DNA from: Hyphomicrobium album
GTDB taxonomy: Bacteria > Pseudomonadota > Alphaproteobacteria > Rhizobiales > Hyphomicrobiaceae
DNA: 64,000 bases
Assembly (NCBI RefSeq): GCF_009708035.1
Contig: NZ_WMBQ01000001.1
Span: forward strand, 2,175,501-2,239,500
Reading direction: 5' to 3'
Part shown: piece by piece, positions 1 through 64,000 of the stretch
Numbering within the stretch: position 1 is the first letter of the stretch
Layout of the letters: every line of letters begins with the position of its first letter
Position numbers and translations under genes: made by a program
Notes under the pieces: model-generated
Database searches by the model: none
Seen by the model: the letters and a program-made list of their open reading frames with translations, nothing else
What the model was told of the DNA's origin: nothing

Positions 1-746
1 TAGAGCACGCTCACGGTGCTTTGCAGCGGACCGCCCTGGGTCATCACGTAGGGCTCCGCAAAGAGCTGGAAGTAGCCAGCCATCGTGAGCACGCTCACGA
101 GCAACACAACGGGCGCTAGCGAGGGAAGCGTCACGTGGCGGAGCTGCTGCCAGCTCGATGCGCCATCGATGCGCGCCGCTTCGTAAAGCTCTTCCGGAAT
201 ACTCTGCAGCCCGGCGAGGAATATGATCATGTTGTAGCCGAAGTTCTTCCACACCGCGAAAAGGATGATCGCCGGCATGGCCCAATGGGGATCGCCGAGC
301 CAGTCAATTGGCGCCAGCCCCAAACTTTCCAGGCCATAGTTGATAAGACCGCTCTTCGTGTGCAGCAGGTAGCGCCAGACGATCGCAACCGCGACGAGGG
401 TGGTGACGACGGGCGCAAAGAGGGCTACTCGAAAGAAGGGCCTGAACCTCGCGAGCCTCGAGTTCAAAAGCAACGCCGCACCGAGCGAAGCCGCGATCGA
501 CAACGGCACGCCTACACCCACGAAGTACAGCGTATTGCCCAATGCCTTCCAGAACAGCGGCGTTTGCAATAGCTCCACGTAGTTCGCCAGACCGACGAAG
601 CGAAGATTGCCGAGGTCGGCGAGCGCGTAGATATCGAAATCGGTAAAGCTCAGTGCAAACCCGGCCAGCACGGGCAGGAAGAAGAAGACGGCGATCACCA
701 TCAATGCCGGAGCCACGAACACCCACGCTGCCCAATTGAGCTTCAC
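1..746 (-). CDS. CUT1-family sugar ABC transporter permease (3' end beyond window)
   Basis: Inner-membrane permease of a carbohydrate ABC importer, MalF/UgpA type. About 248 residues are visible. Hydrophobic segments lie near residues 7-32, 73-95, 108-127 and 158-180. The cytoplasmic EAA loop that docks the ATPase is at about residues 187-208 (YEAARIDGASSWQQLRHVTL). The start is taken as GTG at 746, which overlaps the TGA stop of the upstream binding-protein gene by four bases (GTGA), so the two are translationally coupled. The C-terminus runs off the left edge, where a second permease would be expected. The substrate is not readable from the sequence; the neighbouring glycosidases suggest an oligosaccharide. 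Confidence 0.9.
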   Translation of the reverse strand, partial: MKLNWAAWVFVAPALMVIAVFFFLPVLAGFALSFTDFDIYALADLGNLRFVGLANYVELLQTPLFWKALGNTLYFVGVGVPLSIAASLGAALLLNSRLARFRPFFRVALFAPVVTTLVAVAIVWRYLLHTKSGLINYGLESLGLAPIDWLGDPHWAMPAIILFAVWKNFGYNMIIFLAGLQSIPEELYEAARIDGASSWQQLRHVTLPSLAPVVLLVSVLTMAGYFQLFAEPYVMTQGGPLQSTVSVL

Positions 747-1993
747 GGCTGCTCCTTGCGCGCCAGCAACCAGCGCCGCTTCTCGAGAATGCGGTCCGCG
801 CGTCGGTCAATTTCGGCAGCTGCCTCGTCTATCGTCAAGCCACTGCCCTGCACCATGTGTTCGACGACGAGCTGCATGTCGGTGGCAATGCGCTCCCACT
901 CCGGCACTTTCGAAGCAGGCTTGACGCGCTCGAGCTGATCACGAAAGGCCCGCGCGTGGACGTCGCTGCGGAGGCGTTCGTCGTTCCACGCGCTACGCCG
1001 CGGCGGCAAGTTGCCTGTGAGCGTGTGAAAGCGCAGCTGAACCTCGCGTTGAGACAAGTATTGTACGAGCTGCCACGCGGCCTTCTTCCGCGGCGAGTCG
1101 CTGAACACGACGAGGCTCGAGCCCCCTGCAACGGAATAGCTCGGGCCCGCCGGCCCCGGCAGCGGCGCCGTCATCCAGCTCGCTTGCAGGCTCGCTGGCA
1201 ATCGGCGCTTGAACTCGCCAATGCTCCAAGGCCCGGTGATATAGAAGGTAAAGGATCCCCGCGCGAACTCGTCCCAGACATTGGAAATCTGATTTGCGTT
1301 CGTCGCCGGCGCAAAGCCGTTGTCGAACATGTCCCGATAGAACCGGAGCGCGCGCTTGAAGTCCTCGCTGCGAAAGTTGCCGCGCGTGTCCCCGTCGCGC
1401 AGCAGCGGCGCCTCTTGCTGCAGCGCCAGTGCCAGCAACGGTTCGTACTCGTTGAGCGGCAAGAGCGCGCCATAACGGTGAGGTCCGCCGCGCCGCTTGA
1501 TTGCCCGCAGCATGTCAGTCCACTCACCCCATGTAGTTGGGGGACGTTCGTGTCCCGCCGCGGCAAGGAGATCGCTGCGATAGAATAGGAGACGCGTGTC
1601 GACGTACCAGGGAACCCCGTAGGCCGTTTGGTCGACAACGTTTGTCTGCCAAATTCCGGGGAAGTAGTCGCTGGCGTCGACCACGGACGGCTCGACGGGA
1701 TCGAGCGCGTGAAGGGCGGCAAATTCCGGAAGCCAAGTGTTGCCGAGCTGAGCTACGTCGGGTAGCGCATCGCCCGCAAATGCGGTCAGCAGCTTTTGGT
1801 GGGCGGCCGACCAAGGAAGCTGTTGCACCTCGGCGCGGATGCCGGGATGCGCGCGCTCGAAGTCGGGTATGAGCTCGCGGACGACCTCGCCCTCGCGCCC
1901 CATGGCCCAGAACTGGACGACGGTCGGGTTGCCCGGAGGCTCCTGGCAACCAGCAACAATCCAAGCGACCACAAGTGTCAGGATGATGCGCAT
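743..1993 (-). CDS. Extracellular sugar-binding lipoprotein of ABC transporter
   Basis: Family 1 (MalE-like) solute-binding protein of 416 residues, about the usual length. It opens with a short signal peptide and a lipobox (IVAGC, Cys16), so it should be a lipoprotein facing the periplasm. The next stretch (VVQFWAMGREGEVV) is the typical first strand-helix of this fold, and a GPWSIGEFKRRLP segment of the ligand lobe lies in the middle. It is coupled to the downstream permease by a four-base overlap and follows the glycoamylase-like gene by about 96 bases, so the three genes probably form one operon. Specificity is inferred to be a glucose-containing oligosaccharide from the adjacent glycosidases only. 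Confidence 0.92.
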   Translation of the reverse strand: MRIILTLVVAWIVAGCQEPPGNPTVVQFWAMGREGEVVRELIPDFERAHPGIRAEVQQLPWSAAHQKLLTAFAGDALPDVAQLGNTWLPEFAALHALDPVEPSVVDASDYFPGIWQTNVVDQTAYGVPWYVDTRLLFYRSDLLAAAGHERPPTTWGEWTDMLRAIKRRGGPHRYGALLPLNEYEPLLALALQQEAPLLRDGDTRGNFRSEDFKRALRFYRDMFDNGFAPATNANQISNVWDEFARGSFTFYITGPWSIGEFKRRLPASLQASWMTAPLPGPAGPSYSVAGGSSLVVFSDSPRKKAAWQLVQYLSQREVQLRFHTLTGNLPPRRSAWNDERLRSDVHARAFRDQLERVKPASKVPEWERIATDMQLVVEHMVQGSGLTIDEAAAEIDRRADRILEKRRWLLARKEQP

Positions 1994-2089
1994 TACAATC
2001 CGATCAAGACGCTCGCTGTTTGATCAACGCTGAATGCTCACAGCGCACGCTGCGTCTTGCCTTAACCCATCAAGCTGTCGACGCGCGGT

Positions 2090-3592
2090 TTAAGTTTCAC
2101 TGGTGGTTAGCCAACCACCAGTGAAGCCCGCGCGCTCCAGGCCACGGCGCACGTGCGGGTTCTTGCGCATGACGCGCCATACGAGCCCGGAGTGCCCATT
2201 CTCGATCATGGCGACGATCGGACCCTGGTCGATGCCGAGATAGTCGCTTGCGACCCAGCCGAAACCTGGGATGCAGCGACCGTGCACGAGCGGAACATCG
2301 AAGTCGAAGCTCGGATTGAACGCGTCGAGGAAACCATAGTCGGAATAGATGTGCTCGCCGTAGCGCCGATGCAGCTCACGAATCGTGGGAATGACGATCT
2401 CGGGCGCGAAGGGAATGGAGCCGAGAACGGCGGTCGGTGCCAGAGTGCCGTCATCATACCCGTCCGGACCTACGGCTCCACGCCCTGCATAGCTGCGGAA
2501 CATCCGTACCTTACCGGCATACTCGCGCTCGACATCCGCCGGCCCATCGGAAGCGGTAACTCCCCAAACGTCGCTGCCATAGTCCTTCCAGCCATGCGGA
2601 TTGGCGATCGCATAGGCCTGCTGAGCGTAGACGGCGCGCCTGTTGTTCTCGAAGTAGTCTATGCCGCGGCCGCTCATGTAGGTGTCGCCTAGGCCGCGGA
2701 AATCAATCCAAGTTTGGCAATACTGATGGCCGAACAGCGGTGCAAAGGCGAGATGCGGTTGACCGAACTCGGTCTGCCAGGAATTGTCGTAGGTGCTCGT
2801 CCATTCCGACCATGCCGCGTCCTCAACCGGGTACGTCGGCGAGCCGAGTGCCAGAAGGTAGACGATCATTGCCTCGTTGTAGCCGCGCCAATCGTATTCG
2901 AGGAACCCGCATTCGGGCGACCAGCCGTGGCTGATCGCTGGCGGACGAACCTGGGCCCACCGCCAATCGACGCGAGCATATATCTTCTCTGCCAGCTCGC
3001 GGATCTGCGCCTCGTCGTCGTCAGCAAGGTCGTCGAAATAGGATTGGCAAAATAGCACCCCTGCAAGACAGAGCGCCGTATCGACCGTCGACAGCTCGGA
3101 GTCTCCCGCCCGGTGGCCGGTGGTCATATCCAGGAAGTGATAATAGAAGCCGTGGTGGCCCGTCATACCAAGACGATCTGGCCCCTGTGGCGCTTCAAAA
3201 AGGAACCGCAACGTTGCGAGCACCCGCGCTCTTGCCGCGCGGCGCGTGACGTAGCCGCGTTCGACGCCTATGGGATAGGCGGTAAGCGCAAAACCTACAG
3301 CCGCGATGCTTGACGGAGAGGGTGACGGGAAGCGATCGCGCGCCAGACCATTTTCCGGATTTGTGGTTTCCCAAAAAAAGCGAAACGTCCGCCTTTGTAC
3401 GTCGGCGATGAACGGGTCGAGCGCGACCTGGTCCGGTCTGGAACGGCGCGGTAGCGCGCTGGATACCGCTAGAAAGGGCAGTGTACTCGTCGCTAGCAGG
3501 CCTAGCCCACCGAGCAGCACGGTGCGCCGGCTCGCGTTGCCATGGTTTGCTGGGAACCTGCGGCCCTTCTCAGGCGTTTTTCGTCCTGCCAA
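2090..3592 (-). CDS. Tat-exported glycoamylase-like domain protein
   Basis: A 500-residue exported protein of the glycoamylase-like family (the C-terminal domain type also found in cyclic beta-glucan synthase-related proteins). A twin-arginine signal is visible at residues 21-45: SRRTVLLGG followed by a hydrophobic stretch and small residues. The mature part has the (alpha/alpha)-barrel-like helical repeats of the family, with the diagnostic run PDGYDDGTLAPTAVLGSIPF and FLDAFNPSF. Members are thought to cleave beta-glucan or other glucans outside the cytoplasm. It is the first gene of the leftward run with the binding protein and permease, which suggests it trims the sugar that the transporter imports. 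The exact substrate is unknown. Confidence 0.82.
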   Translation of the reverse strand: MAGRKTPEKGRRFPANHGNASRRTVLLGGLGLLATSTLPFLAVSSALPRRSRPDQVALDPFIADVQRRTFRFFWETTNPENGLARDRFPSPSPSSIAAVGFALTAYPIGVERGYVTRRAARARVLATLRFLFEAPQGPDRLGMTGHHGFYYHFLDMTTGHRAGDSELSTVDTALCLAGVLFCQSYFDDLADDDEAQIRELAEKIYARVDWRWAQVRPPAISHGWSPECGFLEYDWRGYNEAMIVYLLALGSPTYPVEDAAWSEWTSTYDNSWQTEFGQPHLAFAPLFGHQYCQTWIDFRGLGDTYMSGRGIDYFENNRRAVYAQQAYAIANPHGWKDYGSDVWGVTASDGPADVEREYAGKVRMFRSYAGRGAVGPDGYDDGTLAPTAVLGSIPFAPEIVIPTIRELHRRYGEHIYSDYGFLDAFNPSFDFDVPLVHGRCIPGFGWVASDYLGIDQGPIVAMIENGHSGLVWRVMRKNPHVRRGLERAGFTGGWLTTSET

Positions 3593-4127
3593 GCTACGTG
3601 CCCTCCCGCTCTTCTTCTTGCCGTGCCTTTTGTGAGCTCCTGAAAAATTTCAGCGAGCCAAACGCCGGCCTCACGCCTCCAGAGATCTGTGGTTGATGTT
3701 GACGAGGACTCTGCGCCGTTGCGCTGCCTCGAACGCGCGTCGTTTAAGTGGCGATTGAGGCGGCGACGAGAGCCACGCGATGGACTGCTGATCGCGTTTG
3801 ATGACACGACTGAAACACACCAAAGCATTTCGCGCCGACGTGTCATTGGCGCCGCGACGTTGGTGTGAACGGTTGGCCCGTTCTTCGGATTGTAAGCTGG
3901 AGATCATCCCCCCGGCGCCCTCCGTGGGACGATGCTTACAGTCATCTGCAGAACGCGACAACTCTTGATGCGGAGCTTTTCGAGCCATGAGTTAAAAGTA
4001 GCGCGTTGTTGCGCCGCAGAGTGACATGCGTGCTACTCACATCGTGGACATGAGTGCTACTCACATCGGGCATGTCTACAAATCGTGGCTAACACCGACG
4101 GCAGTGCAACAGACTCGAGGGCAAGCA
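3593..4127. other. Divergent intergenic region, glycoamylase / beta-glucosidase
   Basis: About 535 bases between two divergently transcribed sugar genes. Open frames inside it (for example minus 3671-3988) have no recognisable protein features and look like chance. It must hold promoters for both directions. The only clear structure is a pair of 24-base tandem repeats just before the beta-glucosidase gene, listed separately. I found no convincing sigma-70 hexamers or LacI-type palindrome. Confidence 0.5.
4023..4068 (+). repeat. Two tandem copies of a 24-base unit upstream of beta-glucosidase
   Basis: GACATGCGTGCTACTCACAT at 4023 is repeated at 4047 with one substitution (C to A after GACATG). 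The match runs 22 bases with a period of 24. The second copy ends 59 bases before the chosen ATG of the GH1 gene. The position suggests a regulator-binding site or part of the leader. If an upstream ATG (4026) were used instead, the repeats would be coding, but that start has no family support. Confidence 0.6.
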
Positions 4128-5486
4128 ATGTGCGCCGCACAATTTCCAAATGGCTTTTTGTGGGGCAGCGCAACAGCGGCGTATCAGGTCGAAGGATCGC
4201 CTCTTGCCGATGGGGCGGGACCGAGCATTTGGCACCGCTTTGTCCATACGCCGGGATTGGTCCGCGACGGCGACACGGGTGACGTCGCTTGCGATCATTA
4301 TCGCCGCTGGAAGGAAGACGTCGCGATAATGCGACGCCTTGGACTACAGGCGTACCGCTTCAGTGTCTCGTGGAGCCGCATCCTGCCGGCGGGTACAGGA
4401 CACGTGAACTATGCGGGGCTCGACTTCTATGATCGTCTCGTCGACGCGTTGCTCGAGAACGGAATCGAGCCGCTGGTCACGCTCTATCATTGGGACCTTC
4501 CCGCAGCGCTCGATGACCGCGGCGGTTGGCTCAATCCCGAAATATCGAAATGGTTCGCCGATTACGCGGAGGTCATGTTCCGCAAGCTCGATGGCCGCGT
4601 GAAGAAATGGGCGACGCTGAACGAGCCTTGGGTCGTCACCGATGGCGGCTATCTCCATGGAGCTCTGGCACCCGGTCACCGCAACCGCTTCGAGGCTCCC
4701 ATAGCCTCACATAACTTGTTGCGCGCGCACGGCGCGGCGGTTCAGGCCTACCGCGCGACGGGGCGCCATGAGATCGGACTCGTGGTCAACATCGAGCCGA
4801 AGTATCGCGCCTCCGACGATCCGGCCGATGTTGCCGCCACGGCGCGCGCCGAAGCCTATATGAACCGGCAGTACCTCGACCCTGTGTTCTTCGGTCATTA
4901 CCCCAAAGAGATGGTCGAAATATTCGGCGAGGCGTGGCCAGACTGGCCATCTGAGGACTTCGCCCTCATCCAACAGCCGATCGATTTCTTGGGCGTCAAC
5001 TATTACACGCGCAGTGTCACGCGCTTCGATGCCAACGCGTGGCCGCTCAAGGCCTGCGCGGTGCGTCAGAAGCAGGCGACATATACTGAGACGGGTTGGG
5101 AGGTGTTCGCTCCGGGGCTGACGGAGACCCTTCTGTGGGTCAAACGCTGCTACGGCAATATCCCGCTCTACGTAACCGAAAACGGTTCCGCCTTTTTCGA
5201 TCCACCGACCGCCGCTAAGGGCCGGGTCGAGGATCCTCTGCGCGTTGACTACCTACGTGAGCATCTCGGCGCCGTACGCGATGCGATTGCGCAGGGTGTC
5301 GACGTCCGCGGCTATATGGCGTGGTCGCTGCTCGACAATTTGGAATGGTCGCTCGGCTATTCGAAGCGCTTCGGCATCGTGCATGTCAACTTCGCAACCC
5401 AACAGCGCACCCCGAAGGACAGCGCGCACTTCTATGCGAAGGTCATCGCGAGCAACGGCGCCGTCCTTGAGGAAAGCACGAGCTAG
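4128..5486 (+). CDS. GH1 family beta-glucosidase
   Basis: Intracellular beta-glucosidase of glycoside hydrolase family 1, 452 residues, the usual length. The N-terminal signature FLWGSATAAYQVEG is at residues 10-23. The acid/base glutamate is E166 in TLNEP and the nucleophile is E351 in VTENG. The C-terminal GYMAWSLLDNLEW motif of the aglycone site is also present. I chose ATG 4128 because family similarity starts directly after it. An in-frame ATG at 4026 would add 34 residues without family character and would run through the tandem repeats. It probably releases glucose from oligosaccharides imported by the flanking ABC system. Its TAG stop overlaps the TAG stop of the convergent ATPase gene through a shared CTAG. 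Confidence 0.95.
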   Translation: MCAAQFPNGFLWGSATAAYQVEGSPLADGAGPSIWHRFVHTPGLVRDGDTGDVACDHYRRWKEDVAIMRRLGLQAYRFSVSWSRILPAGTGHVNYAGLDFYDRLVDALLENGIEPLVTLYHWDLPAALDDRGGWLNPEISKWFADYAEVMFRKLDGRVKKWATLNEPWVVTDGGYLHGALAPGHRNRFEAPIASHNLLRAHGAAVQAYRATGRHEIGLVVNIEPKYRASDDPADVAATARAEAYMNRQYLDPVFFGHYPKEMVEIFGEAWPDWPSEDFALIQQPIDFLGVNYYTRSVTRFDANAWPLKACAVRQKQATYTETGWEVFAPGLTETLLWVKRCYGNIPLYVTENGSAFFDPPTAAKGRVEDPLRVDYLREHLGAVRDAIAQGVDVRGYMAWSLLDNLEWSLGYSKRFGIVHVNFATQQRTPKDSAHFYAKVIASNGAVLEESTS

Positions 5487-6613
5487 CCGATCCCACCCGG
5501 CAACGCGGCCACTGGGGTTTCCTCGGCGACGCGGAGGAAGGCACGCCCATTGTCGTCAAAGAGGTAGCAGGCGCGCGGCGGCGCGCCGGAGAGAATTGTT
5601 TCCCCAGGGCTGACCTCGAAGTCTCCAGGCAGCTGAACGATCACCTCCGTCTCTGTCCTCGCCGCGTTGCCATAAGCGATCGTCACACTTCCCAAGCGTT
5701 CGACGAAGCGAACTTTCACCGGCAGCTCATTCGATTTCGCGCGCGCCTCGAAGTGCTCCGGCCGAATGCCGAGCGTTACGCGTTGCCCCGGACGGGCCGA
5801 GCGGGCATCAACGGCCGCAGCGATGGTGTCGCCCGAAGGGAGTCGTAGGATGGCGCGCCGGGGTGCTATCGACTCGATCTCGGCATCAAGAAAATTCATG
5901 CGCGGAGAGCCAATAAATCCTGCAACGAAGATGTTGTCCGGGTCATTGTAGAGTTCCATCGGCGTGCCGACCTGCTCGATGCGTCCCGCCGACATAACCA
6001 CGATACGCTTCGCGAGCGTCATCGCCTCGACCTGATCGTGCGTCACGTAGATCATCGTCGTCTTAAGATCCTGATGGAGCTTTGCCAGCTCGTAGCGCAT
6101 GCTCGCCCGCAGGGCCGCATCGAGATTGGACAGCGGCTCGTCGAACAGAAAGACATTCGGTTTCCGGACGATTGCGCGGCCGATGGCGACGCGCTGCCTC
6201 TGGCCGCCGGACAACACCTTCGGCTTCTTCTCGAGCAAGTGATCGATGTGCAGCTTGCGAGCAGCCGATTGCACCGCTGCATCGATGTCCCGCACATCGA
6301 GCTTGGCAAGCCGTAGCCCGAACGACATGTTCTGGTAGACCGTCATGTGCGGATAAAGCGCATACGATTGGAAGACCATGGCGACGCCCCTGCGTGCAGG
6401 CGCGACATCATTGACAACTTTTCCATCAATGGAAATTTCGCCGCCGGATACCTCATCGAGTCCCGCGATGAGGCGCAGCAAGGTTGACTTGCCACAACCC
6501 GAGGGTCCCACGAAGACCACGAACTCGCCGTCCGCGATCTCGAGATTGATGTCCTCGAGGATCACGGATGCACCGAAGCACTTACGTATGTTCGAGAGTC
6601 TTAACTTGCCCAT
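5483..6613 (-). CDS. MalK/UgpC-type sugar ABC transporter ATP-binding protein
   Basis: ATPase that energises a CUT1 sugar importer, 376 residues. Visible motifs: Walker A GPSGCGKST (36-44), Q-loop FQSYALYPHMTV, ABC signature LSGGQRQRVAIGRA (134-147), Walker B VFLFDEP (154-160), switch histidine H192, and a C-terminal TOBE/MalK regulatory domain from about residue 235. It lies apart from the permease and binding-protein genes, across the convergent beta-glucosidase. Such ATPases can serve several permeases, and the one at the left edge is the obvious partner. The stop codon overlaps the beta-glucosidase stop tail-to-tail. Confidence 0.93.
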   Translation of the reverse strand: MGKLRLSNIRKCFGASVILEDINLEIADGEFVVFVGPSGCGKSTLLRLIAGLDEVSGGEISIDGKVVNDVAPARRGVAMVFQSYALYPHMTVYQNMSFGLRLAKLDVRDIDAAVQSAARKLHIDHLLEKKPKVLSGGQRQRVAIGRAIVRKPNVFLFDEPLSNLDAALRASMRYELAKLHQDLKTTMIYVTHDQVEAMTLAKRIVVMSAGRIEQVGTPMELYNDPDNIFVAGFIGSPRMNFLDAEIESIAPRRAILRLPSGDTIAAAVDARSARPGQRVTLGIRPEHFEARAKSNELPVKVRFVERLGSVTIAYGNAARTETEVIVQLPGDFEVSPGETILSGAPPRACYLFDDNGRAFLRVAEETPVAALPGGIG

Positions 6614-6765
6614 CTAATCTAGTGCCCAGACTGTTCGAGCGTCATCGCCACATCTTATTGAACCAATCGGGCCACAAAATCGAGAGAGGCTAAAGCCTCA
6701 GCAACGCGACACCTGCTGCCGAGTCCGGTGAGATGGCACGGCCCCTGTCTATCCTGGTCGCTCGG

Positions 6766-7788
6766 TTATTGATGTACGGCGGGATCGATGCCGGGCTCTG
6801 GCTTGGCACCTTTGCGCAGGAAATCGACCAGCGCGCGGAGTTTCACCGGCACGTGGCGGCGGCTCGGATAGAAGAGGAAGAAGCCCGCCCAGTCCGGTGA
6901 CCAGTCGAGCAGCAGTGGAACGAGGCGTCCCTCGGCGAGGTGCGTGGCGATGGAAGCCTCGGGCAGCTGGGCGATGCCGATGCCGTCGAGCGCGGAGCGC
7001 AGCGCCAGGTCGTAGTCGTTGACGGTGAGCGTGCCTTCGACCACCACCTCGGCGCGCTCGCCGCCCTTCATGAAGCGCCAGGCGTTGGCGACATCCTTAT
7101 CCCAGCGGTAGCGCACGCAATTGTGTTGGCCGAGGTCGTCGGGCGTCGCCGGCGGCTTGTGGCGCGCGAGGTATTCGGGCGACGCGACGGTGAGCACGCG
7201 CAGCTTGCCGCCGATCGGCACGGCGATCATGTCCTGGGCGATCGAGCTACCGAGATGGATGCCGGCATCAAAATGCCCACCGACGAGATCGCGGCAGGCC
7301 AAGTCGACGGAGACTTCCAGTTCGATCGCCGGGTAGGCCGCGGCGAAGCGGGCGACGAGTGGTGCAAGAACCGTGGCGCCGGCCACTGGATGCACCGTCA
7401 GGCGAATGGTGCCACTCGGAGTGTCGCGGTAGGCGTTGACCGCGTCGATGGCGTTGTCCACGCCCTCAAGCACGGGATTGAGATGCGCCAAGAGTTCCTC
7501 TCCCGCCTCGGTCAGAGACACGCTGCGCGTCGTGCGGTTTAGTAGCCGGACGCCAAAGCCGTCTTCGAGAGCGCGGATGGCCTGGCTGAGCGACGGCGTC
7601 GACAACCCGAGGTGCTCGGCCGCGCGGGTGAAACTGCGATGCTCGGCGACCGCGACGAATGCGGTGAGTTGTGCAAACTGCGTGCCGCGCACGCCCTGCC
7701 CCTTGCGCTGCGAGGCGCGCCGTATGGGGGACGTGCGGCTCACGTGCCCGCGGGTGCGAGCCTCTGCAGTGGAGACGGCGACGTTCAT
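6766..7788 (-). CDS. LysR family transcriptional regulator
   Basis: LysR-type regulator. A winged helix-turn-helix is visible (FTRAAEHLGLSTPSLSQAIRALED), followed by a LysR substrate-binding domain (ELEVSVDLACRDLVGGHFDAGI and following). As listed it has 340 residues. An internal GTG at 7692 (residue 33, just before RGTQFAQLTAFV) would give about 308 residues, the usual length, and the extra N-terminus is basic and featureless. The first ATG overlaps the stop of the upstream receiver-only gene (ATGA), which argues for the longer form or for coupled translation. It resembles the AaeR/DmlR branch. Its target is not evident, as the neighbours are two-component genes and an RND pump. Confidence 0.9.
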   Translation of the reverse strand: MNVAVSTAEARTRGHVSRTSPIRRASQRKGQGVRGTQFAQLTAFVAVAEHRSFTRAAEHLGLSTPSLSQAIRALEDGFGVRLLNRTTRSVSLTEAGEELLAHLNPVLEGVDNAIDAVNAYRDTPSGTIRLTVHPVAGATVLAPLVARFAAAYPAIELEVSVDLACRDLVGGHFDAGIHLGSSIAQDMIAVPIGGKLRVLTVASPEYLARHKPPATPDDLGQHNCVRYRWDKDVANAWRFMKGGERAEVVVEGTLTVNDYDLALRSALDGIGIAQLPEASIATHLAEGRLVPLLLDWSPDWAGFFLFYPSRRHVPVKLRALVDFLRKGAKPEPGIDPAVHQ

Positions 7789-8177
7789 TGCTCGATACTC
7801 CGCGTTTTGACCGATCGAAGGACGGATTGGATGGTGTCGAGAAGCTCGGACTCGTTGAACGGCTTGGTGAGGTAGCCGATCACGCCCGCGTGCAGGGCGC
7901 GGGAGCGCATACGCTCGTCGGGATAGGCGGTGATCAGCAGCGTCGGGATGTGCTTGCCGGCGTCCAACAGGGCGTCGTGCAGCTCCAGGCCGCTCATGCC
8001 GGGCATCTGTACGTCGGCAATCAGGATGTCGGTGTCCGAGACATGCGAAGACTCGAGGAAGGCGCGCGCATGTGGAAACGCCTGAGGCGTATATCCTGCC
8101 GCCCGCATGAGGTTCGCGGTCGCGTCCCTCACCGATTCATCATCATCGACGATCGAGATCATTGTCCTCTTGTCCAT
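7785..8177 (-). CDS. Single-domain (receiver-only) response regulator
   Basis: A 130-residue receiver domain of the FixJ/NtrC-like class with no output domain. The acidic pocket DDDE is at residues 11-14, the phospho-acceptor is D55 (LIADVQMPG), and the conserved lysine is in YLTKPF. I chose ATG 8177 (MDKRTMISIV), as the frame upstream of it adds 25 residues without receiver character. The gene overlaps the LysR gene by four bases, so regulator and receiver are made together. It lies 137 bases downstream of a full FixJ-type regulator and its kinase, which could phosphorylate it. It could act as a phosphate sink or a protein-protein switch (inference). Confidence 0.88.
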   Translation of the reverse strand: MDKRTMISIVDDDESVRDATANLMRAAGYTPQAFPHARAFLESSHVSDTDILIADVQMPGMSGLELHDALLDAGKHIPTLLITAYPDERMRSRALHAGVIGYLTKPFNESELLDTIQSVLRSVKTRSIEQ

Positions 8178-8294
8178 CTCGGCAACTCGGTTGTTGAGAA
8201 GAAAGCTACGGGGGCCCCTGGGCGCGCGACATTGCACGTGCGGAAGGCGCATCTAGACATTCGGCACGATCGACTAGCCTTTGGCGGCGAGCGA

Positions 8295-8305
8295 CTATGC
8301 TTAGG
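8295..8305 (-). promoter_or_regulatory. Candidate operator motif CCTAAGCATAG before receiver gene
   Basis: On the minus strand CCTAAGCATAG lies 118 bases upstream of the receiver-only gene and in the 5' half of the gap after the FixJ-type gene. It matches, at 10 of 11 positions, CCTAAGCGTAG at 10489-10499 upstream of the histidine kinase gene. A shared, partly palindromic element in two promoter regions of one two-component system suggests autoregulation, probably by the LuxR-type regulator. This rests on two full sites and one half-site only. Confidence 0.4.
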
Positions 8306-8314
8306 TATAGTTGG

Positions 8315-8944
8315 CTAGGCTTTGGTGGGCGGCGAAACACCGAGTTGGTCAGCCATCCGGACGAGCTCGGCCAGCGACTTGGCGCCCAACTTGTGCATGA
8401 CGTTGCCGCGGTGGACCTTCACCGTGATCTCACTCAGGTCGAGCTCACCGGCGATCTGCTTGTTCATTCGCCCCGTAACGACATGCGCCATCACCTCGCG
8501 CTCGCGGGCCGTGAGCGTCTTGAACCGGTCTTGCAGCCCGGCCATGCCCGCCGCTTGCTCGCGACGTTGGCGATCCTGCTGGATGCCGGCTTGCACCGCG
8601 TCGAGCAGCTCTTGATCACGGAACGGCTTGGTGAGGAATTCGATGGCGCCCGCCTTGATGGCGCGCACGGTCATCGGAATATCGCCGTGCCCGCTGATGA
8701 AGATGATCGGGAACGTCACGTTCGACTTGTTGAGCTCCGACTGGAAGTCGAGCCCGCTCACCCCCGGCAACCGCACGTCGAGCACCAGGCAGGCCGGTAG
8801 GTCGGGCCGCTTCGCGTCGAGGAACTCGCGCGTCGACTGGAAGGTGTGAACCTCGAGTCCCACGGTGGCTAGCAGGCTGCGCAGCGCCTCGCGGATGGAC
8901 TCGTCGTCGTCGATGACGAAGACGGCGGCTTTATCGTCGCTCAT
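8315..8944 (-). CDS. FixJ-family response regulator (receiver + LuxR HTH)
   Basis: Response regulator of 209 residues. It has an N-terminal receiver (DDDES at 12-16, phospho-acceptor D56 in LVLDVRLPG, lysine in FLTKPF) and a C-terminal LuxR/GerE helix-turn-helix (LTAREREVMAHVVTGRMNKQ, then SEITVKVHRGNVMHKL). Its start ATG overlaps the stop of the histidine kinase gene (ATGA), so the two are translationally coupled and are cognate partners. It is expected to activate transcription as a phosphorylated dimer. Candidate targets include its own locus, because of the repeated CCTAAGCRTAG elements. Confidence 0.93.
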   Translation of the reverse strand: MSDDKAAVFVIDDDESIREALRSLLATVGLEVHTFQSTREFLDAKRPDLPACLVLDVRLPGVSGLDFQSELNKSNVTFPIIFISGHGDIPMTVRAIKAGAIEFLTKPFRDQELLDAVQAGIQQDRQRREQAAGMAGLQDRFKTLTAREREVMAHVVTGRMNKQIAGELDLSEITVKVHRGNVMHKLGAKSLAELVRMADQLGVSPPTKA

Positions 8945-10380
8945 GGCACGGAACCGACAGTTGACTCGACACTCGGAAGTGAAAACTGGAATACGGCACC
9001 GCGGGGCTCGTTGTCCGTCACCCCGAGGCTCCCGTCATGCGCTTCGATGATCGACCGGCAGATGGCGAGGCCCATGCCGATGCCGTTGCTCTTGGTGGTA
9101 TAGAAGGCATCGAACACCTGCGCCATCTGCGCGGCTGCGAGCCCCGGGCCTGTATCCTGCACCACAACCTCCACACCGCCCGAGCCGTTGCCGCGGGAGC
9201 AGACCAGCACCTCCCGGTCCGTCTCGTCGTTGGTCGCCATGGCCTCCAGCGCGTTGACGATCAAATTCAAAAGCACCTGCTGGATCTGGATGCGGTCGAC
9301 ATTGATCGGCGGCAGGTCGGGGCTGAGCTCGGTGCGCAGCTCTGTGCGATTGCGCTCCGCCTGGTCGCGAACCAGCGCCAGCACCTCGCGGATCGCGTCG
9401 TTGATGTCTACCTGCTCCTTGCGGGGTGGCCGCTTCATCGACAGCGCCCGAATGCGCGAGATTACCTCGCTCGCACGGTGCCCGTCCTTGCTGATGCGGG
9501 CGAGCGACTGCTGCACTTCTTCGATGTTGCCGGCGGCGAGCCATCGCTGCCCCGCGCCGGCGCTGGCGACCATGGCGGCGATCGGCTGGCTGACCTCGTG
9601 CGCGATCGACGCGGTCATCTCGCCGAGCGTGCTCACCCGATTGACGTGCGCCAGATTCGACTGCGCCTGACGCAGATCTTCCTCGGCGCGACGCGCCGTC
9701 GTTATGTCGTTGTTGGTCTCCAGGATCGCCGGCGGTCGGCCTTGCTCGCCCCGCTGGATCGACCAGCGGCTAGCGACGAGGACGCCGCTGCCGTCCCGCT
9801 TGGTGTGGGTGATTTCCCCTTCCCACTTGCCGTCGCGCTCGAGAATGCGCGTGATCGCGCGTAACGGAATCGGAAAGTCGGAGGCCATCAATCGGTGCGA
9901 AACCTGGCCGATCGCCTCCTCTGCGCTCCAGCCGTAGAGTTCCTCGGCGCCGCGATTCCAGTAGCGGATCACGTCGTTCTCATCGCGCACGAACACCGCG
10001 TCGTGGGTCACCGCCAGGAGATTGGCCTGCTCGCGCAGCACCATCTCGGCTGACTTGTTGCGCTCCACAAGGAGCGTGGTGATGCCGATGGCGGCGAGGG
10101 AGATGAGGCAGCGGGCGAACGCGGTCGTTTCGTACTGGGTCCCGTGCGTGATGGTGAAGGCCAGCAGCGTCAGCGCCACGCAACCAAATCCGACGGCCAA
10201 GAGTTGGCGCCGGTCGCAGAAGTTTGCCGCGATGAGGATCACCAGCACGTAGAGCACGGCGACGGCCATGCCGAACGGGGTAAACGTGTCGACGGCGAAG
10301 ATCGCCATCGCGAGCAACACCGCAGCGGCGGGCAGCAGCCACGGAAAATTCGAGTGATGTATTATCAGGGGCTGCCGCAC
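8941..10380 (-). CDS. PAS-domain membrane sensor histidine kinase
   Basis: Sensor kinase of 479 residues. Hydrophobic segments near residues 13-31, 37-53, 61-78 and 88-104 form a membrane sensor with little periplasmic exposure. A PAS domain follows (about 120-228, with YWNRGAEELYGW). Next are a dimerisation/phosphotransfer helix with H261 in SIAHEVSQP, and an ATPase domain with N-box NLIVNALEAM, G1 DTGPGL and GIGMGLAICRSI. It has FixL-like architecture, but I see no FixL-type heme-binding histidine, so the signal is unknown. It is coupled to the FixJ-type regulator, and the upstream region carries an inverted-repeat operator candidate. Confidence 0.92.
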   Translation of the reverse strand: MRQPLIIHHSNFPWLLPAAAVLLAMAIFAVDTFTPFGMAVAVLYVLVILIAANFCDRRQLLAVGFGCVALTLLAFTITHGTQYETTAFARCLISLAAIGITTLLVERNKSAEMVLREQANLLAVTHDAVFVRDENDVIRYWNRGAEELYGWSAEEAIGQVSHRLMASDFPIPLRAITRILERDGKWEGEITHTKRDGSGVLVASRWSIQRGEQGRPPAILETNNDITTARRAEEDLRQAQSNLAHVNRVSTLGEMTASIAHEVSQPIAAMVASAGAGQRWLAAGNIEEVQQSLARISKDGHRASEVISRIRALSMKRPPRKEQVDINDAIREVLALVRDQAERNRTELRTELSPDLPPINVDRIQIQQVLLNLIVNALEAMATNDETDREVLVCSRGNGSGGVEVVVQDTGPGLAAAQMAQVFDAFYTTKSNGIGMGLAICRSIIEAHDGSLGVTDNEPRGAVFQFSLPSVESTVGSVP

Positions 10381-10459
10381 GCGCGCGCCGCTTCCTTGCC
10401 ACCAATGAACTCGCTTCAGGATATTCGCGGCGCCTGCTTGTGTCGCATGATCCTATCGG

Positions 10460-10499
10460 TACGCTTAAGCAACTCCGTTTGATAAAGGCCTAAGCGTAG
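10460..10499. promoter_or_regulatory. Inverted repeat TACGCTTA...TAAGCGTA in divergent promoter region
   Basis: A perfect 8-base inverted repeat (arms 10460-10467 and 10491-10498, 23 bases apart) lies between the kinase gene and the rightward small membrane-protein gene. The right arm extends to CCTAAGCGTAG, which recurs with one change at 8295-8305. The spacing between arm centres is about 31 bases, roughly three helical turns, as for a dimeric or tandem regulator site. It is a candidate site for the FixJ-type regulator, acting on one or both divergent genes. Confidence 0.45.
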
Positions 10500-10630
10500 C
10501 AAAAGCATACGGGCGACACCGGCGCGCTTTGGATTGTTGGCGAGAGCCAAATACCTTGCTTTGTATATCCCCCTTCAACGCAGCGGCCAGACGATCCAGC
10601 TGTTATGCGGGACAACGAAGGAGGTACGCC

Positions 10631-11065
10631 ATGCAAACCGCTTTTCTCGAGAGAGCCCCCAATGTCGCGCGCGTGGACGCCATGAGCGACGTGGCGACCG
10701 AAGTTCAGGCACTGCCCGGCGACGAATTTCCGCACGGTGTCTACATCGGCGTTTTCGCCGCCTATCTCTGGATGATCGGCACGGCCTGGGCCGATTTTGC
10801 GGCGCCCGGCGGAACAGAGCTCGACCTCATGATGGTCACGGTCCTCGCCGTGGTGTTCTTCGGCATACCGCTTGCGCTCCGCCATACAGCAGCGACGCGC
10901 CTCGTTTCGGCGCACCCGCGCATGTCTGATTTCCTCGAATCGCAAGTCGACACCTTCACCGGTCCCATGCCGGCGAAACAGGCGTGGATTGAGATCATGC
11001 TCATACCCTTGGCCCTCGCCGCGGCAGCGACATTGATAGGCGGCGCCCACGTCCTGGTCGGCTAA
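10631..11065 (+). CDS. Small membrane protein of unknown function
   Basis: A 144-residue protein that I do not recognise. ATG 10631 is chosen because of the strong ribosome site AAGGAGG about 9 bases upstream; the longer frame (from 10529) lacks one. A polar, acidic N-terminus is followed by two closely spaced hydrophobic segments (about residues 37-56 and 62-80), an amphipathic middle, and a C-terminal hydrophobic segment (about 119-140). It is divergent from the PAS kinase gene and shares its putative operator region, so it may be a target of that system. A 13-base-pair hairpin downstream probably ends the transcript. Confidence 0.75.
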   Translation: MQTAFLERAPNVARVDAMSDVATEVQALPGDEFPHGVYIGVFAAYLWMIGTAWADFAAPGGTELDLMMVTVLAVVFFGIPLALRHTAATRLVSAHPRMSDFLESQVDTFTGPMPAKQAWIEIMLIPLALAAAATLIGGAHVLVG

Positions 11066-11128
11066 ACGTTTGTATAGTCGGCTTGCCCGGGGGTATCGGC
11101 TGGAAAGCCCGTAGGGTCAGCGCAAGGT

Positions 11129-11158
11129 CTTTGCGTATCGCGCCTGCGATACGCAAAG
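11129..11158 (+). terminator. Perfect 13-bp stem, 4-nt loop hairpin
   Basis: CTTTGCGTATCGC and GCGATACGCAAAG are exact reverse complements separated by GCCT. The hairpin lies 63 bases after the stop of the small membrane-protein gene and before the efflux operon. No T-tract follows on either strand, so it is either an atypical (for example Rho-assisted) terminator, a stabilising 3' structure, or a protein-binding palindrome. Confidence 0.5.
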
Positions 11159-11263
11159 GCGATATGCCCTCCCGGCGAAGTCTGCGACCTAATCAGCACG
11201 CTGCCAAATCCAACCGGCGTGTTGACACATGAACCGCTCACCGACCGCAAACCGCACTTCGGA

Positions 11264-11285
11264 CCTCCCTGATCGCTCCGGGAGG
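11264..11285 (+). promoter_or_regulatory. Hairpin that could mask the RND gene ribosome-binding site
   Basis: CCTCCC (11264-11269) can pair with GGGAGG (11280-11285) across a 10-base loop. GGGAGG is the Shine-Dalgarno sequence of the RND pump gene that starts at 11291. The stem is only 6 bp but all G-C or A-T pairs. It could lower translation unless opened, but this is predicted from complementarity only. Confidence 0.35.
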
Positions 11286-11290
11286 GCGTC

Positions 11291-14200
11291 ATGGGCATAG
11301 TCCGCTTCGCCCTGCGGCTACCGCACACTTTCTACGTGCTCGCCGTCTTCATCGTCTTCATGGGCGGCATCGCCATCCGCAGCATGCCGACTGACGTCTT
11401 CCCGGAGATCAACATTCCGGTGGTGACGGTGATTTGGCAGTACACTGGCCTGTCGACGCCGGAGATGGAAGCGCGCGTCAGCACCTACAGCCAGTACTCG
11501 ATCAGCTCCAACGTCACCGGCATCAAGAACATGGAGTCGCAGACGCTCCTGGGCCTGTCGGTGCAGAAGATCTACTTCCAGCCGGACGTCAATCTCGACC
11601 TCGCCATCTCGCAGATCGTGTCGGCGACCAACGCGATCCGCGCTCTGTTACCACCCGGCATCCAACCGCCCATCATCGTTCAATTCAATGCCTCGAGCGT
11701 CCCCGTTCTGCAGCTCAGCCTGACCTCCGACACGCTCAACGAGCAGCAGCTTTACGACTTCGGCATCTACAGCCTGCGCCAGGAGCTAGCTCCCGTGCAC
11801 GGCGTCACCTTCCCCACGCCCGCCGGCGGCAAGTATCGGCAGATCATGGTCGACATCGACCCCGACAAGTTGGTCGCCAAGGGGCTGACGCCCAACGACA
11901 TCGTCAACGCCGTCAACGTGCAGAACCTGACGCTGCCTTCAGGCACGGCGAAGATCGGCAACACGCAATACACCGTGCATTCCAACGCCACGCCACTGAC
12001 GATCGACGAGCTCAACAACATCCCGGTCAAGGTTGCCAATCACGCCACCGTCTTCCTGAAAGACATCGGCAACGTGCGCGACGGCTCCGCCGTGCAGCAG
12101 AACATTGTCCGCCAGGACGGGCGCCGTGCGGTGCTGCTCAGCGTCATCAAGAACGGCAATGCCTCTACCCTCGACGTCGTCAATGGCGTGCGCCAGGCGC
12201 TCACGCTCGCCCGCGCCGCCGCGCCTCCCGGTCTCGCCATCAACGAGCTGTTCGATCAGTCGGTGTTCGTGAAGCAGTCGGTCACCGGCGTGCTGCGCGA
12301 AGGCGCCATCGCCGGCGCGCTCACCGCGTTTATGATCCTGCTGTTCCTCGGCTCGTGGCGCTCAACCCTGGTCGTCATGATCTCCATCCCGCTGGCGATC
12401 CTGTCGTCGATCGTTTGTCTGTTCTTCCTCGGCGAGACGCTCAACACCATGACGCTCGGCGGCCTGGCCCTGGCCATCGGCATTCTCGTCGACGATTCCA
12501 CCGTCACCATCGAGAACACCCACCGCCTGTTGACCGAAAAGGGCCTGCCGCTGCCTGAGGCGACGCTGCACGGCTCGGCTGAGATCGCCGTGCCGACGCT
12601 CGTGTCGACGCTGGCCATCGCCTGCGTGTTCACCTCGGTCGTGTTCCTCGAAGGACCGGCCCGCTACCTGTTCACGCCGCTGGCGCTCGCGGTCGTGTTC
12701 GCCATGCTCGCCTCCTACGGCCTGTCGCGCACGCTCACACCGATCACCATCGGACTGCTCCTCAAGGGCGAGAAGCACGCGAGCGGAAGCAACGGAGTGT
12801 TCTCACGCGCTCACGCCGCCTTCGAGCGCGGCTTCGAGCGCATGCGCAACAGCTACGCCGCACTGCTCGAGGTCCTGCTTAAGCGCCGCGCCATCGTGCC
12901 CGTTTTTGCCGGCTTGGTGCTGGCGCTCGGCACGGCGATGTTTTTCCTCGTCGGGCACGATTTCTATCCGGCCATCGATGGCGGCCGTATCCAGTTGCAT
13001 GTGCGGGCGCCCGCCGGCACGCGGATCGAGACCACCGAGCGCATCTTCCAAGGGATCGAGGACAAGATCCGCGAGATCGTCCCCGACAAGGACCGCGAGC
13101 TGATCGTCGACAACATCGGCCTGCCGGCCCGCGCCTATAACCTTGCCTTCACCGACGGCTCGACCATCGGCGCCAACGACGGCGTGATTCTCGTCGCCCT
13201 GAAGGAAGGGCACGCCCCGACCAGCGAATACGTGCGCAAGCTACGCGAAGCACTCCCCACCGCGTTCCCCAATGTCACCTTCTATTTCCAGGCAGCCGAC
13301 ATCGTCACGCAGATCCTGAACTTCGGCCTGCCGGCGCAGATCGACGTGCGCACCATCGGCTACGACAAGGCGAACAACCTGAAGGTCGCCAAGGAGCTCA
13401 CGCGCCGCATCGCCGCCATCCCCGGCATCGCCGACGCGCATTTGCAGCAGGAGACGGATGGCCCCGCGTTCCTCGCCAATATCGATCGCACCCGCGCGGC
13501 CCAGCTCGGCCTCAACGCCAACCAAGTGGTGGGCAACCTCAACGTCAGCCTGAGCTCATCGCAGCAGGTATCCCCCAACTTCTGGACCGACCCTGCAAAC
13601 GGCCGCCCGTACTACATCGCGGTGCAGACGCCCGAGCACGAAATCAGGTCCGTCAACGACCTCGACAATACACCCGTATCGACCGGCATCTCCACCACCG
13701 GAGATCCGGTGCCGGGGTTACTGAGCAACGTGGCCACCCTGAAGCGCGACAGCCTGCCGACCAACTCCAACCAGACCAACATCCAGCCGGTGTTCGATGT
13801 TTACGCCAGCGTACAGGACCGCGACCTCGGCGGCGTGGCGCGCGACATCAATAAGGCGGTCGCTGACCTGCAGAAGCAGCTGGCGCCCGGCAACTACATC
13901 CAGGTCGTCGGCCAGATCGACAGCATGAACGGCGCCTTCATCGACCTCGGCATCGGCATCCTCTTCGCCGCCGTCATCGTCTACCTGCTGATGGTCGTGA
14001 ACTACCAGAACTTCGGCGACCCATTCGTCGTCATTCTGGCGCTCCCGGCGACCTTCTGCGGCATCCTCGCCATGCTGTTCATCACGGGCACGACCCTCAA
14101 CGTCCCCTCACTGATGGGTGCGATCATGGCGGTGGGCGTCGCGTCGGCGAACTCGATCCTGCTCGTTACCTTCGCCCGCGAGCAGCAGCTCGCTGGCGTC

Positions 14201-14464
14201 CCGGCGCGCCGCGCCGCGATCGATGCCGGCCACACGCGTATCCGCCCGGTGCTGATGACCGCCGCGGCGATGATCGTCGGCATGATCCCCATGGCCATCG
14301 GCGGCCCCGGCGAGGAGCAGAACGCCGCTCTTGCCCGCGCCGTGATCGGCGGCCTCCTGTTCGCAACCCCGACGACCCTGCTGGTCGTCCCGTACCTGTT
14401 CGCCCTGCTACGCAAAGGCAATGACGGAAAGGCCGAACACGGCGTGTTCGAAGGAGGAGTGTGA
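11291..14464 (+). CDS. RND-family efflux transporter permease
   Basis: Inner-membrane proton-driven pump of the resistance-nodulation-division superfamily, 1057 residues, the usual length. The N-terminal membrane helix (FYVLAVFIVFMGGIAI) leads into the porter domain start MPTDVFPEINIPVVTVIWQY. The helix 4 proton-relay region (LGGLALAIGILVDDSTVTIEN) carries the paired aspartates, and the second half repeats the architecture (VNYQNFGDPFVVILALPATF, then GAIMAVGVASANSILLV). It resembles HAE1-type and related uncharacterised pumps rather than classic AcrB. The start ATG is preceded by GGGAGGG. It is followed directly by its adaptor gene (TGATG overlap); no outer-membrane channel gene is present here. 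Substrates are unknown. Confidence 0.95.
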   Translation: MGIVRFALRLPHTFYVLAVFIVFMGGIAIRSMPTDVFPEINIPVVTVIWQYTGLSTPEMEARVSTYSQYSISSNVTGIKNMESQTLLGLSVQKIYFQPDVNLDLAISQIVSATNAIRALLPPGIQPPIIVQFNASSVPVLQLSLTSDTLNEQQLYDFGIYSLRQELAPVHGVTFPTPAGGKYRQIMVDIDPDKLVAKGLTPNDIVNAVNVQNLTLPSGTAKIGNTQYTVHSNATPLTIDELNNIPVKVANHATVFLKDIGNVRDGSAVQQNIVRQDGRRAVLLSVIKNGNASTLDVVNGVRQALTLARAAAPPGLAINELFDQSVFVKQSVTGVLREGAIAGALTAFMILLFLGSWRSTLVVMISIPLAILSSIVCLFFLGETLNTMTLGGLALAIGILVDDSTVTIENTHRLLTEKGLPLPEATLHGSAEIAVPTLVSTLAIACVFTSVVFLEGPARYLFTPLALAVVFAMLASYGLSRTLTPITIGLLLKGEKHASGSNGVFSRAHAAFERGFERMRNSYAALLEVLLKRRAIVPVFAGLVLALGTAMFFLVGHDFYPAIDGGRIQLHVRAPAGTRIETTERIFQGIEDKIREIVPDKDRELIVDNIGLPARAYNLAFTDGSTIGANDGVILVALKEGHAPTSEYVRKLREALPTAFPNVTFYFQAADIVTQILNFGLPAQIDVRTIGYDKANNLKVAKELTRRIAAIPGIADAHLQQETDGPAFLANIDRTRAAQLGLNANQVVGNLNVSLSSSQQVSPNFWTDPANGRPYYIAVQTPEHEIRSVNDLDNTPVSTGISTTGDPVPGLLSNVATLKRDSLPTNSNQTNIQPVFDVYASVQDRDLGGVARDINKAVADLQKQLAPGNYIQVVGQIDSMNGAFIDLGIGILFAAVIVYLLMVVNYQNFGDPFVVILALPATFCGILAMLFITGTTLNVPSLMGAIMAVGVASANSILLVTFAREQQLAGVPARRAAIDAGHTRIRPVLMTAAAMIVGMIPMAIGGPGEEQNAALARAVIGGLLFATPTTLLVVPYLFALLRKGNDGKAEHGVFEGGV

Positions 14465-15690
14465 TGACCGAGAATACCGAGCCGACCGCCGTCACGTCGC
14501 CCGTGCACGTCGGCAGGCGCGCGGTCTACTTCGGAATGGGTGTTCTGCTCGTTCTCGCCGGTGCGCTCGGCATTGGCGGATGGGGCGCCTATCAGGAGCG
14601 CAACGCCGCGTTGCAGACGTCCCAGCGCCATCGCGATTTCGTGCCGACCGTGCAGATCGCCGAGGTGCGCAGCGCTGGCGACACCTTCACGGTCTCGCTG
14701 CCGGCGACGACCCAGGCACTGACCACCGCCAACATTTTCGCCCGCGCCAGCGGCTACATCGACAAGCGCACCGCCGACATCGGCGACCGCGTGATAGCCA
14801 ACCAGCTTCTCGCTCAGATCACCGCGCCCGAGCTCGACCACCAGATCGAGCAGGCGAAGGCGACGCTAGAGCTGGACCGCGCTAGCTTCCGCCAGACGCA
14901 AGCGAATCTCGACCTCGCCCGCATCACCTGGAACCGCGACAAGCCTCTCGTTGCCGAAGGCTGGACGACGCGCCAGCAGGGATCGATCGACCAGCAGAAC
15001 CTGAAAGCACTCGAAGCCTCGCTCGCCGTCGCGCAGCAGAACATAGCGGCACAGGAAGCGCAGCTACGCGTGCTCAACCAGCAGAAGGCCTACCAGACGG
15101 TCGTCGCGCCGTTCGACGGCGTCGTCACCCAGCGCAATATCGACGTCGGCTCGCTGGTGCAGGCGGACGCCACCACCGGTACCTTCATGTTCACCGTCAT
15201 GCAGACCGACGTCATACGCACCTTCGTCTACGTGCCGCAGGACCAGGCGGTTGGCGTGGCCCCCGGCGTCGATGCAGCCGTCCACATTCCCGAGCTCCCT
15301 GGGCGGAGCTTCCCCGGCAAGGTAACGCGCATCGCCGACGCGCTGCAGCCCGACACCCGCACGCTGCTCACCGAGATCGACGTGCCCAATCCAGATGGCA
15401 CGCTGCAGCCCGGCAGCTACTGCACCGCCGAGCTGCACATCCCACGCAAGGAGCCGCTGCTCGTCGTCCCCGCCGACGCCGTGGTCTTCGACGCGGACGG
15501 ATTGCACGTCGCCGTGCTGGAGGATGGCGCCGTCCGCTTCCGCAAGGTGACCATCGCCCGCGATCTCGGCACGCAAGTGGAAATCAGCGACGGCGTGAAG
15601 GCCGGGGATACCGTGATCCGCAGTCCGGCGGTCAACCTCGCCGAAGGCAGTCGCGTGCAAGCCGCTCCCATCAAGGCGGCCGCCAAATAG
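14464..15690 (+). CDS. RND efflux periplasmic adaptor (membrane fusion protein)
   Basis: Adaptor subunit of about 408 residues bridging the RND pump to an outer-membrane channel. A membrane segment near residues 20-45 is followed by the barrel-sandwich halves (TTANIFARASGYIDKRTADI early, VVAPFDGVVTQRNIDVGSLV later). Between them is an alpha-helical hairpin rich in Gln, Ala and Leu (about 120-200). A beta-barrel domain (VPGVDAAVHI-type region) and a membrane-proximal domain follow. I chose ATG 14464, which overlaps the pump stop (TGATG) and is preceded by GGAGG; the GTG at 14461 is in the same frame. In this operon the adaptor follows the pump, the reverse of acrAB order. Confidence 0.93.
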   Translation: MTENTEPTAVTSPVHVGRRAVYFGMGVLLVLAGALGIGGWGAYQERNAALQTSQRHRDFVPTVQIAEVRSAGDTFTVSLPATTQALTTANIFARASGYIDKRTADIGDRVIANQLLAQITAPELDHQIEQAKATLELDRASFRQTQANLDLARITWNRDKPLVAEGWTTRQQGSIDQQNLKALEASLAVAQQNIAAQEAQLRVLNQQKAYQTVVAPFDGVVTQRNIDVGSLVQADATTGTFMFTVMQTDVIRTFVYVPQDQAVGVAPGVDAAVHIPELPGRSFPGKVTRIADALQPDTRTLLTEIDVPNPDGTLQPGSYCTAELHIPRKEPLLVVPADAVVFDADGLHVAVLEDGAVRFRKVTIARDLGTQVEISDGVKAGDTVIRSPAVNLAEGSRVQAAPIKAAAK

Positions 15691-16014
15691 CAATCGGCGC
15701 GAAGGCGATCCCCTCGGCCCGTCTCGGCGTAACTCGATAGGTGGCGCACACTTGCGGAAGGGAGCGGGGGCTCCAGGAGCAGGTCCTCGTGGCGCTGCAT
15801 TCAACTTCTCAGCAAGTACGGCCAGCACGACCCGCCCCACGTCCTGTCGGGGATTGTCGTCACGATCCCGTTGCTGGCGTTCGGTACGCTCTAGAGGAAC
15901 CACATTCTGGCTCCGGATTTGCTAGCGCGTAGCGTTCAAACTTTTGCCCACGTTTCCATGTAAGTGCAGCTTCAAGTGCGCACGCCCACACAAGCGCACG
16001 CCGGAGGTTACGCT
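15691..16014. other. Intergenic stretch, no clear gene
   Basis: 324 bases between the efflux adaptor and a small unknown gene. The plus frame ending at TAG 15892-15894 reads with membrane-like composition (VLSGIVVTIPLLAFGTL at its end) but has no usable start codon, so at most it is a gene remnant. I see no terminator hairpin or repeat that I would defend. Confidence 0.4.
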
Positions 16015-16344
16015 ATGGCCAGTCGTTTTAGGTTCGAGCCGCAAAGTACGCTTCAGAAACTTGTCGCTCGGGTTCGTCATCCGACGAGCTGGCGCGAGAA
16101 GACCACACCCTGGGTCAGCGACACGCAGGGTGGCACACGCTTCCAACTCGCCTGTGATGAAGCGGCACTGATCGAAAGATTGAATGTGCCCACGCCGGGC
16201 AGGAGCGAGTGGCCAGCGTCCCCTGTGACCCTCGACGAAGTAGCGAATGCCGCCTACCTCCGACGCCTAGGCTACGTCTTCGATTGGTCAAAGATCTCAA
16301 GTCTCGATGGTCTAGGAGCACGTCGCAGATCGCAGAGAAATTAG
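16015..16344 (+). CDS. Hypothetical protein, 109 residues
   Basis: Unknown small, basic, soluble-looking protein. ATG 16015 is chosen because GGAGG sits 8 bases before it (CGGAGGTTACGCTATG). The N-terminus is rich in Arg and Lys, and the middle holds the run TRFQLACDEAALIERLN followed by a helix-like segment (TLDEVANAAYLRRLGYVFDW). No cysteine pairs, signal peptide or membrane segment are present. It ends 10 bases before the convergent hemA gene. I find no family, and coding is supported by the ribosome site and uninterrupted frame only. Confidence 0.55.
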   Translation: MASRFRFEPQSTLQKLVARVRHPTSWREKTTPWVSDTQGGTRFQLACDEAALIERLNVPTPGRSEWPASPVTLDEVANAAYLRRLGYVFDWSKISSLDGLGARRRSQRN

Positions 16345-16354
16345 GGCGAACAGT

Positions 16355-17587
16355 CTACTCCGCCGCCAGCCTGACGTAGGTGCCGTTTGAGACCGGGCAA
16401 GCCGCCCAGAGTTCTTCGAGCGCACGGATCAAGTTCGCCATCTGCTCGTCCGAGTGGACCGGCGACGGCGTGAGACGCATCCGCTCGGTGCCCTTCGATA
16501 CAGTCGGATAGTTTATTGGCTGTACGTAGATCCCGTATTGGTGGAGCAGCGCGTCCGTCACTGCCTTACAGTGAACCGGGCAGCCGACCATCACGGGGAC
16601 GATGTGGCTTGGATTGTCCATAACCGGCAACCGCTTCGCCTTGAGCAACGCCTTTAGCGTCCGAACCCGCTCCTGGTGGCGGACGCGCTCGAAGGCATTC
16701 GTTTTCAGATGGCGGACGGAAGCAAGCGCCCCGGCCACGATCGCAGGCGCGAGCGATGTCGTGAAGATGAACGCCGAGGCGAACGAGCGGATCGCATCGC
16801 AGAGGTCGCGGGAACCGGCGATGTAGCCGCCCATGACCCCGAACCCCTTGGCGAGCGTGCCGTTGATGATGTCGACCCGGTCCATGACGCCGTCGCGCTC
16901 GGCGATGCCGCCACCGCGCGGACCGTACATGCCGACGGCGTGCACCTCATCGAGGTAGGTCAGGGCACCGTACTTCTCCGCGAGATCGCAGATAGCGGCG
17001 GTGGGGGCGATGTGCCCATCCATGGAGTAGACGCTCTCGAAGGCGATGATCTTGGGCGTGCCCTGCGGAAACTTCTTAAGTTTCTCCTCGAGGTCGGCAA
17101 CGTCGTTGTGACGAAAAATGTGCTTCTCGCACTGCCCGTGGCGGATGCCCTCGATCATCGAGGCGTGGTTCTTCTCGTCCGAGAAGACAACCGTACCAGG
17201 AACGAGTTTGAGGAGGGTCGAGAGCGTCGCGTCGTTGGCAATGTAGGCTGAGGTGAAAAGAAGCGCAGCTTCCTTGCCATGGAGGTCGGCAAGCTCGCTT
17301 TCGAGCTCCACGTGATAGTGGGTCGTGCCGGAGATATTGCGCGTGCCGCCGGAGCCGGCTCCCACGGCGTCTATAGCCTGGTGCATGGCCGTTAAAACCG
17401 CTGGGTGCTGGCCCATGCCGAGATAATCGTTGGAGCACCACACCGTAACCTCGTGCGAGCCATTGGCCGCAAAATGATCTGCCACGGGAAAGGACCCGCG
17501 GCGGCGCTTCAAATCCGCGAAAACGCGGTATCGCCCTTCTTGATGAAGGGCCTCGAGCCGCTGCTGGAACAAGCCTGCAAAGTTCAT
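16355..17587 (-). CDS. hemA: 5-aminolevulinate synthase
   Basis: Condenses glycine and succinyl-CoA to 5-aminolevulinate, the first step of heme synthesis in alphaproteobacteria; PLP-dependent and cytosolic. The protein has 410 residues from ATG 17587 ([11 protein letters not shown]), preceded by GGAGA; the 15 codons upstream of it are not family-like. Motifs: [12 protein letters not shown] near the N-terminus, [15 protein letters not shown] for cofactor binding, and the Schiff-base lysine in [14 protein letters not shown]. It is the last gene of a leftward run that begins with a pentaheme cytochrome and includes a CcmI-like protein. The likely role is to boost heme supply for that locus. Whether it is the only hemA in the genome cannot be told from here. 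Confidence 0.96.
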
Positions 17588-17628
17588 TTCGGTCTCCTGC
17601 ACGTCTTCCAGGCAAGAACGCAGAGCAG

Positions 17629-18576
17629 TCATTCGGCCTTCAGGCCGAGCTCAATCGCCGCGGCCGTAATCTGGCTCGATGCTGCAGAGTCGTCCTTGAA
17701 GACATCGAGCGCCTTGCGGAAGGCTGTGGTCGCGACCTCTCTTTCGCCCAGCACGACTCGAGAGCGCATGAGGCGAGTCCAGCCCTCGACGTCGCGCGGA
17801 GAGCTCTCTAGACGATGAGCCAGGCCATCCACCATCGATCGGATTTGAGCCTCCCGGTCGTGCGGAGGCATCGCTTCGGCCTCGGCAATTTTCTCGACGC
17901 CAGGTCCGTCACCACCCTTGCCGACGGCCCCGGTCTGCAAAGACGAGGCTGTCTCTGAATTGGCGCTATTGGAGGCCTTCGCCTTGGCCTCCTCGTATGA
18001 GCGCTTGAGCTCGGTGGAACTCGGATCAAGCTCCATCGCTCTCGCAAAGGCGGTAGCCGCCTGTTCATAGCGCGCCGTGTGGAAGTAGGACCGCCCGAGC
18101 ATCTCCCAGCCTTCGATGTCCTCCGGCGTGGTCTCGAGCCGAGCCGCCAGCCGTTCGATCAGCGTGTTCACGTCAGGTAGCGATTTGCCATCTGCCGGCG
18201 CAGACGCTGCATCTTCGGATCCAATCGAACGCGTGTAGTCCGTGAGGCTCGCCAGCATTTCGCCATCCGCCCCGAAACCCGATTCCGAATATGAGGTTGT
18301 GTCCGCTGGACCGGCCGCCTCGGGAGGATCCGCCACATAGGAAACAGCAATGCCAATGCCAGCAACGAGGAGGAAGACTGCGGCAGGCGCAATCAACGTC
18401 CGAGGGGCACGTCGAAGGCCTAGGCCGAGACCCCAGCGCGACGACCGCAGTTGCGAGAGGAGAGCAAGTCTCGCCGCGTCCGCTTCTGCTTTGTTGAGTT
18501 TCCCCGCTTTAAGTCGAGCTTCGATATCCTCGAGCCGGGCTTTGCAGGTCTCTACGTCGAGCCGCTTCCTTTGCAT
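17629..18576 (-). CDS. CcmI-like TPR protein lacking the first membrane segment
   Basis: A 315-residue protein related to CcmI, the factor that presents apocytochrome c to the heme ligation complex. The N-terminal soluble part ([21 protein letters not shown]) matches the cytoplasmic loop that in CcmI lies between membrane helices 1 and 2. One membrane helix follows (about residues 61-82). The periplasmic part has TPR repeats ([20 protein letters not shown], then [19 protein letters not shown]) and the family signature [21 protein letters not shown]. The normal first membrane helix is absent, and the preceding gene ends 9 bases upstream, so the frame cannot be extended. It sits between cytochrome-locus genes and hemA, which supports a role in maturing this locus's multiheme proteins. 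Confidence 0.8.
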
Positions 18577-18585
18577 TTGCCACCT

Positions 18586-18936
18586 CTACCAATGCCCGCG
18601 CGCTCTTGGGCGCCGAGAGGATCCAGGACCTCGAGAGAAACCGCGGGTGTAGTAGTTGCGCGGATAGTAGACGTAGCCCCCTATATGCGTCGGATAATAT
18701 CCGCGGCTGTAGTAGTAGGGGTAATCGTAGTAGATGGAGCTCGGGCCCATAGGCAGGGGAATGCGTGGGCCGCGGCCGCGACGCTGCATCTCTAGTGCGA
18801 AACTCCTGCCGCCTTCGCCGGGCTTCCGAATGGACTTCCCGGCCGATGCATCATTGGTCACTGGCGCAATGCCGAGGAAGCCGACGGCCAGCAAGCAGGC
18901 CATCAGACTCGATGCGAATGAATTCCGGTTACTCAT
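18586..18936 (-). CDS. Small exported Tyr/Gly/Arg-rich protein, unknown function
   Basis: A 116-residue protein with a signal peptide (hydrophobic residues about 9-23, likely cleavage after the ASA at 30-32). The mature part is basic and rich in Tyr, Gly, Arg and Pro. There is a tyrosine cluster near the centre (IYYDYPYYYSRGYYP, then GGYVYYPRNYYTRGF) and an Arg-rich tail. It is 24 bases after the outer-membrane barrel gene and 9 before the CcmI-like gene, so it is in the same operon. I do not recognise it. The composition suggests a cell-envelope or cofactor- or polysaccharide-contacting protein, but no function can be assigned. Confidence 0.72.
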   Translation of the reverse strand: MSNRNSFASSLMACLLAVGFLGIAPVTNDASAGKSIRKPGEGGRSFALEMQRRGRGPRIPLPMGPSSIYYDYPYYYSRGYYPTHIGGYVYYPRNYYTRGFSRGPGSSRRPRARGHW

Positions 18937-18960
18937 GAGACACCTCGCATAGCTGATAGG

Positions 18961-20625
18961 TCAGAACTTCCTGCGGACCTCGGCGCGGACGCCGAAGTTG
19001 TCTTCGTCGCCGCCCTCGAGGATCTGATAGGTGGCATCGGCGCGGAACAGCCAGGCCCGATCGATCGGGATCTGATAGCGGACACCGAAGCCGTACTGCG
19101 GGTCCTCGGCACCGATGCCGTCGTTTTCGAAGGGCTGCACCATGGCCACCTCAAAGACGAGCTGCTCATCGAGATTGAAGAGATATTGCAAGCCGAGCGC
19201 GCCACCCAAGGCGTTGGAGCCGGTGTCGTCGAGTTTTGGGTAGCCGGTCAGGGCGTCGGTCTCGAAGTTGATGCCGACGTTTTTCAGTATGCCGGCGCCA
19301 TTGCCGTCGACCAGGGGCTGAGGGTTGCCGAAGCCGACGAAGAAATTGGCGTAAGGGAGCAGCGTGCTCGGCAAGCCCGAGATCAGGCTGTTTTCCGAAA
19401 TGATGGCAATGCCGTTGCTGTCTCCTACGGGGTCATCTCCGAAGTTCGCGAACAAGCGGGTCGAGTTCGACAAGGTGTTGAGATAGCGCCGGCTGTAAGA
19501 GGCCGTCAGAAAGTGCGTCAGAAGGCCGTCCTGTTCGTCGCGGCCCTGTATCAGGCCGTAGCCCGCTTCGATATAGCCGTCGAAGGCGTCGATGAAGGCG
19601 GTGACGCCATAGAGGTTGGCCAGGTGGTTGTCGTCGTCGCCCGCTCCGATGATGCCCGCGTTGTCGACGTTGTCGAACGCGGCGAAGAAGGTGACGTCGA
19701 AGTTGGCAAGCCCTAGCGCCGCCGAGTTCTTCGCCGGCAGGCTCACCGCGCCGCCGAGGATCGCGTCGTTCGCCCAGATCCCGTTCTGCAGGAACAGCGG
19801 GAAGAGACCGACAGTGAAGGGCAGGTCGAAACTGGCCTCCTGACCGGAGAAGCCGGAATAGAGGGAGCCGACGTCACCCTCGAAGAACAGCGTCTGCGGC
19901 TCGAAGTCGAACTCGTCGTTGAAGTCCTCATTGCCGTCGCCGCCGCCGAACTCGAAGCGGGTGAACTTATTGTTGTTCTCCTGAAGCGGCGTGAAGAACG
20001 CGTGGATTCTTTCAGTGCCGGAGATCTTGAGGTCGACGTCGATGTTCAACCGGGTCGCGATCTGGGCAATATCCTTGCCGTTGTTGTTGTTGTAGGCGAC
20101 CGCCGTCCGCCAGTCGCCATAGATGGCGAGGCCCGGAAGCAGCAAATTCTTCTCACCGAGGAAGGTGCTGCTCTCGTCGTAAATGCCGGACGTGTACTGC
20201 GGGCGGCCTAACTCAACCAGCGGACGCGGCGGCTCGACCGCGCTCTTCGCGCCGTAGATGTCGACCTGCTCCTCGACACTGTATTTCTTTTCGTACTGCG
20301 GGTCGGGTTGAAAAAGGTCCTTCTTGCCGCTTGTGTCCTTGCGTTTTGCGGCCGCCGGCTCTGCAGCTTTATTGTCAATCTTCTTTTCAGTAGGCGCGCT
20401 CACCTTCTTCTTAGAGGGCGCGTCCACCTTCTTCGCATTGGCTTCGATTGCCGCGGTCGTCACGCGGGCGTCGCCGGTCCGCACTTCGGTCGACCAGCCC
20501 TCATCGGTCTTGGTGCTGCTCTCGCCTGCGGCAAGAGCTGCAATTGTGCCGCACACGACGAGGCAGCCACTGGCTGCCAGCGCGACAATGGCGGACGTTG
20601 TCGTAGAACACGCATTACACGACAT
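18961..20625 (-). CDS. Putative outer-membrane beta-barrel (porin-like) protein of redox locus
   Basis: A 554-residue exported protein. It has an N-terminal signal sequence (about 1-33), then a Lys/Ala-rich low-complexity spacer (about 50-100). A long region follows with alternating hydrophobic and polar residues, Gly/Asn/Asp-rich turns and many aromatics, as expected for transmembrane strands (for example GLAIYGDWRTAVAYNNNNG, and LFRADATYQILEG near the end). The last residue is Phe (VRRKF), the usual end of outer-membrane barrels. I cannot name a family. It starts 42 bases after the pentaheme cytochrome gene, so a conduit or porin partner of that cytochrome is plausible. It is smaller than I expect for MtrB or PioB and shows no obvious N-terminal CXXC of MtrB type. 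Confidence 0.7.
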   Translation of the reverse strand: MSCNACSTTTSAIVALAASGCLVVCGTIAALAAGESSTKTDEGWSTEVRTGDARVTTAAIEANAKKVDAPSKKKVSAPTEKKIDNKAAEPAAAKRKDTSGKKDLFQPDPQYEKKYSVEEQVDIYGAKSAVEPPRPLVELGRPQYTSGIYDESSTFLGEKNLLLPGLAIYGDWRTAVAYNNNNGKDIAQIATRLNIDVDLKISGTERIHAFFTPLQENNNKFTRFEFGGGDGNEDFNDEFDFEPQTLFFEGDVGSLYSGFSGQEASFDLPFTVGLFPLFLQNGIWANDAILGGAVSLPAKNSAALGLANFDVTFFAAFDNVDNAGIIGAGDDDNHLANLYGVTAFIDAFDGYIEAGYGLIQGRDEQDGLLTHFLTASYSRRYLNTLSNSTRLFANFGDDPVGDSNGIAIISENSLISGLPSTLLPYANFFVGFGNPQPLVDGNGAGILKNVGINFETDALTGYPKLDDTGSNALGGALGLQYLFNLDEQLVFEVAMVQPFENDGIGAEDPQYGFGVRYQIPIDRAWLFRADATYQILEGGDEDNFGVRAEVRRKF

Positions 20626-20667
20626 TTGGACCCCTTGTCGGGTCCCCGCAAACCCACAGCCTCGGAA

Positions 20668-22599
20668 CTAGTCTTTCACTTCGATATCCACCGCGAAGGA
20701 GTGGAAGTTCATGATCCGCTCATTCATGCTTTGCTCCATTTCCTTGGTGGAACGGACGAAGCGCATGAAATAGATCGGCTCCGCGCGGCTCCGCATACGG
20801 AAGGCGAGTTGGTACTTGCCCGGCTTCGTGATCAGGCCACCTGGCACTTGGTACTCGGCGCGCTTCTCGCCCAGCGGCGGGAATGATCGGTTCTCCATGC
20901 GCACCAGCGGCGGATGGTTGAGCACGGTGGTCGGGACGCCGGGCGGCCGCAGATGCGGCAGCGGGTCGATGTCGAAGTTCACCGGCAGGTACATCTCGCG
21001 GTCCGTGCCCTTGACGTTGGTCGTCAGGAATTTGGTTTGGAAGTGCACCAGCTGCTGGTCCGTCGCGATGCGACCGGCGGCGACATCCAAGCTGTGCAGA
21101 TCGGCGATGTCGCCGTTGCTGTCGACATACCCCGACTCCCAGACGTTCTTGCCGTCGGGGTCGACGAGGGCAACGTTCACCCAGAGCTGCGGCTGCGCAC
21201 CCAGCGAACCGGACGGCAGGTTGTGCCCCGTATTGGTGTTCTTGATTTTGTAGGAGAACGCCAAATCCCTGCCGACGCTCGGGGTGCCCTCGATGTAGGG
21301 ACCGTCGACGTGGCTGCTGTTCTCCATGACCTGCTTTCTGAGCTTGTCGCGCTCGTCGAGCTTCTTGAGGTTCTCGTCGAGGATCTGCCGGGCATCTTCG
21401 CGGTCGAGCGCATCGGCCCAACGCTTAGGAAAGGCGACCTTGATCTTGCCGTCGGCGACCTTGTCCTCGAACCTGGTCGTGCCCCAACCGGCGCGCCAGT
21501 CGAACTCCAGCCAATCCTTGATGCTGTAGGCCTGGGCCTTCGTGTTGTGAGGGAAGACACCCGGATGGGCGATCGAATAGCCCGGGCCGATGAAGCGGTG
21601 GTTGGCGTGCTTGCGTCCCGGGTTGACCTCCTTGCCGCCGACGACCGCGGAAGGCGCGGTTGAATAGCCGTCGGGCTTTCCCGCAACCTTGCCCATGTGG
21701 CAGTCCTGGCAGCTGACGCCGGCTTTGCGGGCCGGGCTGTCGCGATACTGATCCCAGACGATCTCCAGCTTGATGCCGAGGTTGACGGCGACCTGGTGGC
21801 AGCTGACGCAGAACTCTGATTTTGTGATCTGGTCGTTGGTGATCATGCCCTTGTGAATGTCGTTGCCGCGCCCGTCGGTGCTGGTCTTGACGGAATAGGT
21901 CTCCTTGTTGGCGAGGACGTCTTTGATCACGCTCTGCTGGCCGCTGCCGTAGACCGGCTCGTAGATCTTGCCCGGCTCGACCCGGCGCTCGCCGTTGACC
22001 TTGCTGTACTGCTCCTTGACCCGGTGGCAGGTGATGCAGCTCACGCCCTCGCGCGAGATCTGGCTGCGTGCCCAGAGCGGCGTTTCGCGTGCCTCACCAA
22101 GCTGGGTGCCGACCTGCTGGTGGCAACGCACGCAGAAGGTGCCGACCGTCCCTTGGGTCAAATCCTGGAACTTCTGTTCGAACTTGTGGAACATCGGCGA
22201 GATCGACGCGTAGGCATGCTGCGACGACGACCACTCCTCGTAGATCTGCTTGTGGCACTCGCCGCATTGCGCAGCGGTGGGATAGAGGCTCTCGTCGTTG
22301 AGGGCGTCGTGGCCATCGGGCTTGGCGCTCGCGGTGCCGCTCTTGTCAGCCGGTTTTTCAGCCTTGGCCCTTTTCCCTTCGTCGTCCTTGATGAGTGCTT
22401 CCAGCGCGGCGTCCGCAGCGGTTGTTGCGGACGCTCCTTTACTCTCCGCGAGCCTCAACCCCGGTCGTGTTTGTATGTTTGGGATTCCCGAAGCCTCCCG
22501 GGACGCGGCGACCGCATCCCAGCTGAGGAGTGCTGCGTTTATCAGCAGGGCGCTCGCTAGAGCGCACGAAAGCGTCAAGAGACCGGGCCATTGCTTCAT
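20668..22599 (-). CDS. Pentaheme c-type cytochrome, cytochrome c554-like
   Basis: Exported multiheme cytochrome of 643 residues. A signal peptide is at about 1-33, then an Ala/Lys-rich spacer. Five CXXCH heme sites begin at C112, C156, C188, C264 and C297. Extra histidines nearby (SSSQHAYASISPMFH, GRKHANHRF) could be distal ligands. The C-terminal half has no heme sites and looks beta-rich (FSYKIKNTNTGHNLPSGS), a domain of unknown role. I chose ATG 22599, preceded by GGGGGG, over the ORF start 48 bases upstream. There is no CXXCK site, so it is not NrfA. It leads the leftward operon with the barrel, CcmI-like and hemA genes. Redox partner and substrate are unknown. Confidence 0.88.
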   Translation of the reverse strand: MKQWPGLLTLSCALASALLINAALLSWDAVAASREASGIPNIQTRPGLRLAESKGASATTAADAALEALIKDDEGKRAKAEKPADKSGTASAKPDGHDALNDESLYPTAAQCGECHKQIYEEWSSSQHAYASISPMFHKFEQKFQDLTQGTVGTFCVRCHQQVGTQLGEARETPLWARSQISREGVSCITCHRVKEQYSKVNGERRVEPGKIYEPVYGSGQQSVIKDVLANKETYSVKTSTDGRGNDIHKGMITNDQITKSEFCVSCHQVAVNLGIKLEIVWDQYRDSPARKAGVSCQDCHMGKVAGKPDGYSTAPSAVVGGKEVNPGRKHANHRFIGPGYSIAHPGVFPHNTKAQAYSIKDWLEFDWRAGWGTTRFEDKVADGKIKVAFPKRWADALDREDARQILDENLKKLDERDKLRKQVMENSSHVDGPYIEGTPSVGRDLAFSYKIKNTNTGHNLPSGSLGAQPQLWVNVALVDPDGKNVWESGYVDSNGDIADLHSLDVAAGRIATDQQLVHFQTKFLTTNVKGTDREMYLPVNFDIDPLPHLRPPGVPTTVLNHPPLVRMENRSFPPLGEKRAEYQVPGGLITKPGKYQLAFRMRSRAEPIYFMRFVRSTKEMEQSMNERIMNFHSFAVDIEVKD

Positions 22600-22887
22600 C
22601 GCCTTACCCCCCAATTTATATTCAGAGGCGACATCCCGATTTTGCATCGCTTACGCGAAACGGCGCCCGCACCGCCCGGGATTTCAATTATTGATACGCG
22701 GAAAATGGGCCGTGATATGGCCGCCAGGAAAATGGAAAATCTGAAATCGAGCGGATAAACCGTAGGTTGCCGAACAACTGAACGAATGACGATTTTGGAA
22801 GCGCCGCATTTCTGCCCGATAGAAGGAAGTTACTCATCGTTGCGGGATCAGTGGGACGTCCATAAAGCGGGACGAGGGAACTGAGCC
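22600..22887. other. Divergent promoter region of the multiheme locus
   Basis: 288 bases between the leftward pentaheme gene and the first rightward gene. It is locally AT-richer than its surroundings around 22680-22750. It contains the perfect 11-base palindrome TCAATTATTGA (22684-22694), 85 bases before the pentaheme start, which could be an operator. It does not fit the FNR/Anr consensus TTGAT-N4-ATCAA. A minus-strand frame at 22688-22912 has no protein character. Confidence 0.45.
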
Positions 22888-23022
22888 ATGTCATCACATC
22901 ATCGCGAGACACGATTGTCAGAGGACGATCGCTTCGACCGGGGCCAGATAGCGGTATTCGCCTTTTTAGTTGCGATCGCCGCTGTTGCCGGGCTTCTGCG
23001 CGTTGTGGGGGTACTGCACTAG
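22888..23022 (+). CDS. Tiny single-helix membrane protein at head of redox run
   Basis: A 44-residue open frame starting at ATG 22888 and ending with TAG 23020-23022. The N-terminal half is charged (MSSHHRETRLSEDDRFDRGQ). The C-terminal half is one membrane helix (IAVFAFLVAIAAVAGLLRVV). It resembles small accessory subunits that often accompany membrane redox complexes, but no family is recognisable. The ribosome site is weak (GAGGGA about 9 bases upstream). It is first in line of the rightward redox genes, with a 344-base gap after it. Confidence 0.5.
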   Translation: MSSHHRETRLSEDDRFDRGQIAVFAFLVAIAAVAGLLRVVGVLH

Positions 23023-23366
23023 AGCAAACTGTTTTCTGTTCGGCGCACCGGCATTCGCCCGGCGCGTGAGCACGAGCGGTTCGCGGCCGAGTCTTTGACT
23101 CGGCCGGAGAGCTTGCGCGTCTCTATGGCGTAAAAGGCCGACGGAAAAAAATGGCCGATCTGCAATTAAGGGGCGAACTCTCGACGCAGAGTTCCGGCCT
23201 TTCGCTTTCGCTTGGCCTCAATCATTTATTGGGTCCATTGCCTCCAACAAAATCATAAACAGCACGGCGCATTCGGCGGCCCGTTCTTCCGCCGTTTGCC
23301 TTGCTCTTTTCGCCTGATTGTCATGGCAAGACCACACTGTTTTGGCTTTTTCGTTCGAAAGCAGCC
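23023..23366. other. Intergenic gap before the 2Fe-2S/flavin reductase gene
   Basis: 344 bases with no supported gene. It contains the 10-bp hairpin at 23084-23106 (listed separately) and a moderately AT-rich zone at 23220-23340 that could hold the reductase promoter. Frames opening at 23212 and 23301 lack protein features; the latter is only the upstream extension of the reductase frame. Confidence 0.4.
23084..23106. terminator. 10-bp stem, 3-nt loop hairpin
   Basis: CGGCCGAGTC and GACTCGGCCG are perfect complements around TTT. The hairpin lies 62 bases after the tiny membrane-protein gene and well before the reductase gene. It is GC-rich enough to stop or pause transcription, but there is no T-tract, so it could also be a regulatory palindrome. 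Confidence 0.4.
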
Positions 23367-24461
23367 ATGGATTGGAAAATGCCAAGCAGCCAAGTCACCA
23401 TAAATGGAAGCAGCTTTCAGGCGCGCCGCGGCGAGTTATTGCTGGACGCTGCTCTGAGCAACGGCGTCGCTATGCCCCACGACTGCCGGGCGGGCCACTG
23501 CGGCACCTGTTGCGTGCGGCTGGTATCCGGCGAAGTTCGGGGCGGCGAAGGCTCCGAGCCGGGCATCGTTCATGCCTGTCAGTGCCGGATCGTCGGCGAT
23601 GCGGTGATCGAGATGGGCCAGCCCTCGGGTGTTCGCACCGTCGAAGGCGTGCTGAGCTCATTGCGACCCCTCTCGCACGAGGTGATTGAAGTCGGCATCA
23701 AGACTGATCGCGCGCTGCCCTATCACGCGGGCCAATATGTGCAGGTAGGCTTCAGCGGCTATCCAAGCCGTCCCTTCAGTATCACGCATCCCTTACACGG
23801 CGACCCGAACAGCTGCTCGGTCTGCTTCCATGTCCGGCGCATGAACGATGGACGTGTCACCTCAGCGCTCGGTAAGCGCATCGCCCCCGGCCATCGGGTG
23901 AAGGTGACCGGGCCCTATGGGTCGGCGCATTTCCGACCCAATCAGGAGTGCCGGCTGATCCTCGTCGCCACCAATACTGGCTTCGCGCCGATCTGGTCGA
24001 TCGCCGTTGCTGCGCTGCGCGAGAATCCCAAACGCAGGATGATGATCATCGCCGGCGGTCGCACCATCGAGTCTCTCTATATGGGTCCGGCTCTCACCCG
24101 GCTCGCCCGCTTCCCCAATGTCCTCGTCCTGCCTGTCTGCAGCACACCGCAGACTGTCACCTCGGCGGTGAAGCCCGGCCGGCCGACCGACTATCTGCCG
24201 CGTCTGTTGCAGACCGACGTTCTCCACGCGTGCGGCGCGCCGAGTATGGTCGATGCGATCAAATCGATCGCGGCGCTAAACGGAGCGGCCTGCCATGCGG
24301 ATCCGTTCCTCCCGACCACCGACGACAAGGGCGGGGAAAGCGTCCTGACCCGCGCAAAGGGGTGGCTCTCAGTGCCATCCAGACGCCAGGCTGGCCAACT
24401 CGCTCTCGATCGAGAACCGCCGATACTGTCCTATGGGATAGCTCAAGCACGGGGTGAGTAG
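23367..24461 (+). CDS. 2Fe-2S ferredoxin / FAD / NAD(P)H reductase, three-domain
   Basis: Single-chain electron-transfer reductase of 364 residues. It has a plant-type 2Fe-2S domain (C40, C45 and C48 in CRAGHCGTC, fourth ligand C71 or C73 in HACQC), an FAD domain (RPFSIT at 135-140) and an NAD(P)-binding domain (VATNTGFAP at 200-208). The order matches the reductase components of bacterial oxygenases and CDP-deoxyhexose reductases. No oxygenase gene is nearby; multiheme cytochrome genes follow. I therefore infer that it feeds electrons from NAD(P)H into the cytochrome locus, or the reverse. The start is uncertain: ATG 23367 gives a clean 2Fe-2S domain, and ATG 23379 is also possible. Confidence 0.87.
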   Translation: MDWKMPSSQVTINGSSFQARRGELLLDAALSNGVAMPHDCRAGHCGTCCVRLVSGEVRGGEGSEPGIVHACQCRIVGDAVIEMGQPSGVRTVEGVLSSLRPLSHEVIEVGIKTDRALPYHAGQYVQVGFSGYPSRPFSITHPLHGDPNSCSVCFHVRRMNDGRVTSALGKRIAPGHRVKVTGPYGSAHFRPNQECRLILVATNTGFAPIWSIAVAALRENPKRRMMIIAGGRTIESLYMGPALTRLARFPNVLVLPVCSTPQTVTSAVKPGRPTDYLPRLLQTDVLHACGAPSMVDAIKSIAALNGAACHADPFLPTTDDKGGESVLTRAKGWLSVPSRRQAGQLALDREPPILSYGIAQARGE

Positions 24462-24550
24462 TCATTATCAGCCTCAGAGCGCATATCGATCTGCTGATCG
24501 GGTACGGGCCGGAGGCCGCCCTCCGCTCTTGCTTACATTGTCTCTGCGGC

Positions 24551-25519
24551 TTGTTGGCGATCTTCGGCTTTGCGGGCGGCGCAGTTGCGGCCGATCCAGC
24601 CAAGACCGTCGGTCCAAATGCCTGTGGCGAATGTCACAAGCAGGAGGTTGAGGCATGGAAGGGCACGCATCATTTCAAGACCTTCCGTGAGATGCCGCGC
24701 AACACCAAGGCTAACGAGATCGCGGACAAAATGGGGGTGCGGCGCATCAGGTCGGACAGCCTGTGCCGGAACTGTCATTTCACGGTGCAGCAGAAGAACG
24801 ACACGGAGGAGCCAGTGGCGGGCATCTCCTGCGAATCCTGCCACGGCGCCGGGAAAGATTGGATCAAGATCCACAGCGGGTTCAGCGGCAAGACAGTTTT
24901 TTTCGAGAGCAGTGCCGAGGAGAAGGCGCGCTGGAAGCTCTCCGATGCCAAAGGAATGATCAGGCCGCGCTCGGTCTACCTGCTGGCGAAGAACTGCTAC
25001 AGCTGCCACGTCGTGCCGCAAGAAGACCTCGTGAACAAAGGCGGCCATCGGGCGGGCAGCGCCTTCGATCTTGTGTCCTGGTCGCAGGGCGAGGTGCGGC
25101 ACAACACAGCTTACTCCAAGGGCAAAGAGAACGTTCCGGCCAGCGCAGCGCGCAGGCGGATGCTCTATCTCGTCGGCCTCGGCGTCGAGCTCGAGACCGC
25201 ATTGCGGGCGGTCGGAAAGGCGACCGTGAGAAAGGCCTACGCATTCGAGATGGCCAAGCGCGTCGACCTGGCGCGCAAGCAGCTCGCGGTCGCGGCGAAA
25301 GCGGCGCCAAACGTGCCGGAGATCGCAAAGATGATCGAGCTTGCCCATTCGGCAGGGCTGAAGCTCAACAACGAACGCTCACTAACGGCTGCTGCCGACG
25401 GCGTCTCCAAGCAGCTCGAGAGCATCACCGAAACGTATGACGGCAACACGATGGCCGGGCTCGATAGCCTCATTCCCGGACCGGACAAATACAAAGGCAC
25501 GGCGAGGAAACCAGATTGA
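24551..25519 (+). CDS. Tetraheme c-type cytochrome, cytochrome c554 family
   Basis: Multiheme cytochrome with four CXXCH motifs (C25, C72, C94, C149 counted from TTG 24551) in the pattern of cytochrome c554-type proteins. A helical, Lys/Ala-rich C-terminus of about 150 residues lacks hemes. A signal peptide end is visible (LLAIFGFAGGAVAADP), but the frame has no ATG or GTG between its stop at 24455 and this point. The TTG gives only 14 residues before the likely cleavage site and no positive n-region. A neighbouring frame from GTG 24454 supplies a basic n-region and hydrophobic stretch (RVRAGGRPPLLLTLSLR), so a one-base frameshift near 24530-24550, real or from sequencing, is likely. The true 5' end is therefore about 24454. 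Confidence 0.82.
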   Translation: MLAIFGFAGGAVAADPAKTVGPNACGECHKQEVEAWKGTHHFKTFREMPRNTKANEIADKMGVRRIRSDSLCRNCHFTVQQKNDTEEPVAGISCESCHGAGKDWIKIHSGFSGKTVFFESSAEEKARWKLSDAKGMIRPRSVYLLAKNCYSCHVVPQEDLVNKGGHRAGSAFDLVSWSQGEVRHNTAYSKGKENVPASAARRRMLYLVGLGVELETALRAVGKATVRKAYAFEMAKRVDLARKQLAVAAKAAPNVPEIAKMIELAHSAGLKLNNERSLTAAADGVSKQLESITETYDGNTMAGLDSLIPGPDKYKGTARKPD

Positions 25520-25578
25520 ACTTAGCCGGCTCGCGACGACTGCAACTTGAACCGGCTTGATGGGGAACAACCACCGCG

Positions 25579-26514
25579 ATGCCTGACTTCGGGGGAGCTG
25601 CCGTGAGACCGGCGGGGCCGCGCGCACTTGGCGGCTCGATCGGCGGGCGCAGTCGGGGCCCGGCGGGATATCTCATCCGCCAGACAGCCCAGAGCCTTCT
25701 AATTGCGGCCATTTCCGCCGGCCTGTTCTGGCTTGTCTGTATCTATGGCAACGGGCTCCGCGACCCGCGCTATCTCGATGGCTGGGTGCTGGCCGGCGGC
25801 ATGAGCGTGCAGCTCTATTTCCACATCGCCATCAAAGCGGCCCGCCTGTCGCCGAAGTCCGCCATGCGCTGGCGGAAGGTTCACATCTTTCTCGGCTATC
25901 TGCTGATCGCCGCCTTCATCTCGCATTCGGATTTCTCTCTGCCGGACACCGGCTTCGAATGGGCGCTGTGGGCGGGCTTCGTTCTGGTGACGCTGAGCGG
26001 CATTTTCGGCGCGTATCTTGCCTGGTCGCTTAGAGCCAAGGGCCGGATCGACGAGAGTATCAGCTATGATCGCATCGCTACGCTTCGGGCGGAGCTTGCC
26101 CGGGATGTCCATGCCGCCGTCGCCGAGACCGATCCGGCGGCCGCTCAGATCGCCTTGCCGTTGCCGGGTCTGCCCCACGACGCCTGGATCATGGACCTCT
26201 ACGCCAACCACCTGCGGGACTTTTTCGAGGGACCGCGCAACTTCACCGCTCATCTCATCGGCTCGCAGCGCCCGCTCAGGCGGTTGACCGACGAGATCGA
26301 CGACCTCTCACGTTATGTCGACCAGCAGAGCCGGGAGAAGCTTGCCGCAATCAAGACCCTGGCGGTCGAAAAAGACCGGCTCGACTTCGCGCGTGTCTAT
26401 CTCGGGCTGACCAGGGGTTGGCTGTTCGTGCATGTGCCCGTCACCTACGGGCTGACCGTGCTGACGGTGCTGCACGTCCTCGTCGTCTATGCCTTTTCAT
26501 CAGGGGCTTGGTGA
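25579..26514 (+). CDS. Membrane protein with two His-X13-His helices (predicted di-heme b)
   Basis: A 311-residue membrane protein with about five membrane segments (residues 38-56, 68-86, 101-117, 127-150, 282-306) and a soluble helical part between (about 155-275). Two helices each carry histidines 14 residues apart: H102/H116 and H285/H299. This spacing places one histidine near each membrane face and is how bc1-type cytochrome b and ferric-reductase-type proteins hold two stacked b hemes. I infer a transmembrane electron carrier. The family itself is not one I can name. Start ATG 25579 has no clear ribosome site; GTG 25603 follows GGGGGAG and may be the real start. The stop overlaps the decaheme start (TGATG). 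Confidence 0.78.
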   Translation: MPDFGGAAVRPAGPRALGGSIGGRSRGPAGYLIRQTAQSLLIAAISAGLFWLVCIYGNGLRDPRYLDGWVLAGGMSVQLYFHIAIKAARLSPKSAMRWRKVHIFLGYLLIAAFISHSDFSLPDTGFEWALWAGFVLVTLSGIFGAYLAWSLRAKGRIDESISYDRIATLRAELARDVHAAVAETDPAAAQIALPLPGLPHDAWIMDLYANHLRDFFEGPRNFTAHLIGSQRPLRRLTDEIDDLSRYVDQQSREKLAAIKTLAVEKDRLDFARVYLGLTRGWLFVHVPVTYGLTVLTVLHVLVVYAFSSGAW

Positions 26515-29006
26515 TGTGGCGGCCGCGACGGATCACATCGGATATGCCGCCGAAGACCGAGAGACCCGGCTCCCGGCGCGACCTTCTGGCCGTGCTTCTG
26601 GCCCTTGTGACCGTCGTCTGCCTGGGCTCGGCCTTCATTCTCTCGAAGGGCACGCAATTCCTGATGCCGGGGCCGCTGGCGAGCGCTCATGGCGCCATCG
26701 AAAAGTGCAGCGCCTGCCACACCAAGAGCGGCAAAGGCAAATTGAGCTGGCTTCACGGCCTCGTCGCCGGCGATCCGCTCGCCGACAGCAAGGCCTGCCT
26801 CACATGCCACAAGATGCCCGACACGGCCTTCAACGCGCACAGCGCTTCGGCCGAGGCGCTGAAGCAGAGCACGGCGCGGTTGACGAAAATCGCTGCGGGA
26901 TCGCCTGTGCCGCAATCGGCCCGCGCGCAGAGCACCGCCTTCCCCACTCACGACGTGGTCGCGCGCGGTCTCTACTGCGCGACCTGCCACCAGGAGCACC
27001 AGGGCGTCAGTTTCAATCTGAACAAGATCTCCAACGAGCAATGCCGCTCGTGCCACGTGGTGAAATTCGACAGCTTCGACGGCAATCACCCGAAATTCGA
27101 GAACTATCCGTTCAAGCGGCGCACGCGGATCATCTACGACCATGCGGGCCATTTCGGCAAACACTACCCGGAAGTGGCGAAGAAAGATCCCGCGAGGCGC
27201 ATTCCCGAGACCTGCTCGAGCTGTCACGACAGCCGTGAGGACAAGCGCGTCATGGCCGTGGCGCCGTTCGAGAAGACTTGCACCGGTTGCCATCTCGACC
27301 AGATCATCGGCAAGGAGCGGGCCAGCGGCCCGAAAGGCATTGCCTTCCTGAGCCTGCCTGGCCTCGACCTGCAGACGCTGAAGAAGAAGAACGCCCCGAT
27401 CGGCGAATGGCCGGACGCATCGGATGCCGCGCTCACACCGTTCATGCAGGTGATGATCGGCCGGGATGAGCGGGGGCGTGCTCTGATCAAGACCGTTGAC
27501 ACCCTGAAGCTTCAGGATCTGAGCGGTGCAAGCGACGACCAGATAAAGGCGGTGACCACCCTGGTCTGGGAGATCAAGGGGCTGTTCTATGCGCTGATTA
27601 AGGGAAAAGCGTCGGACGTGCTGGGCAACTTCAATATTGGCGGCGGGGCGAAGCTGAGTGCCAATCTCGTTGCCGATCTGACCGCGAGCATCCCGCGCGA
27701 TGTGGTCACGAGTGCGCAACAGCAGTGGCTACCCAATCTCGCGACGGAAATGGCCAACCCTCGCGACATGAGTGGTCAAAAGCAAAGCGGTTGGACCACA
27801 ATGACCACTGGATCGACATCGGCCATGTCGGCGCCTCCCGAGGAGCCGTCAGGTCGGGATGCACGTCAGGAAACCCCGGCGGCTAGCCCCCAAGAGTCGG
27901 CTAGCGAAACAGCCAGCGTACCCAAACGCGATCCGCCACCTTGCCTGGTGGGCATTCTCGGTCAGTGTCTGATGTTTAAGGGTGCGGCGGAGGCAGTCCA
28001 GCCTGAAGGAGCGGCCGGAAAATCCAGCACAGGGAACGCCAACCAAGACGGCAGGAAGGAAACGCCGTCCGCCGGCGATCTGCCGGGAGCGATGCGGGCA
28101 GGTGTCAAGGCCGCCGGGCAAGCAGCGGGGCCTGAAGCAGTGGCCGGAAAAGCCGATACCCCGAACGAAAAGCCACATGACGGCAAGAAAGAGCTCGCCG
28201 CCAACGACCAGCCTCAAGCCAAGGGAGCGGACCAAAAAGACGATCTACTCTTCCCCACGGAAGAAGAGCTTCGCGCGATGAAAGCAGGCAGCAAGGACAC
28301 CGGGACAGGAGCCCAGCCTGCAGGCGCCGCCTCCAAGGCAGACCCCAATGCGCCAGCTCCGGCGGACTCAGGTACCCAGCCGACTGAGCCTCGAACAAGC
28401 GCGACGCCCGTGATCAGCATAGAAAGCGATGTGGATCCGGAGAGCTGGGCTGAGTATGGCGGCTGGTATCGGCAGGACTACGCGATTTTCTACCGCCCGA
28501 CCGGACACAAGGACAAACTCATCTACTCTTGGCTCTTTCTGACCGGCCCCCGAGCGCCGAAAGGTGATCCGAATCCCGCGGGGGGGGTCTTCGATTTTCT
28601 CACGAGCAAGGACGCTCAGGGCTCATGCACGAAATGTCATAGCGTTGACGAAATCCGCAGAGGCAGGGTCGTCAATTTCTCGCCACCGTCGGTCGAGAGC
28701 AAGCGGGGACGCTTCACGAATTTCATCCACGAGCCCCACTTCGGCGTCATCGAAAATCGCACTGGCGGGCTGGAGAATCGCGGCTGTCTGAGCTGCCATA
28801 ACCTTGAAAGAGGCCGCCCCTATCTAAAGAGCTTCGAGCAGGGCAATCCGCAAAGCTTTGTATCCAATTTCGGCGAGGTGAAGAAAGATCTCTGCCAGAC
28901 CTGTCACACCAGCAGCATGGCGCGCCAAGACTGTTTGCTGTGCCACAAGTATCATGTGAATGGCGCGATCACGCCAATCATGAACACGAGACTCCCGGCT
29001 CAGTAA
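26514..29006 (+). CDS. Membrane-anchored decaheme c-type cytochrome, hemes split 6+4
   Basis: An 830-residue multiheme cytochrome. A basic, proline-containing N-terminus (about 1-24) and one uncleaved-looking membrane helix (about 25-45) anchor it facing the periplasm. Six CXXCH sites begin at residues 65, 95, 155, 177, 234 and 256. After a heme-free stretch comes a Pro/Ala/Gly/Lys-rich disordered linker (about 440-640) with internal repeats. Four more sites follow at 705, 758, 794 and 807. ATG 26514 is chosen because it overlaps the stop of the di-heme b candidate (TGATG); the longer frame is a shadow. It may take electrons from the membrane protein. It is larger than MtrA or PioA and differently arranged. 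Confidence 0.88.
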   Translation: MWRPRRITSDMPPKTERPGSRRDLLAVLLALVTVVCLGSAFILSKGTQFLMPGPLASAHGAIEKCSACHTKSGKGKLSWLHGLVAGDPLADSKACLTCHKMPDTAFNAHSASAEALKQSTARLTKIAAGSPVPQSARAQSTAFPTHDVVARGLYCATCHQEHQGVSFNLNKISNEQCRSCHVVKFDSFDGNHPKFENYPFKRRTRIIYDHAGHFGKHYPEVAKKDPARRIPETCSSCHDSREDKRVMAVAPFEKTCTGCHLDQIIGKERASGPKGIAFLSLPGLDLQTLKKKNAPIGEWPDASDAALTPFMQVMIGRDERGRALIKTVDTLKLQDLSGASDDQIKAVTTLVWEIKGLFYALIKGKASDVLGNFNIGGGAKLSANLVADLTASIPRDVVTSAQQQWLPNLATEMANPRDMSGQKQSGWTTMTTGSTSAMSAPPEEPSGRDARQETPAASPQESASETASVPKRDPPPCLVGILGQCLMFKGAAEAVQPEGAAGKSSTGNANQDGRKETPSAGDLPGAMRAGVKAAGQAAGPEAVAGKADTPNEKPHDGKKELAANDQPQAKGADQKDDLLFPTEEELRAMKAGSKDTGTGAQPAGAASKADPNAPAPADSGTQPTEPRTSATPVISIESDVDPESWAEYGGWYRQDYAIFYRPTGHKDKLIYSWLFLTGPRAPKGDPNPAGGVFDFLTSKDAQGSCTKCHSVDEIRRGRVVNFSPPSVESKRGRFTNFIHEPHFGVIENRTGGLENRGCLSCHNLERGRPYLKSFEQGNPQSFVSNFGEVKKDLCQTCHTSSMARQDCLLCHKYHVNGAITPIMNTRLPAQ
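28001..28208 (+). repeat. Imperfect ~79-base duplication coding the decaheme linker
   Basis: The segment from 28001 (GCCTGAAGGAGCGGCCGGAA) is repeated from 28130 (GCCTGAAGCAGTGGCCGGAA) with substitutions and small length changes. Both encode a Pro/Gly/Lys-rich motif of the form PEGAAGK...DGRKE / PEAVAGK...DGKKE. A third, weaker copy follows near 28300. The pattern suggests the linker grew by tandem duplication, so its length may vary between strains. Confidence 0.6.
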
Positions 29007-29055
29007 CGGACGGTTGCCGGATCGGTCAAAGAACGCGTGGTTGCTATGAGCCTCT

Positions 29056-29817
29056 TCAGCAATCCGCCAAAGGGCGAACGAGATAGACGTCGAAGATCCA
29101 GCCCTTCTCGCGTCGAAGCGTACCGCGCAACTCAAGGATCCGCTCCAACGCGTCTTGGAGCGGGCCGGCGACGAGAACCTCGTCGTCAGTCCCGAGATAT
29201 GCCCCCCAATAGATGTGAGCCTTCCGGCCGGCCAGTGAGCGCAGGCCATCACCGTTGTCGAGGAATACAGCGATGCTCGCGTGTCCGGCGGGGAACGATT
29301 GGGCGAGCTTGCGCCCCGTCGTGACGAGCACCGGCTCGCCGACCGTGTTCAGCGCAATCTTGTGGCGCGCGGCCAATACCTGGATACTGCTGATACCGGG
29401 GATCACCTCGTACTCGAAGTCGACCACGGCAGACGACTTGATCGTCTCCAAGATGCGCAGCGTGCTGTCGTAGAGCGCCGGATCGCCCCATACGAGAAAT
29501 GCGCCTGTCCGCTTGTCCGCCAAGTTCTCGCAGATGGCCTGCGCCGCGAGTTCAGCGCGTTCGGCATGCCAGGCGGCGACCCCCGCCTCGTACGATCCGG
29601 TTGGGTCCCGCTGCGGGCTGGCGATCTCGACGACCTTGTAAGGTTTTTCGGTGCAGTAGCGCGCACAGATCTCCTTGCGCAGATGCGCAAGATCGCCCTT
29701 CGCCTCGCCCTTATCGAAGATAAAGACCACGTCCGCTGTCCGCAGTGCGTCGATGGCCTGCAGGGTGAGCAATTGCATTCCCCCCGAGCCGATCCCGATG
29801 ACGAGGATGCGCTTCAT
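29056..29817 (-). CDS. cobF: Precorrin-6A synthase (deacetylating)
   Basis: Methylates precorrin-5 at C-1 with SAM and releases acetate, giving precorrin-6A in aerobic cobalamin synthesis. The protein has 253 residues and a tetrapyrrole methylase fold. The N-terminal glycine loop is GIGSGGMQLLTLQAIDAL, and GAFLVWGDPALYDSTLRIL and the EVIPGISSIQVLAARH motif are present. It is the last gene of the leftward cobO-cobQ-cobF run, 6 bases after cobQ. It is separated from the other ring methylases, which lie in the rightward operon. Confidence 0.93.
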   Translation of the reverse strand: MKRILVIGIGSGGMQLLTLQAIDALRTADVVFIFDKGEAKGDLAHLRKEICARYCTEKPYKVVEIASPQRDPTGSYEAGVAAWHAERAELAAQAICENLADKRTGAFLVWGDPALYDSTLRILETIKSSAVVDFEYEVIPGISSIQVLAARHKIALNTVGEPVLVTTGRKLAQSFPAGHASIAVFLDNGDGLRSLAGRKAHIYWGAYLGTDDEVLVAGPLQDALERILELRGTLRREKGWIFDVYLVRPLADC

Positions 29818-29823
29818 GGTTGT

Positions 29824-31311
29824 TCACGCGGTCGCCGACGCGGTCAGGCGCGGTGCGCGCGCCAACCCGAGCAACGCGTCGCAGTCAATGTGACGTTCGA
29901 GGTGCTGCGCCAGGTCGTAGAGCGCCTTCTCAACCACGTCCTCGTAGTTGACGGCGCTCGTTCCCGCGCCCAGACGTGCCAGCCAATCGCTGCGTTGCGC
30001 GTCGTCGGCAAAAAGACCGTGCACGTAGCACCCTTCGATCCGACCGTTGGCGCTTGCCGCGCCATCAAGGCGTCCGTCCGCAAACCTCAGCATCGGCCGG
30101 ACGCAGTCTGCGCCGTCCGTGCGCCCGACGTGCATCTCGTAGCCCGTGAACGGAGCGCCGGCCATGCGGGTGCCCGCGACCTCGACGAGCAGCTTGTCAC
30201 CGGTCAACTGTGTCGCCACGTCGAGCAGTCCCAGGCCTTCGCAGATCCCCGGCGGTCCCTCGATCCCGGCCGGGTCGGCGATGGAGTTGCCCAGCATCTG
30301 GTAGCCGCCGCAGATACCGAGCACGCGGCCGCCGCGCCGCACGTGTGCCTTGAGATCGATGTCCCACCCGGCTGCGCGCAAGTCGGCAAGGTCGGCGATC
30401 GTCGCCTTGGAACCCGGCAACACGACAAGATCGACACCGGCGGGAATTGGCGTGCCGGGACGGACGAACTCGAGGTCGACCGCCGGCTCCATGCGCAGAG
30501 GATCGAAGTCGTCAAAGTTGGAAACGCGCGGATAGGCAAGCACGGCGATGCGCACGTTGGCGCCGGGTTTGATCTCGCGCGCGCTCAGCCCCAGCACGTC
30601 CTCCGCCGGCAGATGCCGCACGCCGTCGAAATGAGGAACGAGCCCCAGCGCGCGCCAGCCGGTCACTTCGGCGATCGTACGCATACCGTCGGCGAACAAC
30701 CCCGGATCGCCGCGAAACTTGTTGACGATGAACCCCTCGATTAGCCGCGCGTCCTCGGGCGGCAATACCGCGTGCGTGCCGACGAGGCTGGCGATCACGC
30801 CGCCTCGTTCGATATCGCCAATGAGAACGACGGGGACGCCGGCCGCGCCTGCGAAGCCCATGTTGGCGATGTCGTTGCGGCGAAGATTCACCTCCGACGC
30901 CGAACCCGCGCCCTCGACGAGCACGATATCCGCCTCTCCGCACAGCCGCGCAAAACTGTCGAGCACGGCCGTCATCAATGCTGGCTTCATCTCTTGATAT
31001 TGCGCCGCCTTGGCGTTGCCGATGACGCGTCCTCGCACCACCACCTGCGCTCCGACCTCGCTTTGCGGTTTCAGCAGCACCGGGTTCATATGGATGCTCG
31101 GGGCGACGCCCGCGGCGCGCGCCTGTAATGCCTGCGCCCGGCCGATCTCGCCGCCATCGGCCGTCACTGCGGCGTTGTTCGACATGTTCTGCGGCTTGAA
31201 GGGCCGTACGCGGAAACCGCGATTGCGCAACAGCCGCGCGACGCCTGCGACCAGCGTCGACTTGCCGACGTCCGAGCCCGTGCCCTGAAACATGAGGGCC
31301 CTGGCGGTCAT
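29824..31311 (-). CDS. cobQ: Cobyric acid synthase (glutamine-hydrolysing)
   Basis: Amidates four carboxylates (b, d, e, g) of adenosylcobyrinic acid a,c-diamide using glutamine and ATP. The protein has 495 residues, the usual length. Its N-terminal dethiobiotin synthetase-like domain starts with [17 protein letters not shown] and continues [17 protein letters not shown]. The C-terminal class I glutamine amidotransferase domain has its nucleophilic cysteine in [10 protein letters not shown] and a late GCYVHGLF histidine. The ATG start abuts the stop of cobO (one base shared), so the two are translationally coupled. Confidence 0.95.
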
Positions 31312-31922
31312 CAGTACTCGATGCCTTCCTGGGCTTTGACACCGGCATCGAAGTGATGCTTCACCGGCGTCATGTCGGTCACCAGATCCGCCGCCTCGAC
31401 CAGTTCCGGCTTGGCGTTGCGGCCGGTGACCACGATGTGCAGATCGGGGCGGCGCGCCTGCAGCGCGGCTACGACGCGGGCCACGTCGAGATGATCGTAA
31501 CGCAGCGAAATATTGAGTTCATCGAGGATCAGGAGCCGGATCGCCGGATCGGCCATGAGCTCTTCGGCCTTCGTCCAGGCGCGCTCTGCGGCGGCGACGT
31601 CGCGCGTTCGGTCCTGCGTTTCCCACGTGAACCCCTCGCCCAGCGCGTACCAAACGACTTGATCGGGAAAGCGGTCGATGGCGTGCCGCTCGCCCGTGTC
31701 CCAGGCGCCCTTGCCGAACTGAACCACGCCGACCTTGAAGCCGCGGCCCAGGGCCCGTAGCAGCAGGCCAAACGCTGCCGTCGATTTGCCCTTGCCCTTG
31801 CCGGTGTGGACGATGAGCAGACCCTTCTCGATCGTCTTGCCCGCCACCTCGGCGTCCTGCGCCGCCTTCCGATTTGCCATCTTCGCCTTGTGGCGCTCGG
31901 CCTCCTGCGCGGTTTCGACCAT
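31311..31922 (-). CDS. cobO: Cob(I)yrinic acid a,c-diamide adenosyltransferase
   Basis: Transfers the adenosyl group from ATP to the reduced corrinoid. The protein has 203 residues and is CobA/CobO/BtuR-like. Its P-loop is [20 protein letters not shown] (about 36-55). Family motifs [16 protein letters not shown] and [21 protein letters not shown] are present. It is the first gene of the leftward run, reading away from the riboswitch-led cbtB operon, with only about 110 bases between its start and that promoter. No riboswitch is visible on its own strand. Confidence 0.95.
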
Positions 31923-32004
31923 AGCTGTCCTCCTCGGCGAAATTTCTGTGATCGAAGCTGAGATGCGTGCGAAGCCCGCCCGCCAGGCGCGACCGCGATT
32001 GCCA

Positions 32005-32033
32005 TTGACGCGGCTTCCAGCGTAGTCTTATCA
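32005..32033 (+). promoter_or_regulatory. Candidate sigma-70 promoter for the cbtB-cob operon
   Basis: TTGACG (32005-32010) and TTATCA (32028-32033) are separated by exactly 17 bases. Transcription would begin near 32040, at the 5' edge of the cobalamin riboswitch. The -10 element is a weak match, as is common in alphaproteobacteria. Confidence 0.5.
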
Positions 32034-32041
32034 GACCTTAG

Positions 32042-32208
32042 GACGGTACCCCGCAAGGGGATTGAAAGGGAATGCGGTGAGGTCGCCCAACGACCAATCC
32101 CGCAGCTGCCCCCGCAACTGTGATCGGCGAGCCTGCGGCAAGTGCACCACTGGGAAACCGGGAAGGTAGCCGCAGAGCAATGAACCGAGAGCCAGGAGAC
32201 CTGCCGTC
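32042..32208 (+). promoter_or_regulatory. Cobalamin riboswitch controlling cbtB-cbtA-cob operon
   Basis: Conserved elements appear in the right order: GGGAATGCGGTGAG, then CTGCCCCCGCAACTGTGATC, then CCACTGGGAAACCGGGAAGG, and the B12 box GCCAGGAGACCTGCC at 32191-32205. The element ends about 45 bases before the cbtB start. Binding of adenosyl- or related cobalamin is expected to repress the downstream genes. The ribosome site AGGAGG of cbtB (32243-32248) is within reach of an expression-platform helix. Confidence 0.95.
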
Positions 32209-32252
32209 GACTGCAACCCAAATGGCTCCGGTGGGTGGGCCAAGGAGGCACT

Positions 32253-32423
32253 ATGACGACAGCCGTCACGCATAGCCAGCAGCGCGCCGACGTCCGGGTG
32301 GTGGCACTCGTCGCGTTCGCATTCGGAGCAGCGCTCGTCTTCACGACAGGGTTTGCGCACTCTGCGATGCTTCACAGTGCCGCCCACGACACGCGGCACT
32401 CCCTCAGCTTTCCCTGCCACTGA
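32253..32423 (+). CDS. cbtB: Cobalt transporter subunit CbtB
   Basis: A small, 56-residue protein with one membrane helix (about residues 17-38). Its C-terminal histidine-rich tail (HDTRHSLSFPCH) is the hallmark of CbtB and a likely cobalt-binding site. The start ATG 32253 is preceded by AAGGAGG. It is directly under the cobalamin riboswitch and followed 10 bases later by cbtA. CbtAB are predicted, mostly from riboswitch association, to move cobalt across the inner membrane. Confidence 0.93.
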   Translation: MTTAVTHSQQRADVRVVALVAFAFGAALVFTTGFAHSAMLHSAAHDTRHSLSFPCH

Positions 32424-32433
32424 GCCCTAGACA

Positions 32434-33189
32434 ATGTACACCCGCGTGTTTGCGGTCGGCCTTCTGGCCGGGCTGCTGGCTGGGCTCATAGTTGCTCTGC
32501 TGCAGGCCTACACCACGACGCCGATCATCATCGAGGCCGAGCGCTTCGAGAACGCGAGTCCTGTGGCGCCGAGCGCGGCTCTTGGCGGCTTCCGAGAAGC
32601 GCGGCTCATTCTCGTGCACAGTGGCCACGATGAGAGCGCCAACTCAGCAGAGGCGAGCGAGTGGGCGCCGGCCGACGGGCTGGAGCGCACACTCTATACA
32701 AGCACGGCAACCATCGGCACCGCCGTCGGCTTCGCCATGATCCTGCTGGCCGGCATGCTGGCCGCCGGCGACAAGATCACCGAGCAATCGGCCATGGTGT
32801 GGGGCGCCTCAGGCTTCGTCGCCGCAGGTCTGGCACCGGCCGTCGGACTTGCGCCGGAGGTCCCGGGTCTGGTCGCCGCCGACCTGATCCAGCGCCAGCA
32901 ATGGTGGATCATGACGGCCGTCATGACCGCGGTCGCAATTTGGCTGTTCCTGAGAGGGCAGAACCCTTGGCTGAGGCTGCTGGCGATCCCTGTCGTCCTC
33001 GCGCCGCACGTCTGGGGCGCGCCGCATGTTGCCCTCGACGCTGCTACGCGCGTGCCCGCCGAGTTGGCGGCGCGTTTTGCCGCCGTGTCGCTCGCCATTC
33101 AGGCGATCCTCTGGATCGCAACGGGCTTCTTTGTCGGGCTCTTTTGGCAGCGCATCGGCGCGAGCGCGGACAGCCCCGATGACCGATGA
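32434..33189 (+). CDS. cbtA: Cobalt transporter subunit CbtA
   Basis: A 251-residue polytopic membrane protein of the CbtA family. Hydrophobic segments lie at about 3-25, 92-113, 124-146, 160-177, 181-200 and 217-240. Family features are the N-terminal LLAGLLAGLIVALLQ and the WGASGFVAAGLAPAVGLAPEVPG loop. It is presumed to form the membrane channel or carrier that works with CbtB to import cobalt for the corrin pathway. Its end overlaps the DUF1636 gene by 11 bases. Confidence 0.92.
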   Translation: MYTRVFAVGLLAGLLAGLIVALLQAYTTTPIIIEAERFENASPVAPSAALGGFREARLILVHSGHDESANSAEASEWAPADGLERTLYTSTATIGTAVGFAMILLAGMLAAGDKITEQSAMVWGASGFVAAGLAPAVGLAPEVPGLVAADLIQRQQWWIMTAVMTAVAIWLFLRGQNPWLRLLAIPVVLAPHVWGAPHVALDAATRVPAELAARFAAVSLAIQAILWIATGFFVGLFWQRIGASADSPDDR

Positions 33190-33574
33190 GGTCGAGATCT
33201 TCGTATGCGTGAGCTGCGCACCGCGTGCCGAGAACGCAGCACACCTCCGGCCTGGCGCCGTGCTCGCTCGGTCGCTCAACGCTCGCCTCACCGAGCTCGG
33301 GGCAGCAGGCATCCGGGTCCGTGAGGTCGAGTGCCTCGCCGTTTGCAAACGGCCGAGCACCATCGCGATGACCGCCGCCGGCAAGTGGACCTACGTCATC
33401 GGCGATCTCATTGCTGAAGAGCACGTCGCCGATATTGCTGCTGCCGCGCTGGCGTTCCAGCGCTCGGCGAATGGCATCGTCCCCTGGGCCGAGCGTCCGG
33501 TTCCCTTTCGCAAAGGGGTCATCGCGCGTGTTCCGCCACTGGGCTTCGAGCAACACGCAACGGAGACAGCATGA
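33179..33574 (+). CDS. DUF1636 metal-binding-like protein
   Basis: A 131-residue protein of the DUF1636 family, thioredoxin-like ferredoxin-type small proteins found in cobalamin and metal loci. Cysteine pairs are visible in VCVSCAPR near the N-terminus and in CLAVCKRP in the middle, plausible ligands for a metal or iron-sulfur cluster. ATG 33179 is chosen; it overlaps cbtA, and the gene overlaps cobW by four bases (ATGA). A role in cobalt handling between transporter and chelatase is inferred from position. Confidence 0.82.
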   Translation: MTDEVEIFVCVSCAPRAENAAHLRPGAVLARSLNARLTELGAAGIRVREVECLAVCKRPSTIAMTAAGKWTYVIGDLIAEEHVADIAAAALAFQRSANGIVPWAERPVPFRKGVIARVPPLGFEQHATETA

Positions 33575-34608
33575 GCGACATTGCCAAGGTGCCCTGCAGC
33601 ATCATCACCGGCTTTCTTGGGGCGGGTAAGACGACGCTCGTGCGCAATATTCTTCAGAACGCCGGGGGACGGCGCCTCGCGGTGATCGTCAACGAGTTCG
33701 GCGACGTCGGCATCGACGGCGAAATCCTGAAAGGATGCGGCGTCGAGACGTGCAGCGAGGACCGCATTGTCGAACTGTCCAATGGTTGCATCTGCTGCAC
33801 GGTGGCTGACGACTTCGTGCCGGCGCTGGAGAGCCTGCTCGCTCTCGAGCAACCGCCGCAGCACATCCTCATCGAGACGTCGGGTCTGGCGCTCCCCAAA
33901 CCGCTGGTGCAGGCGTTCAACTGGCCGGCGATCGCCTCTCGCGTCACGGTCGACGGCGTCATCACGGTGGTCGATGGGGCAGCCGTGGCTGCCGGCCGCT
34001 TCGCCGACGATCCGGCCGCGCTAAAAGCGCAGCAAGCCGCGGACCCCTCGCTCGATCACGACAATCCGCTCGAGGAGGTCTACGAGGATCAGCTGCTGTG
34101 TGCGGACCTTATTGTCCTCAACAAGGCCGATCTTCTCACCGATGAGGAGCGCGTGCGCATCACCGCCGAGATCAAGGCCGCCGTTCCACGCGCGGTGAAG
34201 GTCGTCATCTCCGAGGGTGCAAAGCTCGACCCAAAGGTGCTGCTCGGCCTCAACGCTGCCGCCGAGGGCGACCTCGCCGCGCGCCCATCGCACCACGACG
34301 CCGAGGGGGAGCACGACCACGACGACTTCGAGAGCTTCATCGTCGACATCCCCGCCGTGGGCGAGCCGGCCGACATTCTCGGCCGCATCGGCGCCGCCAC
34401 TGCCGCGCACGACATCCTGCGCATCAAGGGGTTTGCCGAGGTAAAGGGCAAGCCGATGCGCCTGTTGATCCAAGGCGTCGGCCATCGCTTGCAGCACCAG
34501 TTCGACCGCGCCTGGCACCTGGGCGAGAGCCGCCAAGGGCAAATCGTCGTCATCGGCCAGAAGGGTCTCGATCGCGACGCCATTTCGCGCGAAATCGCGG
34601 GAGGCTGA
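33571..34608 (+). CDS. cobW: CobW GTPase, cobalt metallochaperone
   Basis: COG0523 G3E-family GTPase of 345 residues. Walker A is GFLGAGKTT (14-22). The metal site is GCICCTV, the CXCC motif of the family. A NKADLLTDEE guanine-specificity motif and a His/Asp-rich loop (HHDAEGEHDHDD) are also present, followed by the C-terminal CobW_C domain. It is thought to deliver cobalt to the CobNST chelatase, and here it is immediately upstream of cobN. Confidence 0.95.
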   Translation: MSDIAKVPCSIITGFLGAGKTTLVRNILQNAGGRRLAVIVNEFGDVGIDGEILKGCGVETCSEDRIVELSNGCICCTVADDFVPALESLLALEQPPQHILIETSGLALPKPLVQAFNWPAIASRVTVDGVITVVDGAAVAAGRFADDPAALKAQQAADPSLDHDNPLEEVYEDQLLCADLIVLNKADLLTDEERVRITAEIKAAVPRAVKVVISEGAKLDPKVLLGLNAAAEGDLAARPSHHDAEGEHDHDDFESFIVDIPAVGEPADILGRIGAATAAHDILRIKGFAEVKGKPMRLLIQGVGHRLQHQFDRAWHLGESRQGQIVVIGQKGLDRDAISREIAGG

Positions 34609-34617
34609 TAGGCAAAA

Positions 34618-37600
34618 GTGCACCTGCTCGCCACACAGTCCGCAACGCTCGACGAGATCGACGTCGCCGTCGACCTCGGTCAATCGGCTGCGGAGGTCGT
34701 GGTGCTGTCCTTCAGCGATAGCGATCTCTCGGCCCTCGCCGCGGCTTGGAAGCAGCGTCGCGATGCCCTGCCGAGTTTGCGCCTCGCCAGCCTTAAGCGC
34801 CTGCGCCACCCCCTGTCGATCGACCTTTACATGGACAGCGTTGTGGCCCGGAGCCGCGTCGTCATCGTCCGCAGCCTCGGTGGGCTCGACTACTGGCGTT
34901 ACGGATTTGAGCGCTTGGCCGACGTCTGCCGGCGATGCGGTGTCCAACTCGTCGCATTGCCGGGCGACGATCGCCCCGACGCGCGGCTCGCGGCCCTGTC
35001 GACCGTGTCGTCAGAGCACCTGGCGCTTTTCGACGCCTACTTTCGTCACGGCGGCCCGGACAATGTCGCCGGCGCGTTGCAGCTTGCGGCTGCGCTGGTG
35101 CGCGGGGAAACCGTAGAGCCAGCGTCACCTGTTGCGTTCGGCGCAGCTATTCTCGTGTCGAGCGTTGGCGGCGTAGCCAGCGAAGACGAATGGGCACGGG
35201 AGGCAAAGGACGGCCGCACCGGTGCCCTCGTCACCTTCTATCGCGCCAATTTGTTCGCCAGCGACATGGCCCCCGTGCGGGCCTTGATGCAGCAGCTCGA
35301 GGCGGAAGGCCTCGATTGCATCGGCGCCGCGGTGACGAGCCTCAAAGACCCAGATGCCGAGCGCGCACTCTCTGACCTGATCTCCGCGCGGCGCCCGTCG
35401 GTCATCGTCAACATGACGGCTTTTTCGGCGCGCCGCTCCGACGACAGCACCGTGCTCGATGCTGCCGACTGCCCGGTGCTGCAGGTCGCACTCGCGGGCA
35501 CGAACCGCGAGGCATGGCAAGCGTCCGACCGCGGCCTCGCGCCGAGCGACCTTGCCATGAACGTGGTGCTGCCCGAACTCGACGGACGCCTCTTCACACG
35601 CGCCATCTCCTTCAAGGCCGCGGCGCCGCTCGATCCCGATCTCGAATATGCCGGCGTGCTGCACGAGCCGTTGGCAGACCGTGTTGCTTATGTCGCCAAG
35701 CTCGCCGCTGCCTGGGCGCGTCTCGGCGCCACGCCGCGCGGCGAACGGCGGCTCGCGGTGATGCTATCCGACTATCCCGCGCGCGGTGGCCGCACTGGTT
35801 ACGCGTGCGGGCTCGACACGCCCGAAAGCCTCGCTGAAATCCTCTCGCTGCTGCGCAATGCCGGATATGCAGCAGGCCTCGCAGAGGCGCCGAACGCCGA
35901 CGTTATCGCGCGCCTCACTTCGCAGCCCGCGGCCTACCTCGAGCTTTCCCTAGCCGACTACCGCACCCACCTTGCCTCGTTCTCGGCATCGCTGCGCGAG
36001 GAGGTGACCGAGGCGTGGGGGGCGCCGGAAGGTGATCCCGCGCTCGCCGACGGTGCATTCCGCTTTCCCTGCCTGCGCGCCGGGAATGTCATCGTTGTGC
36101 TGCAGCCCGACCGGGGCGCGCGCGGCGAACGCAAGCAGGGTTATCACGACACCTCATGTCCGCCACGGCATGGCTACATCGCGCTCTATTTGGCGCTGCG
36201 GCAGGTGGAGCGCATCCACGCTCTCATCCACCTCGGCACCCATGGAACGCTCGAGTGGCTTCCGGGCAAGGCGCTGGCCCTATCCCAAGACTGTTACCCC
36301 GAAGCGCTGCTCGGACCGTTGCCCGTCGTCTACCCGTTCATCGTCAACAACCCCGGCGAGGCCGTGCAGGCCAAGCGCCGCATCTCTGCCATCACCATCG
36401 GGCATCTGACACCGCCGCTGAGCACCGCAGGCCTGCATGGTGGTCTGGCAGAGCTCGAAGGCCTCCTCGAGGAATACACCGAGGCGGACGGCGTGGACCG
36501 CCGCCGCCAGCTGCTTCTCGAAACCGAGATCATCGATCGCGCCTGGCGATCTGGCCTGGCCGCCGATTGCGGTGTCTCGCGCGACGATCCCCCGCGCGCC
36601 GCCATCGCCAAGCTCGACGCACAATTGTGCGACATCAAGGATCTCGCCATCCGCGACAGCCTGCACGTCTTCGGCCGCGCACCCACGGCACCCGCAGTCG
36701 CGGCACTCGCCGAGAGCACGCTGCGCAGCCTCGATCCGTCGGTGGCCAATACGCTCCAGGTGCGCGTGCACGAGCAGTTGCTTGCCTGCGCCGAGAGCGA
36801 GCGCGCGGCTCTCATCGCCGCGCTCGACGGCCGGCGCGTCGCGCCAGGTCCGGCGGGCGCCCCGACGCGCGGACGTCTCGACGTCCTGCCCAGCGGCCGC
36901 AACCTCACCACCATCGACCCGCGCGCCGTACCGACCCGCACCGCCGCCATCATTGGCGCACGCGCGGCTGCCGAGATCGTGCGCCGGCATCTGCAGGACA
37001 AGGGCGAGTACCCGCGCGCCGTCATGCTCGACCTGTGGGCTTCGGCGTCGCTGCGCACCGGCGGCGACGACCTCGCGCAGGCGCTCGACTATCTCGGCGT
37101 CCGACCGACTTGGGACCACGCTTCAAACCGCATCAGCGGCATCGAGGTGCTGCCCTTGGCGCGGCTCGATCGGCCGCGCATCGATGTCACCCTGCGCCTC
37201 TCCGGATTGTTCCGCGACATCTTCCAAGCGCAGATCGCCATGTTCGAGATGGCGGTGAGGCGCGTCGCCGCGCTCGACGAGGACGATGCTTCTAATCCGC
37301 TGGCCGCCGCCCGGCGTGCGGGCGCAAGCCTCGCGCGCATCTTCGGTGGCGGCGCCAACATATACGGTGCAGGCACAGCGGAAACGGCGCTCGACTCCCA
37401 ATGGGGCACGCGCGAGGACCTGGCGCGCGCCTACCTTGCCGCCTCGACGCATACCTACGGCGTCGAGCAGGAAGCCGGCAGCGAAGCGAGCGCAGAATTT
37501 GCCGAGCGCATCGCTACTGTCGACGCGCTGGTGCATCCGCAGGATGACCGCGAGCGCGACATCCTCGATGGCGACGGGGTAGCCGATTTCGTCGGCGGGT

Positions 37601-38052
37601 TCGCAGCGGCCGCCGAACAGGCCGGCAGGGCGCCCGCCCTCTATCACCTGGATACGAGCCGCCCGAACCAGCCGGTCGCGCGGACGATGGCCGAAGAGGT
37701 TTCCCGCATCGTCCGCGGCCGGCTTACCAATCCCCGTTGGATCGGCGGAATGATTGGCCACGGGCATCGCGGCATCAGCGAAATGGCGCAGGCTGTCGAC
37801 GCGCTCTATACATTCGCGGCCACGGGGAGCGCTGCCCCCTCGCACCTGTTCGACGCCGTACACGACGCGCTCATCGCCGATGAAAAGGTGATGACCGCCA
37901 TCACTGAAGCCAATCCCGCCGCAGCCGAGGCCATCGCTTCGCGCATGGAAGACCTCATCGCGCGCAGCCTGTGGGTTCCACGGCGCAATGCCGTGCATGC
38001 CGAACTGGCGCGGTTGCGCGCTGCGGCGAGCACCCAGCGGTTGTCCGCATGA
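34618..38052 (+). CDS. cobN: Cobaltochelatase large subunit CobN
   Basis: Large subunit of the ATP-dependent chelatase that inserts cobalt into hydrogenobyrinic acid a,c-diamide. It has 1144 residues, somewhat shorter than many CobN proteins (about 1250). The start is GTG 34618, with GGAGG further upstream than ideal. Typical magnesium-chelatase H/CobN motifs include LIHLGTHGTLEWLPGKALAL, VIVNNPGE-like FIVNNPGEAVQAKRR, and GGANIYGAG near the end. The partner subunits CobS and CobT are not in this window. The stop overlaps the cobG start (ATGA). Confidence 0.95.
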   Translation: MHLLATQSATLDEIDVAVDLGQSAAEVVVLSFSDSDLSALAAAWKQRRDALPSLRLASLKRLRHPLSIDLYMDSVVARSRVVIVRSLGGLDYWRYGFERLADVCRRCGVQLVALPGDDRPDARLAALSTVSSEHLALFDAYFRHGGPDNVAGALQLAAALVRGETVEPASPVAFGAAILVSSVGGVASEDEWAREAKDGRTGALVTFYRANLFASDMAPVRALMQQLEAEGLDCIGAAVTSLKDPDAERALSDLISARRPSVIVNMTAFSARRSDDSTVLDAADCPVLQVALAGTNREAWQASDRGLAPSDLAMNVVLPELDGRLFTRAISFKAAAPLDPDLEYAGVLHEPLADRVAYVAKLAAAWARLGATPRGERRLAVMLSDYPARGGRTGYACGLDTPESLAEILSLLRNAGYAAGLAEAPNADVIARLTSQPAAYLELSLADYRTHLASFSASLREEVTEAWGAPEGDPALADGAFRFPCLRAGNVIVVLQPDRGARGERKQGYHDTSCPPRHGYIALYLALRQVERIHALIHLGTHGTLEWLPGKALALSQDCYPEALLGPLPVVYPFIVNNPGEAVQAKRRISAITIGHLTPPLSTAGLHGGLAELEGLLEEYTEADGVDRRRQLLLETEIIDRAWRSGLAADCGVSRDDPPRAAIAKLDAQLCDIKDLAIRDSLHVFGRAPTAPAVAALAESTLRSLDPSVANTLQVRVHEQLLACAESERAALIAALDGRRVAPGPAGAPTRGRLDVLPSGRNLTTIDPRAVPTRTAAIIGARAAAEIVRRHLQDKGEYPRAVMLDLWASASLRTGGDDLAQALDYLGVRPTWDHASNRISGIEVLPLARLDRPRIDVTLRLSGLFRDIFQAQIAMFEMAVRRVAALDEDDASNPLAAARRAGASLARIFGGGANIYGAGTAETALDSQWGTREDLARAYLAASTHTYGVEQEAGSEASAEFAERIATVDALVHPQDDRERDILDGDGVADFVGGFAAAAEQAGRAPALYHLDTSRPNQPVARTMAEEVSRIVRGRLTNPRWIGGMIGHGHRGISEMAQAVDALYTFAATGSAAPSHLFDAVHDALIADEKVMTAITEANPAAAEAIASRMEDLIARSLWVPRRNAVHAELARLRAAASTQRLSA

Positions 38053-39311
38053 TCCAGCCGATCCCCCGCATAGATCCCTTCAGCGTCCGCGGCTGGTGCC
38101 CGAGCAGCGCACGGCCGATGCAAACCGGCGACGGCCTGATCGTCCGCGTGAGCCCCCGCGGCCGCTCTCTCAGCACCGGCGATCTGGCGGCGATCGCCGA
38201 CATCGCCGAACGACACGGCAACGGGCTGATCGATCTGACACGCCGGGCGAACATTCAGTTGCGCGGGATCACCGAGCGAAGCCTGCCACACGTTTGGCAG
38301 GAGCTGACGCGCATCGGGCTGCTCGGCGCCGAGACAGCGAATATTCTCGTCGGGCCGCTGGCTGGTGTCGATGCGCACGAAATTGTCGACGCACGTCGGC
38401 TAGCCGACGCGTTGGAAGCAGCCGTCGTCGGCAATCCTTCAATCGCCGCGTTACCCGACAAGTTCTCGTTCGTCGTCGATGGCGGCGGGAGATTGCCGCT
38501 CGATGACGTGGGCGGCGATATGTGTCTCAGGGCGGTGCGCATCGACGGAAATGCTGTTGTCGCGCTCACGGTCGACAGACCGGGCGGCACGCGCCTCGTG
38601 GCGAATTGTGCCGTCGAGGATGCCGCTGCGGTGGCCGCCGATTTGGCAGCACGCTATTTGCGCCTGCGCCCGCACACCGGTGCGCGCATGCGCGATGTGC
38701 CGGAAGGTGCAGTCGACGCGCTTCTGGCCGACGCGCGCCTGCGAGCTATCGACATGCCGTCGCCCAGGCCGGCGCAGCATCCCCTCGGCCCGGTGCGCAT
38801 CGGCGGCGACCTTGTCGCGGTCGGCTTAGCCGCCGCATTCGGGCGTCTCGCCTCTGACGAGGTGCATGGGCTCGCCGATTGCGCGTCACGCTCCGGTATT
38901 GCGGCCTTCCGCGTGTCGCCCTGGCGCTCACTCTATGCTCTCACCGACGATGACACTGCCGCTCGCGCACTTACGACATGGAGCGCGGCGGCCGGCTTGA
39001 TCACCGATACGCACGATCCGCTGCACCTCATCGACGCCTGTCCCGGCACGTCGGGCTGCAGCTCGGCATCCGTCGACACGCGCTTGGCAGCGCGCGCGCT
39101 GGCGCCGTCCTTGCGCGCGCTCGGTGTCAGCACCTGCCATGTTTCAGGATGCAGCAAGGGGTGTGCACGCTCGACCGCAGCCGACCTGACGCTCGTCGGT
39201 GCGAGCGGCACGTTCGCGGTCATACATCAAGGCACGGCACGTTCGGCCCCTAGCCGCTTCGTGCATCCGGGCGACCTCGCCAGTCATCCGCATCTGCTGA
39301 AGCCGGTCTAG
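38049..39311 (+). CDS. cobG: Precorrin-3B synthase
   Basis: Oxygen-dependent monooxygenase that converts precorrin-3A to precorrin-3B, a marker of the aerobic pathway. The protein has 420 residues from ATG 38049, which overlaps the cobN stop; the longer frame is rejected. It is built like sulfite/nitrite reductases (ferredoxin-like half-domains, GLIDLTRRANIQLRGI). It has the Fe4S4 cysteines in DACPGTSGCSSAS and CHVSGCSKGCA. Confidence 0.93.
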   Translation: MIQPIPRIDPFSVRGWCPSSARPMQTGDGLIVRVSPRGRSLSTGDLAAIADIAERHGNGLIDLTRRANIQLRGITERSLPHVWQELTRIGLLGAETANILVGPLAGVDAHEIVDARRLADALEAAVVGNPSIAALPDKFSFVVDGGGRLPLDDVGGDMCLRAVRIDGNAVVALTVDRPGGTRLVANCAVEDAAAVAADLAARYLRLRPHTGARMRDVPEGAVDALLADARLRAIDMPSPRPAQHPLGPVRIGGDLVAVGLAAAFGRLASDEVHGLADCASRSGIAAFRVSPWRSLYALTDDDTAARALTTWSAAAGLITDTHDPLHLIDACPGTSGCSSASVDTRLAARALAPSLRALGVSTCHVSGCSKGCARSTAADLTLVGASGTFAVIHQGTARSAPSRFVHPGDLASHPHLLKPV

Positions 39312-39322
39312 GAGGCAACAGC

Positions 39323-39955
39323 ATGGCCGCCACGAACGACTATCTGCGCGACGGCGCAGAGATTTATCGCAACTCATTCGCGATCATCCGCGCCGAGGCG
39401 GACCTGTCACGCTTCAGCGGTCGCGCTGAGAAGGTCGCGGTGCGCATCATCCACGCGTCGGGCATGGTCGAGATCGCCGGCGACATCGAGCAGTCTCCAG
39501 GGTTCGCGGACGCCGCGTCCCAGGCGCTATGCGCCGGTGCCCCAATCCTGTGCGACACGCAGATGGTATCTTATGGCGTAACGCGTAGCCGCCTGCCGGT
39601 CGCCAACGACGTCATTTGTATGCTGAGCGACAGTACAGTGCCTGGGCTCGCCGCCTCACTCGGGACGACACGCTCGGCTGCGGCCCTCGAGTTGTGGCGG
39701 CCGCGCCTCGAAGGCGCGGTGATCGCCATCGGCAATGCACCGACAGCGCTCTTTCACCTGCTCGACATGCTCGAGCGCGGCGCGGCGCGACCGGCAGCCA
39801 TCATCGGCGTCCCGGTTGGCTTCGTCGGCGCCGCGGAGTCAAAAGACGCGTTGGCGGCCCACGGCACCATCCCCTACTTGATCGTGCGCGGCCGCAAGGG
39901 CGGCAGCGCGATCGCCGCCGCGGCCGTGAACGCGCTGGCGAGTGATCAAGAATGA
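39323..39955 (+). CDS. cobH: Precorrin-8X methylmutase
   Basis: Moves a methyl group from C-11 to C-12 of precorrin-8X to give hydrogenobyrinic acid. The protein has 210 residues, the normal size. The catalytic histidine H44 is in IIHASGMVE, and AGAPILCDTQMVSYGVTRSR and the late GVPVGFVGAAESKDAL motif are present. ATG 39323 is preceded by GGAGG. It overlaps cobI by four bases. Confidence 0.95.
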   Translation: MAATNDYLRDGAEIYRNSFAIIRAEADLSRFSGRAEKVAVRIIHASGMVEIAGDIEQSPGFADAASQALCAGAPILCDTQMVSYGVTRSRLPVANDVICMLSDSTVPGLAASLGTTRSAAALELWRPRLEGAVIAIGNAPTALFHLLDMLERGAARPAAIIGVPVGFVGAAESKDALAAHGTIPYLIVRGRKGGSAIAAAAVNALASDQE

Positions 39956-40710
39956 CGGCGCTGGAAACCATCGCGGGCGGGGCGCACCCCGGGACGCTCT
40001 ACGGCATCGGCGTCGGCCCCGGCGACGTTCGCTATGTCACGCTGCGCGCCGCCGGCCTCATTCGCTCCGTCGACATCGTCGCCTTCTTCGCCAAGTGCGG
40101 TCGCGAAGGAAACGCCCGCCGCATCGTCGCGCCGCTCCTATCGGGGACACAGCCAGAGCTCCGCCTCGAATACCCGGTGACCGATGAAATTCCGAGCGCT
40201 GATCCCGGCTACCGGCGGGCCATCGCCGACTTCTACCGCGCAAGTGCAGAGACGCTCACTGCCGAACTGCAGCGGGGGCGCTCGGTGGGTCTTCTCGCCG
40301 AAGGTGATCCGTTCTTCTACGGCTCGTTCATGCACATGTGGCGGCGCCTGGAGCAGGCGTTCCCCATCGAGGTGGTCCCTGGCGTCACCGGAATGTCGGG
40401 CTGCTGGACGCGGGCGAACGCACCGATCACCTGGGGCGATGACGTGCTCACCGTCATGCCGGGCACGTTGCCCGAAGCACAGCTCGTCGAGCGACTCGGC
40501 ATCGCTGACGCTTGCGTGATTATGAAAGTGGGGCGCAACCTGGCAAAAGTACGCCGCGCCATTGAGGCGGCGGGGCTCATCGAGCGCGCCATCTACGTGG
40601 AACGCGGCACCATGAGCGAGGAGCGCGTCATAGCGCTTCGCGAGCATGTCGCCGACGCTGGTCCTTACTTCGCGATGGTGCTCATTCCTGGCCAAGGGCG
40701 GCGTCTATGA
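39952..40710 (+). CDS. cobI: Precorrin-2 C20-methyltransferase
   Basis: SAM-dependent methylase, 252 residues, tetrapyrrole methylase fold. Motifs: GIGVGPGDVRYVTLRAAGLI (glycine loop), LLAEGDPFFYGSFMHMWRRL, and VVPGVTGMSGCWTRA. It methylates precorrin-2 at C-20, committing it to the corrin route. It overlaps cobH and cobJ by four bases each. Confidence 0.95.
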   Translation: MTALETIAGGAHPGTLYGIGVGPGDVRYVTLRAAGLIRSVDIVAFFAKCGREGNARRIVAPLLSGTQPELRLEYPVTDEIPSADPGYRRAIADFYRASAETLTAELQRGRSVGLLAEGDPFFYGSFMHMWRRLEQAFPIEVVPGVTGMSGCWTRANAPITWGDDVLTVMPGTLPEAQLVERLGIADACVIMKVGRNLAKVRRAIEAAGLIERAIYVERGTMSEERVIALREHVADAGPYFAMVLIPGQGRRL

Positions 40711-41468
40711 GCGGCACCCTGACCATTGTTGGCCTGGGGCCGGGCGCGCCCGAGCTGACCACCCCGGCGGTCAGCGAAGCGCTGCGTCAGGCGACCGACC
40801 TCATCGGCTACGAAACATACATGGCGCGCGTGCCGCTTATTGAGGGCCAACTTAGGCATACCTCGGATAACCGCGTCGAGCTTGACCGAGCACGGCAAGC
40901 CTTGCGCCTCGCTGACGAGGGCCGCCGCGTGGTCGTCGTATCGAGCGGTGATCCCGGTATCTTCGCGATGGCGGCTGCCGTGTTCGAAGCCATGGAGACG
41001 GGCGATGCGCATTGGCGCGCATTGGATGTGCGCGTTGAGCCGGGGGTCACGGCCATGCTTGCGGCCTCTGCGATGGCCGGCGCTCCCCTAGGTGCCGATT
41101 TTTGCGCCGTCTCCCTGTCCGACAATCTGAAGTCCTGGTCGACCATCGAAAAGCGCCTGGTGGCGGCATCTAACGGGGACTTTGTGTTGGCGCTCTATAA
41201 TCCCGCATCGCGGTCGCGACCGCATCAGCTGGCGCGCGCCTTTGAGCTGCTGCTGCGCTGGCGGCCAGAGTCGACCGTCGTCATCTTCGTCCGCGCCGCC
41301 GGCAGCAACGACGCCAAGCTGCACATCACCACCCTCGCAGAGGCCGCCACCTATCCGGCCGACATGCGGACGCTCGTCATCGTCGGTTCGAGCACGACCC
41401 GCGTCATCCACCGCGACGGGGCCGCGCCGCTGGCCTATACGCCACGCTCGGAGGGCTCCCGCCCATGA
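40707..41468 (+). CDS. cobJ: Precorrin-3B C17-methyltransferase
   Basis: Methylates C-17 and drives ring contraction to precorrin-4. The protein has 253 residues. Motifs: IVGLGPGAPELTTPAVSEAL, VVVVSSGDPGIFAMAAAVFE, GVTAMLAASAMAGAPLGADF and FVLALYNPASRSRP are those of CobJ/CbiH. Its 3' end overlaps the 3' end of the antisense cobK gene by 34 bases. The sense operon appears to continue through cobK into cobL with no rightward gene between. Confidence 0.95.
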   Translation: MSGTLTIVGLGPGAPELTTPAVSEALRQATDLIGYETYMARVPLIEGQLRHTSDNRVELDRARQALRLADEGRRVVVVSSGDPGIFAMAAAVFEAMETGDAHWRALDVRVEPGVTAMLAASAMAGAPLGADFCAVSLSDNLKSWSTIEKRLVAASNGDFVLALYNPASRSRPHQLARAFELLLRWRPESTVVIFVRAAGSNDAKLHITTLAEAATYPADMRTLVIVGSSTTRVIHRDGAAPLAYTPRSEGSRP

Positions 41469-42211
41469 GCCGACGTGATTTCGTCCTGCAGCCAGGCGAG
41501 GGCGGCCTCGACGTCGCGGCATTCTGGCGCCGCCGGCAGCGGTGGGCGCGCGATCATCACGACCGGAATCTGCAGCTGACGCGCCGCACGGATCTTGGCG
41601 TGTGCCGCCTCACCGCCCGCGTTCTTGCTGACGACAACGCCAATGCCGTGCGCGCGCATGAGCGACAGCTCGTCATCAAGGCCAAATGGCCCTCGGTGCA
41701 AGATCACCTCGGCACGAGGCGGCAGACCATTCTTCTCCGGAGCGTCGACGGAACGGATGAGGTAGCGATGCTGGGGCGCCGCCCGGAAGGCAGCGACCTC
41801 GGTTCGTCCAATGGTGAGGAACACTGTGCGCGGCTCTGGCCCCAGCGCTGTCACCGCGGCGTTCGCGTCTGCCGCCTCGTGCCAATCATCACCCGCCGCG
41901 GGTACCCATGCAGGGCGCTGCAGGCGCAACAGCGGCAAGTCAAGCGCGTTGGCGGCAACAACGGCATTCGCCGAAATGCGCGCGGCGTAGGGATGGGTCG
42001 CGTCGACGATTGCGTCGATCTTCTCGCCGCGCATCCAATCGATGAGGCCTTGGGCGCCACCAAAACCCCCGATGCGCGTGGCGCCGCCGGGCAGCAGGGG
42101 CGTCTTGGTGCGTCCCGCCAGCGAGTAGGTCGCAGCGAACCGGCTGTCGCGCGCCAAGGCCTCGGCCAGCGCGTAGCCCTCCGTTGTGCCTCCGAGTATG
42201 AGGACGCGCAT
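41435..42211 (-). CDS. cobK: Precorrin-6A reductase, antisense within cob operon
   Basis: Reduces precorrin-6A to precorrin-6B (dihydroprecorrin-6X) with NADPH. The protein has 258 residues from ATG 42211 (MRVLILGGTTEGYALAEAL). GEKIDAIVDATHPYAARISA and VVVSKNAGGEAAHAKIRAA are family motifs. It is encoded on the opposite strand to all its neighbours. Its start codon overlaps that of cobL by two bases (CATG), and its 3' end overlaps cobJ by 34 bases. Its ribosome site (AGGA, 7 bases upstream) lies inside cobL coding sequence, so its promoter must too. The longer upstream frame is a cobL shadow. Confidence 0.94.
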   Translation of the reverse strand: MRVLILGGTTEGYALAEALARDSRFAATYSLAGRTKTPLLPGGATRIGGFGGAQGLIDWMRGEKIDAIVDATHPYAARISANAVVAANALDLPLLRLQRPAWVPAAGDDWHEAADANAAVTALGPEPRTVFLTIGRTEVAAFRAAPQHRYLIRSVDAPEKNGLPPRAEVILHRGPFGLDDELSLMRAHGIGVVVSKNAGGEAAHAKIRAARQLQIPVVMIARPPLPAAPECRDVEAALAWLQDEITSAHGREPSERGV

Positions 42212-43460
42212 GGCAATTCCTGAAAGATCGGTTGAACCCACGCCCCACGGCGCACAGCGATGGCTAAGCATCATCGGCATCGGCGAGGATGGTGTTGAGG
42301 GACTTTCACCGGTGGCGCGCCAGTTGATCGCTGCCGCCGAGCTGGTCGTCGGCGGCGAGCGGCATCTTACGCTTGCGGACTCGCTGATCAAGGGCAGGCG
42401 TCTCACATGGCCGAACCCCATCGAGGGCGCCTTCCCTCAGATCCTGGCGAGCCGCGGCGGTCCGGTCGCCGTTATCGCTTCGGGCGATCCCTATCACTTT
42501 GGCATCGGCAAGCAGCTCGCGGCCCTGGTCGCGTCAAATGAGATACTTTGCCTTCCGCAACCCTCAGCGTTTTCGCTCGCCGCCGCGCGCATGGGGTGGG
42601 CACTGCAGGACGTGCAGACCCTGTCGCTGCATGGCCGCGACCTGCGCGGTATCGTACGTCATCTCCATCCCGGTGCGCGCATCCTCGCGCTTTCGTGGGA
42701 CAGCGCTACGCCGGCTAAGCTCGCCACCCTCCTTACCGAGCGCCAGCTCGGCGCCTCGCGCCTGACCGTCCTGGAACGCATGGGTGGGCCACGCGAGCGC
42801 ATCCATCGGAGTACTGCTGCGGTGGGCTTTGACAGCAGCAACATCGATGCGCTCAACACGATTGCGCTGGAGGTCGTCGGCCAGCCGTCGGCGCTAGCGC
42901 CGACATTCTCAAGCGGCCGCAACGACGACCTCTTCGCCAATGACGGTCAACTGACCAAACGCGAGGTGCGCGCGATTACACTCGCCTCGCTCGCGCCGCG
43001 CTACGGTGAACTCCTTTGGGACATTGGTCTGGGCGCCGGCTCGGTCGCCCTCGAATGGCTACTCGCCGATCGAAGCCTGCGCGCCATCGGCATCGAGGAG
43101 CACTCGGAGCGCGCAGCGAACGCCGCCCGCAATGCCGCCACGCTCGGGACCCCGGAATTGCAAATCGTGACCGGCCGCGCGCCCGACGCACTTGCTGGAC
43201 TTCAGCCTCCCGATGCCGTGTTCATCGGCGGGGGCCTGGGTGATGGCGTGCTCGCCGCCGCTTGGACTGCCTTGAAGCCCGGCGGCCGCATAGTCGCCAA
43301 TGCCGTGACGCTCGAAGGGGAAGCGACGCTGTTTTCCGCCTTCCAGCAGTTCGGCGGCGAGCTTACGCGCATAGAGCTGGCGCGCGCCAACAAGATCGGC
43401 AACCTTTGGGGCTGGCGGTCGGCGATGCCGGTTACGCATTGGCTGGCGGTGAAGCCATGA
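42210..43460 (+). CDS. cobL: Precorrin-6Y C5,15-methyltransferase (decarboxylating)
   Basis: Bifunctional methylase that methylates C-5 and C-15 and decarboxylates ring C acetate. The protein has 416 residues from ATG 42210. The N-terminal CbiE-type methylase domain (LSIIGIGEDGVEGLSPVARQ) and the C-terminal CbiT-type domain (LLWDIGLGAGSVALEWLLAD) are both intact. Its ribosome site GAGG lies within the first codons of antisense cobK. The stop overlaps cobE (ATGA). Confidence 0.95.
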   Translation: MAIPERSVEPTPHGAQRWLSIIGIGEDGVEGLSPVARQLIAAAELVVGGERHLTLADSLIKGRRLTWPNPIEGAFPQILASRGGPVAVIASGDPYHFGIGKQLAALVASNEILCLPQPSAFSLAAARMGWALQDVQTLSLHGRDLRGIVRHLHPGARILALSWDSATPAKLATLLTERQLGASRLTVLERMGGPRERIHRSTAAVGFDSSNIDALNTIALEVVGQPSALAPTFSSGRNDDLFANDGQLTKREVRAITLASLAPRYGELLWDIGLGAGSVALEWLLADRSLRAIGIEEHSERAANAARNAATLGTPELQIVTGRAPDALAGLQPPDAVFIGGGLGDGVLAAAWTALKPGGRIVANAVTLEGEATLFSAFQQFGGELTRIELARANKIGNLWGWRSAMPVTHWLAVKP

Positions 43461-43840
43461 TCGTCGCCGGGATAGGCTGTCGCCGCGGCGCAACCGTCGA
43501 GGCGGTGCTCGAAGCGATCGCTGCGGCGATCGCGCAGAACAACGTCACGGCCCCGCAACTCGTTGGACTCGCGGTGCCCGAGGAGAAATTGTGTGAAGCG
43601 GGCATCATTGCCGCTGCTGACAGGCTCGCGCTTCCGGTCATCGGCGTCTCGCCTGCAGACCTCGCGCGCGTAGGCGACGGCTTCCTGACCTTTTCCGAGC
43701 GCGTGCAATCTCTGAAGGGAGTTCCGTCCGTCGCCGAGGCTGCGGCGCTTGCCGCCGCCGGAGCCGGCGCCCGGCTCATAGCTGCCCGCACGACCACGCC
43801 GACGGTCACCTGCGCTCTGGCGACAGGAAGCGGTGCATGA
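43457..43840 (+). CDS. cobE: Cobalamin biosynthesis protein CobE (CbiG C-terminal type)
   Basis: A 127-residue protein matching the CobE/GbiG C-terminal family ([19 protein letters not shown] at the start, [12 protein letters not shown] in the middle). Its function in the aerobic pathway is not firmly set; homologous CbiG acts in delta-lactone opening in the anaerobic route. ATG 43457 overlaps the cobL stop, and the gene overlaps cobM by four bases. The longer frame beginning in cobL is rejected. Confidence 0.88.
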
Positions 43841-44604
43841 CGGTTCATTTCATCGGCGCCGGGCCGGGCGCCCCCGACCTCATTACCGTCCGCGGGCGCG
43901 ACCTCATCGCAACGTGCCCCGTCTGTCTCTATGCCGGGTCGCTGGTGCCGCAAGCGGTGCTCGCTCATTGTCCTCCAGCTGCACGCATCGTGGACACCGC
44001 ACCGCTGTCGCTCGACGAGATCATAGCGGAGATGCAACGTGCCTCTGAGCGCGCAGAGGACGTCGCCCGACTGCATTCGGGCGACCTTTCGATCTGGAGT
44101 GCCCTCGGCGAGCAGCTCCGCCGTCTTGACGCGCTTGGCATCCCTTACACCGTCACGCCGGGCGTCCCCGCATTCGCCGCCGCCGCAGCGGCGCTAAGGC
44201 AGGAGTTGACCTTGCCGGAGGTGACACAGTCGGTGGTGCTCACCCGTACGCCGGGACGCGCATCGAGCATGCCGCCGCGCGAAACCCTCGCCGCCTTCGC
44301 CGCCACCGGCGCCACGCTTGCCGTGCATTTGTCGATCCACGTGCTCGACGAGGTCGTCGCCGCACTGAAGCCGTTCTACGGCGATGCTTGTCCCGTCGCG
44401 GTTGTCTATCGCGCGACGTGGCCGGACGAACGCGTCATCCGCGCGACCCTCGACAGCATTTCAGAAGCCGTAGCTGAAAGCGGTCCTGTCGAGCGTACGG
44501 CACTCATTCTCGTCGGTCCCGCGCTCGGCGCTAAGAATTTTTCCGACAGCGCCCTCTACTCCAAGGACTACGAACGACGCTTCCGCCGGAGCGCCGATGA
44601 CTGA
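43837..44604 (+). CDS. cobM: Precorrin-4 C11-methyltransferase
   Basis: SAM-dependent methylase acting on precorrin-4 at C-11, 255 residues. Motifs: [40 protein letters not shown], and [20 protein letters not shown] identify CobM/CbiF. It overlaps cobE by four and cobA by eight bases. Confidence 0.95.
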
Positions 44605-45379
44605 CCTTGCGTTTCCCGAGTTCCGCCCCGGCGAGGTCTGGTTGGTCGGTGCCGGTCCGGGCGACCCGCGGCTGCTGACGCTCATGGCGCTACACGCGCT
44701 GCGCTCGGGCGACGTGATCGTACACGACGAGCTGATCGATAAGCGCGTGCTCAGCCTGGCCGCGCCCGGCACTGCGATCCAGGGCGCCGGAAAGCGCGGC
44801 GGCACCCCCTCACCCCATCAGTCCGACATCAACGAGCATCTGATCGCGCTCGCCCGCGAGGGCCGCAAGGTCGTGCGCTTGAAGGGCGGTGATCCGTTCG
44901 TATTCGGGCGGGGCGGTGAGGAAGCCCAAGCCCTCGCCCATGCCGGCATCCGCTTCCGCGTCGTGCCGGGCATCACCTCGGGGCTCGCCGCCGCGGCCCT
45001 GGCCGGCATTCCCGCGACGACGCGCGAAACCAATCACGCGGTCATCCTGGCCACCGGTCATCGCGCGCTGGACGAGACGTCGGTGCGCGATTGGGAGGCG
45101 ATGGCGCGCACCGGACAACCCATCATCCTCTACATGGCGATGTCGAATCTGGCCCGGATCGCTGAAGTGTTCCTCGGCGCCGGCTTGGCGGCGGATACGC
45201 CGGTCGCCATCATCGCGTCGGCGACCTACGCGGAGGAGCGCCTGCTCGAGACCGAGCTCGGACGCGCGGCACAAGATGCGCGCGACAACGGCATCGGTGC
45301 ACCGGCCATTGTCGCTGTCGGAAGTGTCGTGGGTGTGCGCAGGCACCTACTTCATGCGCTTCTCCAGGGGGAGGCATGA
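44597..45379 (+). CDS. cobA: Uroporphyrinogen-III C-methyltransferase
   Basis: Adds methyl groups at C-2 and C-7 of uroporphyrinogen III to make precorrin-2, the branch point from heme. The protein has 260 residues, a stand-alone SUMT with no CysG oxidase domain. Motifs: [58 protein letters not shown] and [18 protein letters not shown]. It overlaps cobB by four bases. Confidence 0.95.
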
Positions 45380-46707
45380 GCACCTGCCCTCCCGGTCTCA
45401 TCATCGCCGCAGCCCGATCCGGCAGCGGAAAATCGACCCTGACAATGGGGTTGTTGCGAGCGCTGACCCAGAGCGGCGTGAAGGTCCAGCCATTCAAGTG
45501 CGGGCCCGACTACATCGATCCAGCCTTCCACACCGCGGCGTGCGGACGAACTAGCTTCAATCTCGACGCCTGGGCAATGCGAACCGGCGTGATCGAGGCG
45601 CTCATCGGCACGGCGGGCGTCGACGCCGACATCTGTCTCGTCGAGGGCGTGATGGGCCTGTTCGACGGGGCCAAGGGACAGGGGCAGCACGGCCTTGGAT
45701 CGACCGCGGATCTTGCCATGCTGCTAGGCTGGCCGGTGCTGCTCATCCTCGATGTCGCCGCGCAGTCGGAGACCGCCGCCGCCGTGGCGCTCGGCCTCAG
45801 CCGCTATCGCGCCGGCCTGCAGGTCGCCGGCGTTGTGTTGAACTGCGTTGGCGGGCCGAGCCACGCCGCGTCGGTCACGACCGCGATCGAGGCGTTGGGC
45901 ATTCCCGTGCTCGGCGCCGTGCCGCGCACGCCGGAGGCCGAGCTCAAGCATCGCCATCTCGGCCTGGTTCAGGCGGCGGAGATCAGCGATCTGGATGCGC
46001 GCATCGCCGCAATGGCGGCGGTCGTCGCCCGTTGCATCGATCTCGACCGACTGGTGCAGCTGACGCGGCCGATGCACATCGCGCCCGAGGTGAGCACGCG
46101 CATCAAGCGCCCTCCCCCTCCCGGCCAGCGGATCGCGTTGGCGCGGGATGCCGCATTCTCCTTTACCTACCCGCACATCGTTGACGGCTGGCGGCTCGCC
46201 GGGGCGGAGATCTCCACGTTTTCTCCGCTTGCCGACGAAGGGCCACCGCACGACTGCGATGCAGTATGGCTGCCAGGCGGATACCCAGAGCTGCACGCAG
46301 GGAAGCTGGCAAATGCCGCAACCTTCCGTGCGCGCATGGCTGAATGCGCAGAGCAAGGTGTGCCCGTGCACGGGGAGTGCGGTGGCTACATGCTGCTCGG
46401 CGCCGGCCTGGAGGACGCCGACGGACGGCGTCATACGATGCTCGGCCTCCTCGGTCTCGAGACATCTTTCAAGGCGCGCCGCCTGCACCTCGGCTACCGG
46501 CGTGCGCATCTCCTGTCGGCCGACGGCACGCAGAAGACGAGTTCGGAGCTGCTCGGCCACGAATTCCACTACTGCAGCGTGCTCGCCAACCCCGACACGC
46601 CCTTCGCAGCGATCACGGATGCGACAGGTGCGCCAGCCAGTGACCCAGGCGCGCGGCGCGGTGAAGTCACGGGCACATTCTTCCACTTGATCGATCTCGC
46701 CGACTGA
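45376..46707 (+). CDS. cobB: Hydrogenobyrinic/cobyrinic acid a,c-diamide synthase
   Basis: Amidates the a and c acetate side chains using glutamine and ATP. The protein has 443 residues. Its N-terminal ATP-binding domain begins GLIIAAARSGSGKSTLTMGL, and VQPFKCGPDYIDPAFH follows. The C-terminal amidotransferase domain has its cysteine in VHGECGGYMLLG and a late GTFFHLIDLAD. It is the last gene of the riboswitch-led operon; the gene beyond is convergent. Confidence 0.95.
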   Translation: MSTCPPGLIIAAARSGSGKSTLTMGLLRALTQSGVKVQPFKCGPDYIDPAFHTAACGRTSFNLDAWAMRTGVIEALIGTAGVDADICLVEGVMGLFDGAKGQGQHGLGSTADLAMLLGWPVLLILDVAAQSETAAAVALGLSRYRAGLQVAGVVLNCVGGPSHAASVTTAIEALGIPVLGAVPRTPEAELKHRHLGLVQAAEISDLDARIAAMAAVVARCIDLDRLVQLTRPMHIAPEVSTRIKRPPPPGQRIALARDAAFSFTYPHIVDGWRLAGAEISTFSPLADEGPPHDCDAVWLPGGYPELHAGKLANAATFRARMAECAEQGVPVHGECGGYMLLGAGLEDADGRRHTMLGLLGLETSFKARRLHLGYRRAHLLSADGTQKTSSELLGHEFHYCSVLANPDTPFAAITDATGAPASDPGARRGEVTGTFFHLIDLAD

Positions 46708-46742
46708 TCGTGTGAACTCTCAATTTTGATGCGGGCCCAGGC

Positions 46743-48263
46743 CTATGGGAATTTCCCACGCGTCAACGTCCGCCAGCCCACCACGACTCCGGACACGGAG
46801 ATGATCAGTCCGGCGATCGAAAGCAGCCAGACTATCCCATCGCGCGCCGGCTGGTTCCGAAGCAGCACCGGCAGGTCGTAGTCGTGCAGGAAGTTGAACA
46901 GCCAGCGATAAGTGCGGGCGCTGCTGTCGCTCAGTCCGGCGATCTCGCCCGTTTGCGGATCAATGATCAGCCACGTGCGGTTGGCGTCCTCGAACTGCAC
47001 CCTGAGAACCGGCAGCGGGCGCTTGCGATGGTGGGAGTACCAGTAAACATCCTCCTCAGTGAGGAGGTCGACCGCCGCGATGCGGTCGGCCGGGTAGGCG
47101 GCCTGCGCCGCCTTGACCAGCAATGTTTGATCTAGTGCCAGCGGTGATCCAGTGCTGGCGGCGAGCAGGGCTGAACCGCCTGGCTTGCGGGCGAGCATGA
47201 TAGGCGTTGCGCCGACCCAAGCGAACGAGAGTTCGCTGGCGCTCGTGCCGATTGCGGCGGCGAGAGCCTCCGACGTCACGCCCAGGGTGGGTGGCGAGGC
47301 CCGACCGGCGTAGGCGGCACGCTGCGCATCGGTGTTCTGCGTGCGCGCGAACAACTTGAACGGGTTCATGGACAGCCAGCCGCTGGCGATCCACGTGACG
47401 AGGAAAAGGCCCCCGATGAGACCTCCGAGGTGGTGCCATTTCATCCAGCCCCGATGCGGCGTCATCGACTTGCCCTTGGCGGCGCGGCTAGGACGCAGCC
47501 GGAGGATACCGATCCACATCCCCGCAACGGCGCCGATGATCATCGGCCCGGATAGCCAGACCACAACCTGATGCCACAAGTCGGCATCCCTGCGGATGGG
47601 CGAGAAGTAGATCCAATGCGGGATGGCGCCGAGCCAATTCCACACGCGCTCGAAGTGGGTCGTGTCCTGCACGATCTCACCGGTGCGCGAGGAGACGTAG
47701 ACGACGGTGGCCGCCGCATCGCCGAGCTCGAGCTTGTAGAGCGGCCGGTAGGGATCGTACTTCCGCGTCACCGTCCATTGATCGTAGTCGATCACGGAAG
47801 CACGAGCGATCTTCTCGCCGAATGTCGCGCCGACGACCCTGCGCGCGTCCGCCTCGCTGACATCGCTAACGGGCTCGCCGGAGACGGCCGAGACCGAAAC
47901 GTGCTTGCCGCTGGCGACGAGGCGATAGACCGGTTCCGCCCCGCCCATCTCCAGCCGGAACACGGACGGCAGTGCGGTCAGCCCCGATCTCGCGAGCGCT
48001 TCGTCGGGAAGCACCTTCACGGTTCCGGGAGCGATCGCCGGTAGCGAAGCTACGCGCTGCTCATCGTTCCACACCGGAAACGGCACGTAGAGCATCACTA
48101 GTCCGGAGAGGAACCACATGACACTCAATATGCACGTGGTCACGCCGAGCCAGCGGTGCGTGTAAAAAAGCCACCGCTTGCCGGTTTTCATGGCCCGCCG
48201 CGCCATACCGGCACGGCGGACCTTCGGCGCAGTGAACGACTGCGCATGGGTGAGATCGTTCAT
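46743..48263 (-). CDS. PepSY-associated membrane protein (reductase-like)
   Basis: A 506-residue membrane protein of the PepSY-TM type. The first helix follows KRWLFYTHRWLGVTTCILSV, which has the conserved HRW histidine. Further helices are near the middle (WHQVVVWLSGPMIIGAVAGM, and WMKWHHLGGLIGGLFLVTW with histidines) and at the C-terminus (WLLSIAGLIISVSGVVVGW). PepSY segments lie between them. Relatives beside TonB receptors are thought to reduce imported metal chelates, with the His-bearing helices binding heme. ATG 48263 follows the receptor stop by one base, so it is coupled to that gene and under the same cobalamin riboswitch. Confidence 0.85.
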   Translation of the reverse strand: MNDLTHAQSFTAPKVRRAGMARRAMKTGKRWLFYTHRWLGVTTCILSVMWFLSGLVMLYVPFPVWNDEQRVASLPAIAPGTVKVLPDEALARSGLTALPSVFRLEMGGAEPVYRLVASGKHVSVSAVSGEPVSDVSEADARRVVGATFGEKIARASVIDYDQWTVTRKYDPYRPLYKLELGDAAATVVYVSSRTGEIVQDTTHFERVWNWLGAIPHWIYFSPIRRDADLWHQVVVWLSGPMIIGAVAGMWIGILRLRPSRAAKGKSMTPHRGWMKWHHLGGLIGGLFLVTWIASGWLSMNPFKLFARTQNTDAQRAAYAGRASPPTLGVTSEALAAAIGTSASELSFAWVGATPIMLARKPGGSALLAASTGSPLALDQTLLVKAAQAAYPADRIAAVDLLTEEDVYWYSHHRKRPLPVLRVQFEDANRTWLIIDPQTGEIAGLSDSSARTYRWLFNFLHDYDLPVLLRNQPARDGIVWLLSIAGLIISVSGVVVGWRTLTRGKFP

Positions 48264-48264
48264 T

Positions 48265-50610
48265 TCAATACTTGATGCGGTAGCTGAGCTCGGCCGAACG
48301 CGGTGGGGCAAGTTGCCATTCGGTGGCGTTGCCTCCGACCGCATAGACCTCGTCGAAGGCATTGAAGACCCAGAGCGCGATCTCGCTGTTGTTGGTGACG
48401 TCGTAGTCGACCCCGAGGTTCACGACGGTGAACGGCGGACGCTTCACGGTATTGGCGTCGTCGTTGTACATCGTGCCGACCCACTGCACGCCGAGGTGCC
48501 CTTCCCATTGCGGCATGAATGCCCAGCTCAGCCAGTTGTTGATCACCTGCTGCGGAACGTTCGTCGGCCGGTTGCCGGAGAAGTCGACCAGACGCGCATT
48601 CACCCCCGATCCGGTAGTCGTCGCGAATTGGTCGTACTGCGCTTCGAGCACGGCAACGTTGCCTTCGTAACGCAGCGTTTCGGTTACCTGCAGGGCCACC
48701 GAAGCCTCGATGCCGCGCGAGGACTGGGCACCGATTTGACGCACGATGAGCGAATTGTTCGGATCCGGAGACAACAAGTTCTGCTTCTCGATGTCGTAGG
48801 CGGCCAGCGTCCACTCGCCGAGTCCGTTCCAGAACGCCTGCTTCACGCCAACCTCGTACTGCTGCCCCGTGGCGAGTTCGAAGTTGGCGTTGGCGGCGCT
48901 GAGGGTGATGACGGCGCCGCCGATGGGATCGACACCGGTCGAATATTGGCCATAGAACGCCAGATCCTTGACGGGCGTGAAGACTGCTCCGACCCGCCAC
49001 GGCGTATGCGAGAATTCCCTGCGCACATACCCGCCGGTGAGCAGATCCCAGCGATTGAGGGTCGGCTTATCCAGCCGGATGCCAGCAACGAGCGCCAGCT
49101 GCTTCGACAGCTCCAGCCTGTCCTCGGCGAAAACCGAATACTGCCTGGTGACCGTTCCGGTTCTCGGGCCCATGCCCGGCGGATTGTGGATGAAGAATCC
49201 CGGCGTCGGATTGTAAGCGTCGACGTACGACTCGGGCACCGGCGTCGCTCCCGAATTGCTCGTGCTGACGAACGCGATGCGGTTCACATCGAAGCCGACG
49301 ACTAGCTCGTTCTTGACGCCACCCCCGAAGTTGGCGCGCAGCGTCGCATCCAACCGGTTGCCGTACTGCTCCTGGTCGTGGGCGACCTCGGTGTAGCTTG
49401 TGCGCTTCACCTTGCCGGCGTTGGGGCCGGTTTCCTGGAAGTCGTAGGTTTCTACGTTGTGCCAGTGGCGGTCGGTCGTCAGGCGGTAGGCGGTGTTGGT
49501 CAGCGAGAACCACTGCGTCGGGTCCCACTCCGTCTTCACTTGCGTCCAGCTGTCGATGAAGTTCGTGTCGTGATCCTGGATGTTGTAGCTCTTGAAGCGG
49601 ATGCTGTCCGGGATGACGCCGTTGATCAGCGGCGTGCCCCAGTAGCTGTTGGGCGAGCGATACGCCTGATCGTGCGAGACGGTCAGCTTGAGTTCCTTGA
49701 CGGGCTTGTAGGAAACGGCGCCCGACAGAGCGATGGAGCTGAAGTCGCCGTGCTCGTTGTCCATCCAGCCTTCGGACTGAACGCCACTGGCGTCGATACG
49801 GTAGGCGAGCTGGTCACTGATCGGACCACCCGATCCCACGCCAAACCGGCGTGTCGCATCGGTCCCGACGGCGACGAGGGCTTCATTCGTGAAATAGTCG
49901 GTCGGCTTCTTCGGCACGACATTGACGACGCCGCCGATGGCGCCCTCGCCATAGAGCACCGAAGCTGGACCGCGCAGGACCTCGATGCGCTCCGCCGACC
50001 AAGCGTCGAACGGGAAGGTCACTGTGCCGGCGCCGACGTAGAGCCGCGTGCCATCGTAAAGCTGCATGACCGACCCGTGGCCGTTAAAGCCGCGCGTCGC
50101 AAGGCCGGTGTCACCGTTGCCCGGCGAAGCCGACGACGTGAAGCCGGCGGCATTCTGGGTCACCGCCTGGCTGACGCTCGTCTGCCTGCGCTCCTGGATG
50201 GTCACACCGGGGATTACCTCGACGCTCGCTGGAGTTTCGAGTGGCGTCAGTCCCAAGCGGCTGCCGGTTTGCGTTGGCACATCGAGATTGAGCCCGGGCT
50301 TGGATTGGCCTTCGCCGGAGCTGTTGGCCGACGCGGAGCTGCTCGGCGCGGGAGTGCCTGGAGCCGATGGTCCGGGCGCTTGCTTGACCTTCTTCTTTAC
50401 GGACGCTTTCTTTTTCGGATCGGTCGAGGTGGTCACCTCGACCGCTGGCAGCTGCACCGTTTCAGCGGCCGGTGCCGGCTGCGGCGGCTCAACAGCTTGC
50501 GCATGGGCACCGCCGCTGTGGGCGGCAAGAGCGACGGCTGACGCCGCGAGCGCGCTGGCAGTGCGCGTGAAAAGAGAACGACACTTTCGATAGGATGAAC
50601 GCAGATACAC
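48265..50610 (-). CDS. TonB-dependent receptor under cobalamin riboswitch control
   Basis: Outer-membrane active-transport receptor of 781 residues. It has a signal peptide (about 1-38), a TonB-box-like LPAVEVTTS, a Pro/Ser/Lys-rich spacer, and a plug domain with the siderophore-receptor pattern (TPASVEVIPGVTIQERRQ, AERIEVLRGPASVLYGEGAI). A 22-strand barrel follows, ending in aromatic-rich strands. By sequence it looks like a siderophore receptor (FhuA/FpvA group), yet its leader carries a cobalamin riboswitch. The cargo may therefore be a corrinoid or a cobalt chelate. The PepSY gene follows it directly. Confidence 0.92.
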   Translation of the reverse strand: MYLRSSYRKCRSLFTRTASALAASAVALAAHSGGAHAQAVEPPQPAPAAETVQLPAVEVTTSTDPKKKASVKKKVKQAPGPSAPGTPAPSSSASANSSGEGQSKPGLNLDVPTQTGSRLGLTPLETPASVEVIPGVTIQERRQTSVSQAVTQNAAGFTSSASPGNGDTGLATRGFNGHGSVMQLYDGTRLYVGAGTVTFPFDAWSAERIEVLRGPASVLYGEGAIGGVVNVVPKKPTDYFTNEALVAVGTDATRRFGVGSGGPISDQLAYRIDASGVQSEGWMDNEHGDFSSIALSGAVSYKPVKELKLTVSHDQAYRSPNSYWGTPLINGVIPDSIRFKSYNIQDHDTNFIDSWTQVKTEWDPTQWFSLTNTAYRLTTDRHWHNVETYDFQETGPNAGKVKRTSYTEVAHDQEQYGNRLDATLRANFGGGVKNELVVGFDVNRIAFVSTSNSGATPVPESYVDAYNPTPGFFIHNPPGMGPRTGTVTRQYSVFAEDRLELSKQLALVAGIRLDKPTLNRWDLLTGGYVRREFSHTPWRVGAVFTPVKDLAFYGQYSTGVDPIGGAVITLSAANANFELATGQQYEVGVKQAFWNGLGEWTLAAYDIEKQNLLSPDPNNSLIVRQIGAQSSRGIEASVALQVTETLRYEGNVAVLEAQYDQFATTTGSGVNARLVDFSGNRPTNVPQQVINNWLSWAFMPQWEGHLGVQWVGTMYNDDANTVKRPPFTVVNLGVDYDVTNNSEIALWVFNAFDEVYAVGGNATEWQLAPPRSAELSYRIKY

Positions 50611-50867
50611 TGGAATAACCCCCCCCCATACGCCAACTGGCCGGGGGGAGCACGCGGGTACGCACTCTCAATTTCAGCACATATGATCAGCCGCACCGAC
50701 GGCGCGACGCGCCGTGGCGAAATCAATCACCGCCTGAACCAATTAGTGTCTGGAGATGACACCGTAGAATGACATGCCTGACGTAGCTCCCCTTCGGATG
50801 CACATCAGTCGCCACTACGGGTAACCGTTCCACCGCGCGGCCCGCACGGCGAATGGGCGACTTGTGG

Positions 50868-51035
50868 CGGCAGGTCTCCTGGCTGGCGGCTCGAACGTCC
50901 CTTCCGACCTTCCCGGCACTTCAAGGCGAAGCGCCAGTGGCATATCCGGAAGTGACTCGCCGCTTACAGTTGCGGGCGCAGCCGCGGCTTTGACTTGCGT
51001 CTCACCGCGTTCCCTAACTCCGTCACAACCCCAAT
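50868..51035 (-). promoter_or_regulatory. Cobalamin riboswitch upstream of TonB receptor
   Basis: On the minus strand the conserved elements appear in order: GGGAACGCGGTGAGACG, GGCTGCGCCCGCAACTGTAA, GCCACTGGC, GTGCCGGGAAGG, and the B12 box GCCAGGAGACCTGCC (50883-50869). A -35-like TTGACA lies upstream at 51063-51058. About 258 bases separate the B12 box from the receptor ATG, a long leader that can hold a terminator or ribosome-site platform. Small frames inside this region are shadows. The remaining intergenic stretch up to mtdB (51036-51195) shows nothing else. Confidence 0.95.
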
Positions 51036-51195
51036 GTGCACCTGTATGCGTGCTGCATGTCAAGACCCAAAAGCGCGGCTCGATAGACGACGAGCAACGC
51101 GTGCCAATGTGACATGCACCCCGGTGCCTGACCTTGCCGCTCGCGTCCGGGACAATTGCGCGATCTCGACCAGCCCCGACGCGGAGCGTTCCCCG

Positions 51196-52215
51196 TCAGG
51201 GGTTCGCGGGCCGGGCACAAACGAGCTTGCGCGCTTTCGCGAATGCATGCGTGAAGTCGAGCATGACCGTTTCGCGCGATGCAAGCATGCTGCGGAATAG
51301 AGCCGCCTGTGTCTTGTACTTGATGTCACCGATTGCGAGCGGACCCACCGAGGCAACGTCCGAGCCGTCGAGCAAGCGACCACGGTCGAACAGCTCCACC
51401 CCCTCGATGCCCGATGGCGGCACTGCGTTGACATCGGCGACGACGGCAAGTCGTCGCGACTTGGCAAGCTGCTTTTGCGTCAAGACGCGAACACCGGCGG
51501 CAGCCGCGCATAGCACGATGTCCGCCTTGGCGACGATCGATGCTTTGTCGGTGGCACGCCCTGCGGCCACGGGTTTCAGATCGACGCCGAATCTCGCGCG
51601 GCCGGCGCGCACGAAAGGCTCGAGGGCTTTGACCCCAATGTGCGAGGTCATCGTCACCTTCGCCCCGGCCTGCGCGGCAATGATCGACGAGGCGAAGCCA
51701 ACGACACCGGTTGCCCCGAAGACCGCCACCTGGGCACCTTTCAGCGAGTGACCGGTGCGGGCGCGATAGACGTCCTCCACCAGCGCCACCATGGCAGCGG
51801 CCGTCGTGAACGATCCACCCGGATCGGCGAATGCGGAGAGCTGGAACGGCGGAACGAGCGCCGCTTGCGCAGCAGCCAGCATATCGAGCGCAAGCAGGGC
51901 GTCCTTGCCGCCGATGAACAGGCCCGTCCGGCAGCCATACTCGACAGGGCGAGAGAAGATGGCGTCCTGCACGAGACCGGTGGTGTGCTCCAGACCCGCA
52001 TTGGTATGCGGGACGACGACCTTGAAGCCGGCATCGACCGCCATGTTGACATCGAACGGACTGGCGAACGCTTGCGTGGAAAGGAAATGAAGGATGGGAG
52101 TGGCCGACGGTTGCTTGCGCGATCTGCGCGTGGACGCTGGTTGCTGCCCCCCCTCGGAGGCAGTTTGCGTCGGGGCTATTTCCGAGAGGAGATTGGATTG
52201 ATCGTCCATACGCAT
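51196..52215 (-). CDS. mtdB: NAD(P)-dependent methylene-tetrahydromethanopterin dehydrogenase
   Basis: Oxidises methylene-H4MPT to methenyl-H4MPT in formaldehyde oxidation by methylotrophs; cytosolic. The protein has 339 residues from ATG 52215. MtdB-type motifs are clear: SPFDVNMAVDAGFKVVVPHT, GLVQDAIFSRP, FIGGKDALLALDMLAAAQ, VPPFQLSAFADPGGSFTTAA, and the nucleotide-binding loop VAVFGATGVVGFASSI. About 38 N-terminal residues (QPASTRRSRKQ region) extend beyond the conserved core. ATG 52215 follows CGGAG by 9 bases; GTG 52224 is also in frame. No other H4MPT genes are nearby. Confidence 0.92.
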   Translation of the reverse strand: MRMDDQSNLLSEIAPTQTASEGGQQPASTRRSRKQPSATPILHFLSTQAFASPFDVNMAVDAGFKVVVPHTNAGLEHTTGLVQDAIFSRPVEYGCRTGLFIGGKDALLALDMLAAAQAALVPPFQLSAFADPGGSFTTAAAMVALVEDVYRARTGHSLKGAQVAVFGATGVVGFASSIIAAQAGAKVTMTSHIGVKALEPFVRAGRARFGVDLKPVAAGRATDKASIVAKADIVLCAAAAGVRVLTQKQLAKSRRLAVVADVNAVPPSGIEGVELFDRGRLLDGSDVASVGPLAIGDIKYKTQAALFRSMLASRETVMLDFTHAFAKARKLVCARPANP

Positions 52216-52816
52216 ACAAGGCACTCCGGTGGGCAGGATCGTTGTCCCGCAGGCTAAGCGCGACGTCGGGGCTGCTTATCAGGCTCGCTCGCGCCCACGC
52301 GGCGCGGCTTACCTGCACAAGGCTTCTCTGTTCGATTTCTTGCATGTCGCGCTTAGGCGACTGGCAATCGTTGGCGTCATGCCGCGGGGACGAGAGCGCC
52401 CCCGGATTGCCCACTCTGCCCCTAGTAAAAGGGAGAGCGGGTTAAGCATCCGCAAAGATGAGGAATGAACCTGAGGGGTCGCGCTGCGGGGCAGCGGTAC
52501 ATCCCAACCGCAAGTTGCGCCGACCGATAGGAACGCGCGGTAAAATGATCGGACTATTCTGTCGTTACACGGAGCATTCCATCACGATGTACTGCCGGTC
52601 TAGGTCTCGGTCCGCAATCGCTCCTAGCGGAATTGGCGTCGCTCTGAATCGAGCTTGGCGCGTCCGAAGTTGGCTTCGCGTTGACGGCCGGCCTTAAGGC
52701 AAAGTGGAGATACTCGGTTGAGCCTGAATGCCAGGTTTATCGAGATTTTCACGGCTCTCAGCCACAGTCGTGCAGGGTCAGCACGTCAGCTGACATCTGA
52801 CCGTGGAGGACCGACC
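52216..52816. other. Divergent intergenic region, mtdB / glycine-rich gene
   Basis: About 600 bases. It should contain the leftward mtdB promoter and the rightward promoter of the exported glycine-rich gene. Small frames (52229-52468, 52458-52697) show no protein features or ribosome sites that I trust. The segment 52540-52610 is the most AT-rich part. No repeats or palindromes stand out. Confidence 0.45.
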
Positions 52817-53296
52817 ATGAGGAAATTGCAGCCGGCACTGGCCGCTAGCATGAGTGTGCTGGTCGGCCTTTCGGCGTTGATGTCAATTGCGGAAGCTCGC
52901 GGTGGCGGCGGCTTCGGCGGTGGTGGCTTCGGCGGCGGAGGCGGACCCGGCGGCGGTCACGGGGGAGGCTTCGGACCCGGCGGCGGTGGCTATGGACCCG
53001 TTCCCGGCGGTGGACCTGGCGGACCTGGCGGACCTGGCGGTGGTGGCTACGGTCCCCCCGGCGGAGGCTATGGCCCTGGCGGTGGTGGATATGGTCCTGT
53101 CCCCGGTCGCACGAACCCGTACGCCCGCAATGCCGTTCCCTTCATCAACATGGACTACAACGACCTCCTGCAGACTCCGCCGAACAACTCCGGCTCGTCG
53201 TTGCCGAACGACTGCGACTACCTAATGAAGAGAGCCGTCGACTCCGGCAGCCCCGATATGTGGAAGCTCTTCAACGACTGCGCTCACAATCGTTGA
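52817..53296 (+). CDS. Exported glycine-rich protein of unknown function
   Basis: A 159-residue protein. It has a signal peptide (MRKLQPALAASMSVLVGLSA, likely cleavage after AEA near 27). A run of about 70 residues of Gly with Phe, Tyr, Pro and Val in GGGGF, GGPGGPGG and GGGYGPVPG units follows. The C-terminus is a more ordered segment (NAVPFINMDYNDLLQTPPNN, two cysteines in NDCDYLM and FNDCAHN that could form a disulfide). The start is fixed by GGAGG 9 bases upstream. A structural or surface role is possible, but I cannot name a family. Confidence 0.75.
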   Translation: MRKLQPALAASMSVLVGLSALMSIAEARGGGGFGGGGFGGGGGPGGGHGGGFGPGGGGYGPVPGGGPGGPGGPGGGGYGPPGGGYGPGGGGYGPVPGRTNPYARNAVPFINMDYNDLLQTPPNNSGSSLPNDCDYLMKRAVDSGSPDMWKLFNDCAHNR

Positions 53297-53732
53297 GCGC
53301 AGGACGTGTGCGGCGTGCTCTCACCGCAAGGGCGCATCCTGAGAATTCGTCGTACGCCGGGGCCGTTTCGGTTTGAGCTCGCGCTAATTCGCTCGTACGA
53401 GCAAGGCGCGTCGTCGAGCGCTGCACGTGCGGCGCGCGCGAGCGAATGAATTGCATCGACTCGCATGCAAGCCACTGGCGCTGTCGTCGGTGCTACGCCC
53501 GCATCTCCTCGCGACTTCATTCGCAAGTGGGAAGCTGAGCGCCAAATTACACTGAACCAGTTCGCAAACGCACAGCACTAATTCATTGTTAGTACTACAC
53601 CTCTTATAGTCAATGCATGGCAGATTGGTCGACGCCTCCAAGCGTTCAGCCAATAGCATGATGCTGTTCTGCCATGCCGGTACGAGCCCGGTATGTCTGT
53701 CCGCTAACCGCGAACAAGGGGCATGCCGCTAC
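53297..53732. other. Intergenic region before chemotaxis operon
   Basis: 436 bases with no supported gene. It contains the 12-base palindrome GCTCGTACGAGC (53391-53402) and a 9-base inverted repeat ATTCGCTCG (53387-53395) / CGAGCGAAT (53439-53447) that could form a hairpin. The region 53540-53610 is AT-rich, with TATAGT at 53605-53610, and is the best place for the operon promoter. The chemoreceptor frame is open back to 53613, but that part lacks receptor character. Confidence 0.45.
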
Positions 53733-55628
53733 ATGGTGCTCGCCAATTTGAAGGTCTCACGCAAGCTTGCGTTGGGCCTTGCGTGTGTTCTCGTCGTATT
53801 TGCTATCACGGGAACCGCGTTCTTCTTCACCCTGCTTTCGATTGATCGCGCCAACTCGGGCGTCGCCTCTGCCGTGAGCCTCGACAAGGATGTCGTGCGG
53901 GCAGTGTCGGCCGTCTATGACGAGCAGCAGGCGCGCAGCGATAAGGCTGGCGACGCTGCCGTGCAGGCAGCCGCGCAGCGTTTCGCCGATCAGATGTCGG
54001 CCGCCCGCCGCATCATCGAAGCCAATCCTGAACATGCGGCCGTCGCGGTTGATCTCGAAGCCATGCAGACCACTGCAACAGCGTGGCGTCGGCAGGCCGC
54101 AAGCCAAGACGCCGAGCCGACCAGCGATCCGGCACGCGCCACAGCAGCATTCGAAGCCTTCCGCGCCTCGGCGAAGTCGGCGCAGGAGAAGGTCGATACC
54201 TGGGTCAACAAAGTCAGGGACGAACGCGACGCAGCGCTATCCTTCGCCCGCACTACTCAGCTCGTTGGCAGCCTGCTGGCGATCGGCGTGGCTCTCCTTT
54301 CCGGCTGGTGGATGTCGCGGCTTATCGCGCTCCCATTGGGCCAGATCACAACTGCAATGAATAGCCTTGCTGCCGGCAACCATGCCATCGACGTGCCCGC
54401 GCTCAACCGCACGGACGAGATCGGGTTGATGGCGCAGGCCGTCCAGACCTTCAAGCAGGCGGCGATCGAGAAACACCGGCTTGAGCAAGAGGCGGAGGCC
54501 GGCCGCGTAGCTGCGGAGGAGCAGCGCCGCAAGCAGGAGGCCGAGAGCCAGTTCTACGTCGAGGCGCACAACACCTTCATGCGGGACTTCTCGGCCGCGC
54601 TCGAGCGCTTGTCGAAGGGTGACCTCACTTACCGCTTGAACACGGCATTTACCGAGGATTACGAGAAGATCCGTCACGACTTCAACACGACGGCCGCTAG
54701 CTTGCAGGAAGCGCTGCTTACGATCGCGTCCAGCACGCAGGCCATCCGCTTCGCCACCAGTGAGATCTCGACGGCGGCCGATGATCAGTCGCGACGCACG
54801 GCGCAGCAAGCGGCGAGCCTCGAGCAGACTGCGGCGGCTCTCGACGAGATCACCGCTACTGTAAAGAAGACCGCGGACGGCGCCGGGCATGCGCGTGAAG
54901 TCGTCGCCTCCGCCAAGTCTGACGCTGAAAAGAGCGATGAAGTTGTGCGCCAGGCCATCGGCGCCATGGGCGACATCGAGCGCTCTTCGCAGCAGATCAG
55001 CCACATCATCGGCGTGATCGACGAGATCGCCTTCCAGACCAACCTCCTTGCCTTGAACGCCGGCGTCGAAGCTGCGCGAGCGGGCGAGGCGGGGCGCGGA
55101 TTTGCGGTCGTCGCCTCCGAGGTGCGCGCGCTCGCCCAGCGCTCGGCCGAGGCGGCAAAAGAGATCAAGGGATTGATCTCCGCCTCGACCAAGCAGGTCG
55201 AGCAGGGTGTCGATCTCGTGGCCCAGATGGGCAAAGCGCTCGGACGCATCATGGTCGAGGTGACGGAGATCAACACCGTCGTCTCCGAAATCGCCGCCGG
55301 TGCGAAGGAGCAATCGGTCGGCCTGCAGGAGATCAACACCGGCGTGAGCCAGATGGATCAGGCCACCCAGCAGAACGCGGCAGTCGTGGAGGAGACCACG
55401 GCCGCGAGCCACGGCCTCGCCCGCGAGATCGAGAAGCTGCTCGAGCTGGTCGGCCGTTTCGAGACCGGCCAGGACCTGGCTGCCGAATTGACCCGTCGCG
55501 AGGCGCGTACCACTGCCACGCAGGGAAAAACCCGTCCCGCTTTGAAGACAGTTTCGACGCGCGGGGCACCGGCAGCAGTGCGCAAGCTGGAGGCAATCGC
55601 CAATGAGCAGGGCTGGGAAGAGTTCTAA
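53733..55628 (+). CDS. Methyl-accepting chemotaxis protein
   Basis: Membrane chemoreceptor of 631 residues. Helix 1 is near residues 10-32 (LALGLACVLVVFAITGTAFF), then a helical periplasmic domain of about 160 residues (four-helix-bundle type), and helix 2 near 190-212. A HAMP domain and coiled coils follow. The signalling tip is EIAFQTNLLALNAGVEAARA / GEAGRGFAVVASEVRALAQR. The protein ends in GWEEF, which resembles the WxxF tether pentapeptide that binds CheR. ATG 53733 (MVLANLKVSRKLALG) is preferred; the 40 residues upstream are unlikely. It is first in the che operon and overlaps the STAS gene by 26 bases. Confidence 0.92.
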   Translation: MVLANLKVSRKLALGLACVLVVFAITGTAFFFTLLSIDRANSGVASAVSLDKDVVRAVSAVYDEQQARSDKAGDAAVQAAAQRFADQMSAARRIIEANPEHAAVAVDLEAMQTTATAWRRQAASQDAEPTSDPARATAAFEAFRASAKSAQEKVDTWVNKVRDERDAALSFARTTQLVGSLLAIGVALLSGWWMSRLIALPLGQITTAMNSLAAGNHAIDVPALNRTDEIGLMAQAVQTFKQAAIEKHRLEQEAEAGRVAAEEQRRKQEAESQFYVEAHNTFMRDFSAALERLSKGDLTYRLNTAFTEDYEKIRHDFNTTAASLQEALLTIASSTQAIRFATSEISTAADDQSRRTAQQAASLEQTAAALDEITATVKKTADGAGHAREVVASAKSDAEKSDEVVRQAIGAMGDIERSSQQISHIIGVIDEIAFQTNLLALNAGVEAARAGEAGRGFAVVASEVRALAQRSAEAAKEIKGLISASTKQVEQGVDLVAQMGKALGRIMVEVTEINTVVSEIAAGAKEQSVGLQEINTGVSQMDQATQQNAAVVEETTAASHGLAREIEKLLELVGRFETGQDLAAELTRREARTTATQGKTRPALKTVSTRGAPAAVRKLEAIANEQGWEEF

Positions 55629-55929
55629 GCGCGCGGCGAAGAAGACTGCGCCAAAGCCCTTGCTGCTGCCAGAAGTACTCGATCTGACAGCTGCAGGGCC
55701 CTTAGCGCAGTCTTTGCTCTCGCGCCGCGGCACCGAGCTGAGCGTCGATGCCAGCCAAGTCCGACGCGTCGGCGCGCAGTGTCTGCAAGTGATCCTTGCG
55801 GCTGCCGCAACGTGGAAGGCCGACGGCATGCGTCTTGGCCTGGAGAAACCCACTGAAGAGTTCCTGGAGGGCAGTCGGCTCTTGGGAATTCAAGTTGATC
55901 AAGACTTTGCAGTACCGGAGCTCGCGTGA
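55603..55929 (+). CDS. STAS-domain protein of che operon (CheS position)
   Basis: A 108-residue protein. It has a Lys/Ala-rich N-terminal tail (MSRAGKSSKRAAKKTAP) and then a STAS fold (VLDLTAAGPLAQSLLSRRGT, LSVDASQVRRVGAQCLQVIL). The serine that is phosphorylated in anti-sigma antagonists is not evident (the loop reads RRVGAQ). In Sinorhizobium the gene between the receptor and cheY1 is cheS, whose product helps CheA drain phosphate from CheY1. The position here is the same, so I infer a CheS-like role. It overlaps the receptor gene and the following cheY. Confidence 0.8.
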   Translation: MSRAGKSSKRAAKKTAPKPLLLPEVLDLTAAGPLAQSLLSRRGTELSVDASQVRRVGAQCLQVILAAAATWKADGMRLGLEKPTEEFLEGSRLLGIQVDQDFAVPELA

Positions 55930-56294
55930 TGAGGAAGACAGTTCTTACAGTCGACGACTCCCGCACCATGCGTGAGATGTTGCTGCTGGCTCTCCAGGAT
56001 GCCGGCTACCACGTGCTGCAGGCAGAGGATGGCCTCAAAGGTCTAGAGGTTCTGAAGGACCGCCCGGCCGACGTGATCATAACGGACATCAACATGCCGC
56101 GGCTCGACGGCTTCGGATTCATCGAGCATGTCCGCCGCGATTCCACTCACAGAGCGGTTCCCATCTTGGTCCTGACCACGGAAAGCGACGCGGAGAAGAA
56201 GAGCCGTGCACGCAGCGCGGGCGCCACTGGTTGGATCGTCAAGCCCTTCCATCCAGTGAAGCTCGTCGACGCCATCCGCAGGGTCGCAGGCTGA
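55929..56294 (+). CDS. cheY: CheY-type response regulator, first copy
   Basis: A 121-residue single receiver domain. The acidic pair is DD (9-10), the phospho-acceptor is D53 (ITDINMPRLDG), and the switch Thr and Lys are in LTTESDAEKK and VKPF. ATG 55929 overlaps the stop of the STAS gene (TGATG). By operon position it matches CheY1, the phosphate sink of the two-CheY rhizobial system (inference). Confidence 0.92.
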   Translation: MRKTVLTVDDSRTMREMLLLALQDAGYHVLQAEDGLKGLEVLKDRPADVIITDINMPRLDGFGFIEHVRRDSTHRAVPILVLTTESDAEKKSRARSAGATGWIVKPFHPVKLVDAIRRVAG

Positions 56295-56311
56295 GCTTTG
56301 CGGGGGATCCG

Positions 56312-58513
56312 ATGGCCTCAAGCGACATGGACGCGCTGCGTCAAATCTTCTTCCAGGAGTGCGAGGAGCAACTCGCCGAGCTGGAATCGGGCCTGCTTGA
56401 GATCGAGAGCGGGGACGCCGACTCGGAGATCGTCAACGCTGTATTTAGAGCCGTGCACTCGATCAAGGGGGGTGCGGGAGCGTTCGCGATCGAGAATCTC
56501 GTGCGCTTCGCACATGTCTTCGAGACAGTGCTCGACGAGGTCCGCAAAGGGCGGCTCTCCGCGGCAGGGCCGGTCGTCGAGACCTTGCTGCGCGCGGCTG
56601 ACGTTCTGGCAGATCTCGTACGCGTTGCTCGCGACGGCGGCGATGTCGACGAGGCCCGCATCCGCAGCGTCAGCGACGAGCTTGCGGCGCTGAGCGGCGC
56701 CCCCGCGGCTGCCGCCGAAGCCGACGCTTCCGAAGACAACCTCGAGGATCTCGACTTCAAGCCGGTCGTTGTGGACCTGCCGGTGTTCGACGACGCTCCC
56801 ATCTTCGCGGAACCGCCGGTCGCGGAATACTCGATCACCTTCAAACCGCATCCAAGCCTTTACGCCAACGCCAACGAGCCGGCGGTATTGATGCGCGAGC
56901 TGGAACGGCTCGGCGAGATAACCGTCGTATGCGACACGGCATCGGTACCGCCGTTGACCGAGCTCGACCCTGAGGCGGCTTATCTTTCGTGGAGCATCGA
57001 GCTTAAGACGACGCACGGCGAGGAGGATGTGCGGGCCGTCTTCGAATTCGTCGACGGCGACTGTGACCTCACCATTGTCGGCGCCAACTCGGCTGTCACC
57101 GACCCCGGCGAAGACGACATCGCAGCCCTGCTGCGGCGAGTCCGGGAGGAGCCTGTCGAGCTCATGGAGCAAGTCGACACCTCTCTTTCCGATACGACCC
57201 CCGACCACCAGGAGCTGGCACTCGCCGGCACGCCGCGCGACCTTCAGGCCGCGCCCCTAAAAGCCGAACCGGCGAAGGGCGACAAGGGCGCCGCGGGCGA
57301 GGGGACTCAGCCAACGATCCGCGTCGAGCTCGATCGGGTAGATCGCCTGATGAACCTCGTCGGCGAGCTCGTGATCAATCAGGCGATGTTATCGCAGCGC
57401 CTATTGGAGGCGGGTCTGGCCCGCTCAACGGAAGTTTCCAGCGGGCTCGATGAATTCGAGCAACTGACGCGCGACATCCAGGAAGGCGTCATGGCGATCC
57501 GCGCCCAGCCGGTGAAATCGGTTTTCCAGCGCATGCCTCGCCTTGTCCGCGAGGTCGCGGCCGCGACCTCGAAGAAGGTGCGCCTCGTTACCGAAGGTGA
57601 AGGCACCGAGGTCGACAAGACGGTCATTGAGCGGCTCGCCGATCCGCTCACCCATATGATCCGCAACGCGATCGATCATGGTTTGGAAAAGCCCGAAGCT
57701 CGTTCGGCAGCAGGCAAGCGCGAAGAAGGCCTGGTACGGCTTTCGGCAGCGCATCGCTCGGGACGCATCGTCATCGACATCGCCGACGACGGAGCAGGCA
57801 TAAACCGGCCTCGCGTCCGCGCGATCGCCGAGGAAAAAGGGTTGATCCCGCCGACCGCACAGCTGACCGATGAGGAGATCGACAACCTGATCTTCTTGCC
57901 GGGCTTCTCCACCGCGTCGACCATCTCCGACATCTCGGGCCGCGGGGTCGGCATGGATGTTGTCAAACGCTCCATCCAGGCGCTCGGCGGCCGCGTCTCG
58001 ATTGCCTCGAGGCCTGGCGAGGGGTCCACGTTCACCTTGAGCCTGCCGCTGACGCTCGCCGTCCTCTACGGGATGGTCGTTACGGTGGCCGACCAGACCC
58101 TCGTCGTGCCTCTGACATCGATCATCGAAACGCTGAAGCCGAAACTGAGCGATGTGCACGGCTTCGGCGGCGAGTCTCGGGTCATTGCGCTTCGCAACAA
58201 CTTCATTCCGCTGGTCGACGTTGGACGCGAGCTTGGCTATCGCAGCCAAAGCGCCGACCCCGGCGCCGGCGTCGCCATACTCGTGGAATCGGATGGAGGA
58301 GCGCATAGCGCGCTGCTCGTCGACGCCATTCAAGGTCAGCGTCAAGTCGTTATCAAAAGTCTCGAAGCCAACTACGGGCGAGTCCCCGGCATCGCCGCCG
58401 CGACCATATTGGGCGACGGCCGCGTCGCTCTGATCTTGGACGTCGACGCAGTGGTGGCGGGTTCGCGCAACGGAAGCATGAGCCCGGAAATTCCACTCGC
58501 ACTGGCAGGATAG
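56312..58513 (+). CDS. cheA: Chemotaxis histidine kinase CheA
   Basis: Cytoplasmic kinase of 733 residues. P1 has phospho-accepting H49 in [12 protein letters not shown] regulatory P2-like segment lies at about 185-290 ([20 protein letters not shown]). P3 is the dimerisation helix pair ([20 protein letters not shown]). The P4 ATPase has N-box [16 protein letters not shown]1 DDGAGI and G2 [14 protein letters not shown]5 is a CheW-like C-terminal domain. ATG 56312 follows GGGGGA; the longer frame begins inside cheY. It should pass phosphate to the two CheY proteins and to CheB of this operon. Confidence 0.95.
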
Positions 58514-58517
58514 AACC

Positions 58518-58997
58518 ATGACCGCACTTGCCTCGCTCTTCGAGCAGAAATCAGGCACGGCCCGCGAGCTCATCGCGTTCGCGGTCGGCAAGCAGGAATT
58601 CTGTATTGACGTCATGTCGGTGCGGGAGATCCGCGGCTGGACACCAGCGACCGTGCTGCCTCACTCACAGTCATTCGTGCGTGGAGTGATCAATCTGCGC
58701 GGCGCCGTGCTGCCGATTGTGGATCTGGCGGTGAGACTTGGGTTTCCCCCCGCCGAGGTCATGGGGCGCCACGTCATTATCGTCGTTCAGGTCGGCAGCC
58801 AGTTCGTCGGACTGCTCGTCGATGCCGTGTCCGACATCCTAAGCGTCAGCGAGTCAGAAGTGCTGCCGCCACCCGATGTTGCCTCCGAGATGGCGAAGCG
58901 GTTCGTGTGCGGTCTAATCGCGATGGAAGGCCGCATGCTCAGCATCCTTTCGGTCGACAGCGTGCTTCCCGAGCAAGAGCGGAGCGATCCGCAATGA
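58518..58997 (+). CDS. cheW: Chemotaxis coupling protein CheW
   Basis: Links receptors to CheA. The protein has 159 residues of the CheW fold, with [40 protein letters not shown] and [18 protein letters not shown]. It starts 5 bases after cheA, and its stop overlaps the cheR start (ATGA). Confidence 0.95.
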
Positions 58998-59890
58998 AGC
59001 CTGCACTAGCGAACGCCGGCAAGCGAGCGAAGCCTCTCATCGACGGCGAGTTCCCGCTTACCAAAGCAGACTTCCAGCAAATCGCCGGAATCGCTCAAGC
59101 CGACGCGGGAATCGATCTGTGCGAGGCCAAAGCCAGCCTCGTTTACTCGAGGCTGACCAAACGGTTGCGGCTGCTCCGGCTGGAAAGCTTCCAAAACTAC
59201 TGCGCGCTACTATCGAGTGAATACGGTGGTGAAGAGCGCCAGCATATGGTGGCGGCCCTCACGACGAACGTCACTCGCTTCTTTCGCGAGCAGCACCACT
59301 TCGAGCACTTGAAGGCGCACGTGGTTGAACCGCTCGTTGCGACGGCACGCGCGGGCGGGACCGTGCGGATCTGGTCTGCGGCTTGCTCAAGCGGCGAGGA
59401 GCCCTACTCGATCGCGCTCTCAATTCTGTCTGCCATGCCCGACGCCGCGTCGCTCGACGTCAAGGTGCTCGCGACCGATATCGATCCCGACGTTTTGCGT
59501 AAGGGGCAAGCCGGCGTCTATGGCGAGGCGGCCATGGCGCCCGTGCCTGCGGATAAGCGCCAGCGGTGGTTCACTCCTCAGGCTGACGCCGAGGGTGGAA
59601 AGGCCTGGCGCGCCGGAGGCGAGCTGCGCAAGCTTGTCACCTTCCGTAACCTCAACCTCATTGGCCATTGGCCCATGCGTGGACCCTTCCACGCCATCTT
59701 CTGTCGCAACGCGCTCATCTACTTCAAGGAAGAAACGCAGCTCGAAGTTTGGAGCCGGTTCGTGCCCTTGCTTGCGCCTGCAGGCCGACTCTACATCGGC
59801 CACTCCGAGCGGTTGTTCGGCGACGTCGCCTCCATGTTCGTGAACGAGGCGATCACCACCTATCGCCTGCGGAAGGAGCTCGACGCATGA
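58994..59890 (+). CDS. cheR: Chemoreceptor methyltransferase CheR
   Basis: Methylates receptor glutamates with SAM, 298 residues. The N-terminal helical domain includes [15 protein letters not shown]. The SAM site is [17 protein letters not shown], followed by [20 protein letters not shown] and [13 protein letters not shown] 58994 overlaps the cheW stop. About 25 extra residues precede the conserved region. The stop overlaps the cheB start. Confidence 0.94.
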
Positions 59891-60960
59891 GCCCCATACG
59901 TGTCCTCGTGGTCGACGATTCCGCCACCATGCGCGGCCTCATATCGCTCGCGCTACGCCGAGATCCGGAGATTGAGGTGGTCGCGACGGCGAGCAACCCG
60001 CTCACCGCCCGCGACTCCATCAAGACCCACAACCCGGACGTGATCACGCTCGACGTCGAGATGCCCGGCATGAACGGACTCGAGTTCCTGGAGAAGATCG
60101 TCCGTCTGCGGCCGACGCCGGTCATCATGGTGTCGAATCTGACGGGCGAGGGCACGGAGACGGCGATCGAAGCCATGCAAATCGGCGCTGTCGACTGCAT
60201 TGCCAAGCCTGGACCAGGCGATTCACAGCCGTTCGCCGAACTGCCGAGAATGGTCAAGGCGGCAGCCGGTGCGCGCGTGCGCACGCGCCCCGCGTCCAAT
60301 GGTGAGACCAAGAACCGGCGTAGACCTTTCGTCGCCGCCTACGAGCCCGACGGTCGCTTGTTGGTGATCGGCTCCTCGACCGGAGGCGTCGAGGCCCTCT
60401 CCGAGCTCATATCGCAACTTCCAGAGAACTGCCCGCCGACTGCCATCGTCCAACACATGCCGCCCGACTTCACGACAAGTCTCGCCGCGCGGCTCGATCG
60501 GCTCAACGCGCCAAAGGTCATCGAGGCATACGATGGAGCTCCGCTCGAGGCGGGCTACGTCTATATCGCTCCCGGAGGCACGAAGCATCTTGAAGTGCAG
60601 GACAACAATGGACTTCGCTGCCGCCTGCGCGCAGGCAGCCCCGTGAGCGGACACTCACCCTCGGTCGACGTGTTGTTCACGTCGGCCGCGCAGGTCGCCA
60701 AGTCAAACGCGATCGGCGTCATTCTTACCGGAATGGGGCGCGACGGCGCCCAAGGTCTGCTGGCGATGCGCCAGGCGAGTGCCCGCACGATCGGCCAAGA
60801 CGAAGCGACAAGCCTCATCTACGGCATGCCGAGAGCCGCCTTCGAGGTTGGTGCGGTGGAGCGTCAGCTCCCTCTCGATCGGATCGCAAACGCGGTCCTT
60901 GTAATGACCAATCTCCGTGGCCGCCAAGGGAGAGACAAATGTCACTCGCAGACCAGCTAA
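59887..60960 (+). CDS. cheB: Chemoreceptor methylesterase CheB
   Basis: Two-domain methylesterase/deamidase of 357 residues. The receiver has D10, D11 and phospho-acceptor D56 (LDVEMPGMNG). The catalytic domain has Ser in VIGSSTGGVEAL, His in AIVQHMPPDFT, and Asp in LTGMGRDGAQGL. ATG 59887 overlaps the cheR stop; the longer frame is rejected. Its 3' end overlaps the second cheY by 22 bases. Confidence 0.95.
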   Translation: MSPIRVLVVDDSATMRGLISLALRRDPEIEVVATASNPLTARDSIKTHNPDVITLDVEMPGMNGLEFLEKIVRLRPTPVIMVSNLTGEGTETAIEAMQIGAVDCIAKPGPGDSQPFAELPRMVKAAAGARVRTRPASNGETKNRRRPFVAAYEPDGRLLVIGSSTGGVEALSELISQLPENCPPTAIVQHMPPDFTTSLAARLDRLNAPKVIEAYDGAPLEAGYVYIAPGGTKHLEVQDNNGLRCRLRAGSPVSGHSPSVDVLFTSAAQVAKSNAIGVILTGMGRDGAQGLLAMRQASARTIGQDEATSLIYGMPRAAFEVGAVERQLPLDRIANAVLVMTNLRGRQGRDKCHSQTS

Positions 60961-61328
60961 AAGTGCTCATCGTCGACGACACCACAACCAGCCGCATGTT
61001 GGTGCGTGACGGTCTCCAGGAGATCGGCATCAAGAACATCTCGTTCGCGTCCGACGGCGAGCAGGGACTGAAGCACATCATGTCGACGCCGACCCACCTG
61101 GTGATCTCGGACTTCAACATGCCGAAGCTCGATGGCCTCGGTCTGTTGCGCGCCATGCGCCAGCACGCCCCGTCGCAGAAGATGCCCTTCATCATGCTCA
61201 CCGGCAAGGGTGACAAGGACCTCATTCAGAAGGGCGTCCAGTTCGGCATGAACAACTATCTGACGAAGCCGTTCACGGTCCCGGCGCTGAAGACCGCGCT
61301 CGAGGCCGTTGTCGGCCGGTTGAAATGA
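60939..61328 (+). CDS. cheY: CheY-type response regulator, second copy
   Basis: A 129-residue receiver. The acidic pair is DD (13-14), the phospho-acceptor is D58 ([12 protein letters not shown]), and switch Thr and Lys are in LTGKGDKD and LTKPF. By operon place it matches CheY2 of Sinorhizobium, the form that acts on the flagellar motor. It overlaps cheB by 22 bases and cheD by four. Confidence 0.93.
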
Positions 61329-61858
61329 TGACCCGCACGCTGAGCCGCAAGCACGTGATGGAAGGTCAATTCCATGTCACGGACGATCCAGATCTCGTCC
61401 TGGCAACGGTGTTGGGCTCGTGCGTTGCCGCATGCTTGCGCGATCCGGTCGCGCGCATCGGCGGAATGAATCACTTCCTCCTGCCCGGCGACGGCGATCG
61501 GGTGCAGTCAGGTGACGCCGAGCGGTATGGCGTTCATCTCATGGAATTGCTCGTGAACGGCCTCATGAGCCGAGGTGCGCACCGCGGGAGGCTCGAGGCC
61601 AAGCTGTTCGGGGGCGCGAAGACGATCTTCAAAAGCTCCGACGTAGGCGCGATGAACGCCAGCTTCGCGGAGCACTTCCTGAAGAACGAAGGCATCGCCA
61701 TCGTTGGCCGAAGCCTCGGTGGAAAGTCCGGTCGCCGCGTCGAGTATTGGCCCGTCAGCGGACGTGCACGCCAAATCTCCATCGGCGAAGCCGCAATACC
61801 GGCCGCTCCGCCTGCGCCGGCACTGCCGATGCATGACGGCGACCTTGAGTTGTTTTGA
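61325..61858 (+). CDS. cheD: Chemoreceptor deamidase CheD
   Basis: Deamidates receptor glutamines. The protein has 177 residues, with catalytic C33 in [13 protein letters not shown] and H50 in [11 protein letters not shown] Pro/Ala-rich tail ends in DGDLELF, an acidic-aromatic end seen also on the next protein. It overlaps the second cheY by four bases. Confidence 0.94.
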
Positions 61859-61884
61859 GCGACCGCAACCGGGTGGAGATGGAC

Positions 61885-62265
61885 ATGACGAAACAAGCGA
61901 CCGCAAAGGTTCAAGTCGATCACACCTCGCTCCCGGCGCTGCTCAATGTCGTGGGGGACGAGCTGCATCACCTGGCAGTGGCTGTCGAGCGCCTGCATGC
62001 AATCGTGGAGCTGCCCGGCGTCAAGGAATCACTGCGGGATGCGCACTGCGTTGGCGTGGTGCAAGGCATCGACCATGTGACGCAGAACCTCGCCGGCCTT
62101 TCGGAGTTCCTCTCGACTCTCGCCACGGCAATGCCTGGCGAATGGGAACTCGACACGGCCGAAGCCTGCGAGGTCATCCTTATTGCCTCTCTCCGTGAAA
62201 GGCTGGAGCGGCCCACCATGCCGAGGCCGACATCCGCAGGATGTGACGAATGCGAGTTTTTTTGA
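61885..62265 (+). CDS. Unknown helical protein in che operon (CheT position)
   Basis: A 126-residue protein, predicted mostly helical (LLNVVGDELHHLAVAVERLH, then VVQGIDHVTQNLAGLSEFLS). It has no known domain that I can see and ends in CDECEFF. I chose ATG 61885, preceded by GGTGGAG; TTG 61855 and ATG 61879 are in the same frame. It occupies the place after cheD where Sinorhizobium has cheT, but I cannot confirm sequence kinship. The helix-rich build and the acidic-aromatic C-terminus recall CheZ's CheY-binding tail, so a CheY or CheR partner role is a guess. Confidence 0.72.
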   Translation: MTKQATAKVQVDHTSLPALLNVVGDELHHLAVAVERLHAIVELPGVKESLRDAHCVGVVQGIDHVTQNLAGLSEFLSTLATAMPGEWELDTAEACEVILIASLRERLERPTMPRPTSAGCDECEFF

Positions 62266-62717
62266 GTTTCACCGAGCCGGATTTCTCGGAGGTGCTGGAG
62301 AGCGCCTTCAGATCCGCCGGCGTTGAGTTCGACGACGCGCCAAAGGCTGAGAGGCCGAGAGCGGCGCGAAGTGCTGCAGTTCGTTTGCACCAACTCTTTG
62401 AGCGCGATCGAGAGCTCCCAACATCGACGTTGTCTGTTCCGCTCGAATCCTATTTGGAGCACCAGGACAAGCGCAGGCTGTCGCGAGTTGGCAAGACGAC
62501 CGACCCTCGGTCCGTGGCGGACGAGCTTCGCATCACTGCGCAAATGACCTTGTCGGATCTCAACCGGCTGCGGCGCGAATACGCTCTCGCCAATCATCCG
62601 GACCGCGCCGGCTCGGCCGAACGCGAGGATGCCACCCGCCGCATGATGGTGGCGAACATGCTCATCGACCGTGAAATAAATCGCCGGCAGCGGCCGGGAC
62701 TTCCCGCCGGGCGTTGA
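62250..62717 (+). CDS. J-domain-like (HPD motif) protein closing the che operon
   Basis: A 155-residue protein. The C-terminal part (about residues 98-148) looks like a DnaJ J-domain: TLSDLNRLRREYALANHPDR, with HPD at 116-118, followed by a helix with REDATRRMMVANMLIDREIN. The N-terminal 95 residues are not recognisable. It overlaps the preceding gene by 16 bases, so it belongs to the chemotaxis operon. J-domains recruit Hsp70 (DnaK) to clients. A link to assembly or turnover of chemotaxis or flagellar proteins is conceivable. Confidence 0.75.
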   Translation: MRVFLSFTEPDFSEVLESAFRSAGVEFDDAPKAERPRAARSAAVRLHQLFERDRELPTSTLSVPLESYLEHQDKRRLSRVGKTTDPRSVADELRITAQMTLSDLNRLRREYALANHPDRAGSAEREDATRRMMVANMLIDREINRRQRPGLPAGR

Positions 62718-62846
62718 GGGCATCAAAACGTTCGGGGATCGAACAAATGCAAGCAATCAATTTGAGAGGACGAAAATACCTGTCCACTAGGATCAACCCG
62801 ATGGGCAACGGCGCGCAGAACGCGATCAATCGGGTAGGGTCAACAC

Positions 62847-63035
62847 ATGTCGGCCGAGGGCAACCTAGCAGTCCTGTTAGAGCGCAGGGATCGCATTCGC
62901 GACTGGCTCGCGCGCCAGACTGAGCATACGACTTTCGAGCAGAAGCATCTCGATGCCGGCACGCCGGAGCAGACCTACTGGCATCACGGCTACCAGTCGG
63001 CGCTGGACGACATGCTCAAACTGCTGACGCCATAG
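62847..63035 (+). CDS. Hypothetical protein, 62 residues
   Basis: Small soluble protein, acidic and helical (MSAEGNLAVLLERRDRIRDW, then ALDDMLKLL). It has a conserved-looking middle QKHLDAGTPEQTYWHHGY. No family name is available to me. It starts at ATG 62847 without a strong ribosome site. Its 3' end overlaps the convergent gene by 20 bases. It has the feel of the short unknown proteins common in Hyphomicrobiales genomes. Confidence 0.6.
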   Translation: MSAEGNLAVLLERRDRIRDWLARQTEHTTFEQKHLDAGTPEQTYWHHGYQSALDDMLKLLTP

Positions 63036-63381
63036 TCGCGAAGATGCGGCAGCGCGGGCATTCCCACCTGGTGCCCTTGCTGCGGCCCGGATGTATCCGG
63101 TTTCCAGGCGGACTGAAATCGTGAAAGAGCTCGCACTCCTTTTCAAACGCCGCCTTCGCCGAAGCGTAGAAGCCGAACTTGAACAGAGTGCTTGAGCCGA
63201 TGCATTCGCACAGCTTGCTGCGTATGTCGGCATCGGCCCTACCGACATGCTTCACTTGAAAATTGCCGTTCCGATCATTGTGCCCTAAGGCGAAAACCCC
63301 TGCCGATCGCCGCGCAACCGCACTGTTGATGCCGTCGAACGTAAGACGATAGGGTCCGAGCAATCCCGTCTTCACAGCCAT
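63016..63381 (-). CDS. Hypothetical protein, possible GIY-YIG-like fold
   Basis: A 121-residue protein. The central part (AGVFALGHNDRNGNFQVKHV, then GRADADIRSKLCECIG) has the spacing of a GIY-YIG-type module (GVF...HVGRAD..IRSKL). It is followed by FGFYASAKAAFEKECELFHD and a C-terminal CXXC (WECPRCRIF). The catalytic Arg and Glu pattern cannot be confirmed by eye, so nuclease activity is not claimed. It overlaps the convergent 62-residue gene by 20 bases. Confidence 0.6.
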   Translation of the reverse strand: MAVKTGLLGPYRLTFDGINSAVARRSAGVFALGHNDRNGNFQVKHVGRADADIRSKLCECIGSSTLFKFGFYASAKAAFEKECELFHDFSPPGNRIHPGRSKGTRWECPRCRIFATMASAV

Positions 63382-63430
63382 TGTTCAAAACCACCAACAG
63401 TTTCGATGTGTCGGACGCCGCCGGCTCATC

Positions 63431-63994
63431 CTATCGATTGCAATAGGCGCGGGCATCACTCGTCCATTCGCCAAAACCAACTGCCACCATGTTGCCGATA
63501 ACACGGCAAACGTAGGCTTTCTGCGCCGGAGCATTTTTAGGGCCTGCATGATATCGCGCGACCGCCTTCGTCCAGCTGCCCTCGCGCTCCTTGAGCTCGC
63601 TCAGAAAGCGGGCCGCATAGGCTACGTTCTGAGCGGGGTCAAACATGTCCTCGAGCGAACCGAAACTCTCGCTGTGATAATGGTGGTTGATCTGCATGCA
63701 CCCGACGTCGATGCGCTTAGCCCCACCGAGCTTCGCTTGGCGGAATGCACGTAGTGCTGCTTGCTTGTTCGGCTCATATGCAGAGCGCCCGTCGATATTG
63801 AGCGCATAGGGCTGCAGTGACCCGCCGCGACCCGACTCGGAAAGTCCGACGGCATACAACATGCTCAATGGAACGTCGTGAATGGCGGCTGCTCGTACGA
63901 GCTCGCGTTCACAAAGGTTGGGCTCCTCTGCGAGGAGTGCTGTCTGTCCGCTAAACATACACGCCGCGACCAGGGCGATTTGTAGTCGTTTCAT
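63431..63994 (-). CDS. Lytic transglycosylase domain protein (exported)
   Basis: A 187-residue exported SLT-type lysozyme-fold protein that cleaves peptidoglycan glycan strands. It has a signal peptide (about 1-22). The catalytic glutamate is E53 in GLSESGRGG. Also present are the family segments VGCMQINHHYH (GxMQIN) and FDPAQNVAYAARFLSELKER, then AVARYHAG. Cysteines at the ends could form a disulfide. Its nearness to the chemotaxis operon suggests, without proof, a role in flagellum insertion through the wall. The gene is complete, and its start is 7 bases from the right edge. Confidence 0.88.
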   Translation of the reverse strand: MKRLQIALVAACMFSGQTALLAEEPNLCERELVRAAAIHDVPLSMLYAVGLSESGRGGSLQPYALNIDGRSAYEPNKQAALRAFRQAKLGGAKRIDVGCMQINHHYHSESFGSLEDMFDPAQNVAYAARFLSELKEREGSWTKAVARYHAGPKNAPAQKAYVCRVIGNMVAVGFGEWTSDARAYCNR

Positions 63995-64000
63995 TGGTGT

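Follow-up and report, generated by a model that had tools for sequence, protein, structure and literature searches.

A 6+4 decaheme cytochrome with a probable inner-membrane anchor, a folded heme-free domain and a disordered linker in a PCC4 cluster of Hyphomicrobium album

Water filters and soils commonly harbour Hyphomicrobium. According to He et al. (2017, PMC5566968), PCC4 is a putative porin-cytochrome cluster of this genus, first found there in a genome recovered from a pyrite-oxidizing enrichment, and it comprises a porin, cytochromes with 4, 5 and 10 hemes, an inner-membrane protein (IMP) with two WX3HX13H motifs and an SGXXG motif, and a redox protein; a role in extracellular electron transfer is given there as hypothetical. 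Our literature search found no experiment on PCC4, and one 2026 metagenome paper merely mentions it. The likeness to MtrA, PioA and MtoA consists of ten c-type hemes, a porin neighbour and a supposed function in electron transfer across the envelope. In MtrAB-type systems a single wire of all ten hemes runs inside a barrel, and MtrB, the sheath of this wire, has 26 strands (PMC7198977). For porin-cytochrome systems beyond MtrAB, the passage of electrons through the periplasm is the wider question behind this analysis.

The DNA analysed (the window) is a 64,000-nucleotide stretch of the H. album genome. It contains a decaheme cytochrome gene (26514..29006, + strand, 830 aa), whose ATG start overlaps the stop codon of an upstream IMP gene (25579..26514, +). 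The IMP has WX3HX13H motifs at residues 98 and 281 and SGIFG at residue 140, and likely binds two b hemes. Further upstream are a c554-like tetraheme cytochrome gene with four CXXCH motifs (24551..25519, +) and a gene for a 2Fe-2S/FAD/NAD(P) reductase of the FNR type (23301..24461, +). Two genes are divergent to the decaheme gene: a pentaheme cytochrome with five CXXCH motifs and a long N-terminal tail (20668..22647, −), in which about 80 residues, estimated by eye, separate the signal sequence from the first heme, and an outer-membrane porin (18961..20625, −) with a Lys/Ala-rich N-terminal tail (KKDLFQPDPQY). AlphaFold2 (AF2) and Foldseek gave a barrel of approximately 18 strands for the porin, resembling Occ, AlgE and MOMP channels. 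The porin, the 4-, 5- and 10-heme cytochromes, the IMP motifs and a redox protein encoded upstream of the tetraheme cytochrome are the same as in PCC4 subgroup I of Hyphomicrobium, and the IMP gene directly follows the tetraheme gene, with no pfam13247 Fe-S gene ahead of it as is characteristic of subgroup I. By gene content, the cluster is PCC4 subgroup I and the window decaheme its ten-heme component. Beside the porin gene, at 16355-18576, lie genes for 5-aminolevulinate synthase and for a TPR protein of the CcmH/CycH type; the same pair adjoins PCC4 in several relatives (L023, L042 and L046) and may serve heme supply and cytochrome maturation.

Compared with the MtrAB type, the window protein is larger and anchored, has its ten CXXCH motifs in 6+4 order, and is accompanied by a porin with fewer strands than MtrB (about 18 against 26), which makes a sheathed decaheme of the MtrAB kind unlikely. 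By score the protein also lies outside the MtrA/DmsE/PioA decaheme family (TIGR03508): it reached 25.9 bits against a curated cutoff of 192.2, and a genome search gave 19-21 bits. In the accessible text of PMC5566968 the word "linker" does not occur, and neither a 6+4 arrangement nor a domain lacking hemes nor the motif is described; these features are added here.

The heme spacings of the window decaheme are 30, 60, 22, 57, 22, then 449, then 53, 36 and 13. The original prediction had placed the sixth CXXCH at residue 256 and the seventh at residue 705, and both positions were confirmed in one uninterrupted frame, with 449 residues between C256 and C705. A frameshift fusing two genes, which had been raised as an alternative, was ruled out by the intact frame. 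The only recovered homolog split between overlapping frames was L043, a metagenome-assembled genome, in which the break lies within the heme-free domain. A check for separate hexaheme and tetraheme homologs had also been proposed, and we found none in 398 phylum-wide genomes: 13 were matched by both profiles, with the N- and C-terminal modules in one frame, and the exceptions were an N-terminal half truncated by the contig end (G503) and a distant ten-heme protein (G688). The predicted length of the gap was upheld, but the gap is not mainly linker. It consists of a heme-free domain D (residues 262-418), then the linker (419-637), and finally residues 638-704, with which the C-terminal module begins; about half of it is therefore folded and conserved or belongs to the tetraheme module.

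The same module order was found in 31 species-genome loci and in more homologs from whole-genome searches. Heme spacing was nearly constant, with 30/60/22/57/22 and 47/36/13 in most homologs, while the gap ranged from 245 to 520 residues. Among the 27 closer sequences, mean pairwise identity was 0.71 for the hexaheme module, 0.72 for domain D, 0.78 for the stretch before heme 7 and 0.72 for the tetraheme module, but 0.29 for the linker, and sizeable gapping was limited to the linker (40% of columns). A chance origin of the 6+4 arrangement was ruled out, since the pattern was seen again in every full-length homolog; one distant homolog has an 11th CXXCH. PDB sequence and fold searches with the decaheme gave no useful match.

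A hydrophobic segment at residues ~24-45 (26583..26648, +) follows positively charged residues, and AF2 modelled it as a helix (residues 20-43, pLDDT ~80); it is a probable inner-membrane anchor that appears to remain uncleaved. The hexaheme module (residues 46-261; 26649..27296, +) has CXXCH motifs at 65, 95, 155, 177, 234 and 256, and its non-CXXCH histidines 59, 109, 162, 192, 210 and 213 were kept in 66-68 of 68 homologs (H217 in 62 of 68); the invariant H59 lies 14 residues past the end of the anchor segment. The tetraheme module (residues 638-828; 28425..28997, +) has CXXCH motifs at 705, 758, 794 and 807. It opens with a conserved heme-free stretch (WAEYGGWYRQDYAIFYRPTGHKDK) bearing H665, 40 residues ahead of heme 7, and H739, H742 and H814 are conserved as well. 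Thus ten non-CXXCH histidines, six in the hexaheme and four in the tetraheme module, were conserved in 66-68 of 68 sequences, which by count gives one distal histidine for each of the ten CXXCH motifs. This fits ten bis-His hemes, and would therefore point to electron transfer rather than catalysis. AF2 placed the heme modules poorly (pLDDT ~40-60), as expected because heme was absent from the modelling, so hemes 6 and 7 could still be near each other.

Domain D (27297..27767, +) was modelled with a pLDDT of mostly ~75-95 (residues 275-418). Its mean identity is like that of the heme modules, and it is ungapped. It was found in all linker-bearing relatives and is diverged in a no-linker clade described below; searches of Pfam, NCBIfam and PDB gave no match above cutoff. 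Homologs with a folded, conserved domain filling the gap had been named in the original prediction as what would refute it, and domain D is such a domain for part of the gap.

The remaining linker (27768..28424, +) is rich in Pro, Ala, Gly and Lys, with 12% ILVFWYM compared with 31% in the flanking domain, and its AF2 pLDDT was ~30 except at a short helix. A linker of roughly 200 residues with this composition had been predicted and is upheld (~220 residues, disordered), but the duplicated 79-base unit attributed to it was not found as such by repeat tools. Instead, a register search showed a diverged in-frame repeat of 43 codons, 27978-28099 vs. 28107-28228 (122 nt at 129-nt spacing, 77/122 identical), with a score of 32 against a maximum of 16 among 100 codon shuffles, and a second, weaker partial match at 186 nt. 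Linker length varied among relatives, as had been proposed for comparison: 131-281 aa within Hyphomicrobiaceae and mostly 43-139 in other families, with extremes of 22 (L048) and 293 (L008) by profile edges and about 0 in the no-linker clade. Linker dN/dS was 0.2-0.5, below 1, and on these codon comparisons the linker is diverging fast yet under constraint.

Within the linker, the short acidic dileucine motif QKDDLLFPTEEELR (residues 574-587; 28233..28274, +) coincides with the AF2 helix, and the form Q-[ST]-D-[DE]-L-L-x-P-[TS] was retained in the linkers of most Hyphomicrobiaceae. A broad form, D-x(0-2)-[ILV]-L, occurred in 38 of 48 linkers (1000 shuffles: mean 8.9, maximum 17) with 64 copies in total (shuffle mean 11.1, maximum 23); since the expression was picked after inspecting the sequences and the homologs share descent, these figures indicate retention, not independent origins. 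Ten of the 48 linkers were without the strict form. The motif also varies in form (DKGGLLD, GDDEIDL, DDDEIATGK). Tandem copies were found in distant decahemes, namely DQSDIL five times (L058), DDIL repeats (L010/L018) and DKGGLLD five times (L081), and the L055 linker has GDDEIDL repeats, acidic relatives outside the strict-form count. Pentaheme tails can also be repetitive, with DDELL/KDLL repeats in L107, and porin tails of Hyphomicrobiaceae often contain [DE]DLFRPDPQY, which is a resemblance to the motif only. In the L102 cluster, the pentaheme cytochrome (347-2587) has a tail with QSDDLLLQPTS in tandem, so that the motif of the Hyphomicrobium decaheme linkers recurs there, and the decaheme of this cluster has DQSDIL five times. 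A DNA pattern search for the strict motif in the H. album genome returned the linker copy only. Elsewhere in the window (52718-53296), a Gly/Pro-rich repeat protein ends with DYNDLLQTPP, which is like the linker motif and may be due to chance.

Our preferred reading, which we hold to be reasonably probable, is that the decaheme relays electrons while anchored in the inner membrane, and that its linker is flexible and may serve docking. Electrons would pass between the b hemes of the IMP and the membrane-proximal hexaheme module, and the tetraheme module would pass them to the periplasmic tetraheme and pentaheme cytochromes and then, where present, to the outer-membrane porin. The tetraheme module of Hyphomicrobiaceae and several other lineages would be a tethered head made mobile by the linker, and the acidic dileucine motif could be a docking peptide that keeps this head, or the linker itself, close to a partner. 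Electrons could flow to or from the cell exterior, and the outside substrate may be Fe(II), Mn(II) or another compound. No RuBisCO was found in the H. album genome, which weakens the reading of an autotrophic Fe(II) oxidizer. Cytochrome c_y is a membrane-anchored mobile cytochrome with a flexible linker and one heme in its head; the anchor, the disordered linker and the mobile c-type head are alike, but here six hemes would lie near the anchor and four on the head.

A bolder extension of this reading is that QxDDLLxPT, together with tandem DQSDIL and DKGGLLD, its occurrence in one pentaheme tail and the similar porin tails, represents a docking peptide common to several periplasmic components, whose weak and multivalent contacts would assemble the PCC4 conduit. 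We regard this as doubtful; if true, disordered regions, rather than a rigid heme wire, would organise electron transfer between the membranes.

Two modules moving relative to each other and spanning the periplasm had been proposed originally. The two heme modules, the anchor and the disordered, variable linker stand, but spanning as a requirement of the system does not. In other Alphaproteobacteria (L059-L071) the linker is absent and the gaps are 198-248 residues; the gap segment abuts the tetraheme module directly, and its alignment with the end of domain D is weak (probability 22%, 53 columns) but collinear. In most of the L059-L071 clusters that were read, the porin and pentaheme partners scored 530-970 bits on Hyphomicrobiaceae profiles, and pentaheme tails were shorter in this clade (23-34 vs. 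36-147). With partners of the same kinds present in this clade, the system does not depend on mobility. A tether is thus plausible for the window decaheme but cannot be the general PCC4 mechanism, because very similar porins and pentahemes occur with no-linker decahemes. The clade stands outside our homolog tree owing to a domain-length filter, and the tree, in which 17 of 44 inner branches stay open and several branches are long, gives rough grouping only.

The alternative that survives best concerns the end use and is compatible with a flexible relay for the decaheme itself. The cluster might not be an extracellular conduit; instead, it would be a redox module of the inner membrane, linked to NAD(P)H or quinone, that acts on a substrate in the periplasm, and the porin would be a channel for solutes. 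The FNR-type reductase in the cluster, a cNMP/4Fe-4S protein in a distant one, the likeness of the ~18-strand porin to Occ, AlgE and MOMP compared with the 26-strand MtrB (PMC7198977), and clusters without a porin match all agree with it. However, porin and decaheme presence or absence agreed in 36 of 36 genomes, and the pyrite-oxidizing enrichment in which Hyphomicrobium PCC4 was first found, according to PMC5566968, also speaks for a conduit, so we consider this alternative somewhat unlikely.

Another possibility, which we judge unlikely, is that domain D and both heme modules form one continuous rigid wire and the linker is a functionless loop that changes by slippage and duplication. Homologs with no linker or a 22-residue linker exist, the repeat grew in frame, and linker lengths vary freely: within Hyphomicrobiaceae they were not significantly correlated with the lengths of the pentaheme tail (rho −0.11, p 0.60) or the porin tail (rho 0.34). 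On the other hand, the motif was kept in linkers that are otherwise unalignable and was re-amplified in several lineages, and dN/dS stayed below 1 (0.2-0.5). The least probable reading, a tether that puts the hexaheme module at the inner and the tetraheme module at the outer membrane, has in its favour the anchor helix and a disordered ~220-residue linker whose mean reach we estimate at ~13 nm (0.55 nm × N^0.59, of the order of the periplasm width), but it is improbable given the similar partners of no-linker decahemes, linkers of 22-140 residues elsewhere, and a tetraheme cytochrome and pentaheme that could bridge the gap instead. With linkers from 0 to ~290 residues and from no to many motif copies, the decaheme family offers natural variants that make the tether role directly testable.

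The cluster was kept in most of the 31 loci and partly in 18 distant loci, and the IMP gene directly preceded the decaheme gene in 18 of 18 distant clusters inspected. PCC4 is present in the cultured strains H. facile DSM 1565 and H. zavarzinii ATCC 27496. The decaheme gene was absent from all seven same-genus genomes tested, so the distribution is patchy. Distant clusters have an extra stretch of ~1.7 kb before the IMP, with PF13247 in L100, where the cNMP/4Fe-4S protein lies between the reductase and the IMP. The L100 and L113 clusters (reductase, tetraheme, IMP and decaheme) had no porin match and no clear pentaheme match in the stretch examined; the porin may be optional or replaced there, and the outer-membrane step would then be not obligate or use other proteins. 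A distant ten-heme relative (L084 / L111:9783-11654, −) has an FHA-like N-terminus, an anchor, the 6+4 order with a 92-residue gap, and an IMP-like neighbour. The decahemes of L100, L102-L106, L108, L110, L112, L113 and L115 have a conserved Cys-rich segment (YERPxxxWxCGxxxxGKPCxxGP...CxPxRSLR) ahead of the anchor, for which Pfam and NCBIfam searches gave nothing above cutoff. The window decaheme is without this segment, which in the distant proteins is probably cytosolic.
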